A program made the translations under genes and the position numbers. From an uncultured Rhizobiaceae bacterium (GTDB lineage: Bacteria; Pseudomonadota; Alphaproteobacteria; Rhizobiales; Rhizobiaceae), in assembly GCA_958296345.1 (NCBI GenBank), contig CATQIJ010000013.1, positions 310,001 through 374,000 of the forward strand: a DNA stretch of 64,000 nt. The letters are read 5' to 3'. The notes beneath the pieces are model-generated. The model was given only the letters and a program-made list of their open reading frames with translations. It was not told the origin of the DNA and ran no database searches. Shown one piece after another: positions 1 to 64,000 of this stretch (the first letter of the stretch is position 1; each line of letters begins with the position of its first letter).

Positions 1-155
1 ACAATCATACCCTCGCTCTCAAGTTGCTTTATGCGCTTTTGACATGGGCTGGTAGAAATGCCAGCATCCTCAGCAATTACTGCGATTGGAAGCCGTGCAT
101 TTTTCTGTAATGACAGCAGAATACTTTGATTAATTTTATCTAATTTCACACTCAT
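1..155 (-). CDS. Lrp/AsnC family transcriptional regulator, N-terminal part (truncated by window edge)
   Basis: Reverse-strand translation MSVKLDKINQSILLSLQKNARLPIAVIAEDAGISTSPCQKRIKQLESEGMI is a typical Lrp/AsnC HTH. Confidence 0.85.
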   Translation of the reverse strand, partial: MSVKLDKINQSILLSLQKNARLPIAVIAEDAGISTSPCQKRIKQLESEGMI

Positions 156-274
156 AGGATCAAGGCTCAATGCAAAAGGCTAGTGAATAACAGGGCGTTG
201 ATCTAAGTTTAGTCATTTATACTGAACCAGCAAGCCACTCCCAACGTTGAAGTTTAACAGTTAAACTATCAGGA

Positions 275-1762
<1,488 letters not shown>

Positions 1763-1884
1763 TTGCCACCTTTATTTTATGTACTCGTGCCTAAGTATGA
1801 TTTAAAATTAAATAGGGCCAAAACGCAAGTTCTGGCCCTACATAGCGTCTGGGAAAGAATTAGACGCTTCTTTAGTTTATGAGC

Positions 1885-3603
1885 CTATTGCCAGCTTTTA
1901 ATCAGCTCATCATAAGCAATGGTCACGCCTTGAGGTTTCGCATTAGCAAGTTTTGCCTTTGGAGAACCGGGCTGCTCAAGCCAGTGAGCTTCGTCTTTTT
2001 CTTCGTTCATTTTAGGACCAATATCGCCCTGAACGCCAGCACGCTCTAAACGCTCAAGAACTTTTTCCTGTGCACCGCAAAGACCGTTTAAAGCTTCCTG
2101 AGCAGATTTTGCGCCAGACATTGCATCACCAATGTTCTGCCACCACAACTGTGCAAGCTTTGGATAATCAGGAACGTTTGTACCTGTAGGAGACCATTGT
2201 ACACGTGCTGGAGAACGATAGAATTCGATCAAACCGCCTAGCTTGTCTGCACGTTTTGTAAAGTGATCAGAATTAACCGTAGACTCCCGGATGAAGGTAA
2301 GGCCAACATCAGACTTCTTGAGATCAACCGTTTTAGAAGTCACAAACTGAGCATATAGCCATGCTGCTTTTGCGCGATCAACAGGAGTAGACTTCATCAA
2401 AGTCCATGAACCTGCATCCTGATAGCCAATTTTTGTACCTTCGCTCCAGTAAGCGTCATGTGGAGAAGGAGCCATACGCCATTTTGGTGTACCATACTCA
2501 TTCATGACAGGAAGACCAGGTTTCACTGTAGCTGCGGTAAAAGCTGTATACCAGAACATTTGTTGAGCAACATTACCTTGAGCAGGAATTGGGCCTGCCT
2601 CACCAAATGTCATACCATCAGCTTCTGGTGGCGAATATTTCTTCAACCAGTTAATTGCTTTTTCAACTGCATAAACAGCGGCAGGAGAGTTTGTTGCTCC
2701 ACCACGTGCTACACACGAACCAACAGGCTGTGAGTTTTCGTTCACACGAATACCCCATTCGTCAACTGGCAAACCATTTGGCTCACCCTTGTCACCCATA
2801 CCAGCCATAGACATCCATGCATCGGTGTAACGCCAACCCAGTGATGGATCTTTTTTGCCGTAGTCCATGTTGCCATAAACCTTACCTTCAACACCAAGAC
2901 GCGTCATATCACGGCCTGTGAAGAATTCAGCAATATCTTCATAAGCAGACCAGTTTACTGGAACGCCTAGATCGTAGCCATATTTTGCTTTGAAGTCCGC
3001 TTTGTTTTGGTCATCGTTAAACCAGTCATAACGGAACCAATATAAGTTCGCGAACTGCTGGTCTGGTAACTGATACAGCTTTCCATCCGGTGCAGTTGTG
3101 AACGAAGTACCGATGAAGTCTCCAACATCTAGGCCAGGATTAGTAACATCCTTGCCTTCGCCTTCCATCCAGTCTGTTAAGTTACGCACTTGCTGATAAC
3201 GCCAGTGAGTACCGATTAAGTCGGAGTCGTTCACGTAGCCATCATAGATGTTTTCACCAGACTGCATTTGAGTTTGTAGCTTTTCGACCACGTCACCTTC
3301 ACCAATCAAGTCATGCGTGATTTTAATGCCTGTGATGGCCGTGAATGCAGGCGCTAGAACCTTAGATTCATATTCATGCGTACCAATTGTCTCTGATACA
3401 ACTTTAATATCTAACCCTGTGAATGGCTTTGCTGCATTTACAAAAAGCTCCATTTCAGCTTTTTGTTCCACTTCAGAAAGAACTGATAATCCACCAATTT
3501 CATCTGCGAGAAACTTCTCAGCTGCGGCCATATCGGCATGAGCAGCGCCCGTTGCCAACATGAGGGCCGTAAAGGCCGTCGTGTTAAGTAGTAAATTTCG
3601 CAT
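1885..3603 (-). CDS. glpV: Glycerol ABC transporter substrate-binding protein (GlpV-like)
   Basis: 572 aa with signal peptide; position in glpSTPQUV-type operon. Confidence 0.85.
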   Translation of the reverse strand: MRNLLLNTTAFTALMLATGAAHADMAAAEKFLADEIGGLSVLSEVEQKAEMELFVNAAKPFTGLDIKVVSETIGTHEYESKVLAPAFTAITGIKITHDLIGEGDVVEKLQTQMQSGENIYDGYVNDSDLIGTHWRYQQVRNLTDWMEGEGKDVTNPGLDVGDFIGTSFTTAPDGKLYQLPDQQFANLYWFRYDWFNDDQNKADFKAKYGYDLGVPVNWSAYEDIAEFFTGRDMTRLGVEGKVYGNMDYGKKDPSLGWRYTDAWMSMAGMGDKGEPNGLPVDEWGIRVNENSQPVGSCVARGGATNSPAAVYAVEKAINWLKKYSPPEADGMTFGEAGPIPAQGNVAQQMFWYTAFTAATVKPGLPVMNEYGTPKWRMAPSPHDAYWSEGTKIGYQDAGSWTLMKSTPVDRAKAAWLYAQFVTSKTVDLKKSDVGLTFIRESTVNSDHFTKRADKLGGLIEFYRSPARVQWSPTGTNVPDYPKLAQLWWQNIGDAMSGAKSAQEALNGLCGAQEKVLERLERAGVQGDIGPKMNEEKDEAHWLEQPGSPKAKLANAKPQGVTIAYDELIKSWQ

Positions 3604-3675
3604 ATTATTTCCTCCCTTTAGAGTTTATGAGCGTTGAGGAGATAAAAATTGGGCTTCATCTCCAGTTCTTTGGAA

Positions 3676-3957
3676 TCAAACAGTTCGAAATACACCAACG
3701 GCGAAAATCACTGAAACTCCAAGAGCCCACCACAGATTAGGCCCGACAAGACCCAACCATACGAGATTAATAAAAGCGCTGCCAAGCAGCGATATGAAGA
3801 GACGATCTCCCCTCGTCGTCTCAAAGCGTAAAATGCCTATTCTAGGATTTCCGCCTGGAGAAAAATATTCCCAAACACCCATCGCGACTAGCAAGCCTAT
3901 GATGCTTGCCCAAAATAGAAATGTAGGTACGGTCCATACCATCCATGATAAAGCCAT
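3676..3957 (-). CDS. glpU: Small membrane protein of the glycerol ABC operon (GlpU-like, DUF2160 type)
   Basis: 93 aa membrane protein between glpQ and glpV. Confidence 0.75.
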   Translation of the reverse strand: MALSWMVWTVPTFLFWASIIGLLVAMGVWEYFSPGGNPRIGILRFETTRGDRLFISLLGSAFINLVWLGLVGPNLWWALGVSVIFAVGVFRTV

Positions 3958-3969
3958 GCCTTTTCTCCC

Positions 3970-4852
3970 CTATACCCGACCAAGGGCAAACCCCTTGGCG
4001 ATGTAGTTGCGAACAAAATAAATAACGAGTGCACCTGGAATAATTGTCAAAACACCTGCTGCAGCAAGAACACCCCAATCGACCCCAGAAGCGCCAACGG
4101 TACGTGTCATGATAGCAGCGATGGGCTTTGCAACTGTTGTCGTTAAGGTACGGGCAATTAATAACTCTACCCAAGAAAACATGAAGCAGAAGAATGCAGC
4201 GACACCTATGCCTGATGCAATCAATGGCGTAAAAATTTTTACAAAGAATCTTGGAAATGAGTAACCATCAATATAAGCTGTTTCATCTATCTCTTTTGGA
4301 ACGCCTGACATGAAACCTTCTAAAATCCAAACGGCTAAAGGCACATTGAATAAACAATGAGCCAGCGCAACCGCGATGTGTGTATCGATCAAACCAAAGG
4401 CGGAATAAAGTTGGAAGAATGGAAGAACAAACACAGCCGCAGGTGCCATACGATTTGACAGAAGCCAGAAGAACATATGCTTATCGCCAAGGAAACGATA
4501 CCGTGAGAATGCATAAGCAGCGGGCAATGCAACAGCAATTGAAATGACTGTATTTAAGCCAACATAAATCAATGAATTGATATAACCATTATACCAAGAA
4601 GGGTCTGTGAAAATCACGGCGTAATTATGCAGTGTCGGATTTGCTGGAAACAAGGTAAAGGTCGATAATATTTCTTGGTTGGTTTTAAAGCTCATATTGA
4701 TCAGCCAATAGATAGGCAGCATCAAAAAGAAAATATAAAGACCTGGCACCAACCAACGTGAAATGCTTTTTTTTGGCAAAACGATTGCTGGCGCGTACAT
4801 TGCTGATATCAATTGTGTTTACCGTATTTGCGTTGTTTGATTGAGTAGCCAT
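3970..4852 (-). CDS. glpQ: Glycerol ABC transporter permease (GlpQ-like); N-terminus apparently split by a poly-A frameshift
   Basis: ORF 3970..4812 is a permease; an upstream ATG at 4852 (MATQSNNANTVNTIDISNVRASNRFAKK) overlaps the glpP stop and joins the permease only if one A is removed from the A8 run (T8 at 4767-4774). Confidence 0.75.
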
Positions 4853-5739
4853 TAGTCTTCCACCCTCGCATCTGGTTTATCAACGCCAACATTGCTCATC
4901 ACCGTAAAGAAGATGAAACAAATGGTAATTACCAATAACTGGTAGACAAGAGACATCGCAGCTGCAGGACCAAGATCAAATTGACCGATAGCCTGCTTTA
5001 CAAGATCAATAGACATGAACGTTGTGGAATTACCTGGACCGCCGCCTGTTAAGACGAATGGCTCTGTGTAAATCATAAAGGAGTCCATAAAACGTAATAG
5101 AAAAGCGATAATTAAAACGCCTCTTATCTTTGGGAGTTGGATGAAACGGAATACTGACCACTTGGACGCTCCATCAATTTTTGCATCTTGATAATAAGCT
5201 TCTAGAATCGAAACAAGACCTGCATAGCAAAACAAAACAACAAGGCTTGTCCAATGCCATACGTCCATCAAAATAATGGTTGCCCATGCATCAAAGATAT
5301 TACCTGCACAATTATATTCTATGCCAAGTTGATCAAGAGAATAGCCAAGTAATCCGATATCTGCGCGGCCAAAAATTTGCCAGATTGTACCAACGACATT
5401 CCAAGGAATGAGTAAAGGCAATGCCATTAATACGAGACAAACTGGAACCCAAATGCCTTTCTTAGGCATGGTTAGAGCAATCGCAATTCCCAATGGAATC
5501 TCAATTGTTAAAATAATCATTGAGAATAAAAGATTTCTACCAAGCGCATCCCAAAATCGTTCCGATTTTAAAACGTCTTGAAACCATTCAGTGCCTGCCC
5601 AGAAAAACTGGTTGTTGCCGAATGTATCCTGAACAGAATAATTGACAACAGTCATAATTGGTATGATCGCGCTAAGCGCGACTAAAATGAAGACAGGAAG
5701 AACGAGTAGCCAAGCTTTGTTATTATATGGTTTATCCAT
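4852..5739 (-). CDS. glpP: Glycerol ABC transporter permease (GlpP-like)
   Basis: 295 aa, MalF/UgpA-type membrane permease, operon context. Confidence 0.85.
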   Translation of the reverse strand: MDKPYNNKAWLLVLPVFILVALSAIIPIMTVVNYSVQDTFGNNQFFWAGTEWFQDVLKSERFWDALGRNLLFSMIILTIEIPLGIAIALTMPKKGIWVPVCLVLMALPLLIPWNVVGTIWQIFGRADIGLLGYSLDQLGIEYNCAGNIFDAWATIILMDVWHWTSLVVLFCYAGLVSILEAYYQDAKIDGASKWSVFRFIQLPKIRGVLIIAFLLRFMDSFMIYTEPFVLTGGGPGNSTTFMSIDLVKQAIGQFDLGPAAAMSLVYQLLVITICFIFFTVMSNVGVDKPDARVED

Positions 5740-5741
5740 GA

Positions 5742-6815
5742 TCAGCCTCCCGCTCTTACAAAGTGAGAATCTTCGTAAATATTTATTCTGCCAGTCTCAA
5801 ACTTGAACGTTGGATCAGCAGGAACGGCTTCTCCTTCTTTAAGAACAGCATTAATTGAATGGCCTTCTAGTTTCGCGCGTACAATCTTAAAACGGCCAAT
5901 GTTTTCAACCGCATCAATTTGCACTGGAATACCTTTTTTATCAGATGATAAAGAGACAAATTCAGGGCGGATACCAAGCTCGGTTTTTTTGCTAGAATTT
6001 TTATATCCGCCAGCAAGTCCAATTTTTGTTTCGCCTATGTTGGCAGTTTTCCCGTTTATCTCACATGGGATTACATTCATGCCTGGTGACCCAATGAAAT
6101 AGCCTACAAATGTATGTGCTGGTTCATCAAACAATTCTTCAGGTGTACCAATTTGAACAACTTCACCTTCGTACATGACCACTACTTTATCTGCGAAAGT
6201 AAGTGCTTCTGTTTGGTCGTGCGTAACATAGATCATCGTATGGCCAAGTTGACGATGAAGGTCTTTTAATTTTGTTCGCAATTGCCACTTCATATGAGGG
6301 TCAATAACCGTAAGGGGCTCATCAAATAAAATAGTATTTACATCATAACGAACGAGACCACGGCCTAATGAAATTTTCTGTTTTTCATCTGCGGTTAATC
6401 CACGCGCTTTACGATCAGCTTTTCCTGATAGATCTAGAACATCGATCATTTCATTGACGCATTTTGAAATCTCGTCTTGGGGGACTCGGCGGTTTATTAA
6501 GGGGAACTCTAAATTTTGGCGAACAGTCATCGTGTCGTAAATCACTGGAAACTGAAATACCTGCGCAATATTGCGCTCTTCTGGCTGCAAATGTGTTACA
6601 TCTTTGCCATCAAATTTGATATGACCTTTTGAAGGAACTAGTAATCCAGAGATGATGTTTAATAACGTAGTCTTGCCACAGCCTGATGGACCTAATAGTG
6701 CGTAAGCACCGCCATCTTCCCATTCATAATCTATTTCCTTTAATGCAAAATCTGCATCCGTCTTCGGATTAGAATAATAAGAGTGCGCCAGTTTATCGAG
6801 AGTAATGCTTGCCAC
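5742..6815 (-). CDS. glpT: Glycerol ABC transporter ATP-binding protein (GlpT-like)
   Basis: Walker A GPSGCGKTTLL, Walker B TILFDEP, MalK-like C-terminus. Confidence 0.85.
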   Translation of the reverse strand: MASITLDKLAHSYYSNPKTDADFALKEIDYEWEDGGAYALLGPSGCGKTTLLNIISGLLVPSKGHIKFDGKDVTHLQPEERNIAQVFQFPVIYDTMTVRQNLEFPLINRRVPQDEISKCVNEMIDVLDLSGKADRKARGLTADEKQKISLGRGLVRYDVNTILFDEPLTVIDPHMKWQLRTKLKDLHRQLGHTMIYVTHDQTEALTFADKVVVMYEGEVVQIGTPEELFDEPAHTFVGYFIGSPGMNVIPCEINGKTANIGETKIGLAGGYKNSSKKTELGIRPEFVSLSSDKKGIPVQIDAVENIGRFKIVRAKLEGHSINAVLKEGEAVPADPTFKFETGRINIYEDSHFVRAGG

Positions 6816-6824
6816 GGTCTTCCC

Positions 6825-7907
6825 TTAATTCTGATTATCAGATGCTGGAGCTGAAATTAAATTCTCATTTTGATCAAAAATGAACAGGCTCTTTTGATCT
6901 AAATAAGTGGGAACTACATCGCCAATATTGACCCTATGCACGCCATGCATCAGCGCTACCATATGCGCATCTTTGCTTTGTAAATGAATGAAGCTTTCCG
7001 AACCTGTAATCTCTGTTGTTGAAACTTTGAAGTTTAGTTCCATCGACTTACCTTTGGGCTTTTTAAGATGCACGTGGTGAGGCCTAACGCCAATTTTATA
7101 ATCTCCATCCGCAAGCGCTGACATGTTTTTAGGGACTTCAATGTGGCTGTCATGAAAGGCAAATTTACCGCCAGTATTCTTAACTGGGAGTATGTTCATT
7201 GGCGGATCAGAGAATGTTTGCGCTGTTAGTAAATCCGAAGGACGATTGTAAACATCAATAGTATTATCAAATTGCGTCACGTGTCCTTCGTTCAAAGTTG
7301 CAGTCTTACCACCTAGTAACAAGGCTTCTTGTGGCCAGTGGTTGCGTAAACAAATATCGCTCCAGTAGCAGCAAAATTTTAGGTAGTTCAATTCGTAATT
7401 CTTCGCGAAGTTTATAATCCAAATTTGCTAGAGGTTCGTCCAACAATACTAGCTCAGCATCTTTAACCAGTGCTCTTGCAAGCGCTGTTCGTTGCTGCTG
7501 ACCTCCAGATAAGTTCAACGGAGTGCGATCTAGATAAGGCGTCAATTTTAACAGTTCTGCGGCTTCATTAACGCGGCGGTCTATCGTTGATTTGTCTACG
7601 CCCGCAACACGCATCGGGGATGCTATATTTTCATAAACACTCATTGCTGGGTAATTAATAAATTGCTGATAAACCATAGCAACGTTACGCTTTTGAACGG
7701 GCAATCCAACAACGTTACTTCCATTCATGAGAATACTGCCAGAAGTTGGGCGATCTAACCCAGCCATTAAACGCATCAAAGATGTTTTGCCTGAAAGAGT
7801 AGAGCCAAGCAGAATATTTACTGACCCTTTTTCAAGCGTGATTGAAACATCATTGATGTGTAAATCATTACCTACCATTTTACTGACGTTTTTCAGTTCC
7901 AACATCA
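6825..7907 (-). pseudogene. glpS: Glycerol ABC transporter ATP-binding protein (GlpS-like), frameshifted
   Basis: ORFs 7306..7926 (Walker A GSTLSGKTSL, signature LSGGQQQR, LVLLDEPL) and 6825..7391 (C-terminal part) are one protein broken near 7334-7376. Confidence 0.8.
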
Positions 7908-7912
7908 AAATC

Positions 7913-9433
7913 CTATTCCGCTGCAAGCTTTTGCAGTTGTTTATTTTTATCGATAAATGTTTTCAGATCAATCGTTTGATCTTCTGTGAAACGTATTCCA
8001 AGCTTGCTTCTGCGCCACAAAATATCATCGGCTGTTTTGGCCCATTCACTACCAATCAGATACCGCACTTCTGCTTCATTCAAGCTGTGTCCAAAATCTT
8101 GTCCCAAGTCGTCCAGAGATTTTGCATCCTTAAGTATGTCAAAGATTTTCAATCCATAGGCACGGACCAACCGCTCACAATGGGTTGTTTCAAGAAATGG
8201 GTATTTCAAATGTACCTTGGAAAGTAACTCGTTATAACCAGAGACACCAAACTCCCCACCTGGCAAAATACTATCCTTTGTCCAAGAGCTTCCTTTAACG
8301 CCTATTTCATCTCCAACCATTTCGAGCATAGACTCTGCCAAGCGTCGATAAGTAGTAATTTTGCCACCAAATGTATTTATCACTTTAGGTTCGGAAGGCT
8401 CGCCATCCATCCGCAAGACATAATCACGCGTTGCTTCTTGAGCCTTCGAAGCGCCATCATCATAAAGTGGGCGCACACCAGAAAAGGTCCAAACTATATC
8501 ATCTTCAGTGATTGGTTCTTTGAAATAATCACTTGCTCCTGCACATAGATACTCAATCTCGGTAGGCGTGATTTCCACATCTGAGGGGTCACCTTCATAG
8601 TCTTGGTCTGTGGTGCCAACCAGTGTGAAATCTTGTTCATATGGAATTGCAAAGAAGATGCGTTCATCTGAATTTTGGAAGAAGTAAGCTTTTGGATGAT
8701 CAAATTTTTTGCGAATTACGATGTGACTACCTTGTACAAGGCGAACATTTTGAGCGTCATTTTTACCCATCGATGCTTGTAATATTTCATCAACCCAAGG
8801 ACCGCCTGCATTAACAATCAATTTGGAACGTACTTTATGTATGACACTCGTTTCAGCCGACTGAAGAATAATTTCCCAATGATCTTTGAGTTTATTCGCG
8901 GAAACAACTTTGGTTGATGTATGTATTTCGGCGCCTTTTGCCTTAGCATCCATTGCATTAAGAACGACGAGGCGGGCATCATTTACCCAGCAATCTGAGT
9001 ATTCAAATGCCTTAGTATATTTATCCTTGAGCGGCGTACCAGTTATATCTGAGTTTAAATTTACTACCTTGGTGCCAGGTAAAATTTTTCGCCCTCCCAA
9101 ATTATCATACAAAAACAATCCAAGACGTAGCAACCACGCAGGTCTTAACCCTTTGTGATGCGGGAGTACGAAACGCATTGGCCAGATAATATGTGGCGCC
9201 ATGTTTAATAAAACTTCACGCTCAATTAATGCCTCGCGCACTAGTCGAAATTCATAATGCTCTAGGTAACGTAACCCACCATGAACAAGCTTTGTTGACC
9301 AAGAAGAAGTGCCAGAACCCAGATCATTCATCTCCGCAAGACAAACGGAATAACCACGACCTACAGCATCGCGAGCAATGCCACATCCATTAATACCGCC
9401 GCCAATGACAAAGATGTCATATATCGTAGACAA
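7913..9433 (-). CDS. glpD: Glycerol-3-phosphate dehydrogenase
   Basis: 506 aa; FAD motif DIFVIGGGINGCGIARDAVGRG, GSGTSSWSTKLVHGGLRYLE. Confidence 0.95.
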   Translation of the reverse strand: MSTIYDIFVIGGGINGCGIARDAVGRGYSVCLAEMNDLGSGTSSWSTKLVHGGLRYLEHYEFRLVREALIEREVLLNMAPHIIWPMRFVLPHHKGLRPAWLLRLGLFLYDNLGGRKILPGTKVVNLNSDITGTPLKDKYTKAFEYSDCWVNDARLVVLNAMDAKAKGAEIHTSTKVVSANKLKDHWEIILQSAETSVIHKVRSKLIVNAGGPWVDEILQASMGKNDAQNVRLVQGSHIVIRKKFDHPKAYFFQNSDERIFFAIPYEQDFTLVGTTDQDYEGDPSDVEITPTEIEYLCAGASDYFKEPITEDDIVWTFSGVRPLYDDGASKAQEATRDYVLRMDGEPSEPKVINTFGGKITTYRRLAESMLEMVGDEIGVKGSSWTKDSILPGGEFGVSGYNELLSKVHLKYPFLETTHCERLVRAYGLKIFDILKDAKSLDDLGQDFGHSLNEAEVRYLIGSEWAKTADDILWRRSKLGIRFTEDQTIDLKTFIDKNKQLQKLAAE

Positions 9434-9468
9434 GATTTTCTCCTAGGAACTAGCGCACTTATAAAAAG

Positions 9469-9516
9469 CGAAACTAGACTTAGCAAAAACGAAAACAAAT
9501 CGAATGTCAAACGAAA
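9469..9516. promoter_or_regulatory. Putative GlpR operator: phased CGAA(A) repeats upstream of the glpD operon
   Basis: CGAA(A) at 9469, 9490, 9501 and 9512 (spacing 21, 11, 11 bp). Confidence 0.5.
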
Positions 9517-9630
9517 ATATTATGAAGACTGTATATAACTGTAATAGCAATCAACAAAAGCTAAGGAGAATATCATTCGATTAAATGAGGATTGAGACAC
9601 ACAATAAGTAGTTATTATGCTGCTAGATTA

Positions 9631-10398
9631 TTACTGAACACCAACTTCGATGAGACGAACATCATTTTCTTCACATAGCTTTCTGATATTTTCGCTTACA
9701 CAAATATCTGTAACAAAAGTATTTACCTGCGAAAGATGCGCAATACGAACTGGTGCAGTACGTTCAAATTTTGTGGAATCAGCAACCAAAATAACATTAC
9801 GGGCATTTTCTACAATTGCTTGTGCGACCTTAACTTCACGAATATCAAAATCTAATAAAGCACCATCATTATCAATTGCAGACGACCCAATAACCGCATG
9901 ATCAACTTTAAATTGGCGAATGAAATCAACAGCAGTTTCCCCAACAATACCGCCATCCGTGCTACGAACAACACCGCCAGCCATTACAACTTCGAACTTA
10001 GGATAAACACGTAATCGATTGGCTACATTAATATTATTTGTAATTGCCATCAGCCCTTCATGATCTAACAAAGCCTCGCTTACAGCTTCAGTAGTAGTGC
10101 CAATGTTGATAAATAAAGAGGATTCATTTGGGATAAGTGCTGCCGCGGCCTTGCCTATGACAGTTTTTTCTAATGCCGCAATTTGTCTACGATCTTCGTA
10201 TTCAAAGTTGGCAATGCCTGAAGGAAATTCAGCACCACCATGAATGCGTGTTAAAAGTCTTTGCTCACAAAGGTCATTTAGGTCTTTTCTAATGGTTTGG
10301 GGGGTAACTTTAAAACGCGCCGCAAGCCCATCAACCAGAACTCTTTCCTCGGTCTTTGCTATTTCAAGTATTTTTTCATGCCGTGGGCTTAGGTACAT
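9631..10398 (-). CDS. glpR: DeoR family regulator (GlpR-like)
   Basis: DeoR HTH (VDGLAARFKVTPQTIRKDLNDLCEQRLLTRIHGGAEF), next to glpD. Confidence 0.9.
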   Translation of the reverse strand: MYLSPRHEKILEIAKTEERVLVDGLAARFKVTPQTIRKDLNDLCEQRLLTRIHGGAEFPSGIANFEYEDRRQIAALEKTVIGKAAAALIPNESSLFINIGTTTEAVSEALLDHEGLMAITNNINVANRLRVYPKFEVVMAGGVVRSTDGGIVGETAVDFIRQFKVDHAVIGSSAIDNDGALLDFDIREVKVAQAIVENARNVILVADSTKFERTAPVRIAHLSQVNTFVTDICVSENIRKLCEENDVRLIEVGVQ

Positions 10399-10411
10399 TT
10401 ATTTCTCAAAG

Positions 10412-10455
10412 TTTCGTATTGCTTTCGATTGAAGTATAACTGAAAATATCCGAAA
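10412..10455. promoter_or_regulatory. Putative GlpR operator in the glpR/SDR intergenic region
   Basis: TTTCG at 10412 and 10423 (11 bp apart) and CGAAA at 10451. Confidence 0.4.
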
Positions 10456-10494
10456 TTCAAATCACCCTGCATCGATCAATCTATAGAGAATATA

Positions 10495-11256
10495 ATGGAC
10501 CAGAGCTGTTTTTCAGAAAAACTTTTTGAAGGTAAAACCGTTGTAATTACGGGTGCAGGGCGAGGCATAGGGTTTTCTGTAGCAAACTCTTTTGCGGATC
10601 ATGGCGCAAAAGTTATTGTGCACAGTGGCCGAAAAGGTACCCGTGAAAAATTCGCAAATAGCTGTATTGAAGCAATTGAATGTGATTTTACAGAACGCTC
10701 TCAGGTCGACAAATTTATTGAGACAGTAAGTTCTAAAACTCAAACTATTGATGTCCTGATTAACAATGCAGGAACAATGCATGGCAGATTTCCTGCAAGT
10801 GAATTAACCGATACACAATATGATGACTTAGTCATGCTTAACCAAACTAGTGTTGTGATGGTTAGTAGAGGGCTTTTACCAAAACTACGTTCAGCTAAAA
10901 ATGCATCCATCATAAATACGGTTTCAATATCTGCCAAAACTGGAGGCAGCCCTGGTTCATCAATCTACAGTTCAACAAAAGCTTTTGTTTCGACTTATAC
11001 TAAAGCTCTTGCGCGGGAATTAGCGCCAGAGGGAATTCGGTCTAACGCGGTCTCACCCGGCACCATAGATACAGATTTTCATAGTCGATATTCTTCTGAA
11101 GAAAAGCTAGAGAACACACGAAAATCTATTCCATTACAAAAATTGGGAACACCACAAGATTGTACGCCTGCTTATTTATTTTTAGCCAGTAATAAACTTT
11201 CTGGTTATATCATCGGTCAAATTTTAGAAATTAATGGCGGGCAGCTGATCGTCTAG
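10495..11256 (+). CDS. SDR family oxidoreductase
   Basis: VVITGAGRGIGFSVA, NNAGTM, YSSTKAFV. Confidence 0.9.
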   Translation: MDQSCFSEKLFEGKTVVITGAGRGIGFSVANSFADHGAKVIVHSGRKGTREKFANSCIEAIECDFTERSQVDKFIETVSSKTQTIDVLINNAGTMHGRFPASELTDTQYDDLVMLNQTSVVMVSRGLLPKLRSAKNASIINTVSISAKTGGSPGSSIYSSTKAFVSTYTKALARELAPEGIRSNAVSPGTIDTDFHSRYSSEEKLENTRKSIPLQKLGTPQDCTPAYLFLASNKLSGYIIGQILEINGGQLIV

Positions 11257-11321
11257 TACATTCTAATTCTTGATTAATAGCCAGCGCTCGTTCACTTGGT
11301 AAATACCAGTTAACAAAATGG

Positions 11322-11408
11322 CGGACAGACAGGGATTCGAACCCTGGAGACGGTTACCCGCCTACACGCTTTCCAAGCGTGCGCCTTCGACCACTCGGCC
11401 ACCTGTCC
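11322..11408 (-). tRNA. tRNA-Ser (GGA)
   Basis: Reverse complement GGACAGGTGGCCGAGTGGTCGAAGGCGCACGCTTGGAAAGCGTGTAGGCGGG...GGTTCGAATCCCTGTCTGTCCG; long variable arm; anticodon GGA. Confidence 0.95.
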
Positions 11409-11480
11409 TAATTGCTTCAAGATAAACTCGAAGGCTTTTTCTTCGCGCATTTCCTAGTCTTTTAGCAAGCTAAAAGGGAA

Positions 11481-11510
11481 AAGCTTGGCGACCACTCGGC
11501 CACCTTGTCC
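11481..11510 (-). repeat. Partial 5'-half tRNA-Ser copy (tRNA remnant)
   Basis: cgaccactcggccaccttgtcc at 11489-11510 matches cgaccactcggccacctgtcc of the intact tRNA apart from one inserted t; flank also resembles the intact tRNA upstream region. Confidence 0.7.
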
Positions 11511-11702
11511 ATTGTTTACATTCAAGTAAAAAACTCGAATGCGATTTAGAGAATTTGTAAGCCTCTAAAACTTGTCGCACTATACAAATTTGTGATTAGT
11601 GTTCAAGCAAAGTTATTGGAAACATCAGTATTATTAGTCATATATTGAAAAATAGATCATCAAAGCCTATTTATGATGACCGTACTAATTTATAAAGAAG
11701 CC

Positions 11703-12029
11703 ATGCTTAAAACAATTGCCAAACTAATCGGATTTATTGCACTTGCAATGACGGTGATCACTGCCATTCTCGACCTAACCCGTACAATCGCAAATTCTGC
11801 TTTAACTATTACGTCATTAGGACTGGAATGGTTTAATTTCCACCTACCAAGCCTAAATGGTTTTCAGGTTGGAATTCAACGCAAACTGGGCGTGCCTTGG
11901 TTATGGGAAAGTGTCATACAAAATATCTTGCTAGCACCAAGCTGGCTGGTATTTGGTGTCATAGCCATCATCTTTTTATGGCTTGGTCGTCGCAAAGACC
12001 GCTGTTGGCGCCAACGCTTTGGTAGTTAA
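11703..12029 (+). CDS. Small membrane protein of unknown function
   Basis: Two hydrophobic segments; likely start [10 protein letters not shown] inside ORF 11673..12029. Confidence 0.6.
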
Positions 12030-12049
12030 TTCAACATGAGGAAAATAAA

Positions 12050-12715
12050 ATGTTTCTTGCTCAAATGTTCGACCGAAAATTGAATAAACCAAGCGCATCA
12101 ACTGCACTTCCTGGGCGCAGTGAAGCAATTGATAGTGGAACTCATCATTTTATTTCTGGTGCGGCTATTCATGGCCCTTATCCAGAAGGCATGGAGACTG
12201 CAATGTTTGGCATGGGATGTTTTTGGGGAGTAGAGCGTATGTTCTGGTCTCTTGAGGGTGTTCATATTACTGCCGTTGGATATGCAGCAGGATTTACTCC
12301 TAACGCTACTTATAAGGAAGTTTGCTCTGGCATGACGGGGCATAATGAAGTTGTGTTTGTAGTTTATGACCCAAGCGTTATTTCTTACGAAGCTCTATTA
12401 AAGGTCTTTTGGGAAAATCATAATCCAACTCAAGGCAATAAGCAGGGTAATGATCTTGGTACACAATATCGCTCTGGCATTTACACCTATAACAACGATC
12501 AACGCATGGCAGCAATTTCATCTAAGGATGTTTATCAAGAAGCTCTGCAAAAATCGGGCGTTAGCAATACCATCACGACGGAAATTGAAGACGCAAAAGA
12601 GTTTTATTTCGCAGAAGAGGCTCACCAGCAATATTTAGCCAAAAACCCACAAGGATATTGCGGTGTTGGGGGTGTAGGTGTTTCTTGCCCTATTGGAACT
12701 GGTGTCTCTACTTAA
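12050..12715 (+). CDS. msrA: Peptide-methionine (S)-S-oxide reductase
   Basis: [36 protein letters not shown]. Confidence 0.95.
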
Positions 12716-12719
12716 GCTA

Positions 12720-13805
12720 CTATCTGAAAGCAGGCCTAGGTGTGGGAATAGGAATATTCCCATCTGGCAGATAGTTTACTGTTTTATTGAGGCTAAAAAC
12801 TGGTACGCCAGCAGCTTCAATTGCTTTACCTTTTAAGACTCTTGCAGCAGAAAACTTAGGCAACTTAATAGTTGGTGCAACAAATGCTGCGGCGATTGGC
12901 TTATGTGTTGCCGCCTCTAAACTTGGTGCATTGGCGGAAAGCACTGCAGAACATGCTTGCGGCAAATCTCTAACGGTTAACTCACGGCGCGGTTTTTTCT
13001 TTACTGGTTTTGCAGGTTTTTTCTTAGGTGCAAACTCAACATTAAACCACCAGTCTAATGAACCATCACTACAGCCTGTCTTATTAGGTGTAGCATTTTG
13101 TTTTTTGCAATTGGGCGAACCAGCAGGACACCCCATACGAAGGTGGAAATGATAATGATGTCCCCATGTTGGGCGTATCTTACTTAGCCACTTTCGGTTG
13201 CCTTTAACCGTATCACAAAGTTGCTTTTTAATACCGGGGTGTACTAACACACGTTCAACTTCACGAAAACTTGCAGCATGATAGAGCAACATCGTATGGG
13301 CGCGCGTCCAACGCGATTGATCGACATAATTACTACCCTTTTTTAAAACAGAGATAGCGCTAGTGTTTTCACGTTCTTTATAGGTCATGCGCTTGTTTGG
13401 CATTTGTGTTAGCCAAAGATCAGCATCTAATCCCATCTGATGAGAGCGGTGACCTGTTAGCATTGGCCCCCCTCTTGGTTGGGAGATATCTCCTACAAGT
13501 AAGCCATTCCACCCATCCTTTTTGGCTTTATAGGATAATTGCTCAACTATGCTGATTAATTTTGGATGCCCCCAACGACGATTGCGAGAGAGTCGCATGG
13601 CTTGCCAATTAGGGCCATCAACAGGAATTGCCACCGCACCTGCAATACAGCCTTTTGTGTAAAACCCGTGGGCAGCTGGCTTAAGAGCTGCTGGCATGGA
13701 TCTATTGCCAAAAAGCTTTTTTGCTGGTGTTTGCGCAGAGGCAACCTCTGGTGTTAAAAATGTAAGTGCTAACGCAGCGCATAAATATCTTGATAACTTA
13801 GCCAT
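12720..13805 (-). CDS. mepA: Penicillin-insensitive murein endopeptidase
   Basis: GDISQPRGGPMLTGHRSHQMGLDADLWL and WGHHYHFHLRMGCP motifs; ORF extends to 13826. Confidence 0.9.
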   Translation of the reverse strand: MAKLSRYLCAALALTFLTPEVASAQTPAKKLFGNRSMPAALKPAAHGFYTKGCIAGAVAIPVDGPNWQAMRLSRNRRWGHPKLISIVEQLSYKAKKDGWNGLLVGDISQPRGGPMLTGHRSHQMGLDADLWLTQMPNKRMTYKERENTSAISVLKKGSNYVDQSRWTRAHTMLLYHAASFREVERVLVHPGIKKQLCDTVKGNRKWLSKIRPTWGHHYHFHLRMGCPAGSPNCKKQNATPNKTGCSDGSLDWWFNVEFAPKKKPAKPVKKKPRRELTVRDLPQACSAVLSANAPSLEAATHKPIAAAFVAPTIKLPKFSAARVLKGKAIEAAGVPVFSLNKTVNYLPDGNIPIPTPRPAFR

Positions 13806-13887
13806 AAAACTCTCAAAAAGAATCACTTCAAATGATTACGTTAGGAGACCTTTTGGGCTTTAATTTGTCAAATCACTCTTTCAAAAC

Positions 13888-16305
13888 TTATCCGCGCAAC
13901 GTTCCACCAGTTGCTTTTTCGACGGTTGCAATAATCTTATTACTGACAGTAGCAATATCTTCATCTGTAAGCGTTTTGTCTTTTGGTTGAAGTAATACTT
14001 CGATGGCAATGGACTTTTTGTTTTCACCCAAAGAAGGACCTTCGAAAACATCAAAGACTTTTACGCCAGAGACAAGATTTTTATCTGCGCCTGTTGCCGC
14101 CTTTATAATTTTTAATGCATCGCAATCACTGTCCACGACAAAAGCAAAATCTCGCGCTAAGGATTGAAGACCTGAAAGCTCCAACGGCGGTTTTGTTTTC
14201 GTCGCTTTTTTACGGGATGCAGGTAGGTTATCCAACATAATTTCAAACCCACAGATTGGGCCTGATACATCAAGTGTCTCTAAAGTCATTGGATGTAATT
14301 CACCAAAATGACCTAGAATTAATTTTGGCCCTAGCTGGATTGTTCCAGACCTTCCAGGATGATACCACTGAGGCCCGCCTGAAACGATTTGCGCTTTTGA
14401 AGCATCCATGCCGCAAGCCTCTAATGCAGCAAATGCATCTGCTTTTGCGTCAAACACATCAACGGGTGAACCAGCATCCCGCCAATCTCTACCACCGCCC
14501 GTAAGACCCGCAGAACCACGACGAATACCACCCGCAATTCTGTGTTGAGTTTCTGGCGTATCTCCAAGATAAATACTTGCAACTTCAAACATTGCTACAT
14601 CACTTGCACCGCGATCTTGGTTGCGACCTGCTGCTGCAATAAGCCCCGGCAATAAAGAGGGGCGCATGTCCGACATCTCAACTGAAATTGGGTTCGCTAG
14701 TTTACAAGCTTCACTACCGCCGCCAAATACTTTTGCGTGGGCTTGCGGAATAAACGAATAAGTTACAGCTTCCAACATGCCGCGAGAAGCAAGAGCGCGT
14801 CTTGCATTTCTTGCGCGCGTTTGACCAGCCGTTAGAATTTTAGAGCCAACACTGCCTGTTGCTTCAAGTGGTTGAGGTTCAATGTTGTTAATGCCATGAA
14901 TTCGCATTACCTCTTCAACGATGTCAGCCTTACCAAACACATCAGGACGCCAGCTTGGAACTGCGACTTGAAGCACATCGCCCATGCCTGAAACGCCAAA
15001 CCCTAGACCCATCAAAATAGACTGACAATCTTCTGTAGAAACTTCAATGCCAGTAAGACGTTTCACTTCTGAAACAGGAAAATCAATAATAAGATTTGGC
15101 TTTGGAACTTCGCCTACAATGAGTGGTTCGGAAGCTTCACCGCCACATAATTCCATGACTAGATTGGTACCGTGGTAAAGACACGGCTCCATGAAAGAAG
15201 GATCGACACCTCGTTCAAAACGGTAACGCGCGTCTGTGTTAATACCTAAGTCTCTACCCGTGCGGGCAATGTTAAGCGGATCCCAAAGAGCTGATTCAAC
15301 TAGCACGTTTACTGTATCGTCGCCACAACCAGATGCTTCGCCGCCCATGATACCTGCAAGCGATTCAATGCCGTTATCATCTGCAATTACCGTCATCTTG
15401 TCGGTGACTTTATATTCTTTGCCATCAAGGCCCAAATAACCTTCGCCAGCTTGGCCGCGACGTACTACAAGATCGCCCTTTACTTTATCAGCATCAAAAA
15501 CGTGAAGCGGACGACCCATGTCATAAGTCACATAATTAGTAACATCGACTAAAGCTGAAATTGGACGTAAACCAATTGCCAGTAAACGTTGCTGCATCCA
15601 TTTTGGCGACGGACCATTTTTAACACCTTTGACCAATTGAAGACCAAATGCAGGACACAGGTCTTCTTGTAATTTATCAAAATCAAACTTCACATTAACA
15701 GGGCAAGCGCCATTAGATTTTGGTGCAGAAATTGCCACTGGTTTAACTGTTCCAAGGCCAGCAGCTTCTAAATCACGCGCAATGCCAGCAACACCAAGAG
15801 CGTCCGGACGGTTTGGTGTGATGCCAATTTCAATAACCGGATCATTAAGACCAGCATATTCTGCGAATGACGCACCAACTTCCATACCTTCTGGAAGATC
15901 AATAATGCCATCATGCTCTTCAGACATTGCAAGTTCACGCTCAGAACACATCATACCGTGACTTTCAACGCCGCGAATGCTGCCAACAGAAAGCGTGATA
16001 TCAAGGCCTGGTACATAAGCGCCAGGGGCTGCGAATGCCCCATAAATATTTGCACGTGCATTGGGTGCACCACAGACAACTTGTACTGGATCGCCCTCAC
16101 CTATATCGACAGATAAGACTTGAAGCTTATCAGCATCAGGGTGTTTTTCCGCGCTTAAAACTTTTGCGATTTTGAACGGTGCAAATTGCGACTTATCATC
16201 CACTTCTTCCACTTCAAGACCGATGAGCGTTAGCTTCTCGACTATTTCTTCAAGCGTTGCATCTGTTTCAAGATGGTCTTTCAACCATGAGAGTGTGAAT
16301 TTCAT
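13888..16305 (-). CDS. pheT: Phenylalanine--tRNA ligase beta subunit
   Basis: 805 aa, [33 protein letters not shown]. Confidence 0.97.
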
Positions 16306-16334
16306 TTTTTCGGTCCGTGTTATTCAGGTCTTAT

Positions 16335-16745
16335 TTATTGAGGTCTGGGGTAAGACGTTTCGTTAAATTTAGGAAGATCATCGCCAAGCTCTAGCCAGCT
16401 GATTTTCTTATGATGATATGAATGATGTTCAGGTGCAAAAACTGATCGATCTGCCATGAAGCCTACGTAAAAAAACATCACTTCAGAAACCTGATTATCT
16501 TTATAAGCAACCGGTGAGCCGCAGGATTTGCAAAATAGCCTGCTAAAATCACCATTGTGCCATTCAGACAAAGTCTCTTTATTTACCCAGTTAAATTGAT
16601 CTGCTTCAAAGCCTGCAAAGGAAGCAACTGGCGTACCGTTTGAACGGCGGCAATCATCACAATGACAATAGCCAACGAAATGTGTTTTATCGCTCGCTTC
16701 TATCGCAACACCACCACAACGACATGACCCAAGATGTTTACTCAT
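16335..16745 (-). CDS. GFA family (glutathione-dependent formaldehyde-activating-like) protein
   Basis: GSCRCGGVAIEA, YCHCDDCRR, FCKSCGSPV zinc motifs. Confidence 0.85.
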   Translation of the reverse strand: MSKHLGSCRCGGVAIEASDKTHFVGYCHCDDCRRSNGTPVASFAGFEADQFNWVNKETLSEWHNGDFSRLFCKSCGSPVAYKDNQVSEVMFFYVGFMADRSVFAPEHHSYHHKKISWLELGDDLPKFNETSYPRPQ

Positions 16746-17155
16746 GCCGACACCTCAATGAATTTTGTTTTTTCATAGCGCTCAAGCGTGTCGGACAGTT
16801 TCAACCAATTAATTTGCTGCCCTTCAAACGAATGAAAAGTCGGAGGAAATTTATCCGGATCATCCATAAAAGCTGTATAGAAGAAAACCAGTTCTGGTAC
16901 GCTCTCATGTTCTTGGGCAACAGGTGTTCCGCATTGATTGCAGAATGTTCTTGTGCATGTACCCTCTACATATTTGTCGAGCGTACTATTGGCTTCCCAA
17001 GTTATTTTCTCGCGCGACATTCCCACCGAAGCTATTACAGGTGCACCTGTTGACCTGCAGCAATCATCGCAATGACAATAAACACTTACTCCCGGTTCTG
17101 CCTGAACCGAAATCACAACACTTTCGCATCTACAATGGCCTCGGTGTGGTGTCAT
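16742..17155 (-). CDS. GFA family protein, tandem paralogue
   Basis: GHCRCESVVISV, YCHCDDCCRSTGAPV, FCNQCGTPV; overlaps its neighbour by 4 bp. Confidence 0.85.
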   Translation of the reverse strand: MTPHRGHCRCESVVISVQAEPGVSVYCHCDDCCRSTGAPVIASVGMSREKITWEANSTLDKYVEGTCTRTFCNQCGTPVAQEHESVPELVFFYTAFMDDPDKFPPTFHSFEGQQINWLKLSDTLERYEKTKFIEVSA

Positions 17156-17673
17156 TTCTTGGGTGCTGCTTTCTTTGTTGTTTTTCGTGTTGATGACTTG
17201 CGAACGGGCTTTTTACGTTTTGCCGCTGCTCGCGTCTTCTTACGCTCTTTGAGTTCATCAAAAATTACAAAGCCAATTTTCATTCCGTCATCTTCATCCG
17301 GGTTTTCCTCAGGATTGTCGGATTTAACGGGCGCTTTGGTAAACGTCAGTGACATTTGTTCAACGTGCTGAACAATCGTGACTGGTGCACTATCTGCGGG
17401 GTTCATGCCATCAATGCGCATCAAGTCTCCATCGATTGGCATAAGACCTAGTACCTTTATCGGCCCCATTGAAGAGAACGTAATAACTTCGAGCTTTTCT
17501 TTTTTAGGGTCAAATTGCTCGTTCATAGCAAAAATTTGCTTTGCCACAGATTGCGCTGCTTCCTCAGCTCCATTTTCACATGAAGTCTTGCCCCACTCAG
17601 CCTCACTAGGTAGATTCTCCAACATGGTTGCAAAATCACCCTTTAATAAAGCTGCATCTGAGAATCGTGTCAT
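17152..17673 (-). CDS. Conserved hypothetical protein with lysine/arginine-rich C-terminal tail
   Basis: Overlaps pheS and the GFA gene by 4 bp each; tail [30 protein letters not shown]. Confidence 0.75.
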
Positions 17674-18752
17674 TGTGAAAGGCCCCCAAACAAGGTTGGT
17701 AAGTCAAGCGGTCTGAAACCATAGTGTTTCATCCAACGTACATCTGCATCAAAAAAAGCACGAAGGTCTGGCATTCCGTATTTTAGCATGGCAATACGAT
17801 CAATGCCGATGCCCCATGCGAAGCCTTGATAGACGTCCGGATCAAGTCCACCCGAGCGCAACACATTTGGATGCAACATGCCGCAGCCAAGAATTTCCAT
17901 CCAGTCAGTGCCTTCGCCAAATTTTACTTCATTGCCAGAACGATCGCACTGAATATCTACTTCTAATGAAGGTTCAGTAAACGGGAAGAAAGACGGGCGG
18001 AAGCGCATGTTGACGTTATCGACTTCGAAGAACGTTTTACAGAATTCTTCCAAAACCCATTTAAGGTTTGTTATGTTTGATTTTTTATCAACTACCAAAC
18101 CTTCTAACTGGTGAAACATTGGCGAGTGCGTTGCATCTGCATCACAGCGATAGGTTTTTCCCGGAATAATAATGCGGATTGGCGGCTCTTGATTTTCCAT
18201 CGTACGGATTTGAACGGGTGATGTATGTGTGCGTAGAACTTTGCGCTCACCTTTTTCATCTTCTTGCATAAAGAAGGTATCGTGCATTTCACGGGCTGGA
18301 TGACCTTCTGGAAAGTTCAGCGCTGAGAAATTATAATAATCTGTTTCAATCTCAGGCCCTTCGGCAACTGAAAAACCCATGTCTGCAAAAATTGCGGTAA
18401 TTTCATCCATGACTTGAGAGATTGGGTGAATGCGCCCTGCTTCTGATGGTGATTGGCGAACTGGTAATGTTACATCCGTTTTTTCAGAAGCTAAACGAAT
18501 TTCCATTGCAGCGCGTTTAAGAACTTCTTTGCGCTCGTTGATCGCATCAGTGATTGCAGCTTTCAAAGCATTAAGTGCTGGACCTTGAACTTTACGCTCT
18601 TCGTCAGACATTTTGCCTAAGGTCTTCATCACATCAGAGATAGAACCTTTTTTGCCCAGCGAAGCTACGCGAACAGCTTCAAGTGCCGCTTCATCGCTTG
18701 CTTGCTCGATGTCAGCACGGGTAGAGGTTTCCAGTTCTGCAATATCAGTCAT
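17670..18752 (-). CDS. pheS: Phenylalanine--tRNA ligase alpha subunit
   Basis: 360 aa class II aa[34 protein letters not shown]-like C-terminus. Confidence 0.97.
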
Positions 18753-18802
18753 GTTTTTTCATTCTTAAATGGTAAGTCGTTGATGTAAGCTTTAGCTCAA
18801 AA

Positions 18803-18837
18803 TAAAAAACCGCACCAGCTTATTAGCCAGCGCGGTT
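18803..18837 (-). terminator. Rho-independent terminator after rplT
   Basis: Minus strand: AACCGCGCTGGC-TAATAA-GCTGGTGCGGTT followed by a T run. Confidence 0.75.
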
Positions 18838-18867
18838 CCTATATATTCAAATTTTGAAACCCGCTGA

Positions 18868-19269
18868 TTATTTAACAGCGCCTTCAAATTCGTTTTCTGT
18901 GTGATTTTTCAAGTAAGCCAAAGCTTCTTTTGCTTTTGCAACCATTGCAGCAAATGCTTGCGGCTCGTGGATAGCAATGTCTGAAAGAACCTTACGGTCA
19001 ACTTCGATACCTGCTTTAGTCATACCGTCTACAAGACGAGCATATGTCAAACCGTGCTCACGTGCAGCAGCGTTGATACGCTGGATCCACAATGAACGGA
19101 AATTACGCTTGCGCGTTTTACGGTCGCGGTATGCATATTGACCCGCTTTTTCTACAGCCTGACGTGCAACACGGATCGTGTTTTTACGTGCGCCATAATA
19201 GCCTTTTGCTTTTTTTAATACTTTTTTGTGTTTTGCGTGTGCTGTGACGCCGCGTTTTACTCTAGCCAT
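18868..19269 (-). CDS. rplT: 50S ribosomal protein L20
   Basis: [33 protein letters not shown]. Confidence 0.98.
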
Positions 19270-19300
19270 GATTTAGCTCCTATATCTTGATGTACGCGAC

Positions 19301-19501
19301 TTACTTTGAGTAAGGCATAAATTGCTTGACGATTCTTGCATCTGCATCACAAAGCACCATGGTGCCGCGTGCGTTACGCAAAAACTTGTTGGAACGTTTG
19401 ATCATACCGTGCTGTTTACCAGCACCCGCAGCTTTTACTTTGCCACTGGCTGTCGTTTTGAAGCGTTTCTTCACGCTTGATTTGGTCTTCATCTTGGGCA
19501 T
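19301..19501 (-). CDS. rpmI: 50S ribosomal protein L35
   Basis: [37 protein letters not shown]. Confidence 0.98.
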
Positions 19502-19548
19502 TTCGCTCTCCTTAAATTAAGCACCAGACCAAAGTCTGGAAAAATCAA

Positions 19549-19573
19549 AAGCCCCGCTGACCAAAGCGGAGCT
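19549..19573 (-). terminator. Hairpin upstream of rpmI (terminator or leader structure)
   Basis: Minus strand AGCTCCGCTTTGGTCAGCGGGGCTTTTGATTTTT. Confidence 0.5.
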
Positions 19574-19659
19574 CGCGTTAAAACCATCATGGCATGCCCT
19601 GCCAGACGATCAGTAATGTGCATAAAGCCTAAATTGCATGTTTTTGCAAGCAAAATGAC

Positions 19660-20148
19660 TCAATTATTAGAATAATCCTTCCACCTGATGGAAATGTGCT
19701 TGCCCTCACCTTTTTTGAGATCTTTCCTACATATCAACTGACTGCATATCTCAAATTTCTCATTAATTTTTATGATTAGAACTTTGTTGAAATTACCTGT
19801 TCGCTTAACAAGAACTTTATCATGGGTTTTGAAAGGCGTAATTGTTTTTACTTCAATGAAATCATTGCCTAAGCGCCCATCTGAACCTTGAGCGTAATTT
19901 TTGTGTAGCTTTAAACCTAGCGTTATAGCTGCATATAACTCGCCAATATCACCATAAACGTTCAAATGCTGTCCAGTTTTGTTGTGATAGTTTTGGGCAG
20001 TGAAGATTAAATCTTTAAAAACTGGGATTAATTTAAGATTAGCATTGAGGTATTTTACACGCCATTCATGCTTCTGAATTTGCTTATCAATCTCAACTCG
20101 ACCCATCCATTCGTCATCACCCCAAACAGCATCATCAGTTCCCAGCAT
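19660..20148 (-). CDS. Hypothetical protein, possible PD-(D/E)XK nuclease-like fold
   Basis: Motif GELYAAITLGLKL...QGSDGRLGNDFIEVKTI resembles restriction-endonuclease-like D...ExK. Confidence 0.6.
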   Translation of the reverse strand: MLGTDDAVWGDDEWMGRVEIDKQIQKHEWRVKYLNANLKLIPVFKDLIFTAQNYHNKTGQHLNVYGDIGELYAAITLGLKLHKNYAQGSDGRLGNDFIEVKTITPFKTHDKVLVKRTGNFNKVLIIKINEKFEICSQLICRKDLKKGEGKHISIRWKDYSNN

Positions 20149-20232
20149 TTCGCACCTACATTATAATTTCCACAATAGAAAACTTATAGATAAGGTTTTA
20201 ATTTAGGTTCTGGGAAGTATTTCAAATTGTAA

Positions 20233-20262
20233 TAAAAAAAGCCGAGCAATACCCGGCTTACT
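20233..20262 (-). terminator. Rho-independent terminator after infC
   Basis: Minus strand AAGCCGGGTATTGCTCGGCTTTTTTTATT. Confidence 0.8.
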
Positions 20263-20283
20263 TAAACTATACTGTTAATTCGC

Positions 20284-20823
20284 TTATTTGATCGGCGAAA
20301 CAACCATCATCATCTGACGGCCTTCAAGTTTTGGCTCTGCTTCTACTTTTGCAGTGTTGACCAATTGCTCTTTAACCTTGACCAGTAGTTGCATACCCAG
20401 TTCCATATGAGCCATTTCACGACCACGGAAACGAAGTGTAACTTTCACTTTATCGCCATCAGCCAAAAACTTTTCTACCGCGCGCATTTTCACGTCATAA
20501 TCATGCGTATCGATGTTCGGGCGCATTTTAATTTCTTTGACGGATTGCGTTTTCTGCTTTTTACGAGCTTCCGTAGCTTTTTTCTGAGCTTGGAATTTAT
20601 ATTTACCAAAATCCAGAATTTTACAGATAGGTGGGTTGTTGTTTGGGGAAATTTCTACAAGGTCTAAACCTTGCTCAACAGCAAGCTCTCTGGCTCTTTC
20701 GATGGATACTGTGCCGTGGTTTTCACCTTCAGCATCAATGAGTTGCACTTCTGTTGATAGAATGTCTTCGTTTGAACGAGGGCCGCCTTTTTGCTGCGCT
20801 GTTGCTCTATGTGGTCTGCGAAT
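20284..20823 (-). CDS. infC: Translation initiation factor IF-3, predicted AUU start
   Basis: Track ORF (start 20748) extends in frame upstream as [36 protein letters not shown] at 20823-20821 preceded by AGGAG with 9-nt spacing; no upstream ATG/GTG/TTG start recognised. Confidence 0.9.
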
Positions 20824-21014
20824 GGTCGTATTCTCCTGAGTTATTTTTATTTTCTTTGTGATATTTCACGAAGATGGAGCATTAGTTAGCATGATTCAAT
20901 TCAAAAATCATGTATTTTTCTTATCCAAGTTTAACAGAATTATTCATCGACACATGCCTTTGATTTGCAAAGCTAAACCAGATACTGATATCGCAATAGA
21001 ATAGCGAGCAAAAT

Positions 21015-21797
21015 ATGACAGTTAACGCACCCGAGTTTATCCAAGTTGGCGAAGATAATAACGCCCGTAAGATTGCAATTAGGCATCGTGATGGCAAATC
21101 ACCCGGGCTTGTATGGCTTGGTGGCTATCGCTCGGATATGATTGGCACAAAAGCTGAGGCGCTTGATCAATGGGCTGAGGCTCAAGGCCATGCTTCTTGT
21201 CGGCATGATTATTCTGGTCATGGTGAATCTGGTGGTGAATTTATTGAAGGAACTATTTCTCGGTGGCTAGAAGAAAGTCTTGCGGTGTTTGATGAAAAAT
21301 GTGCGAAAGGCTCTCACATTTTAGTAGGATCGTCGATGGGTGGTTGGGTTGCGCTTCGAATGGTTCAAGAACTTGCTAAACGCGGCGAAAGCCATCGCCT
21401 CAAAGCTTTATTGCTTCTTGCACCTGCACCTGATTTTCCACATGAATTGATGAAGCCGCATTTAAGCGACGATCAAAAGTCACAACTTCAAACTCGTGGG
21501 TATATGGAAGAGCCTTCTGAATATTCAGATGAACCAAACATTTTTACCAAAGCACTTTTTGATGACGGCGATAACAACTGCATCATGGAGGGCATGATTG
21601 AGACTGGGTGCCCGGTTCATATTATACAAGGCATGAATGACCCTGATGTTCCTTATCAACACGCAATGAAGTTAGTTACGCATTTACCAAATGAAAACGT
21701 ATCTATGACTCTGGTTAAAGATGGCGATCACCGCTTATCTCGCGAGCAGGATATTGCGCTCTTAATTAGAACCGTTGAGGCACTCATCAATGCGTAA
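21015..21797 (+). CDS. Alpha/beta hydrolase
   Basis: GSSMGGWVAL nucleophile elbow, GDHRLS catalytic His region. Confidence 0.85.
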   Translation: MTVNAPEFIQVGEDNNARKIAIRHRDGKSPGLVWLGGYRSDMIGTKAEALDQWAEAQGHASCRHDYSGHGESGGEFIEGTISRWLEESLAVFDEKCAKGSHILVGSSMGGWVALRMVQELAKRGESHRLKALLLLAPAPDFPHELMKPHLSDDQKSQLQTRGYMEEPSEYSDEPNIFTKALFDDGDNNCIMEGMIETGCPVHIIQGMNDPDVPYQHAMKLVTHLPNENVSMTLVKDGDHRLSREQDIALLIRTVEALINA

Positions 21798-22494
21798 GAG
21801 CTTTCATGGGCCACTTGCTCGCAGTAAAAATTCACCTCCGCCAGATTTTACCTACACGCCACCAGCTGATAATGGCTTAGACATTATCCATGTTGATTGT
21901 GATATTCTTGTCCTTTCAAAGCCAGCTAATTTATTGAGCGTTCCTGGCAACAAAGAAGGTCATGCAGATTGTTTGGAAAATCGTGCCTTAAAAGAATTCC
22001 CTGATGCGCGTGTTGTTCACCGATTAGATAGAGGCACATCAGGCATCCTTATTATGGCGCTCAATCCAAACTCTCACCGCCATCTTGGGCTTCAATTTGA
22101 AAAACGTAAAACAGCCAAAACCTATATCGCTGAAGTGATTGGCTTCGTTGAAAAAGATAACGGTCACATTGAGCTACCCATGCGCACGGATTGGTATAAT
22201 CGCCCAAAGCAAATGGTTGATACTTATTTTGGGCGTGAAGCGATTACAGATTGGGAAGTGATTTCACGAGCGAGTGAAACAACGCGTCTGAAACTTCATC
22301 CAAAAACTGGCCGTTCACACCAACTACGCGTTCATTTACAAGAACTTGGTCATCCGATTTTAGGAGATAGCTTTTACGCGCCAGACTATGCGGTTGCTAT
22401 GTCTAATCGCCTATTACTTCATGCCGAGACACTTGAGCTTTTTCACCCAAATAATGGGGAACGGGTGAGCTTTACCTCACCCTGTCCGTTTTAA
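21790..22494 (+). CDS. RluA-family pseudouridine synthase
   Basis: VVHRLDRGTSGILIMALN, KTGRSHQLRVHLQELGHPILGDSFYA. Confidence 0.9.
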   Translation: MRKSFHGPLARSKNSPPPDFTYTPPADNGLDIIHVDCDILVLSKPANLLSVPGNKEGHADCLENRALKEFPDARVVHRLDRGTSGILIMALNPNSHRHLGLQFEKRKTAKTYIAEVIGFVEKDNGHIELPMRTDWYNRPKQMVDTYFGREAITDWEVISRASETTRLKLHPKTGRSHQLRVHLQELGHPILGDSFYAPDYAVAMSNRLLLHAETLELFHPNNGERVSFTSPCPF

Positions 22495-22523
22495 GAGAAA
22501 ACCCAGGTTCAGAAATTTGGCCT

Positions 22524-22687
22524 GCCTCCTCCTTGTGGGGAGGCTAGTGAGCCGAGGCATAGCCGAAGGGGAACTGGTGGGGGTAACGCAGTTGAGTTTG
22601 GCTGATTGATTTATTACCAGCGGCAGAACCCTCACCCACTCTGCTGAGCTTCGCTTGCAATCGTGAGCCTCCCCACAAGGAGGAGGC
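22524..22687. repeat. Intergenic element with perfect 22-bp terminal inverted repeats
   Basis: gcctcctccttgtggggaggct (22524-22545) and agcctccccacaaggaggaggc (22666-22687) are exact reverse complements. Confidence 0.85.
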
Positions 22688-22694
22688 AAAACAT

Positions 22695-24080
22695 TCACTC
22701 AGCTAACGCTGCCATAATTCTTGCCCAGCTTCTTGTGCCTTTATGGAAACTTGTGAGTTCATATTTTTCATTTGGCGAATGAATACGATCATCTTCTTGC
22801 GCAAAACCTACCAGCATAGAAGGCATATCGAGATATTCGGCAAAACGACCTACTACTGGAATAGAGCCACCCATTGCGATTAAAGCTGTATCTTTGCCCC
22901 ATTCGTCTTTTAGTGCAGCCGTTGCTTTTTGAATTTCAGGCATATCGTAAGGAATATGAACTGCAGGACTTCCGCTGTGTTCTTCAAAACTTGCAGAACA
23001 ATCTGCTGGCAAACATGATTGAACATAATCACGGAATGCATCTCTAACTTTGTCTGGATCTTGTGTTCCGACAAGTCTGAAAGAAATCTTTGCAGATGCG
23101 ATAGCAGGAATTACGGTTTTAAACCCCTCTCCCGTATAGCCACCAATAATCCCATTAAATTCAGCAGTTGGACGCGCCCAAACTTGCTCTAAGACTGAAC
23201 GCCCTTTTTCTCCTGCTGGAATAGAAAGACCAATATCTCCTAGGAAAGCGCTTTCTGAGAAGCCTAATCCATCCCACATTTCCTTAATTTCATCTGGAGT
23301 TTCTGGAACACCGTCGTAAAATCCATCCAGTGTTACACGGCCATCATCATCATGAAGGCCGGCAAGTATTTTTGATAGAATTTTAATTGGATTTGCAGCT
23401 GCTGAACCAAAAAAACCAGAATGCAAATCACGGGAAGCTGCATGGATGGTAACTTCATCACTAGCCATTCCGCGCAATGCAGTTGAGATTGCTGGCGTTT
23501 CTCTATCCCACATGGTGGTGTCACAAACTAAAGCAATGTCTGATGTTAATTCATCTTTATTTGCTTCAAGGAAAGGAATGAGTGACGGCGAACCAGATTC
23601 TTCTTCGCCCTCAAAGAAAAGCGTTACTTTGACGGGTAGACTGTCTGTTTCTGATTTCCACGCACGACATGCCTCTACAAATGTCATTAACTGACCTTTG
23701 TCATCAGATGTACCGCGACCAATCATTTGCTCAGAACCATCTGGCATTTCTTTTACGCGGGGCTCAAATGGTGGTTCATCCCAGAGCTCTAATGGATCAC
23801 ATGGCTGAACATCATAATGGCCATAGAAAAGCACATGAGGAGCATCTTTTGGCCCATCGTGATGTGCAACAACCATTGGATGCCCCGCTGTTTCGCGAAC
23901 ACTTGCTTCAAAGCCAATCGTTTTCAAATCCGCAACAATAAACTCTGCAGCCTTTTGACATTCGCTTGCATAAGCTGGGTCAGTTGAGATGCTTTCAATT
24001 CTCAATAAATCAAAAAGACGCTCTATAGAATCGTCTAGGTTTTTATCAATTGAGCCAAGCACGGCATCAAGATTGCTCAT
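22695..24080 (-). CDS. M20/M25/M40 family peptidase (dipeptidase)
   Basis: LFYGHYDVQPCDP, GRGTSDDKGQLM, FEGEEESGSP. Confidence 0.92.
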   Translation of the reverse strand: MSNLDAVLGSIDKNLDDSIERLFDLLRIESISTDPAYASECQKAAEFIVADLKTIGFEASVRETAGHPMVVAHHDGPKDAPHVLFYGHYDVQPCDPLELWDEPPFEPRVKEMPDGSEQMIGRGTSDDKGQLMTFVEACRAWKSETDSLPVKVTLFFEGEEESGSPSLIPFLEANKDELTSDIALVCDTTMWDRETPAISTALRGMASDEVTIHAASRDLHSGFFGSAAANPIKILSKILAGLHDDDGRVTLDGFYDGVPETPDEIKEMWDGLGFSESAFLGDIGLSIPAGEKGRSVLEQVWARPTAEFNGIIGGYTGEGFKTVIPAIASAKISFRLVGTQDPDKVRDAFRDYVQSCLPADCSASFEEHSGSPAVHIPYDMPEIQKATAALKDEWGKDTALIAMGGSIPVVGRFAEYLDMPSMLVGFAQEDDRIHSPNEKYELTSFHKGTRSWARIMAALAE

Positions 24081-24398
24081 AAGAATACTCCAGTTGTTTT
24101 TTGAAACTTAAACCGCAACCAGATTCGTGTCATGTCAATTTTGAAAAATTCTGACCGGATCATTATCAATTGTCGGTGGGGGAGGGAATTATAACGATCC
24201 GCGTCAGCAAAATAGCAATCCAGATTGGGCATGAGGATTGCTAAATCTTAAATGCCCAGGGGAAGACAATTAAGTTGAGTTGCTTTGGTTAGAAAACCAT
24301 TGCAACTATAATATATATTGGCATGATGGTTTGTAATTACAATAAACGAAATGCTCAGATCACATCACTAAGGTGTGAGCGGCACGAGAGGTTGCAAA

Positions 24399-24869
24399 AT
24401 GGCGCATAAACATGAATTTCCAACACATGTTGTTTGGACAGGAAACAAGGGAACAGGCACCTCTGCTTATAAGGCCTATGACCGCACTTGGGATATGAAA
24501 GCAGAAGGCAAACAAGTTGTTCATTGCTCCAATGACCCTATGCTTGGTGGCGATCCTTCTAAATACAACCCAGAAGATATGCTGATAGCTACCCTCTCCT
24601 CGTGTCATATGCTTTGGTATTTACACTTATGTTCTGTAGCTGGCGTAACCGTTTTGGCTTATGAAGACAAACCAATTGGCGTTGGCGAAAGCGAACCTTC
24701 TGGAAAGGGTAAATTTATAGAAGCTACCCTACGACCGAAGATTACAATCACTCCAGACAGCGATGCGGAAAAGGCTGTTGCAATTCATGATGAAATTCAC
24801 AACTACTGCTTCATCGCAAGGTCAGTGAATTTTCCAGTGCGGTTTGAGGTGGAGGTTATTAAAGGCTGA
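24399..24869 (+). CDS. OsmC family protein
   Basis: EDMLIATLSSCHMLWYLHLC motif. Confidence 0.85.
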   Translation: MAHKHEFPTHVVWTGNKGTGTSAYKAYDRTWDMKAEGKQVVHCSNDPMLGGDPSKYNPEDMLIATLSSCHMLWYLHLCSVAGVTVLAYEDKPIGVGESEPSGKGKFIEATLRPKITITPDSDAEKAVAIHDEIHNYCFIARSVNFPVRFEVEVIKG

Positions 24870-24923
24870 ATGATTCCATAACTGGCTTCGTTTGATCGCT
24901 GTCTTGTCAACTAATACCTGACT

Positions 24924-25280
24924 TTAAGATTTACTCCAAAAAGGCGGATCTTCCGTTGGCCCATAAAAAATCACCCACACGGCGAGATCATCAGAGAATT
25001 CAACAAACCTATGTGGTTGATGGGCTGGCACAAATATAATGTCTCCGGTTTTGAAATAATGCCTCTCATCACCATTAATGAACTCACCGCTTCCACTTAC
25101 GATAACATAAAACTCATCTCTATCATGCGGCTCCTGCAAGTCGTCCTTTTTGGGTGCATAGAATATAACTTCTGACGAATTATTCTTGAATACTGTTGCA
25201 AATGTAGGGTCCTGAGGGTCTGGCCCTGGTAATTTATTAAGCCCCTGATCTTTTGACATATGCCATGAGTATTCTGTCAT
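24924..25280 (-). CDS. Cupin domain protein
   Basis: PHDRDEFYVIVSGSGEFINGDERHYFKTGDIIFVPAHQPHRF. Confidence 0.85.
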   Translation of the reverse strand: MTEYSWHMSKDQGLNKLPGPDPQDPTFATVFKNNSSEVIFYAPKKDDLQEPHDRDEFYVIVSGSGEFINGDERHYFKTGDIIFVPAHQPHRFVEFSDDLAVWVIFYGPTEDPPFWSKS

Positions 25281-25372
25281 TTTTCCAACTCCCATTTACG
25301 TCTAAATTATCTAGCTTTGTGATCCTTAGAATGCCGACCTAGGCAACGGTCACAAACGCTCATTTCACTTGA

Positions 25373-25720
25373 TTAAGCAACTTCTTCAAATAAAACAAAG
25401 AAGGCATCTATAACCTTGGTATTTACGGCGACATGCAGACTGCGCATTGGCTCTTCGTCTGCTTTGACATAGCCCCACGACGCAAGTGAGGCAGCGTGAT
25501 CATGAAAACACATTTCCACCATGACTCCAACATCAGGGAACTGTGCGTCATAACCTGAATGATACGCACGCTTCCACAGACGCCATGAATGCACATACCC
25601 TTGCTGATTAAGATGTTCACAAAAAGTATCATATACCTGTTTGAATGCCGACAACTCGATGCCTTCACGAAGATTGAAAGCTCCAAACATAGAATAATAT
25701 TCTGTTTGATGTTTCGTCAT
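25373..25720 (-). CDS. Conserved hypothetical protein (small, DUF-like)
   Basis: 115 aa ORF with plausible start; no recognised motif. Confidence 0.6.
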   Translation of the reverse strand: MTKHQTEYYSMFGAFNLREGIELSAFKQVYDTFCEHLNQQGYVHSWRLWKRAYHSGYDAQFPDVGVMVEMCFHDHAASLASWGYVKADEEPMRSLHVAVNTKVIDAFFVLFEEVA

Positions 25721-25735
25721 AACGCACCCCTATTT

Positions 25736-26494
25736 TCAGCCAAATGTTCTTGCAAAATAAATTAAGGATAGCAAAATGCCAAAGGCAATAACTAATATTT
25801 TTAAAATGCTTTGATTGACTCGTTTCGCGTAGCTCCCCCCTAGGTAACCACAGACCGAACTACCTACCATCATCGTCATCGCTTCTGGCCAAGCGATCAA
25901 ACCACCAATACCAAATATTAAAATACTCAAAATCGTAAAACTGGTCGCGAGCAAATTCTTGATGCTATTGGCAACGTGAAAATCACTAAATCCCATGATT
26001 TGCGCAATCGCAAGTAGGATGATCCCCAATCCGGCCCCGAAGTAACCTCCATAAATTGAAGATACAAAAAGAGCTACATAAATCATTAGGCTACTCTTAG
26101 CCTCACCTGCAATCGAAAGCAGCCAGCTACGCAATGCGTCACCAGTTGCAAAAAGCAAAGTTGCTATAAGAATAAGAAATGGAATTAAAACCACAAAAAT
26201 ATCTGGATCAGAGACCAATAATAAAAGCGAACCAACGATTGCACCAAGACCCGACACAAAGAGCAATGGCAAGAGCGTTTTTCCTAATCCTTTCAACTCT
26301 TCGCGGTAAGCAGGGAGTGCCGCTGCGTTCGACAGCAAAAGAGCCAAGTAGTTGGTTGCATTCGCTACGACAGGCGGCAAACCTACCGCCATAAGGGCTG
26401 GAAATGTAAAAAGCGTTGCGCCGCCTGCAATCGCATTCCAAATCCCGCCAATTAGTCCGATGCCCACAAGCATTATAATCTGCACTAAATCCAT
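25736..26494 (-). CDS. TSUP (TauE/SafE) family transporter
   Basis: GIGLIGGIWNAIAGGATLFTFPALMAVGLPPVVANATN. Confidence 0.88.
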   Translation of the reverse strand: MDLVQIIMLVGIGLIGGIWNAIAGGATLFTFPALMAVGLPPVVANATNYLALLLSNAAALPAYREELKGLGKTLLPLLFVSGLGAIVGSLLLLVSDPDIFVVLIPFLILIATLLFATGDALRSWLLSIAGEAKSSLMIYVALFVSSIYGGYFGAGLGIILLAIAQIMGFSDFHVANSIKNLLATSFTILSILIFGIGGLIAWPEAMTMMVGSSVCGYLGGSYAKRVNQSILKILVIAFGILLSLIYFARTFG

Positions 26495-26571
26495 AATCTT
26501 TCCTTACCTTACCAAGACAATTACTAAGGCAAAGCTTGCATAAATTATAATGAATTAATAATATTGCTTCT

Positions 26572-27432
26572 ATGAACAAAAACGAACGCTTACTTTTAAA
26601 TACTGAACTTCTTAAAACCTTTGTCTGTATTGCAGATTGTGGAAACTTGACTACTGCTGCCGGTCATCTGTGCCGAACGCAGTCGGCCATCAGCGTCCAG
26701 GTGCGCAAACTTGAAACTGATCTAAACGTTAGCTTATTTAGACGTAACTCTAGGGGCATGACACTAACGGAAGACGGGAATAAACTCTTACCAAAAGCAC
26801 GTTCGATTCTGAAAGATATCAGACAAGCGAGCGTACTTTTCAAAGCGCCGTTGACAGGTTCAATTCGTATTGGCATTCCTGACGACTTTAACGACATCAT
26901 CCTTAAACGGATTTTGACTGACTTCTCACGCATTCACCCTGGCGTTAATGTCATTGCAACATCTGGCTGTACGTCAGGATATTCTGCTGCCGTTAGTAAC
27001 GGCGAATTAGATATGGCCGTTTTATCAGGCCCTAAAAGTGATGAAGGTGAACTTCTCGATAAAGAAAAAATAGTATGGGCAGCTAAAAAGAGCATGCGGA
27101 TTGATGACAAACTTCCAGTGCCTTTGGCTATTTTAGATCGTAGCTGTTGGTGGCACAATTTGTCAGCAACAGCACTGAATTCAGCTGAACGTGACTATAC
27201 AGTTGCTTTTCTGAGTAGTAGTTTTGCAAGTATTCAATCAGCTATACGAGCAGGCTTTGCAGTTGGCGTCATTCCAGCATCCTGCGTGTGTTCGAAAATG
27301 TCTGTTTTAACTGAAGTGAACGGATTTCCTAAACTGCCAATTTCATACCGCTCCATTCTTAGAGGAGTTGATGTGCCTGATGATCTTGCATCTGCAATGA
27401 CACAAGCAATCAAGGATGCTCGACTGCAGTAA
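26572..27432 (+). CDS. LysR family transcriptional regulator
   Basis: LLKTFVCIADCGNLTTAAGHLCRTQSAISVQVRKLE HTH. Confidence 0.92.
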   Translation: MNKNERLLLNTELLKTFVCIADCGNLTTAAGHLCRTQSAISVQVRKLETDLNVSLFRRNSRGMTLTEDGNKLLPKARSILKDIRQASVLFKAPLTGSIRIGIPDDFNDIILKRILTDFSRIHPGVNVIATSGCTSGYSAAVSNGELDMAVLSGPKSDEGELLDKEKIVWAAKKSMRIDDKLPVPLAILDRSCWWHNLSATALNSAERDYTVAFLSSSFASIQSAIRAGFAVGVIPASCVCSKMSVLTEVNGFPKLPISYRSILRGVDVPDDLASAMTQAIKDARLQ

Positions 27433-28023
27433 TTAAACCAAAGCCTCTGTGATAAAATCCATTCTATCCTGACCAAAATGCATCTCGCTGCCAATGAAAA
27501 AAGTTGGTGCTCCGAATGCGCCCCGATCTACAGCTTCTTGCGTTGCATCTATTAGTATTTGTTTTGTTTCTGGACTTTGAAGTTTTTCGGAAAATTCATT
27601 TACGTTGATGCCGACAGAAGCAGCTATTTCTGCCATTACTTGAGGGTCTGTCACATCCTTATTTGAAACCCACATTGCATCAAACATGGCTTCAACAAGC
27701 GGCAAAAAAATCGCTTTTTCTTGATAAGCAATTATACCGCGCATCATGTAGAGCGAATTTACCGGGAATTTTGAATTGACTACAAGTGGAACTTCATAAC
27801 GCTTTGCCCAACGCGCAAAGTCTTCAAATATCCATTTACCCTTGGCTGGCACTGTAATGGGTGTGTCATTTCCCGTAAGTTTAAACACGCCACTAATGAA
27901 CATTGGTTTATAATTTATGGTTGCGTTTGTTTCTGTAATCAGCTTGGGAAGTTGCGTCCACGCTAGATAAGCAGCAGGACTACCAATATCGAAATAAAAA
28001 TCAACTGTTTTTTTGTTGGGCAA
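27433..28023 (-). CDS. 2-hydroxychromene-2-carboxylate isomerase / DsbA-family
   Basis: DFYFDIGSPAAYLAWTQLPKL, GAFGAPTFFIGSEMHFGQDRMDF. Confidence 0.88.
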   Translation of the reverse strand: MPNKKTVDFYFDIGSPAAYLAWTQLPKLITETNATINYKPMFISGVFKLTGNDTPITVPAKGKWIFEDFARWAKRYEVPLVVNSKFPVNSLYMMRGIIAYQEKAIFLPLVEAMFDAMWVSNKDVTDPQVMAEIAASVGINVNEFSEKLQSPETKQILIDATQEAVDRGAFGAPTFFIGSEMHFGQDRMDFITEALV

Positions 28024-28101
28024 CGTTACTTCTCCCTATAGCCAAACTTCACTTGAGTTCGTACAATATACTTCTATTAATTTCCTTTTGGAGCAAGCTA
28101 A

Positions 28102-31005
28102 ATGAAAAAAGGCGACCACCTTTTTCTGGTTGATGGATCTGCTTATATTTTTCGCGCCTATCACGCCCTTCCACCACTGACACGAAAATCTGACGGTGTG
28201 CCTGTCGGCGCCGTATCCGGGTTTTGTAACATGCTCTGGAAACTTGTTCAGGAAGCTCGTAATACATATGTTGGTGTTGTTCCTACGCACTTTGCTGTCA
28301 TATTTGATTATTCATCAAAAACATTTCGCAACGATTTATACCCTGAATACAAAGCTAATCGTGATGCACCACCTGAAGACCTACGTCCACAATTTGCACT
28401 GATTAGAGAAGCAACCCGCGCTTTCAATCTACCTTGCATTGAAACAAAAGGTTTTGAAGCAGACGATATTATTGCATCTTATGTAAAAGAAGCTGAAGCG
28501 GTTGGCGGTGATGTTACAATTATCTCATCAGACAAAGATTTGATGCAATTGATAACCCCAAACACTATCATGTATGACACTATGAAAGACAAACGGGTCG
28601 GTATTGATGAAGTGCATGAGAAGTTTGGTGTTGGTCCTGAAAAAATGATTGACCTACAAGCACTTGCAGGCGACTCGGCAGATAATATTCCAGGCGTCCC
28701 TGGCATTGGCCCTAAGACTGCAGCCCAGTTACTCGATGAGTATGGTGATCTTGAAACGTTACTTGAACGCGCAAGCGAAATCAAGCAAAACAAACGCCGT
28801 AAAAATCTCATTGAGTTTGCAGATTTAGCTCGTATCTCTAAAAAGCTTGTAACACTCAAAGATGACGTACCGCTTGATTTACCCCTTGATGCTTTAGTGC
28901 TTGAAGAACCTAATGGCCCAAAGTTAATTTCGTTCCTTAAGGCGATGGAGTTTACATCTATCACTCGCAAAGTTGCGGAAGTTACGGATACGGACGCAAG
29001 CGCTGTAGAGGCTGATACAGTCACAGTTGGTGGGTACGAAAATGCTCGTGGCCCTGACCTTGATGCTGGAGATGGCACGAAAAATAATACAACTGAAGAC
29101 GGCAACACGCCTGATGCGTTAGTTCAAGCACGTGCAGCAGAAGGCGCAGCTACTAAAATCAATGCTGACACTTACGAATGCGTTCGCGATGAAGTAACAC
29201 TCGAAGCTTGGGTGCAACGCATTTATGAAGCTGGCGTCGTAGCAATTGATACCGAGACAACTTCACTTGACCCAATGGAAGCGGAGCTTGTTGGCATTTC
29301 GCTTGCAACTGAGCCGGGTATTGCCTGTTATATTCCACTTGCTCACAAGGAAGGCCAAGGCGACCTTCTTGGCGGCGGCATGGCACCAGACCAAATCAAT
29401 ACCGCTAGAGCTATTGAAATTCTAAAACCAGTTTTAGAAGATTTATCTGTTCTAAAAATCGGCCAAAACATGAAATATGATTGGTTGATGTTATCACAAG
29501 CTGGCATTGAAATGGCTGGGCTTGATGACACTATGCTGATGTCTTATGTGCTTGATGCTGGACGCGGCGGGCACGGAATGGACGCCCTTGCTAAACAACA
29601 TTTGGGGCACGACTGTATCCCCTACAAAGAGCTTACAGGCACGGGCAAATCAGCCATTACTTTTGACATGGTGGAAATTGATAAAGCCACCCGCTATGCC
29701 GCAGAAGATGCAGACGTTACACTTCGCTTATGGCGCGTCTTAAAACCACGTCTTGTAGCTGAAAAAATGACAACCGTATATGAGCGTCTCGAGCGCCCGT
29801 TAATTGAAACCGTAGCCAAAATGGAGCAGCGTGGCATCTGCGTTGACCGTCAAATTTTATCACGGCTTTCTGGCGAGCTAGCCCAAGCCGCCGCAGGGCT
29901 TGAATCTGAAATTCACGAACTTGCGGGTCGTAATTTTAACGCAGGCTCACCAAAACAATTGGGCGAAATTTTATTTGATGAAATGGGCCTACCTGGCGGC
30001 AAAAAAACCAAAACAGGTGCTTGGCAAACAGGTGTTCAAGTACTTGAGGAGTTAGCTGCTGAAGGTCACGAATTACCTAGAAAAATTATTGGCTGGCGTC
30101 AGCTAACCAAATTAAAATCTACCTATACAGATGCGCTACCTGGTTTCATCAATAAAGACACCAAGCGAGTGCACACCTCTTACTCCATGGCTTCTACATC
30201 AACCGGCCGCTTCTCGTCTTCTGATCCGAACCTTCAAAACATTCCAATACGCACTGAAGAAGGCCGCAAAATTAGAACGGCATTTATTGCGAATAAGGGT
30301 AATAAACTTGTTTCTGCTGATTACTCTCAAGTTGAGTTACGCGTGCTTGCACATATCGCAGATATTCCGCAACTCAAACAAGCTTTTGCAGATGGTTTAG
30401 ACATTCATGCCATGACCGCATCTGAAATGTTTAATACGCCTATTGAGGGTATGGATCCGATGATGCGCCGCCGCGCAAAAGCCATCAATTTTGGTATCAT
30501 TTACGGCATTTCAGCTTTTGGTCTTGCCAATCAATTAAGCATCGGTCGCTCTGAGGCGAGTGATTATATCAAAACCTATTTCGAACGGTTCCCGGGCATT
30601 AAAGGTTACATGGAAGACACCAAAAACTTTGTCCGTGAACATGGTTATGTAGAAACCATTTTTGGTCGCCAATCGAATTACCCTGGCATCAAAGACCCTA
30701 ACCCACAGATGCGTGCTTTCAACGAGCGCGCCGCCATCAATGCGCCTATTCAAGGGTCAGCTGCAGATATTATCCGCCGTGCTATGGTTCGTATGGATGG
30801 GGCATTATTAGATGCAAACTTATCGGCAAAAATGCTACTGCAAGTACATGATGAACTTATCTTTGAAGTTCCAGATGAGGAAGTTTATAAGACCATTACG
30901 CTTGTGAAAGATGTCATGGAAAATGCAGCAATGCCAACACTTCAGTTATCAGTTCCACTTCAAGTTGATGCGCAAGCCGCAGATAACTGGGATGAAGCAC
31001 ATTAG
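28102..31005 (+). CDS. polA: DNA polymerase I
   Basis: 967 aa with 5'-3' exo, 3'-5' exo and polymerase motifs (SADYSQVELRVLAHIA, LLQVHDELIFEVP). Confidence 0.97.
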   Translation: MKKGDHLFLVDGSAYIFRAYHALPPLTRKSDGVPVGAVSGFCNMLWKLVQEARNTYVGVVPTHFAVIFDYSSKTFRNDLYPEYKANRDAPPEDLRPQFALIREATRAFNLPCIETKGFEADDIIASYVKEAEAVGGDVTIISSDKDLMQLITPNTIMYDTMKDKRVGIDEVHEKFGVGPEKMIDLQALAGDSADNIPGVPGIGPKTAAQLLDEYGDLETLLERASEIKQNKRRKNLIEFADLARISKKLVTLKDDVPLDLPLDALVLEEPNGPKLISFLKAMEFTSITRKVAEVTDTDASAVEADTVTVGGYENARGPDLDAGDGTKNNTTEDGNTPDALVQARAAEGAATKINADTYECVRDEVTLEAWVQRIYEAGVVAIDTETTSLDPMEAELVGISLATEPGIACYIPLAHKEGQGDLLGGGMAPDQINTARAIEILKPVLEDLSVLKIGQNMKYDWLMLSQAGIEMAGLDDTMLMSYVLDAGRGGHGMDALAKQHLGHDCIPYKELTGTGKSAITFDMVEIDKATRYAAEDADVTLRLWRVLKPRLVAEKMTTVYERLERPLIETVAKMEQRGICVDRQILSRLSGELAQAAAGLESEIHELAGRNFNAGSPKQLGEILFDEMGLPGGKKTKTGAWQTGVQVLEELAAEGHELPRKIIGWRQLTKLKSTYTDALPGFINKDTKRVHTSYSMASTSTGRFSSSDPNLQNIPIRTEEGRKIRTAFIANKGNKLVSADYSQVELRVLAHIADIPQLKQAFADGLDIHAMTASEMFNTPIEGMDPMMRRRAKAINFGIIYGISAFGLANQLSIGRSEASDYIKTYFERFPGIKGYMEDTKNFVREHGYVETIFGRQSNYPGIKDPNPQMRAFNERAAINAPIQGSAADIIRRAMVRMDGALLDANLSAKMLLQVHDELIFEVPDEEVYKTITLVKDVMENAAMPTLQLSVPLQVDAQAADNWDEAH

Positions 31006-31020
31006 TTTTAGGAGGTAATT

Positions 31021-31401
31021 ATGATTTCCAAAAATGCAGCTCCTGGGTTTGCTTCACATCCGAATCATACTGTTGAAATCCAACCATATGATGGGGATAT
31101 CAAGATAGAGATTGATGGCGATGTCATCGCCAAGATACGCGGAGCACTGGTCTTGCAGGAAAGTAAATATGCTCCAGCTTATTATTTACCAAAATCAGCA
31201 ATGCCTGAATCAATGCTGGAAGCAAGCAATCACTCGACCTATTGCCCTTTTAAGGGAGATGCGAGCTATTATCATCTCATCCATAACGGCAAACGCCATG
31301 AAAATGCTGTTTGGAGTTATAAAAAACCCTTTGATGAAGCCATAGCTATAAAAGACTACATCGCAATTTATCCAAACGTTGCAAAAGTTGAACCTGCATA
31401 A
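31021..31401 (+). CDS. DUF427 domain protein
   Basis: [35 protein letters not shown]. Confidence 0.88.
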
Positions 31402-31450
31402 GAATAGGTGATTGAAGCTTGTCTTCGCTTGGTTTAAAAGAAACCCATCC

Positions 31451-31527
31451 GCACCCATAGCTCAGCTGGATAGAGCGCTGCCCTCCGAAGGCAGAGGTCG
31501 CAGATTCGAATTCTGCTGGGTGCGCCA
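31451..31527 (+). tRNA. tRNA-Arg (CCG)
   Basis: gcacccatagctcagctggatagagcgctgccctccgaaggcagaggtcgcagattcgaattctgctgggtgcgcca; loop CTCCGAA; encoded CCA. Confidence 0.95.
31513..31527 (+). repeat. Direct repeat copy 1 (tRNA-Arg 3' end, att-like)
   Basis: ctgctgggtgcgcca, identical to 32935-32949. Confidence 0.85.
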
Positions 31528-32021
31528 TCTTCCAATTTCCCTTTTTATTTCAATATACTTCTGCTATAATTAGCTTCATGAACGAAGAATAAAGTTGTTG
31601 ATACTCTGTATTATTATCCACTACCAAGCAGTCCTTTTTGCATCTTCTGACACACTAATTAAACAGAAGAATTTTTAATTAAGAAATACTAATCGAATTG
31701 AAAACTGCACAGAGACTAATTCGCAAAATGTAATAGGTATCAATGTCTGGTGCTGGCCAGAAGCGACTTAATTTTGGGAAGGTTTCAAGAGCCACTTTGA
31801 GCACTAGTTGAATTTCTCACGCAAAGGCTGAGCACAGTTTAGGCCGGAAAACAGACATTTAAAAGACTTGTCATAGATCGCTTTGATACTATCTAGATTC
31901 TTCATTTCTTCTGCAACAATTGAAACAATAATACCATTGACGAGACATTCGATTGAAACAGGCAATACATAGTTTAAGAAGAGACAAAAACAACGGCCGC
32001 GTAATATCGCGGAGAAATTAA

Positions 32022-32189
32022 ATGGAAAAGAAAATGACTAGATATACGATATCAAAGACTATGCCTGAAAAAAGCAAATCTGATGGATCTTACATGGCAA
32101 TATCTGCAATGGCTGCAAGCATGAGACAAACTGAAACACAAACAAACGCTGGTAAAGTTTTATTATCGCTATTTTCAAAAGCCGCGTAA
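32022..32189 (+). CDS. Small ORF, 55 aa, unknown
   Basis: ggagaaattaaATG start; MEKKMTRYTISKTMPEKSKSDGSYMAISAMAASMRQTETQTNAGKVLLSLFSKAA; not in supplied track. Confidence 0.45.
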   Translation: MEKKMTRYTISKTMPEKSKSDGSYMAISAMAASMRQTETQTNAGKVLLSLFSKAA

Positions 32190-32193
32190 ATTT

Positions 32194-32859
32194 TTATATT
32201 TTGTTTGGGTCGTAAAGATAGCCAATACCGCGAACAGTTTTTATGATCACAGGCTTTTCTGGGTTCTTCTCTATTTTTCTTCGCAACCTAGAAATTCTAA
32301 TATCAATACTTCTATCAAATGGATCCCAAGAGCGATCATGAGCTTGTTCCAAAATTTGATCACGATTTAATACCCGCCCCTTGTTCTCTGCAAAGACCTT
32401 TAAAAGATTAAACTCCATTGCAGTAAGGGATATTTCCTCACCATCAATGTCAAGTAACTTCGCAGCTTCAAGATCTCGTTGAAAGTCACCAAACTTGACA
32501 GTGGCAGGTTTAGCGTCTTCTGGTTCATGACTGTTCTGAATATTACTATTACGCCGTAGTAACGCCTTAATACGAGCTTCGAGTTCACGTAAATCTACTG
32601 GTTTCCCAAGATAATCATCAGCACCCATTTCGAGTCCAATGATGCGATCAATTACATCTCCTGCTGCTGTGAGCATGATTACTGGTATTTGAATATCTGG
32701 CCTTAGGGATCTTAAAATCGAAAGACCATCTTCACCTGGCATATTGATATCAAGGATAATTAAATCTATCTGATTTATGGAAAGAAGATCGCGCAATTCT
32801 TTACCGCCAGATACGATTGAAACTTTGAAGCCGCGCTTATCAAGATACTCTTGTAACAT
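32194..32859 (-). pseudogene. OmpR-family response regulator, apparently without a normal start codon
   Basis: Receiver plus winged-helix DNA-binding domain; frame extends upstream as THTTHILVCDDELDVREMLQEYL with no ATG/GTG/TTG before the in-frame stop. Confidence 0.75.
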
Positions 32860-32934
32860 CTCGCGGACATCTAATTCATCATCACAAACTAAAATATGTG
32901 TGGTGTGGGTTAAAAAACTGCTGAGCGAATAATC

Positions 32935-32949
32935 CTGCTGGGTGCGCCA
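32935..32949 (+). repeat. Direct repeat copy 2 (tRNA-Arg 3' end remnant, att-like)
   Basis: ctgctgggtgcgcca, identical to 31513-31527. Confidence 0.85.
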
Positions 32950-32968
32950 GTTTTTAGTTTATTTAGCC

Positions 32969-35446
32969 CTATGAGCGCATCTTTTCACCTTCAGGGTCAT
33001 ACATCGCTTCGCCTTGCACTTCCGCCTTACAAAGCTCACCTAAAATTTCCACATCAAAGCTAGTGCCAGATGCAGAATACTCTGTGTCGACATAGGCCAT
33101 CGCCATTGATTTTTTGACATGATGTGCATATCCGCCTGAGGTGATGTAACCGATAGCTTTGCCATCTTTTAATACCGCTTCATCAAGTGTCACGTCGATA
33201 TCGGTATCAATGATTAGAGTAACTAGCTTTCTTGCAACGCCTTCTGTTTTGAATTTCAGAGTTGCGTCTTTACCGATAAAATCTTTTTTCCAATTTATGA
33301 AAACATCCATACCACTTTCGATGGCATTAAAATCAGGTCGAAATTCTAACCCCCATGCACCCCAACCTTTTTCAAGTCTGAGTGACATGAGTGTGCGGTT
33401 ACCATACCAGCGATATTCAAGATCAGCGCCCGCTTCTTCAATCGCCTCGCTTAACAAAAGAAGATACTGAGGCCTGCAATAGATTTCATATCCAAGCTCA
33501 CCAGAGAAGCTAATGCGATTTAATATTACGGGAACACCTCCCACAAATGTTTCGCATGTATCTCTAAATCTCATACCTTCGGCAGAGACATCCTTACGCG
33601 TGATTTTTTGTAGAAGCTCGCGTGATTTTGGGCCCGCTAAACCGACGCCATGCCAATCTCCTGTTTGGTTTTGATGGTTGACTCCGTCTGGCAAAGTCTT
33701 TGCCCAAAACCGCGAATGCGCATCTTGCATTGCGCCTGATCCAAACAGCATGAAGTGCTCATCGCCCAAACATGCGATTGTTAAATCTCCGTAGAGACGG
33801 CCTTTTTCAGTTAGCATTGGTGATAATGTGATGCGCCCAGGTTTTGGCACATAGCCTGCCATGGTTTTATCTAACCACTCACGTGCACCGGTTCCTTTAA
33901 TTTCATGTTTAGCAAAGTTAGCAAGTTCAATACCAGCAACGCCTGTTCGTACTGCTTTGCAGTCACGCGCAACATAATCATGTGAGCGATTACGCTCAAA
34001 CATTGGATCTTCCCAAGCATCATCTGGTGTATCTGCAAACCAAAGTACATGTTCAAGTCCAAACGCTTGTCCCATACGTGCGCCTTTTGCGATCAGACGA
34101 TCATAAAGTGCGGTCGTTTGTTGGCGACGGCCTTTTGGTAGAGTTTCATTTGGAAACGTCATGACAAAACGGCGTTCATAATTTTCAGTTGATTTTACCG
34201 TTCCCCAATCAGGCGATGCCCATTTACCAAAACGTGCCACATCCATCGCCCAAACATCGATTGATGGTTCTCCATCAATCATCCATTCAGCCATGGTTAG
34301 ACCAACACCCCCACCTTGACAGAAGCCTGCCATTACACCGACAGCACACCAATAATTATGCATACCTGGAACAGGGCCAATCATCGGGTTACCATCTGGG
34401 CCAAATGTGAAAGGACCATTGATAGACTGACGAATGCCTGCATTTGCCATTGCAGGGATACGCTCAAAACCTAACTCTAAACGTTCAGCAATGCGTTCTA
34501 AATCTGGCTGTAATAATTCATGCCCGAAATCCCAAGGCGTACCGTCTACTTTCCACGGCGTGCCTTTTGGCTCATATGTACCCAGCAACATGCCGTCGCG
34601 TTCCTGACGAAAATATAGATTTGCTTCATAATCAAACCCACATGGAAGCCTGTGATCTGCTGCCGCAACCTCATCGATCTTTTCAGTTAATAGATAGTGA
34701 TGCTCCATCGGTTGCACTGGCAGGCTCAGTCCAGCCATTTGACCTACTTCCCGCGCCCATAGACCGCCGCAGTTAACAATATGTTCTGCTATCACAGTGC
34801 CGCGTTCAGTCGTTACTTCCCACTGCCCATCAGGCCTTTGTTTTGTCGCTGTTACACCTGTATGTGTAAAATATTGCCCGCCATAATGACGCGCCGCCTT
34901 TGCAAAGGCATAAGTTGTGCCTGAGGGATCTAAATCACCATCTTGATCATCCCAAAGCGCTGCATGGTAATATTTTGGGTCAATCAGTGGATGACGTTCC
35001 GCTACTTCTTCAGGGCTAATAAACTCTTGGTCTAAACCCATATAACGTGCTTTTGACCGCTCTCGCTTTAGATAGTCATACCAAGTTTTATTTGACGCTA
35101 AATAAAACCCGCCCGTTAAGTTTAGACCTACGGATTGCCCTGAAAGCTCTTCAATCTCTTTGTAAAGATTAATCGTATAACTTTGCAATCTTGATATATT
35201 GGGGTCTGACGATATCGTATGAATTTGACCGGCAGCATGCCAACTTGACCCAGAAGTAAGCTCATCACGCTCCAGTAAGATCGTATCTTTCCAACCGAAT
35301 TTTGCCAGATGAAATAAAATGGAACAACCAACAACGCCGCCACCAATAACTACACATTGTGCATGACTTGGCAAAGATTTTTTACTTGTCCCTGTCTCGT
35401 CTTTTTGAATGTTCAATGTGGATTGCGCTAATTGGTCGATCGCCAT
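32969..35446 (-). CDS. GcvT-domain FAD-dependent oxidoreductase (dimethylglycine/sarcosine dehydrogenase-like)
   Basis: 825 aa; CVVIGGGVVGCSILFHLAK FAD motif, TSGSSWHAAGQIH, C-terminal GcvT-like domain. Confidence 0.92.
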   Translation of the reverse strand: MAIDQLAQSTLNIQKDETGTSKKSLPSHAQCVVIGGGVVGCSILFHLAKFGWKDTILLERDELTSGSSWHAAGQIHTISSDPNISRLQSYTINLYKEIEELSGQSVGLNLTGGFYLASNKTWYDYLKRERSKARYMGLDQEFISPEEVAERHPLIDPKYYHAALWDDQDGDLDPSGTTYAFAKAARHYGGQYFTHTGVTATKQRPDGQWEVTTERGTVIAEHIVNCGGLWAREVGQMAGLSLPVQPMEHHYLLTEKIDEVAAADHRLPCGFDYEANLYFRQERDGMLLGTYEPKGTPWKVDGTPWDFGHELLQPDLERIAERLELGFERIPAMANAGIRQSINGPFTFGPDGNPMIGPVPGMHNYWCAVGVMAGFCQGGGVGLTMAEWMIDGEPSIDVWAMDVARFGKWASPDWGTVKSTENYERRFVMTFPNETLPKGRRQQTTALYDRLIAKGARMGQAFGLEHVLWFADTPDDAWEDPMFERNRSHDYVARDCKAVRTGVAGIELANFAKHEIKGTGAREWLDKTMAGYVPKPGRITLSPMLTEKGRLYGDLTIACLGDEHFMLFGSGAMQDAHSRFWAKTLPDGVNHQNQTGDWHGVGLAGPKSRELLQKITRKDVSAEGMRFRDTCETFVGGVPVILNRISFSGELGYEIYCRPQYLLLLSEAIEEAGADLEYRWYGNRTLMSLRLEKGWGAWGLEFRPDFNAIESGMDVFINWKKDFIGKDATLKFKTEGVARKLVTLIIDTDIDVTLDEAVLKDGKAIGYITSGGYAHHVKKSMAMAYVDTEYSASGTSFDVEILGELCKAEVQGEAMYDPEGEKMRS

Positions 35447-35591
35447 GAGATTCCCTTAACAAGATACATTAATTACCGAGGGGCTGTAGAGCTTCAGCCT
35501 AAGTAATTATATGGTTTAATTAATACAAGTTATGAGGGTTTCGTTTTATTCACATTACCTGTCAGCGCCAAATTGGTTCGTGCCTGAATTA

Positions 35592-36272
35592 TTAAGCAGC
35601 TATATCTTTTTTCACAAAACGAAGATGGCCTGTTTTTACCCAGACTTTTGCCCCTCGATCACCAACTGTTGCTTTTAGACTACTACCGATCGGAATGCGC
35701 AACCAAGAATGCTTTTTAAGCGTATCATCACCTTCTTTAAAATCTCCATCAAGTACGAGCAATTCTATACCGCCATTATCTTGAAGTATGGTTTCTTGAC
35801 CAGCTGACCATTCCTCAAGTCGAACATCTTCTCTCTCATCTTTGAAAAGTGGTTTGATTGTTACACCGTCACGACCCTCAACTTTAACCGCTTCAATATT
35901 ATCAAATGAGACTTTGACGCCTATACGATCTTTTGGATCAAACTGCCAAAGTTTTACGAAAATTACGCAGCCCTCATCTGAACCTGGGGTATGACTTGAT
36001 TCTGGTGGGTTACGAATATAAGAGCCAGTTGGAAAATCTCCGTGCTCATCTTGAAAAACGCCATCAAGTACAATGAACTCTTCGCCGCCAGTATGGACAT
36101 GTGCTGAGAAATGGCTGTCAGGATCGTAACTTACTATTGATGTCGCATGGCCACTTTCTGCGCCCATACGATCCAACATACGGCGTTTTACGCCTTTCAT
36201 GCGTGTTTCAATCCAGTCAATTTCTGGCCCATGTAAAACAACACGCTGTGAAAAGTCTGCATTTACATCCAT
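35592..36272 (-). CDS. ChrR-like cupin protein
   Basis: HFSAHVHTGGEEFIVLDGVFQDEHGDFPTGSYIRNPPESSHTP; second cupin-like half. Confidence 0.85.
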   Translation of the reverse strand: MDVNADFSQRVVLHGPEIDWIETRMKGVKRRMLDRMGAESGHATSIVSYDPDSHFSAHVHTGGEEFIVLDGVFQDEHGDFPTGSYIRNPPESSHTPGSDEGCVIFVKLWQFDPKDRIGVKVSFDNIEAVKVEGRDGVTIKPLFKDEREDVRLEEWSAGQETILQDNGGIELLVLDGDFKEGDDTLKKHSWLRIPIGSSLKATVGDRGAKVWVKTGHLRFVKKDIAA

Positions 36273-36346
36273 AATCTTTCTCCATCTTAAAGCAATTAAT
36301 ATTTCTTCATATAATATAAGAGAGCCATGATAATAATTGAAATCAC

Positions 36347-37375
36347 TTAATCGAGCTTTTTGGTTGAAGCTCTTTTTATAAACTCAAGTTCGATTGACTC
36401 AACAAACTGTTTTGGTGGCATTCCAGTTTCACTCATCAACAATAATGTATCTGCGGCTTTTGTCCCAATGCGATTGGCTGGTAGTCGCACGGTTGTAAGC
36501 GCAGGTTCTAAATGTTCTGAACCGCCAAAATCGCCAATACCAACAATAGATACATCTTCTGGCACTTTGATACCTAAATTTTGACATGCATAAAGTACAC
36601 CATGCGCAATAATGTCATTACAGCAAATGAATGCTGTTGGTGGATTTTCTGATAGAACTGATTTTGCCATACGTTTAGCTGCGCCCACATCATAAAAACA
36701 CGAGAGCAAGCGATGTTTGGGAATATTTAGGTTATTTTCCAGAGTTACATCTAGGGCGCCTTTTAGACGATCTCTTGCGCGATCATTGGATTGAGTTTCT
36801 GGAAACACAAACGCTATATCTTTATGCCCTAACTTTACAATGTGTTGGGCAACTAAACGCCCTGCCTCATAATTATCTGCACCAACACAAGGGATTTTTG
36901 AATCTTCATGATAATTCCATACTGAAATTACAGGCACATCACGCTGAGCAAGCATGTTAAAAGGCACAGCTTCATGATCAAAGCCAATCAAGGCTATCCC
37001 ATCAATTCTTCGCTCTAATAATGAACGTACGATTGCTGTTTCCATAGCAAGTTCATATCCATGCGCTGCAATTAACATGGTTCTATCTTTTTCTTGAAGT
37101 CTGGCTGAAAACGCCTCAATTAATTCAGCAAAAATAGCGTTATCAATGGTGGGAACAATCAATCCAAAAGTGCCAGAAAATCCGTGATGTAATGTACCAG
37201 CCATACGATCACGAATGTACCCTAGATCTGCAGCTGCCTTTTCTACCCGATTGCGAGTTGGCCCCTTAACAATTTCTGGTGAGTTATAAAACCTCGAAAC
37301 TGTTGCAGGGGAGACACCTGCTAATTTGGCAACTTCAATTATGCCGGGCGCTCCTTTTCTTGACCTTACTCTCAT
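36347..37375 (-). CDS. LacI family transcriptional regulator
   Basis: IIEVAKLAGVSPATVSRFYNSPEIV HTH. Confidence 0.93.
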   Translation of the reverse strand: MRVRSRKGAPGIIEVAKLAGVSPATVSRFYNSPEIVKGPTRNRVEKAAADLGYIRDRMAGTLHHGFSGTFGLIVPTIDNAIFAELIEAFSARLQEKDRTMLIAAHGYELAMETAIVRSLLERRIDGIALIGFDHEAVPFNMLAQRDVPVISVWNYHEDSKIPCVGADNYEAGRLVAQHIVKLGHKDIAFVFPETQSNDRARDRLKGALDVTLENNLNIPKHRLLSCFYDVGAAKRMAKSVLSENPPTAFICCNDIIAHGVLYACQNLGIKVPEDVSIVGIGDFGGSEHLEPALTTVRLPANRIGTKAADTLLLMSETGMPPKQFVESIELEFIKRASTKKLD

Positions 37376-37430
37376 TAGAAATCTCCATCCTCCCTAGAAT
37401 ATCTTTCTACATAACTGCAAAAACTTAAAA

Positions 37431-37444
37431 TGAAAACGTTTGCA
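37431..37444. promoter_or_regulatory. Putative LacI-family operator
   Basis: TGAAAACGTTTGCA, near-palindrome around central CG, between divergent lacI-type gene and tctA. Confidence 0.6.
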
Positions 37445-37490
37445 TTTTTATTTTCACGAATTAACTTTAAGGATGGAGGAGTAAACGAAC

Positions 37491-39002
37491 ATGGAATTTT
37501 TAAGTTATTTTGGCGGTGTTTTTGAACCTACTGCTTTCTTGCTATTGCTCGGGGGAACAATCGGCGGGCTAATTTTGGGCGCGACGCCAGGCTTATCGCC
37601 AACTATGGCGGTAGCACTTTTAATTCCATTTACATTTCACTTATCACCGACACAGGGGCTTATTTTGCTGGGGGCGGCATATACATCTACTGTGGCTGGG
37701 GGGGCGGTAAGTGCTATTCTTCTTAAAATCCCAGGGGCGCCAGCCAATATAGCTACTGCTTTAGACGGCAATGCTATGGCAAAAAATGGTGAGGGAGCTC
37801 GGGCGCTCCACCTATCTTTCCTTTCATCAGGGATAGGTGGAGTAATCGGCGTACTACTTTTAATCTTCCTAACGCCTATACTGGCGCAATGGGCGCTTGC
37901 GTTTGGGCCATCACATCTATTCTGGATGGCTATTTTAGGTGTAACCGTAATCGGGTCACTTGATTCCAAATCATTTGTAAAAGGATTACTCTCTGGTTGT
38001 ATTGGCCTTTGGCTCTCCATGATTGGTTTTGATGATAATCTTGGTGCGCAACGATTTATATTCTCTGACGCGCTTACGGGCGGAATTAATATTATTGCCG
38101 CGCTCATTGGGCTGTTTGCTATTCCACAAGTGTTGGATATGTTTGCGAAAGGCCGCTCCAATTCCGTTATTGAAGCAATTGAAGTCCCTAAGCAAAAATT
38201 CATGGATTCACTTAAAGAAATTTCTCGTAGTGGACGTTCACTTTCTATTGGTACTGTTTTTGGTAGCATTATTGGTCTTATTCCGGGCGTTGGTGGACAA
38301 ATTGCAGGTCTTGTTGCTTATGACCAAGCAAAAAAGTTTTCTCCTGAAAAGGAAAAATTCGGCACTGGTCACCCAGAAGGCTTAATTGCAGCTGAATCTG
38401 CTAATAACGCAATGGTAGGCCCTTCGCTTGTACCATTGCTCACGCTATCAATTCCTGGCAGTCCAACTGCTGCAGTTTTATTGGGCGGCCTTATCATTCA
38501 CGGTATTTTTCCCGGCTCTGATCTTTTTGATAATCACCCAGAGGTTGCTTGGACATTCATCAACTCAATGTTGATCGGTCAAATTTTGATGGTGATATTT
38601 GGTATTTATACCGCAACTTGGGCGGCAAGAATTGCACGCGCACCTGTGCCAATTATGGCTGCTGCTGTTATGGTGCTGGCACTCTTTGGCGCTTATTCAG
38701 TTCAACAATCCATGGGTGATGTTTACGTGATGCTGTCACTAGGAGTTGGCATGTTCTTCCTTGAGAAATTTGGTTTTTCTGCAGCACCTCTTGTGCTTGG
38801 GCTTATTCTTGGACCAATTGCTGAATCAAACTTCACAACAGGCTCATTGATTGCAAATGCACAAAATGGACCAGTCGAATATTTCATGACGGGCACGCTT
38901 AACATCTTCCTGATCGTCCTTGTCCTAGCTTCTGTTTTTTATAGCTTCTGGTCAAATATGATGCATGGCAAAGCTGCTAAGTCAGAAGGAGCAACATCAT
39001 GA
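37491..39002 (+). CDS. tctA: Tripartite tricarboxylate transporter large permease (TctA family)
   Basis: GLILGATPGLSPTMAVALLIPFTFHL; 503 aa multi-TM. Confidence 0.92.
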   Translation: MEFLSYFGGVFEPTAFLLLLGGTIGGLILGATPGLSPTMAVALLIPFTFHLSPTQGLILLGAAYTSTVAGGAVSAILLKIPGAPANIATALDGNAMAKNGEGARALHLSFLSSGIGGVIGVLLLIFLTPILAQWALAFGPSHLFWMAILGVTVIGSLDSKSFVKGLLSGCIGLWLSMIGFDDNLGAQRFIFSDALTGGINIIAALIGLFAIPQVLDMFAKGRSNSVIEAIEVPKQKFMDSLKEISRSGRSLSIGTVFGSIIGLIPGVGGQIAGLVAYDQAKKFSPEKEKFGTGHPEGLIAAESANNAMVGPSLVPLLTLSIPGSPTAAVLLGGLIIHGIFPGSDLFDNHPEVAWTFINSMLIGQILMVIFGIYTATWAARIARAPVPIMAAAVMVLALFGAYSVQQSMGDVYVMLSLGVGMFFLEKFGFSAAPLVLGLILGPIAESNFTTGSLIANAQNGPVEYFMTGTLNIFLIVLVLASVFYSFWSNMMHGKAAKSEGATS

Positions 39003-39460
39003 CCGCTTTTCGCTTACAGCATACGATTTCATCTGGCATTGTTTTTCTTGTTGCTGCAATCATTACTTATATTAGCTTTACGCAAGAACCCGCAGATGCA
39101 TTTTTATTCCCACGGATGATTGCCATCTTCTTTATTAGTTTGGCGGCATGGAATTTTGTACGCGCTTTAACTGGCGTTGCCAAAGTTGGCGTTGGCCTTG
39201 ATATAGTTGAATTTAAGAATATTGTTCCCGGTTTAGCTGTGATGCTAATCTTCATGTTCTTTGCTGCAAAGGTGATTGGCTTCTTTCTAAGCTCAACAAT
39301 CGCCTTTATGATAATTTTTACGCTTTATGACCCTGCTCCACTAAATGATGGAAAAGCATGGATGAAGCGCCTTATCGTGACTGTCTGTTTTATGGCAGTG
39401 ATGTATTGCCTCTTCGCGTTATTGCTAAAAGTGCAGACGCCAAGCGGTATTTTGTTCTAG
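38999..39460 (+). CDS. tctB: Tripartite tricarboxylate transporter small permease (TctB family)
   Basis: 4-TM small protein overlapping tctA. Confidence 0.88.
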   Translation: MTAFRLQHTISSGIVFLVAAIITYISFTQEPADAFLFPRMIAIFFISLAAWNFVRALTGVAKVGVGLDIVEFKNIVPGLAVMLIFMFFAAKVIGFFLSSTIAFMIIFTLYDPAPLNDGKAWMKRLIVTVCFMAVMYCLFALLLKVQTPSGILF

Positions 39461-39498
39461 TCGACAGAACTTTTTGAAAACTCTGGGAGGAGATAAAT

Positions 39499-40482
39499 AT
39501 GAATAAATTATTTAAATCACTGGCAATCGGTGCAACAACTGTTGCTCTGGGTATGTCAATGTCAGCAGGTGCAACGTTTGCCGCTGATTTTCCTGATCGC
39601 CCAATTGGCGTAGCAGTATCCTATGGTGCCGGTGGCGCAACTGACTTTCAGGCTCGCATCGTAACCATGGTTGCCGGTAATGAAGATGTACTTGGTCAGC
39701 CAATTTACATTCTTAACAAACCTGGGGCTGGTGGACGTGTTGGTTGGAACTGGTTTGCAACGGAAGCTGAAGCAGATGGCTACACAATGTCTGCTTACAA
39801 CATCCCTCACTTCATCGCTCAGTCAATCAAAGGTGGCGTTAGCTACTCGGCAGACAGCTTTGAACCTATTGCAAACTGGGGCGCGGACCCTGCCGTTGTC
39901 GTTGTTGGCAAAGACAGCCAGTTTAGTACAATCAATGAGATGGTAGATTATGCAAAAGAGAACCCAGGCAAGGTAACTCTTTCTGGCGCTGGTCTTTTTG
40001 TGGGTCACCATATTGCTGCTCTTCAAATTGAAAAAGCAACAGGTGCAAAATTTGCTTACATCCCAACTAAAGGTGGCGGTGCTGCTGCAATGAAAGCTGT
40101 AATTGCTGGCGATGTACTTGGCGGTATCAATAACTTATCTGATGCGTTCCGTGCACAACAAGCTGGCAATGTGAAAATTCTTGGTGTTGCAGATGTTGAG
40201 CGTAATGCAGAATTCTTGCCAGATGTGCCTACACTTAAAGAAGCTGGCTATGACGTTGATAATGCTTCTGTGAACTTTCGTGGCCTGATGGTCAAGAAGG
40301 GCACACCACAAGCAGTTATCGATAAACTTGCAGCTAAAGTACCGGAAATGTTTGCACACAAACGTGTTGCAAAGCGTATGAAAGCTGGTGGTTCACCGAT
40401 GAAGATCATGAGTCGTGCAGAAGTACAAGCCATGTGGGCTAAGCGCCAAGAAACTCTTAAAGAGCTTCTAGCTGGTCTATAA
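39499..40482 (+). CDS. tctC: Tripartite tricarboxylate transporter substrate-binding protein (TctC family)
   Basis: FPDRPIGVAVSYGAGGATDFQARIV, signal peptide. Confidence 0.92.
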   Translation: MNKLFKSLAIGATTVALGMSMSAGATFAADFPDRPIGVAVSYGAGGATDFQARIVTMVAGNEDVLGQPIYILNKPGAGGRVGWNWFATEAEADGYTMSAYNIPHFIAQSIKGGVSYSADSFEPIANWGADPAVVVVGKDSQFSTINEMVDYAKENPGKVTLSGAGLFVGHHIAALQIEKATGAKFAYIPTKGGGAAAMKAVIAGDVLGGINNLSDAFRAQQAGNVKILGVADVERNAEFLPDVPTLKEAGYDVDNASVNFRGLMVKKGTPQAVIDKLAAKVPEMFAHKRVAKRMKAGGSPMKIMSRAEVQAMWAKRQETLKELLAGL

Positions 40483-40547
40483 AATAGCCATTAAGGCAAA
40501 TCGGGCAGGAAACCACCTGCCGATTATTTGAGTTAGAAAGTAATTAT

Positions 40548-41971
40548 ATGTCTGTTACCACAACCTCTGAAATTGATGAAATCCAACTTGTGAACGAGCT
40601 TGTTGAGCGCGCACGCGTTGCGCAAAAAGAGTTTGAAACAAATGGTAACCAAGAACGCTATGACACAGCAGCACTTGCCGCTGCATGGGCATTAATGGAT
40701 CCTGTCCGTAATGAAGAACTTGCCACTATGGCCGTTGAAATGACAGGCCTTGGCAATATCAAAGATAAGATTATAAAAAACCACCGTAAGACCCTTGGTG
40801 TCTTACGTGATATCAAACATTCAAAAACATATGGTGTTATTAGTGATGACCCTGCTACAGGCATCACCGAAATTGCTCGCCCAGTTGGCGTGGTTGGCGC
40901 TGTAGTTCCATCAACTAATCCAGTTGCAACACCTACAAATAATGCGATAAATGTACTCAAATGTGGCAATGCAGTTATTTTATCACCCTCTCCTAAGGGG
41001 GTTGCTGTTTGTGAAAAATTGCTTGGCTATATACATGAAGAGTTTGATAAAGTTGGGCTTAACCGCGATCTCGTACAGATGATTCCTGCCCCTGTTTCCA
41101 AAGTTAAAGCGCAACGATTAATGGAAGCAGTTGATATTCTAGTCGTTACAGGAAGCCAAAATAATGTGCACCGCGCTTATTCATCAGGCACGCCCGCAAT
41201 GGCGTTGGCTCAGGTAATGTAACTGTCATCATAGATGAAACAGCAGACCTTGCAGATGCGGCACGAAAAATAACCGCATCTAAAACCTTCGATAATGCTA
41301 CCTCGTGTTCATCAGAGAACGTACTTATCGTGGTGGATGAAATCCATGATACCTTCATGGCTGAATTACATAAAGCGGGTGGGCGACTATTAGATGATGC
41401 GAACACAACTAAAATCAAAGCATCGCTCTTTCAAGACGGAGGTTTGAACCGCCACATTATTGCGCGTGATATTGATCAAGTTATTGATGTTGCAGCTATT
41501 GAAGTTGAAGAAGCTGACAGCGCCAAGTTTCTACTTATTGAAGGGGCGGGTATTGGTTCTGAATACCCTGAATCTGGTGAAAAGCTTTCACTTGTTACGA
41601 CGCTTTATCATGCAAAAGATTTTGAAGATGCAAAGCACATTGCTTCGCAAGTTCTTGCCCATCAAGGCGCAGGTCATTCGGTTGGCATTCACACTAAAGA
41701 TGATAGTCGTGCGCATACACTGGGCGAAGAAATTCCAACTTGCCGGGTCATTGTTAATCAAGCGCATTGTTTTGCTACTGGTGGTTCATTTGATAACGGT
41801 ATGCCGTTCTCACTTTCTATGGGTTGCGGCACTTGGGGAGGTAATTCTATTGATGATAACTTCAACCACAAGCACCTGATGAACATCACTAAGATCGTTC
41901 GCACTATCCCAGTAAATGAACCAAAAGTCGAAGACATCTTTAGCGGGTATTGGGAGAAAGCTGGTAAATGA
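40548..41971 (+). pseudogene. Acylating aldehyde dehydrogenase, SauS-like (sulfoacetaldehyde dehydrogenase), single frameshift
   Basis: ORFs 40548..41222 and 41330..41971 join if one T is restored near 41200 (PAIGVGSGNVTVIIDE). Confidence 0.8.
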
Positions 41972-43506
41972 ACCTCCCGGTAGAAGACACTGAACAAATA
42001 AAATCACCCTCAATTTATGATGTCGTGAATGAACGCGCTGCTAAAGCCCCCGATAGCGCATTCTTGATTGACCCAGTTTCTGGCGTCGTTTTATCTTCTA
42101 GTGAAGCCCAAAAGCACATTGAAAATATTGCTGCTAATATTGAAAGCTACGGCATTCAAAAAGGCGATAGTGTAGCCTTTGCGTTTTCAAATAGCATTGA
42201 CGCAGCACTTACTATTTTAGGTATTATGTATGGGGGTTATCTGGCCGTAGCGATTAATCTTGTTGCTGGCAATTCAACCATTTCGTATGTGCTTGAACAC
42301 TCAGAAACAAAACTTGTGATTGCAGATAAAAGTGCCGAAGAGCAAGTTGCGCCGCTTGTTGCTTCTTGTGAAGCACCCGCCAAAATTATCGGCCTTTCTG
42401 ATATAAAGCCAAATGTTTCAACAACTACGAAACTTAATAGCTGCGGCACTAGTACTGATGGACTCTTGATGTACACCTCAGGCACAACAGGACGTCCTAA
42501 AGGGGTAATTCTAACCCACGCTAATCTTTTAGCTGGCGGCAAGAATACAGCGATAGCACATCAACTTTCGCAAGAGGATTGTGGCCTATGCGTTCTACCA
42601 CTTTACCATATCAATGCCGTTTGTGTTTCGCTTATGGGGTCGCTTGTTTCATATAGCAGTATAATTATCCCGCAGAAATTTTCAGTTTCAACATTCTGGG
42701 ATACAATTCGCGCACATCGCTGTAGCTGGTTTTCAGTTGTACCAACGCAGATTTCATATTTATTACATAATGCAGAAAATGAAGCTGACGATGCTAAGGG
42801 ATGTGATCAATTACGTTTTGGGCGTTCAGCTTCAGCACCGCTCTCGCCAGATATGCATGGTGCATTTGAAAAACGGTTTGGATTGCCAATCATCGAAACC
42901 ATGGGCTTAACGGAAACTGCAGCACAAATCTTATCTAATCCACTTCCTCCTGGCACAAGAAAAATTGGATCGCCTGGTGTCGCATTTGGCAACGAAGTTA
43001 AAATTGCTGATAAAGCGCAACGCGAAGTCATCCGCAATGTTGAAGGTGAAGTACTGGTACGCGGACCCAACGTCATGCGTTGTTATCTCAAGAACGAGGA
43101 AGCCACCAATGAAGCAATTACAGAAGATGGCTGGCTTCGAACTGGTGATTTAGGCAAGCAAGATGAAGAGGGTTATCTTTACATTACAGGCCGCCTCAAA
43201 GAACTCATTATTAAAGGTGGTGAAAACATTGCACCGCGAGAAGTTGATGAAGCACTTTACAGTCATCCAGATGTTATAGAAGCTGCTGCATTCCCGCTTG
43301 ATTGTCCAAACTATGGGCAATGCATTGAAGCAGGCGTCATGGTCAGTGAAGGTTCTAAACTTACCGAAGCGGATTTAATCGAAATTTGCATAGAGCAACT
43401 GGGGAAATTTAAAACACCAGACAAGATTCATTTTTTACCAGAACTCCCAAAAGGTCCATCAGGTAAAATACAGCGCATAAAGATTGCTGCATTAGTTGCT
43501 CAATAA
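41968..43506 (+). CDS. AMP-binding acyl-CoA synthetase (SauT-like candidate)
   Basis: LMYTSGTTGRPKGVILTHANL, GWLRTGDLGKQDEEGYLYITGRLKELIIKGGENIAP. Confidence 0.88.
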   Translation: MNLPVEDTEQIKSPSIYDVVNERAAKAPDSAFLIDPVSGVVLSSSEAQKHIENIAANIESYGIQKGDSVAFAFSNSIDAALTILGIMYGGYLAVAINLVAGNSTISYVLEHSETKLVIADKSAEEQVAPLVASCEAPAKIIGLSDIKPNVSTTTKLNSCGTSTDGLLMYTSGTTGRPKGVILTHANLLAGGKNTAIAHQLSQEDCGLCVLPLYHINAVCVSLMGSLVSYSSIIIPQKFSVSTFWDTIRAHRCSWFSVVPTQISYLLHNAENEADDAKGCDQLRFGRSASAPLSPDMHGAFEKRFGLPIIETMGLTETAAQILSNPLPPGTRKIGSPGVAFGNEVKIADKAQREVIRNVEGEVLVRGPNVMRCYLKNEEATNEAITEDGWLRTGDLGKQDEEGYLYITGRLKELIIKGGENIAPREVDEALYSHPDVIEAAAFPLDCPNYGQCIEAGVMVSEGSKLTEADLIEICIEQLGKFKTPDKIHFLPELPKGPSGKIQRIKIAALVAQ

Positions 43507-43590
43507 ATCTAGTTTCTTAAATTATTATTTTATCAAAACAAACTTCCGCAAAATAGATATGCTTTGCGTTTAAAAAATTAACCTTCATAG

Positions 43591-44893
<1,303 letters not shown>

Positions 44894-44897
<4 letters not shown>

Positions 44898-45698
44898 AGT
44901 GAGTTGCAGATTAGCCCATCGGGGTTGATTAAATCATCGATGACGTCAAAATGGTGTTTGCCATCCGCATGAACTGTGTTGGTGGCAACGCCCATACCTC
45001 TCCATATATTTGCAAGCAGATCATTTTGACGAATGAATTCTGGACGTTCATCGCCCCTACAATGCACTCGACTGGAATACCCAGATGAGGTTTATGAAAT
45101 GCTGGGCTTTCAGCAATAGCTACTTTTTCATCAAGATTGATGTTTCATTCTGGACAATGTTTAACAGCGGTCTGAGGTCATGAACACCCGATATAGAAAT
45201 CACACGCTCAATACGTTTCAGCACATCTTTTTCAAGCCCAATATCTTCGCAAATTTGACGTGTTACTAAATGCCCGCCTGCTGAATGACCACATAATATA
45301 ATTGGGCCTTCGATACGTTCAGATGCGGCTATGATCGCTGATGTAATTTCTGTCGTAATATTTGGAATTTCAGCATTTGGGCAAAGTGTGTAGGATGGAA
45401 CAGAAACCGCGTACCCTTTTGCCAACGGGCCTCTTGCTAGATGACTCCAAAAAGACTTATCAAATCTAAGCCAATACCCTCCATGAACAAAAATAAATAA
45501 ACCTTTTGGACGCCCTTCAGGATGGAATAAATCAAATAGATTACGCTCTCCATTATCGTAGGGTATATTAACCTCAACATTAGCAGTGCTTCTAAAGGCT
45601 TCCGCAAGCTTAGGCCAGTTATCGATAAAGCCCATAGCATCTCGAATATGACCTACGTTATCGTACTCATCGCTCCAGTCTGTTATTGGTTCACTCAT
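44894..45698 (-). pseudogene. Alpha/beta hydrolase, frameshifted near the C-terminus
   Basis: ORF 45120..45776 (FIFVHGGYWLRFDKS, ILCGHSAGGHL); remaining C-terminus readable downstream with two one-base corrections, ending at 44894. Confidence 0.7.
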
Positions 45699-45699
45699 A

Positions 45700-46935
45700 T
45701 TAAGCCGTATAATCTCTTTGGTCATCAATGACCTTACCATCGTTTGGTAGGCTATCAACAATCTCAACTGAGCCATTTAGCTTTGCAATTGATGCAAGTT
45801 GAATTTTAACATCAGCAGCATCCAGCCCTTTGCCTACCGCTTTTAATACCATTGCGTCTTTATCGTCTTTGCGCATAACGACAAGACATGCGCGCTCCAT
45901 TCCATCAATTGCTTTTACAAGTTGATAAATTTGTTTTGGGTCAACAAACATGCCCTTAATTTTCGTGCGCTGATCAGCTCTGCCCATCCAACCTTTAATA
46001 CGCGTATTGGTGCGCCCACAAGGTGATGGCTCTTCAATTATAGCAGACATATCACCTGTACCAAAACGCACTAATGGGTAGGCTTTATTGAAACATGTCA
46101 CCACCATTTCACCAACTTCACCAGGCGCAACTGGATCATCTGTTCCTGGGCGGACAATTTCTAGAATTAGGTTTTCATTTAAAATCATTCCATCACATAG
46201 TTTGCCTTCATGCATTGTCTCATGCGTTATTGCGCCAATATCCGCAGTTGCATAACCTTGAAGGACCGTGATGCCACGACCTTTATAAGCTTCACGCATT
46301 GACGGAAACAATGCCCCACCAGAAACAAAAGCACGTTTTATCGAAGATAAATCCTTACCCATCTCATCAGCTTTATCCAAAATAGTTTGGAGATAGTCAG
46401 GTGTGCCTGCGTAAGCGACTGGCTTTAAAATACTTGCAGCCTCTACTTGGGCTTCTGTGTTGCCAACACCAGCTGGATAAACAACACCACCCAACGCGCG
46501 GATACCTTCATCAAGAATTGCTCCGCCTGGTGTCATCGTGAAACCAATAGAACAATGAACTAAATCACCAGAGCGAAAACCTGCAGCATAAAAAGAGCGT
46601 GCTGCCTGCCAAGGGTCAGCTCCCGGCGCTTGAGGCTCCCAAACTGGGCCAGGCGACATGAATATACGATTGCCTGCTAGTAGTGACGTATCAACGAATT
46701 CTCCAAATGGGGGGTGGTCTGCTTGCGCCTTCATCAATTCTGATTTTCTCATAACGGGCAGTGTAGCGAGCATCTCGCGTGAATTTATCTTTGAGCAATC
46801 AATGCCGCTAAAACGTTTATTCCAACCTTGAAATCTCTTAGTTATGTCAGATAGAAAATCCGGAAAACTTGAAAATAGATCACGCTCTCTTTGATCTGGA
46901 GAACGTGTTTCCAATGCGTCAAAATACTCAGTCAT
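45700..46935 (-). CDS. Phenylacetate--CoA ligase-like (PaaK family) AMP-dependent ligase
   Basis: 411 aa; LQGYATADIGAITHETMHEGKLCDGMILNENLILEIVRPGTDDPVAPGEVGEMVVTCFNKAYPLVRFGTGD. Confidence 0.85.
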   Translation of the reverse strand: MTEYFDALETRSPDQRERDLFSSFPDFLSDITKRFQGWNKRFSGIDCSKINSREMLATLPVMRKSELMKAQADHPPFGEFVDTSLLAGNRIFMSPGPVWEPQAPGADPWQAARSFYAAGFRSGDLVHCSIGFTMTPGGAILDEGIRALGGVVYPAGVGNTEAQVEAASILKPVAYAGTPDYLQTILDKADEMGKDLSSIKRAFVSGGALFPSMREAYKGRGITVLQGYATADIGAITHETMHEGKLCDGMILNENLILEIVRPGTDDPVAPGEVGEMVVTCFNKAYPLVRFGTGDMSAIIEEPSPCGRTNTRIKGWMGRADQRTKIKGMFVDPKQIYQLVKAIDGMERACLVVMRKDDKDAMVLKAVGKGLDAADVKIQLASIAKLNGSVEIVDSLPNDGKVIDDQRDYTA

Positions 46936-46957
46936 AACTACCCACTTTTCAATTATT

Positions 46958-47644
46958 TTATCTTAAAATTCTTATCCATCGTGCAAGATCTAAAAGGCTT
47001 GCTAGCGCTACTGAAACATATGTTAAAGCTGCTGCTTTTAAAACCTGCCTTGCTGCTGGCATATCATTTGGGTGCAAGTATCCACCTTGTTCTAAGATAG
47101 GCAGCGCTTTTGCAAAACTTGCGTCCCATTCTACGGGTAGCGTTACCAGATGAACAAGCAATCGTATCGCGATAAATGAAATACCAATAATAATAAAACC
47201 CATGAATGCAGCTGGATACCTAACCAATACACCTAAAATTGGTGCTAAAAAGAAAAAGACTGCAGCAAATTTATCTGTAACAGAGGCAAAAGTAACGAGC
47301 TTACGACGCAATTCAAGAAGGTAGTTTCCTTCATGATGCTGAATAGCGTGCCCAACATCATGTGCTGCAATTGCAACAGCGCTTATTGAACGCCTGTCAT
47401 GGTTATCGGATAATAGCCGAACCATATGCTCGCTGGGTGAGTAATGATCACCATCCTTGGTGACTTCAACTTTGACATTATTAATTTTATATTCTTCAAG
47501 CAAATGTTGAGCAAGCTCACCTCCCGTTCCGGGAAAATCTGAACGAGCAACGCTATGCTTCTTTATAACGTGCTTTACCCAATATTGAGGGCCAAAAATT
47601 AAGGCTAATAACAGGGTAGCGCCAATGATGGCCAAGAGTCCCAT
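46958..47644 (-). CDS. Neutral zinc metallopeptidase family protein
   Basis: AAHDVGHAIQHHEGNYLLELRRKLV plus TM segments; likely start MGLLAIIGATLL. Confidence 0.8.
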   Translation of the reverse strand: MGLLAIIGATLLLALIFGPQYWVKHVIKKHSVARSDFPGTGGELAQHLLEEYKINNVKVEVTKDGDHYSPSEHMVRLLSDNHDRRSISAVAIAAHDVGHAIQHHEGNYLLELRRKLVTFASVTDKFAAVFFFLAPILGVLVRYPAAFMGFIIIGISFIAIRLLVHLVTLPVEWDASFAKALPILEQGGYLHPNDMPAARQVLKAAALTYVSVALASLLDLARWIRILR

Positions 47645-47663
47645 TAAGCTAAAGCCTTTTTGA

Positions 47664-48500
47664 TTATGCAAGCCAGCGTTTACGACGGCGATAATGCTTA
47701 ACGTCCTTAAAGGACTTACGGCCATCGCCGCCAGTACCGAGATAGAACTCTTTAACGTCTTCATTTTCGCGCAGTTCTTTTGCATCACCATCCATCACAA
47801 CACGGCCTGATTCCAAAATGTAGCCGTAGGTTGCATATTTCAAGGCGATGTTTGTATTTTGCTCAGCGAGTAAGAATGACACGTTTTCTTTTTGGTTCAA
47901 ATCACGGACGATTTCAAAAATTTCTTCCACCAACTGCGGCGCTAACCCCATAGAAGGCTCATCTAGCAAAATCATAGAGGGCTTAGACATCAAAGCACGA
48001 CCGATCGCACACATTTGCTGCTCACCGCCAGAAGTATAGCCTGCTTGAGACTTTCGGCGCTCTTTTAAGCGCGGGAAATATTGATAAACAAGATCAAGGT
48101 GATCCTTAATGGCTGCTGCTCCATCTTTTCTGGTGTAAGCGCCTGTCATCAAATTATCTTCTATCGACAGGTGACCAAAGCAATGACGACCTTCCATCAC
48201 TTGAATACATCCACGCTGAACTAATTCGTTTGGCGTAAGATCTTGAATCTCCTCGCCATTAAAAATGATATCGCCTTTAGTAACTTCGCCACGTTCGCCG
48301 CGCAGCAGGTTTGAAACCGCTCGCAAGGTTGTGGTTTTACCAGCACCATTTGCACCAAGAAGCGCTACAATTCCGCCCTTAGGCACTGTAAGAGATACAC
48401 CTTTCAAAACAAGGATAACGTGGTTGTAAATAACCTCGATATTATTAACTGACAGAATGGTTTCTGCGGTCTCTGGTTTGAGTTTCTCAGCTACGCTCAT
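47664..48500 (-). CDS. livF: Branched-chain amino acid-type ABC transporter ATP-binding protein
   Basis: LLGANGAGKTTTLRAVSNLL, SGGEQQMCAIGRALM. Confidence 0.88.
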   Translation of the reverse strand: MSVAEKLKPETAETILSVNNIEVIYNHVILVLKGVSLTVPKGGIVALLGANGAGKTTTLRAVSNLLRGERGEVTKGDIIFNGEEIQDLTPNELVQRGCIQVMEGRHCFGHLSIEDNLMTGAYTRKDGAAAIKDHLDLVYQYFPRLKERRKSQAGYTSGGEQQMCAIGRALMSKPSMILLDEPSMGLAPQLVEEIFEIVRDLNQKENVSFLLAEQNTNIALKYATYGYILESGRVVMDGDAKELRENEDVKEFYLGTGGDGRKSFKDVKHYRRRKRWLA

Positions 48501-48583
48501 TGGAAAGGTCCTGTAAATTCTTTTTTAAAGAGTGACTGGCCTAAATGAACTTAGGCCAGTCATATTTATTTTAACTATATCTA

Positions 48584-49885
48584 TTAGCCACAGCTTTGTG
48601 TTTTCCAGTCTGTTTGCTCTTTGACGTAATTGTCAGCTGCTTCTTCTAGAAGCGGACGAACAACTTCAGTCATTGGTGCAATCAGGTCTGAAACGCGTTC
48701 CCAATCAGAACCATTCCACTGTTGAAGGAAGATTGAACCAGCACCCTCGTGGTCAGCACAAGAACCAACAACTGGCGCTGTGAAGCCTTCAAGACCGATT
48801 TCCTTCAGGCGTGCTTCGTCAAGAACAAAGTTCTCAAGTCCAAGGCGCATGTCAGCACCATTGATGCCTTTTTTGCCTGTCTTTGCCTGAGCTGAACGGA
48901 TTGCTTCTGCCATGATCACAGCGTTGAAGAGACCGCGGTTGTAGTTAACCTTGCCAATATCTTCTTTGTTCGCCTTGCTGTTTCCTGCGTCCACAACGTG
49001 TTTAATCACATCCTGAAGTGCAGGGAAGTCTGTGCCAATACCAGAGAAGTTTGCTGCAAGGTAACCTTTGCCTGGCGCACCAACTTGTTCCAGATCAGCA
49101 TGACCACCTGACCACCAGTTACCGACGAACTTATCCATCGGGAAACGGATTTTAGCTGCTTCTTTAACTGCTGTTGGTGTCATTGCACCAAAGCTCCATG
49201 CAATCATCCAATCAGGACGCTCTTTACGAACGTTCAACCAAGTCGCAGCTTGGTTTTGCATGTCTTTACCAGCAACTGGGAAACCAACCCACTCAAAGCC
49301 CATTTCAGGTGCAAGCTTATCAAGTAGTGGAATAGGCTCTTTACCATAACCAACGTCGAGATAAATAAAGCCGATTTTTTTACCTTTAATACCACCTTGT
49401 GAATCGATGTACTTCAAAATCGAAGACATTTGACTCCAGTAAGATGCTGGATAGTTAAAGACCCAAGGGAACTTTTCACCAATCGCAGCAGCAGAAAGAC
49501 CATAGCCCATAGAAAGGATCGGAATTTCATCTACAGGTGCTTTTGGAATTAGCTGAAGTGTAATGCCTGTTGAATACGGATTGTAAACAAGAGCACCATT
49601 GCCTTTAGTTGCTTCGTAACACTCAACGCCTTTATCGGCCTTGTAGCCTGTCTCGCATTCTTCAACCACTACCTTTGCGCCGCCAATACCGCCATCACGT
49701 GCGTTTAGCATTGCAAAATAGTCTGCATATCCATTCGAAATCGGTATACCTGCACCAGCAAAAGCGCCTGTACGATAGCTGAGAGATGGAATGTATAAAG
49801 TATCCTCAGCAAATGCAGGGGTTGTTGTGTACATAGATCCAGCGACAGCAATCGACGCAGCACCTAATATAATTTTCTTGAGCAT
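48584..49885 (-). CDS. Liv-type ABC transporter substrate-binding protein
   Basis: MLKKIILGAASIAVAGSMYTTTPAFA signal peptide. Confidence 0.88.
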   Translation of the reverse strand: MLKKIILGAASIAVAGSMYTTTPAFAEDTLYIPSLSYRTGAFAGAGIPISNGYADYFAMLNARDGGIGGAKVVVEECETGYKADKGVECYEATKGNGALVYNPYSTGITLQLIPKAPVDEIPILSMGYGLSAAAIGEKFPWVFNYPASYWSQMSSILKYIDSQGGIKGKKIGFIYLDVGYGKEPIPLLDKLAPEMGFEWVGFPVAGKDMQNQAATWLNVRKERPDWMIAWSFGAMTPTAVKEAAKIRFPMDKFVGNWWSGGHADLEQVGAPGKGYLAANFSGIGTDFPALQDVIKHVVDAGNSKANKEDIGKVNYNRGLFNAVIMAEAIRSAQAKTGKKGINGADMRLGLENFVLDEARLKEIGLEGFTAPVVGSCADHEGAGSIFLQQWNGSDWERVSDLIAPMTEVVRPLLEEAADNYVKEQTDWKTQSCG

Positions 49886-49993
49886 ATTGTTATCCTCCCA
49901 AACGCTCTCGCGATAAACATTATGTAAATCGCAATTTTCTGGAACCTGTTTTAAAATTTCAGGACTGGTTCCAACCCTGTAGTAAGCCATATC

Positions 49994-51085
49994 CTAGTAT
50001 GGAAAAGGCCAAACTCGCAATTTTTGTTTCATAATCGCCCAAAGACGTGCCAAACCATGCGGCTCCATAATCAGGAATGTAACGATTAGTACGCCGATCA
50101 TAACCGCAGCGACCAAATCAGCTTGTGATGAACTCATTGTCCAAGGGGTTATTATTGCCCAAATCGGAGGCAAGATATTATGAATAATAATCGGGAAAAT
50201 GAAGATCACGGCAGCACCCAGGAAACACCCGAGCAAACTGCCCAAGCCGCCAAGAATGATCATAAACAATATCTGAAATGATCTGTTGTAGTCAAAAACT
50301 TCGACTTCAGCAGCGCCCTGCCAGATGAACACCATCAAAGCACCCGCGACACCGCAATAAAATGACGATACAGCGAATGCTGAAAGTTTTGCGTACAACG
50401 GACGTACACCCATTAACTCAGCAGCAATATCCATATCGCGGATCATCATCCAAGAGCGACCAATACGGCCAGAAATAATATTAGATGCAAACCACGTCAT
50501 AATGACAACAACTGAAAGCACAACTAGGTAACGTACTTCCGAACTGGCAGAAGCACCTGTAACAATCACACCAAAGGCTTCGCGCTGAGGTACTTCAATC
50601 GCACCAGATGGATTGTAATTATAAAGCCATGGAATTCGAATGAATGCCCACTCTAAAAAGAATTGAGCAGCAAGCGTTGTTACAACCAGATAAAAGCCTT
50701 TGATACGCAAGGATGGTAACCCAAAAAAAGCACCTATAATGGCAGAAAAAATTCCTGACGCTATGATAAACACGATGATATTAACATCTGGAAAGGCAAG
50801 GGTCATCTTGTAACATGCATAAGCACCAACACCCATAAAGGCTCCAGTACCAAGCGAAATCTGACCTGTATAACCGGTTAGAATATTCAGACCGACTGCA
50901 GCAAGTGCAAATACCAGAAACGGTATCATAATCGCGTCAAGAAAGAACTGACCGCCAAAATAGGGAATGGCAATAAAGGCGATTGCTAAATAGAACCAGA
51001 TAAACCATTTATCCTGGCGAATTGGAAATTTGGCTGAATCTGCTTCGTATGATGTCTTGTATTGACCTGCTTCGCGGTAAAACAT
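49994..51085 (-). CDS. livM: Liv-type ABC transporter permease
   Basis: LNILTGYTGQISLGTGAFMGVGAYA. Confidence 0.88.
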   Translation of the reverse strand: MFYREAGQYKTSYEADSAKFPIRQDKWFIWFYLAIAFIAIPYFGGQFFLDAIMIPFLVFALAAVGLNILTGYTGQISLGTGAFMGVGAYACYKMTLAFPDVNIIVFIIASGIFSAIIGAFFGLPSLRIKGFYLVVTTLAAQFFLEWAFIRIPWLYNYNPSGAIEVPQREAFGVIVTGASASSEVRYLVVLSVVVIMTWFASNIISGRIGRSWMMIRDMDIAAELMGVRPLYAKLSAFAVSSFYCGVAGALMVFIWQGAAEVEVFDYNRSFQILFMIILGGLGSLLGCFLGAAVIFIFPIIIHNILPPIWAIITPWTMSSSQADLVAAVMIGVLIVTFLIMEPHGLARLWAIMKQKLRVWPFPY

Positions 51086-51099
51086 TTCTCCAGCCTCCC

Positions 51100-52059
51100 T
51101 TATATTCGTTCAATATGTTTTTCGCCGAACAGCCCTTCAGGCCTGTAAAGCAAAAACAAGAGTGCAATTATGAAAGCAAACCAGCTTTCAGTACTGCCGC
51201 CAAGAATTGGGACACCCCAATAAAGATCAAATAGTTTTTCACCTATCCCGATTATCAAGCCGCCTACAATAGCGCCAGGAATTGAGGTGAACCCGCCTAA
51301 TACAAGAACAGGAAGCGCTTTGAGCGCTACTACTTGTAAAGCGAAAGATACATCTGATTTTGCTGCCCATAAAATACCGGCAGTAAGCGCCACAACACCA
51401 GCTGCAAACCAAACAACGACCCAGATATATTCAAGTGAAATACCTACTGATAAAGCTGCTTGGTGATCATCAGCCACAGCACGAAGTGCGCGACCAGTTT
51501 TGGTTTTGTTGAAGAATAAAGCAAGGCCTGCAATTAATAGCGCAGCAATTACAGCCGCCGCAATATCAATATGTTGGAAGATGACAATTCCGCCGCCGAC
51601 TTCCCAATCACTTGAGCCTGTTGGAAGTCCCAGTTCCGTTGTTATCATAGCCTTGGGTTCACCGCCGAAGATGAGCTGTCCACCGGCAATCAATATGAAG
51701 GTTATGCCAATTGTTGACATGAACAAAATAATATCCGGCTGATTCACCAAGGGCTTCATTACAAGTTTGACGACTGTCAAGGCAAGTAAAGCCATAACAC
51801 CAAGTGTCAAAATTAAAGCAAGAAATGGTGGAACACCCATTGCGTGAATCCCAACCAAAGTAAGTGCTGCAAACACAACCATAATACCTTGGGCAAAATT
51901 AAACACACCAGAAGCTTTGAAAATCAAAACAAAACCAAGTGCAATTAGAGAATAAAGAATACCTGATACAAAACCTTCCCATAAGGTTTGTAATAATAAA
52001 TCTGGAAGCGCAGCCATCACTTCAAATGGCTCGATGAATATTAGCTTAAATAATTCCAT
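51100..52059 (-). CDS. livH: Liv-type ABC transporter permease
   Basis: LIALGFVLIFKASGVFNFAQG. Confidence 0.88.
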   Translation of the reverse strand: MELFKLIFIEPFEVMAALPDLLLQTLWEGFVSGILYSLIALGFVLIFKASGVFNFAQGIMVVFAALTLVGIHAMGVPPFLALILTLGVMALLALTVVKLVMKPLVNQPDIILFMSTIGITFILIAGGQLIFGGEPKAMITTELGLPTGSSDWEVGGGIVIFQHIDIAAAVIAALLIAGLALFFNKTKTGRALRAVADDHQAALSVGISLEYIWVVVWFAAGVVALTAGILWAAKSDVSFALQVVALKALPVLVLGGFTSIPGAIVGGLIIGIGEKLFDLYWGVPILGGSTESWFAFIIALLFLLYRPEGLFGEKHIERI

Positions 52060-52880
52060 TAGTGAGATACCCCCAAATACGCATCAATCACGTCTTGATT
52101 GGCCTGCACATCTTCAGGCAAGCCATCGCCAATTTTCTTGCCATAATCCAAAACAATAACGCGGTCAGCCAAATCCATTACAACACCCATGTCATGCTCA
52201 ATAAGTGCAATCGTCGTTCCATACTGTTGGTTCACATCGATAATGAAACGGCTCATGTCTTCTTTTTCTTCTAAATTCATTCCGGCCATTGGCTCATCCA
52301 GTAGAAGCAAATCTGGTTCAGCCGCTAAAGCACGACCAAGCTCTACACGCTTTTGCAATCCGTAAGGAAGTGTCCCTACAGGCTCTTTGCGAATGGCTTC
52401 GATTTCTAAAAATTCAATGATTTCTTCAACGACTTTACGATGCTCGATTTCTTCTTGCAGTGCGGGACCATGGCGCCACATTTGCCAAAAGAAGTTTTTA
52501 TGCATCTTCAAGGTACGGCCTGCCATAATGTTATCAAGCGTCGACATTCCGGCAAATAACGCCACATTTTGGAAAGTTCTAGAGATACCACTTGTAGCAG
52601 CCTCATACGGCTTCATTTTAGTTCGCTTCTCACCACGAAAAGTAATTGACCCTTCTTGTGGATGATAAAACCCGTTGATCACATTCAACATAGACGTTTT
52701 ACCCGCGCCATTAGGACCAATAATAGCGCGTATTTCGCCTTTTAAAACATTGAACGATATATCCGTTATTGCTTTAACGCCGCCAAATGAAAGTGATATA
52801 TTATCAACATGAAGAAGTTCTTCACCAGGCGCGATGCCATCATCAAATTTTGTGCTTAGGTGCGGATCATGTGCGTTCAT
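52059..52880 (-). CDS. livG: Liv-type ABC transporter ATP-binding protein
   Basis: IIGPNGAGKTSMLNVINGFY, LLLLDEPMAGMNLEE. Confidence 0.88.
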   Translation of the reverse strand: MNAHDPHLSTKFDDGIAPGEELLHVDNISLSFGGVKAITDISFNVLKGEIRAIIGPNGAGKTSMLNVINGFYHPQEGSITFRGEKRTKMKPYEAATSGISRTFQNVALFAGMSTLDNIMAGRTLKMHKNFFWQMWRHGPALQEEIEHRKVVEEIIEFLEIEAIRKEPVGTLPYGLQKRVELGRALAAEPDLLLLDEPMAGMNLEEKEDMSRFIIDVNQQYGTTIALIEHDMGVVMDLADRVIVLDYGKKIGDGLPEDVQANQDVIDAYLGVSH

Positions 52881-54859
52881 TCTGCAGCCTCTTTAATTGC
52901 ATGTGTTGGTGCAAACTTTTCTGCATCCATTATAGAAACGGTCGCAGATATCGCGCCTTTACGGCCATCTTCAAAGACAACTTCCGTTTCGATGAACTTT
53001 TCACTTGAGCCATCGTAAAGCGCTTCTATTAAATCTCCATACCTCTCAGAAATGAACGGCCTGCGAACCTTCATAGTTCGGGTCATTTCGCCATCATCTG
53101 GATCAAGCTCTTTGTGCAAGACTAAGAAGCGTGCGATTTGTGAACCTGACATCATTTCTTCTGAAGCTAGGTCTTTGTTTACCTCAGCTACGTGCTCACC
53201 CATCATTTTAATAACATCTGGATGTTGAGTTAATTCTTGATATGAAGCGTAAGAAACATTGTTGCGCTCAGCCCAATTACCAACAGAAGTCAGGTCAATG
53301 TTTAAAAATGCGCAACATTGATCACGGCCATCACCGAAGGCCACAACCTCTTTAATATTAGAGAAAAACTTCAACTTATTTTCTATGTATTTAGGAGCAA
53401 ATAGGCTTCCGTCTTTTAATTTTCCGACATCTTTTGCACGATCAATAATGCGCAGGTGGCCTTCACCATCTATAAAGCCTGCATCACCTGTATGCACCCA
53501 GCCTTCTTTAGTTTTGGTCTCTTTAGTTGCTTTGTCATTTTTGAAATACCCAACAAAAACACCTGGAGAGCGATAAAGAACCTCACCGCTTTTTGCGATC
53601 TTGATCTCAACGTCAATCGAAGGCTTACCTACTGTATCTGCTCTTATCTGACCATCAGGTTGCGCAGAGATATAAACCGATGCTTCAGTTTGCCCATAAA
53701 GCTGCTTGAGATTTAAACCCAACGAACGGTAGAAGCTGAAAATTTCAGGACCAATTGCTTCACCAGCTGTATAACCAACCTTCATGTTAGACATGCCCAT
53801 ACGATTTTTTAACGGACCATAAACAAAAAAGTCACCTAGCTTATATTTTAACTTATCACCAAAGCTTACGTCTTCATTATTCAGAATTCGCTCACCCACT
53901 TTGCGAGCATAACCCATGAAGTATGAAAACATTTTCTGCTTCATGTTGCTTGCATCTTGCATACGCACATTGATGTTTGTCAGCATTGTTTCAAATACAC
54001 GCGGCGGCGCAAAGAAATATGTCGGAGCAATCTCTAAACGGTCATGATCTGCTGTCTCAGGATTTTCAGGGCAGCACACGCAATAACCCGCAACATAAGA
54101 CTGAGCATAAGAAAAGACGTGATCACCAACCCAAGCCAAGGGCAGGTAAGCTATAATCTCATCATTTTCATCTAGATTGTCGAACTTGTTAGCGTTGGCA
54201 GCTGACTTGATCAAATTATCATAAGAAAGCATTACACCTTTAGGGCGACCTGTTGTGCCCGATGTATAAAGCATCACTGCAACATCATCACCGCTAAGCT
54301 TTGAGAAGCCTTTGCGCCACGCATCGTCGCCTTTGTCTGCCAATACAGCTCGGCCAGTCTCTTGCAGATCAGAAATAGCATGCAGGTTTTTCATGTCATA
54401 ATCTCGAAGCCCGCGCGGCTCATCATAAAATATATGTTTTAGGGTTTTTAATTCGCCGCGAATGGAGTCAATTTTGTCAACTTGCTCTTGGTTCTGACAA
54501 ACGGCAGCTACTACCTCTGCATGTTGCAAAACAAATGACATTTCTTCTGCAACGGAATCAGCATAAACTGGCACGGGTACCGCACCAATTGCTTGAGCTG
54601 CACAAAATGTCCAGTAAAGGCGTGGTCTATTTTGGCCTACGATTGCAATTTTATCGCCTGGCTTTATTCCAACTTTTTTCAAACCCATGGAATAAGCGCG
54701 TATTTCTTCTAGAGCTTCCGCCCAATTCCATGTTTTCCAAATACCATGATCTTTATGTCGAAATGCAGGACGATCAGCAAAACGCGAAGCGTTTAAAATA
54801 AGATAATCTACGAATGTTGATGGCTGACCAGTAGTGGACACCTTGCCTTCTTGAGACAT
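52877..54859 (-). CDS. Long-chain acyl-CoA synthetase-like AMP-binding protein
   Basis: VMLYTSGTTGRPKGVMLSYDNLI; start MSQEGKVS with strong SD. Confidence 0.9.
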   Translation of the reverse strand: MSQEGKVSTTGQPSTFVDYLILNASRFADRPAFRHKDHGIWKTWNWAEALEEIRAYSMGLKKVGIKPGDKIAIVGQNRPRLYWTFCAAQAIGAVPVPVYADSVAEEMSFVLQHAEVVAAVCQNQEQVDKIDSIRGELKTLKHIFYDEPRGLRDYDMKNLHAISDLQETGRAVLADKGDDAWRKGFSKLSGDDVAVMLYTSGTTGRPKGVMLSYDNLIKSAANANKFDNLDENDEIIAYLPLAWVGDHVFSYAQSYVAGYCVCCPENPETADHDRLEIAPTYFFAPPRVFETMLTNINVRMQDASNMKQKMFSYFMGYARKVGERILNNEDVSFGDKLKYKLGDFFVYGPLKNRMGMSNMKVGYTAGEAIGPEIFSFYRSLGLNLKQLYGQTEASVYISAQPDGQIRADTVGKPSIDVEIKIAKSGEVLYRSPGVFVGYFKNDKATKETKTKEGWVHTGDAGFIDGEGHLRIIDRAKDVGKLKDGSLFAPKYIENKLKFFSNIKEVVAFGDGRDQCCAFLNIDLTSVGNWAERNNVSYASYQELTQHPDVIKMMGEHVAEVNKDLASEEMMSGSQIARFLVLHKELDPDDGEMTRTMKVRRPFISERYGDLIEALYDGSSEKFIETEVVFEDGRKGAISATVSIMDAEKFAPTHAIKEAAE

Positions 54860-55209
54860 GTATTCTCCTCCATGTGCCTTAAATTCGAATGCTTCAAATT
54901 TCAAAGGCTAATGTGCTGCCTCCATGCGACACATTATTTGAACTAGCGTTCAATAAATCAGTTAAATCATCTTTAGTAAAGAATGGCGATGTGAAAATTT
55001 GCAAAACAAAGCCACCAAAATTGCAAAAGACAATTATACAGACGGTGATGGTATGCAGGTTTTGAAAATAGCGCAACAGTGGTTAGGCATTTTATAGTTG
55101 CTTTGTTCGCGCCTAGAATTATTGTGATATTACGCTTAAGAGAGATTAATAATATTCTCAAATGGTATGCTATTTAACAACTCTATTACTGGGTAAAGAA
55201 CAGTCCAAT

Positions 55210-56424
55210 ATGTCAAACTCAATCATAATTATCGGTGCAGGCCAGGCGGCTGCGTCATGTGCGGCAAGATTACGCCAGAAAAATCAATCCTGTGAGATTA
55301 CTATTATTGGAGAAGAACCGCATCTTCCTTATCAAAGACCCCCATTGTCAAAAAAATACGCAACGGGCGATATGACCCTTGATCAATTATTACTTCGCCC
55401 CGAAGACTGGTATGAGCAGAACCAAATTTCATGTATCTCGAACCAACGGGTTACATCAGTTGACACAACTCAAAAAACTGCGACACTAGAAAACTCAGAA
55501 ACCCTGTCATGGGACAAGCTCGTATTTGCTACTGGTTCTAAAGCTCGCGCACTACCTGATGCTATTGGTGGAAACTTAAATAGCGTTTATCTACTTAGAA
55601 GCCTTGATGATGCTGATAATTTTGCTGGCGAACTTCTCGAAAATCGCCGTGTCGTCATTGTTGGCGGCGGCTACATTGGCCTTGAAGCGGCAGCGGTTTG
55701 TGCTTCACGCGGATTAAAAGTCACATTAATTGAAGCCGCAGACCGCATTTTACAGCGTGTTGCTTGTAGCAATACTTCTGATTGGTTTCGCTCACTTCAC
55801 ACATCACGAGGCGTCACCATCCATGAAGGTGTTGGCCTTGAAACCTTTGAAGGCAGCGAGGGTAAGATTTCTGCTGCTATCCTTGCTGATGGAACTCGTA
55901 TAGATGCTGACTTTGCTCTTGTCGGTATTGGTATTATTCCAAACGCCGAAATAGCCTTAGATGCCGGTCTTGAGGTTGAAGGTGGCATTATTGCTAACGA
56001 GTACTGCCAAACGTCTAATCCAGACATTTATGCAGCAGGAGATTGCGCAGCATTCCAATATAAAGACGAGGTGACCCGATTAGAATCTGTACAAAATGCC
56101 ATTGATCAAGCTGAGTGTGCTGCCGATAATATTGCTGGTGAAGCTCGCGAATATAAACCATATCCATGGTTCTGGTCTGATCAATATGATGTAAAATTAC
56201 AAATCGCTGGTTTAAATCGTGGCTATGACAAGATCATAACCCGTGTTGGTGATCGCGAAGGCTCTATGGCACATTTTTACTTTAAAGGTGACACATTCCT
56301 TGCCGTCGATGCGATGAATGATCCGCGTACTTATATGGTGGGTAAAAAGATGCTTGAAGCGGGTAAAAACATTACGCGAGAACAGGCTGCTGATAAATCA
56401 ATTCAACTGAAAAGTTTGCTTTAG
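55210..56424 (+). CDS. FAD-dependent NAD(P)H ferredoxin/rubredoxin reductase
   Basis: IIIIGAGQAAASCAARLRQ, VVIVGGGYIGLEAAAV, IYAAGDCAAF. Confidence 0.9.
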   Translation: MSNSIIIIGAGQAAASCAARLRQKNQSCEITIIGEEPHLPYQRPPLSKKYATGDMTLDQLLLRPEDWYEQNQISCISNQRVTSVDTTQKTATLENSETLSWDKLVFATGSKARALPDAIGGNLNSVYLLRSLDDADNFAGELLENRRVVIVGGGYIGLEAAAVCASRGLKVTLIEAADRILQRVACSNTSDWFRSLHTSRGVTIHEGVGLETFEGSEGKISAAILADGTRIDADFALVGIGIIPNAEIALDAGLEVEGGIIANEYCQTSNPDIYAAGDCAAFQYKDEVTRLESVQNAIDQAECAADNIAGEAREYKPYPWFWSDQYDVKLQIAGLNRGYDKIITRVGDREGSMAHFYFKGDTFLAVDAMNDPRTYMVGKKMLEAGKNITREQAADKSIQLKSLL

Positions 56425-56448
56425 GTTTTTGTTTAAGCATTTCCTTAT

Positions 56449-56472
56449 CCTTTGAGTGAATTCACTCAAAGG
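56449..56472. terminator. 24-bp perfect palindrome, likely bidirectional terminator
   Basis: CCTTTGAGTGAATTCACTCAAAGG between convergent genes. Confidence 0.5.
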
Positions 56473-56481
56473 GGAAAAGCT

Positions 56482-58398
56482 CTAAGCAATAGTCTTTGCT
56501 TCAGCTTGCTCTTTGCCTAGTGCATTAAAAACAGTTTGAACAATATTGCCACGGTTTAAACCGCCTTGTTCATTCATGTCACTTGGGCTTGCTTGATCCA
56601 TATATATATCTGGCATGAAGATACTGCGGAAACGAAGATTACCCTCGCCCAAATGGCCTGCTTCATTTAAATGTTGAGCAACATGCGAACCAAAGCCACC
56701 GATAGAACCTTCTTCGACGGTGATGAGGACTTCGTGGTTTTGGGCAAGCTCATCAATTAACGCCTTGTCTAACGGTTTAGCAAAACGTGCGTCAGCAACC
56801 GTTGTCGATAGTCCAAAACTCTCCAACTCTTCGGCAGCATAGGTGCATTCTTGCAAACGAGTACCAAAAGATAAAAGCGCTACGCGAGTTCCTTCTTTGA
56901 CAATGCGACCTTTACCAATTTCAAGGATTTCTCCTCGCTCAGGCATATCTACACCGACACCTTCTCCGCGTGGGTATCTAAATGAAATTGGCCCATCATC
57001 ATAATCTGCGGCTGTGCGAACCATATGTTTAAGTTCTGCTTCATCAGCGGCCGCCATCACTACAAAATTTGGTAGTGTTGCAAGATAAGTCGTATCAAAA
57101 GAGCCCGCATGTGTTGGCCCATCAGCACCAACAAAACCTGCTCTATCGATTGGAAATCTTACAGGCAAATTTTGAATAGCTACATCATGCACCACTTGGT
57201 CGTAGGCACGTTGAAGGAAAGTTGAGTAAATTGCACAGAAAGGCTTGTACCCTTCCGAGGCTAATCCCGCAGCAAAAGTGACTGCATGTTGTTCCGCAAT
57301 TCCTACATCAAATGTTCGATCAGGAAAGGCCTCTCCAAATATATCAATACCAGTACCGCCTGGCATTGCAGCTGTTATCCCAACAATCTTATCGTCCGCA
57401 TCACCTTCTTGAACGAGCGATTGTCCAAACACCTTAGTGTAAGAAGGGGCATTTGGTATAGACTTAGCTTGCGCACCTGTAATGACGTCAAATTTTGATA
57501 CGCCATGATATTTATCATCAGACGCTTCAGCTGGGGCATAACCCTTACCTTTTCGGGTCACACAATGAATAAGCACTGGGCCTTTTGCATTATCGCGTAC
57601 ATTACGAAGTACTGGAACAAGCGTTGATAAATCATGCCCATCGATAGGACCAATGTGATAAAAGCCAAGCTCTTCAAACATGGTGCCGCCTGTTACATAA
57701 CCACGCGCATGTTCAACAGCACGCGTAATCGCGCGATCGACAGTTTTGCCAAGATAGGCGGTCATTTTCTTACCCAGGTCACGCATACCCATATACGCTC
57801 TGCCAGATGCTAAGCGAGCAAGGTAAGCCGACATTGCACCCGTTGGCGGCGCAATAGACATATCATTATCATTTAGGATTACGATCAAGCGCGCGTCCAT
57901 TGCACCTGCATTATTGAGTGCCTCAAAAGCCATTCCTGCAGACATTGATCCATCACCAATAACCGCGATTACATTATTATCACCCTGCTTTAATTCACGC
58001 GCCACAGCCATGCCAAGACCAGCAGAGATTGAAGTCGAGCAATGTGCTGCGCCAAATGGGTCGTATTCACTTTCTGCACGTTTGGTAAAGCCAGAAATTC
58101 CGTCCTTTTGACGGATTGTGCGCATACGATCACGGCGCCCAGTTAGAATTTTATGCGGGTAACATTGATGACCTACATCCCAAATTAAACGATCATCTGG
58201 TGTGTTAAAGACATAATGAATTGCCGTTGTTAATTCTACTACACCCAAGCCTGCACCTAAGTGCCCACCTGTTTGGGACACAGAATCAATCATCTCAGTA
58301 CGTACTTCATCCGCCACTTGAGGCAATTGATCTTCGCTTACTTTACGCAAATCCTCAGGGAGATTGATCGTATCTAAAAGCGGTGTATTTACGGTCAT
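56482..58398 (-). CDS. dxs: 1-deoxy-D-xylulose-5-phosphate synthase
   Basis: 638 aa; [40 protein letters not shown]. Confidence 0.96.
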
Positions 58399-58512
58399 AA
58401 TCTTACAATCTTTTTATTATAATATTAAATATGGTGGCTAACCCATTGCTACACAATATACCACCCTGTCGCAGGCGTAAAACGCAAGTTTAAATAAGGT
58501 TTTATGCATCTT

Positions 58513-59646
58513 TTATGCAAGAACTTTCCCATCCTGCACCGTTAAGAATATTGCACGGTTATCTAAAGCTTTAAATAAATCTCGATCTGTACCTGTCATC
58601 CATGCTTGGCAGCCGAGAGTATCAATCATATCGTATAAAGCTGCTCGCCTACCTTCATCAAGATGCGCGGCAACTTCATCAAGCAAAAGAATTGGTGTTG
58701 CATCATGCATTTCTCCCACCAAACGAGCATGGGCGAGCAGTAGTCCAATTAGAAGCGCTTTTTGCTCGCCTGTTGAACATTGAGATGCAGGCATAGATTT
58801 TGGCCTATACTGCACAACCATATCTGAGCGGTGAGGCCCCTCAAGCGTTCTGCCTGCTCTTGCATCTATACGCCTATTATTTCTCAGGCGATCTAAATAT
58901 TCTACCTCAAGGTCTGTTGCAGAAATTTCGCTAATTGCATTTTCAAGCGCTCCTGAAATAGAAACAAGCGCATCAGGAAATGGACTATCAGGATCATTAT
59001 TACGAACAATTACCTCAGACAAAAGCGTAACCAACTCATACCTTGCAGAGGCAACTGCGACCCCTAATTCAGCAAGTTGCGCTTCTGTTGCATCAAGCCA
59101 AGAGCTATCTGGAAAATCTTCGCTCAAGAGTTTGTTTCTAGCGCGCATGGATTTTTCAAAATCAGCAACACGGCGGCCGTGCGCAGGATCAACTGCCAAA
59201 ACCAAACGATCTAAAAACCGCCTACGGTCACTTGCGCCGCCAGTGAACAAACCATCCATGGAAGGCGTCAACCAAAGAATACGAGAGTGCTCTAGGAGTT
59301 CATCAGAAGTCTTAGCCTGAACCCCATTGATATGAACCTTGCGTGACTTTTCAACGCCAAAAGCTGTTTCTTGCAAGCCTGTTCCAATTTTTACATCCCC
59401 TTGCGCGCCATGCATTTGTGCAAAAACTGTCCAAGCACCACTTTCACCTGCCTGCCCAACTTTATCATAAGATGTGCGGCGCAAGCCTCTTCCTGGTGAC
59501 AGGAATGAAATGGCTTCTAGAATATTAGTTTTACCGGCACCATTTTCACCCGTTAAAACGACATGAGACGAACCCAAGTCAACAGACAGTACCACATGGT
59601 TGCGGTACGTAGTGAGCTTAAGCTTTTCTATGTAGACGGAGTTCAA
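58513..59646 (-). CDS. recF: DNA replication/repair protein RecF
   Basis: VVLTGENGAGKTNILEAISFLSPGRGLRR, STGEQKALLIGLLLAHARL. Confidence 0.96.
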   Translation of the reverse strand: MNSVYIEKLKLTTYRNHVVLSVDLGSSHVVLTGENGAGKTNILEAISFLSPGRGLRRTSYDKVGQAGESGAWTVFAQMHGAQGDVKIGTGLQETAFGVEKSRKVHINGVQAKTSDELLEHSRILWLTPSMDGLFTGGASDRRRFLDRLVLAVDPAHGRRVADFEKSMRARNKLLSEDFPDSSWLDATEAQLAELGVAVASARYELVTLLSEVIVRNNDPDSPFPDALVSISGALENAISEISATDLEVEYLDRLRNNRRIDARAGRTLEGPHRSDMVVQYRPKSMPASQCSTGEQKALLIGLLLAHARLVGEMHDATPILLLDEVAAHLDEGRRAALYDMIDTLGCQAWMTGTDRDLFKALDNRAIFLTVQDGKVLA

Positions 59647-59674
59647 AGGTCACCGCCTTTGGAGAGGTTAAAGG

Positions 59675-60793
59675 TTAAACCCGCATTGGCATTAGGACAT
59701 ATATCGCGCCACTTTCATCAGAATCTCTGATTAAAGTAGGAGAACCCGGATCTGACAACATGAATGTTGCCTCATCGCCCGTAAGCTGGTTTGTGATATC
59801 CAATAAATAGCGAGAATTAAAGCCGATCTGCAAATCATCTGATGTGTAATTAACTGCAATTTCTTCTTCGGCAGTTCCTGAATCAGGATTGTTTACAGAT
59901 AAAACAATCTGCCCCTCACTCAATGAGAGTTTAACTGCGCGTCCTCGCTCTGAAGATATCGTAGATACACGATCAACGGCTGCTGCAAAAACAGAGCGCT
60001 CCATCACAAGCGCCTTATCATTTCCAGCAGGAATAACGCGGTTATAATCAGGGAATGTGCCATCTATCAGTTTTGAAGTTAGAACTGTTTCACCAACGCT
60101 CAAACGGATTTTACTATCAGAAATTTCTACACGAACTGCTGCATCAGGGTCTTCAACCAATCGCTGAATTTCTCCAACCGCTTTACGAGGAATGATTATA
60201 CCAGGCATACCATCAGCGCCATCTGGTGCAGATGTTTGAGACCGTGCTAATCTATGACCATCGGTTGCGACAGCGCGAAGTACAGTATCACCATCATCTT
60301 CAACTGTATGTAAGAATATACCGTTTAAATAGTAGCGCGTTTCTTCTGTAGAGATTGCAAACTGCGTGTGGCTTATAAGCTTTTTTATCTCATCCGTTGC
60401 GCAAGAAAAACTATGACTAAATTCTCCAGCAGAGATATCTGGAAAATCTTCAACAGGAAGCATTTGGAGAGTGAATTGCGAACGACCCGAGGCAATTTTC
60501 AGTGTGGCGCCATCATCATCAATAGACAGCATCACTTCTGAACCACTTGGAAGCTTACGAATAATTTCATAAAGCATGTGAGCTGGTACAGTTGTGCTAC
60601 CAGCTTGTTCAACAACGGCTGGTGTCTTTTCATAAATCTCTAAATCAAGGTCTGTTGCCTTAAGATGAAGATCACCGCCTTCTGCTTTTAGTAAAACATT
60701 TGAAAGAATCGGGATCGTATTACGGCGCTCAACGACGCGGTACACATGCCCAAGCGACTTTAGAAGGTTTGATTGTTCAATCGTAACGCGCAT
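59675..60793 (-). CDS. dnaN: DNA polymerase III beta subunit
   Basis: 372 aa, clamp motifs, C-terminal YVLMPMRV. Confidence 0.97.
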   Translation of the reverse strand: MRVTIEQSNLLKSLGHVYRVVERRNTIPILSNVLLKAEGGDLHLKATDLDLEIYEKTPAVVEQAGSTTVPAHMLYEIIRKLPSGSEVMLSIDDDGATLKIASGRSQFTLQMLPVEDFPDISAGEFSHSFSCATDEIKKLISHTQFAISTEETRYYLNGIFLHTVEDDGDTVLRAVATDGHRLARSQTSAPDGADGMPGIIIPRKAVGEIQRLVEDPDAAVRVEISDSKIRLSVGETVLTSKLIDGTFPDYNRVIPAGNDKALVMERSVFAAAVDRVSTISSERGRAVKLSLSEGQIVLSVNNPDSGTAEEEIAVNYTSDDLQIGFNSRYLLDITNQLTGDEATFMLSDPGSPTLIRDSDESGAIYVLMPMRV

Positions 60794-60922
60794 TACTGCA
60801 TAACTCCCGGGAAATTCTAGCCATATTTACAGGATGCTAATCACATCCTTAGCTCTTTATTATAGAGTGGGGAAAAATAACCAATATTTCAAGTGGTGAC
60901 CGCCAAAGCGTTGGGGAAAACC

Positions 60923-60942
60923 GAGAGTCTCCTTAGACTCTC
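60923..60942 (-). terminator. Hairpin downstream of dnaA
   Basis: gagagtct-cctt-agactctc, followed on minus strand by GGTTTTCC. Confidence 0.45.
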
Positions 60943-60976
60943 TAGTAATCAGTCCCAGACTAATTTTTTTCAAGCC

Positions 60977-62602
60977 CTATTCAAGTATAAGGCGCTTTAA
61001 TAATTCTACCTCATGAGCCAGCTTTTGATCCTCTGAAGTCATGGATTCAATCTTACGCACCGCATGAAGAACTGTCGTATGATCACGTCCGCCAAAACGC
61101 CTACCAATTTCTGGTAAAGAGCGCGGTGTCATCATCTTTGCAAGATACATTGCAATCTGTCTTGGACGTACAATCACACGTGTTCTTCGATTAGAAAGAA
61201 GATCATTTTTACTGACATTAAACTGTCGCGCCACGATTTTTTGAATATCTTCGATACGAACACGCTTTGTATCCGCAGATTTAATCAAGTGAGAGAGGAT
61301 TTTATCTAACTCCTCTAAACTCATGCCACCTTCAGAAAACTGATGCTGGATTAAGAGCTGATTAAAAGCACCTTCAACATCACGGCCGCTTGAAGAAACC
61401 TGACGTGCTACATAGTGTAGAATATCTTCTGGAATATCTAAATTTGGCTGCTGAGCTTTTGCTTCTTTATAGCGAATGTTTAGAATTTCTTTGCGCGTTT
61501 CATAATCAGGCGCCTTCATTTCTAAAGTTACACCACCCTTTAGGCGAGAGCGAACACGCTCATCAAGGCTTTCTAGTTCACTTGGTGGCCTGTCTGCTGC
61601 AACAACAACCTGACGCGCACTATCAATCAATTCATTTAACAAATGACAGAATTCAGCTTGAATGGCTTGTCCTTGAAGAAACTGGAGGTCATCAATTAAT
61701 AAAACATCTATATCGCGAAGCGACTCTTTTAGTGTCAGAGCGGTTTTGTCGCGAATAGCAGAAGCAAAACGCCACATGAAATACTCAGCCGTAAGATATA
61801 ATACACGCGCTTTGGGGTTACGATTCCTGGCACGCCACGCAATTGCTTGCAAAAGATGCGTTTTTCCCAAGCCTACGCCAGCATGAATAATAAGCGGATT
61901 GAAATGCGAGGCCTTAATATCATCTGCGATAGTACGAGCTGCCGCATGAACCATACGATTTGATCCCCCTTCGATGAAAGATTCAAATGTATGCTTTGTA
62001 TCTAATGGCGAGCCAGAAAAACCTGAAGTTTGCTCCATCCCACGAGATGAATTGCGAGCCCCAAAAGCACGCATCGGCAATATTGTATTTGGATTTGCTT
62101 CACCAACTTTTTTCTTAGTTGCTTCAGCTTTTGCTGCAGCTTCTTCAGTTGCGAGAGGCTGTACGGTTGGTTTTCGAATAGCTACGTCTACACGCAAAAC
62201 TGACTTATCTTCTTCTTGCCAAAGTTCTAATAAAATATCGCGGTATTTAGACAGTATCCAGCTTTTCAAAAAGGCAGTTGGCACACTGTGAGAAGCAACT
62301 CCGCCCTCGACACAATATATCTTCAAGCGCCCAAACCAGCTGTCAAAAATATCTTGACCCAATTTAATTTGAAGCTTTTTCTTAATTCTTACCCATTGTT
62401 GCTCAGGTGACTTTGTCGCAGTTTTTTTCTTACCACCCCCCACTGAATGCGCCCCTTCCTTTGTTGCTTTTGATGAAACTCCCTGCTCACCAACCTTAGG
62501 TTCATCTTCTATTTTAAAATTCATTTTTGAGATATCTGGGCCAGATATTTTAGACCAACTGTCTTTTTTATTTTGATGATCTGATTTATTTGTCTGGTTC
62601 AT
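60977..62602 (-). CDS. dnaA: Chromosomal replication initiator DnaA
   Basis: IHAGVGLGKTHLLQAIAW, VLLIDDLQFLQG, GRRFGGRDHTTVLHAVRKIE. Confidence 0.97.
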   Translation of the reverse strand: MNQTNKSDHQNKKDSWSKISGPDISKMNFKIEDEPKVGEQGVSSKATKEGAHSVGGGKKKTATKSPEQQWVRIKKKLQIKLGQDIFDSWFGRLKIYCVEGGVASHSVPTAFLKSWILSKYRDILLELWQEEDKSVLRVDVAIRKPTVQPLATEEAAAKAEATKKKVGEANPNTILPMRAFGARNSSRGMEQTSGFSGSPLDTKHTFESFIEGGSNRMVHAAARTIADDIKASHFNPLIIHAGVGLGKTHLLQAIAWRARNRNPKARVLYLTAEYFMWRFASAIRDKTALTLKESLRDIDVLLIDDLQFLQGQAIQAEFCHLLNELIDSARQVVVAADRPPSELESLDERVRSRLKGGVTLEMKAPDYETRKEILNIRYKEAKAQQPNLDIPEDILHYVARQVSSSGRDVEGAFNQLLIQHQFSEGGMSLEELDKILSHLIKSADTKRVRIEDIQKIVARQFNVSKNDLLSNRRTRVIVRPRQIAMYLAKMMTPRSLPEIGRRFGGRDHTTVLHAVRKIESMTSEDQKLAHEVELLKRLILE

Positions 62603-62681
62603 TGCCGCTTACTGCCTCATTTAAAATTATTTTTTATATTTATTTTAGTTTATGAAATGTTTTGAAGTTTATTTCACTCCA

Positions 62682-63098
62682 TCATCTCTGCATCCAAGGT
62701 AAGCCATCAAATTTCCACCCTGAAACAGTCCCCCGTTTACCTTCGTTATTATGGCCTCCCTCAAAACCGCTCAGCACATTAAATGCTTTTGTAAATCCTG
62801 CTGCGGTCAAAGCCTGCGCTGCCGCGATACTACGCACTCCTGAACGGCACAAACAATAAATCTCAGCATCTTTGTCACCGCCAATAGCTTCAACGGCCTT
62901 CACAAATTCTGCGTTAATCTGCATCGAAGGGAATTGTTGCCAATCCACTGTATGCGCTTGCTTGCCTAATTCGCTGAGATCTGGAATTCCAACGAACATC
63001 CATTCTGGCATTGTTCGGACGTCAATTAGTTGGGAAGTTTGTTTTTGCTGTAATGCTGAAAGGCATTCCTTACAACTAACATCCCCAGCATACGACAT
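62682..63098 (-). CDS. Rhodanese-like domain protein
   Basis: IYCLCRSGVRSIAAAQALTAAGFTKAFNVLSGFEG active-site loop. Confidence 0.9.
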   Translation of the reverse strand: MSYAGDVSCKECLSALQQKQTSQLIDVRTMPEWMFVGIPDLSELGKQAHTVDWQQFPSMQINAEFVKAVEAIGGDKDAEIYCLCRSGVRSIAAAQALTAAGFTKAFNVLSGFEGGHNNEGKRGTVSGWKFDGLPWMQR

Positions 63099-63177
63099 GA
63101 CAAACCTTTTCCGTTCACCGAAGCGATAAACTTCAGCGTTAAATACTAATAATTATTTTAATACGTCCAGATTGGAC

Positions 63178-63191
63178 TCGGGGATCCCCGA
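63178..63191. repeat. 14-bp perfect palindrome
   Basis: TCGGGGATCCCCGA. Confidence 0.8.
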
Positions 63192-63205
63192 TTGAACGAC
63201 AGCCT

Positions 63206-63253
63206 ATGTCCAGTATGAATTGCTATTTGAAAATAGTAATTCATACTGGACAT
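63206..63253. repeat. 22-bp inverted repeat with 4-nt loop
   Basis: ATGTCCAGTATGAATTGCTATT-TGAA-AATAGTAATTCATACTGGACAT, one mismatch. Confidence 0.85.
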
Positions 63254-63692
63254 ATTTGGCATTCCTGGAGCTTAAGTTTTGTACTTATAAAGCTTGGAAG
63301 GCCAACCCTTCATGTCTTTCGAGTTTGAAGTTACTGAACCAATACAACTCGTGCAACTCGTTTTTTTTAATGCTTTATTAACTAATCATTTTTGATGGTT
63401 TTTTTAAAAAAACATTTACGTAATTCGTTGCTAGAATCAGTTATGAATCAATGGTCTTGTTTTTAAAACGCATACGAAACAGCTGATTTTAGGACTTTAA
63501 AAAAATATTCGACATTGAGCCTATTGACTCGCATTTTTGAGTAAAATTTTAATAGCCTTTTTACAACTACCTCTTAAGTGTTTGTTTTATAATAGTTTTT
63601 CATACTCACAAATTTACCATTGTTTTATAAGAACTTTTTATTTTCAAGTGTTTTTTAAGACTTTTTTTAGTTTAAAAATTTCATCCACGCAT

Positions 63693-63723
63693 AAAAAAAC
63701 CCAGCACAAAGGCTGGGTTTTTA
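63693..63723 (-). terminator. Rho-independent terminator of rpsT
   Basis: Minus strand AAAAACCCAGCCTTTGTGCTGGGTTTTTTTAT. Confidence 0.85.
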
Positions 63724-63742
63724 ACTTAATATGTAAAAAAGC

Positions 63743-64000
63743 TTATGCGCCGATTTTATTTACGCTTGCAGACAAACGAGAAACTTTGCGTGCTGCCGTG
63801 TTCTTTTTCATTACGCCTTTAGTAACTGAGCGCATGATTTCTGGTTGAGCTGCTTTAAGCGCTGCATTAGCAGCTGCCTTATCACCGCCCTCGATTGCTT
63901 CTTCAACCTTACGGATGAATGTACGCATACGTGAACGACGTGCTTTATTTACTTCTGTGCGAGCAGCAATTTTACGAACTGCTTTTTTCGCTGATGGTGT
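63743..64000 (-). CDS. rpsT: 30S ribosomal protein S20 (5' end outside window)
   Basis: [44 protein letters not shown]. Confidence 0.95.

Follow-up and report, generated by a model that had tools for sequence, protein, structure and literature searches.

Islands that target tRNA genes (tDNA), as collected in Islander, comprise a complete tRNA gene, a displaced 3' fragment of that gene lying downstream in the same orientation, and foreign DNA between the two (PMC4383910). Islands of the T-stem fragment class (1836) are about as common there as those of the anticodon class (2083). Several phages use sites of this kind. The P2-like Ralstonia prophage phiRSA1 integrates at tRNA-Arg(CCG) with a 45-base 3' portion of the gene, and phiRSY1, also P2-like, uses a 15-base tRNA 3' end at tRNA-Ser(GGA) (PMC5694545). 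In Paracoccus aminophilus, a member of the Rhodobacterales group, the prophage vB_PamS_Pami3 sits at tRNA-Arg(CCG) (PMC6536676). Partial tRNA gene copies left behind by mobile elements are remnants of integration, and such tRNA-fragment relics are a known outcome of island integration (PMC9897764).

The window, a 64,000-nucleotide stretch of DNA from an uncultured Rhizobiaceae bacterium, contains an islet of this general architecture beside tRNA-Arg(CCG) (Table 1). Like Islander islands, it has a complete tRNA, a same-orientation 3' fragment downstream and foreign DNA between them, and an empty site exists in a relative. Unlike them, it carries no integrase and measures 1,422 bp, so that it would fail the Islander filters, which include a 2-kb limit. 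It shares its target tRNA with phiRSA1 and vB_PamS_Pami3 and the 15-base length of its repeat with phiRSY1, but phiRSA1 and phiRSY1 are active phages of the 40-kb class and vB_PamS_Pami3 is a complete 35-kb prophage. The partial tRNA copy likewise recalls the described integration remnants, although most of these are longer fragments beside larger islands (PMC9897764). The features of the islet are those of a degenerate (collapsed) tDNA island, in which the att footprint is kept while mobility and cargo genes are broken or missing. Most probably (about 0.8), it is a relic left by an integrative element that targeted the tRNA, either a prophage or a genomic island; this element would have used a tyrosine integrase and later been collapsed by deletion. 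Genomic fossils of this degenerate tRNA-island type are nothing out of the ordinary.

Table 1. Features of the islet and its flanks (window coordinates)
Feature	Position	Strand	Remarks
polA, left flank	28102-31005	+	
DUF427 gene, left flank	31021-31401	+	
tRNA-Arg(CCG)	31451-31527	+	ARAGORN, Rfam tRNA; left att = final 15 bp (31513-31527)
Islet between the att copies	31528-32934	n/a	missing from the G011 empty site
Small GC-rich hairpin (CCGCG/CGCGG)	31997-32012		z -1.5 on minus, -2.3 on plus; weak
55-codon ORF	32022-32189	+	nothing related detected; possibly not a real gene
OmpR-type response regulator	32194-32910	-	Pfam Response_reg and Trans_reg_C, both domains complete; no start codon
Right att, displaced tRNA 3' fragment	32931-32949	+	exact over 15 bp (32935-32949); 19 bp once one mismatch is allowed
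DMGDH-like FAD oxidoreductase/GCV_T gene, right flank	32969-35446	-	intact, co-directional with the regulator

The two copies of the 15-mer CTGCTGGGTGCGCCA, both on the plus strand, are the only exact ones in the entire 2.94-Mb genome, and the window holds no others even when up to two mismatches are allowed. The two-copy genome count, a chance expectation of ~4e-7 per 1.5 kb from base composition and the recurrent integration at this tRNA together rule out a chance origin of the repeat. The single mismatch that accompanies its extension to 19 bp falls in the T-stem, where the resident tRNA reads AATTCTGC... and the right copy AATCCTGC.... Over all 19 bp, the right-copy allele matches perfectly the tRNA-Arg(CCG) that carries a prophage in IMG/VR contig L234. 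Since an element supplies the inner side of the right att, this allele is presumably what an attP with a tRNA 3' fragment would leave. For comparison, the 3' end of the window's other tRNA (Ser GGA) has no copy of 12 bp or more within the window. The right repeat was also considered as the coding 3' end of a lost kinase; the frame, GAPSRIIRSAVF followed by a stop, resembles a kinase C-terminus weakly and is ~30 nt too short, and this candidate lacks support.

Comparison of the tRNA junction in relatives, proposed with the original prediction, locates the empty site in the congener G011, the closest relative with synteny here. On a single contig syntenic with 22.7-45.4 kb of the window, the tRNA 3' end lies 13 bp from the stop of the DMGDH-like gene and the islet is absent; the DNA is 72-77% identical to the window, which places the comparison at congener level. 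A DNA search of 40 relatives matched the tRNA, a regulator orthologue at another locus in G010, and the DMGDH end in G011, but the left half of the islet in none (0/40); the sequence is otherwise foreign to the genus. Its GC content is ~36-41%, against ~42-48% in the flanks. Given its absence from the relatives searched and the empty site in G011, the islet is not ordinary core DNA, and the refuting condition set with the original prediction (relatives carrying the 1.4 kb as core DNA) leaves the element reading standing. The DMGDH orthologue adjoins the tRNA in G011, and a DMGDH/LacI/Tct-type block (window 32969-43506; L021; L111) adjoins tRNA-Arg in both G000 and G011. In G003, DMGDH and LacI are found at a different locus, which suggests that the block itself may have moved. 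An ancestral DMGDH-kinase-regulator neighbourhood was considered and discarded, as the kinase that follows DMGDH in G003 belongs to a different pair, a hybrid kinase with an NtrC-type regulator, at another locus. Elsewhere in the window, genes for an ABC ATPase (6825-7926, minus), an aldehyde dehydrogenase (40548-41971, plus) and a Cys/Met-metabolism enzyme (43829-44587, plus) look split or truncated; these appear to be sequencing indels or real pseudogenes.

The tRNA-Arg(CCG) gene is a repeated integration target in the family. A comparison covered 68 tRNA-Arg(CCG) loci, most with at most 20 kb of downstream sequence and some picked for already known partial copies; among the 57 loci chosen without prior knowledge of copies, three have a second 3' copy. 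Elements of 6-17 kb occupy the site in seven relatives (G023, G013, G036, G369, G131, G149 and G140), their far end marked by a tRNA 3' copy of ~44-54 bp, and six of the seven carry a G010-C3-type integrase directly inside this far copy. A reversed-sequence control of the comparison returned zero copies. The congener G010 encodes two tyrosine integrases beside ~50-bp tRNA-Arg(CCG) copies (L269 2432-3584; L270 10267-11751; L023 8708-8875). Beyond the tRNA copy, L269 has the same sequence as L023 has beyond its full tRNA, an indication that elements are stacked. In G001, the tRNA is followed directly by a gene for a phage-type replication initiator that is cut off at the contig edge (L028 1-387). 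The IMG/VR contigs L234 (11170-12747) and L207 hold a prophage that encodes a tyrosine integrase (PHROG integrase) and a DnaB-like helicase; the tRNA-Arg(CCG) in which it sits has the 16-bp 3' end of the window's tRNA.

The islet resembles the Rhodobacteraceae-type elements in six of these relatives (G023, G013, G036, G369, G149, G140) and those of G010 in using the same tRNA gene, on the same side, with a second 3' copy downstream. It differs from them in that they span 6-17 kb, encode an integrase, have 44-54-bp repeats and share a motif after the tRNA. This motif, ATnnTTTCAATGAnTTAG, immediately follows the CCA end at many loci (L325, L322, L312, L020, L308, L019 and others; the first 20 bp were compared), some of them proven elements, and could belong to a longer att core. 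It is absent at the left end of the islet. Without it, and without a 44-54-bp repeat, the islet was rejected as a member of the G010-C3-type integrase elements.

Between the repeats lie ~500 bp without genes, the 55-codon ORF and the response regulator, just as originally described. Neither the ORF nor the 500-bp left half has relatives among ~300-400 family genomes, viral contigs and plasmids. The islet holds no integrase, in agreement with the original prediction, nor any detectable remnant of one; a six-frame Pfam scan of the left half gave no match. Rfam yields no RNA family at a credible score within the islet, the tRNA alone being detected. The hairpin is weakly terminator-like on the minus strand, ~180 bp beyond the regulator stop.

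The regulator adds to the earlier description, as it is a gene without a usable start codon. Its closest relatives (74-77%) come from the same GTDB family; the closest with a named record are Rhodobacteraceae. In all six orthologues whose N-terminal junction was read, the regulator is the second gene of an operon, its start touching or overlapping the stop of a preceding histidine kinase gene; the window contains no such kinase. Homology to the orthologues starts at ~32898, and the stretch from the DMGDH flank to the first conserved codons lacks ATG, GTG and TTG in all frames, so that correcting a simple indel would not give back a start. The break falls within ~35 bp of the right repeat. The frame is nevertheless open over 235 codons and has diverged no more than intact orthologues, implying either that decay is recent or that it is not yet neutral, with selection persisting. 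A rare ATT at 32895 might still serve as a start. Probably the regulator has recently become a pseudogene; any expression would be weak and come from DMGDH read-through.

These observations fit a history of integration followed by loss. A tyrosine integrase would have recombined an attP bearing a tRNA 3' fragment into the tRNA gene, restoring the tRNA and pushing its old 3' end downstream. One or more later deletions, with an endpoint at or inside the right att, would then have taken the integrase and histidine kinase genes together with the 5' part of the regulator gene; the decapitated regulator hints at where deletion ended. A deletion reaching the att end would account together for the missing integrase, kinase and start codon, and the whole sequence of events would jointly explain the empty site, the tRNA fragment, the absent integrase and the decapitated gene. 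What is left is probably immobile. The relic reading is favoured by the two-copy limit of the repeat and the empty site in a syntenic contig, by intact elements with second 3' copies at the same tRNA in seven relatives, the G010 integrases and the L234 prophage, by a right-copy T-stem allele that is the prophage tRNA's and unlike the resident one, by a regulator broken beside the right att and without kinase or start, and by the foreignness of the islet to the genus. The att footprint put forward in the original prediction is supported by the empty site and by the integrase-bearing elements in the family, and its suggestion of a collapsed island gains from the absence of the islet in other relatives at DNA level and from the severed cargo gene. 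Several points weigh against a relic: no integrase remnant identifies a progenitor, the repeat is far shorter than those of intact elements at this tRNA, the left end lacks the motif common to many of those loci, the regulator frame is still open, and the empty-site DNA is of limited identity. The repeat may have been natively 15-19 bp (a T-stem att) or may be what the same deletion left of a 45-50-bp att. The lack of ATnnTTTCAATGAnTTAG at the left end disfavours the truncated form, whereas the finding that every intact element found at tRNA-Arg(CCG) has a copy of at least ~44 bp favours it.

The original prediction had also raised a mini-element mobilised in trans, here a non-autonomous regulator cassette of 1.4 kb whose short att sites still function and which borrows another element's integrase. 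Clean att boundaries on either side, the existence in G010 of integrases that use tRNA-Arg(CCG) and the precedent of 15-base att repeats (PMC5694545) would suit such a cassette; yet the genome holds a single islet and no recurrence was found elsewhere, the collections searched returned nothing related to the left half or the ORF, the cargo gene breaks off at the att, and no element-end motif is recognisable. Furthermore, the integrases that Pfam finds in this genome are located elsewhere, none beside a copy of this att. Mobilisation in trans is thus not supported and very unlikely, and its fuller form, in which a helper integrase moves a 1.4-kb element that has a T-stem att of natively 15-19 bp but no integrase, and the regulator is expressed through capture by the neighbouring DMGDH transcript, is highly improbable. 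Foreign DNA with a tRNA-Arg fragment could instead have entered by illegitimate or homologous recombination, with no integrase acting at the site; a random fragment of this kind might well lack an integrase and carry a broken regulator. However, the islet begins on the left precisely where the tRNA ends, and the fragment on the right stops at the same CCA, which is the standard integrase footprint, and the tRNA is a recurrent target, making this route very unlikely. Least probable of all is a chimeric join at a short repeat in a metagenome-type assembly of 23 contigs (83% complete, 4% contamination) with some frameshifted-looking genes in the window, given that the contig is 697 kb long, that the shared 15-19 bp are probably too short to mislead an assembler, and that the structure fits the expected biological footprint.

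The islet illustrates how much of a tRNA island can be lost with both ends still legible, and relics of its kind, shorter than 2 kb and without an integrase, are dropped by island finders. In the congener G004 (L025 ~9000-9120, minus), a 14-bp copy of the tRNA-Arg(CCG) 3' end terminates 21 bp downstream of the tRNA and is possibly a scar that has collapsed even further.
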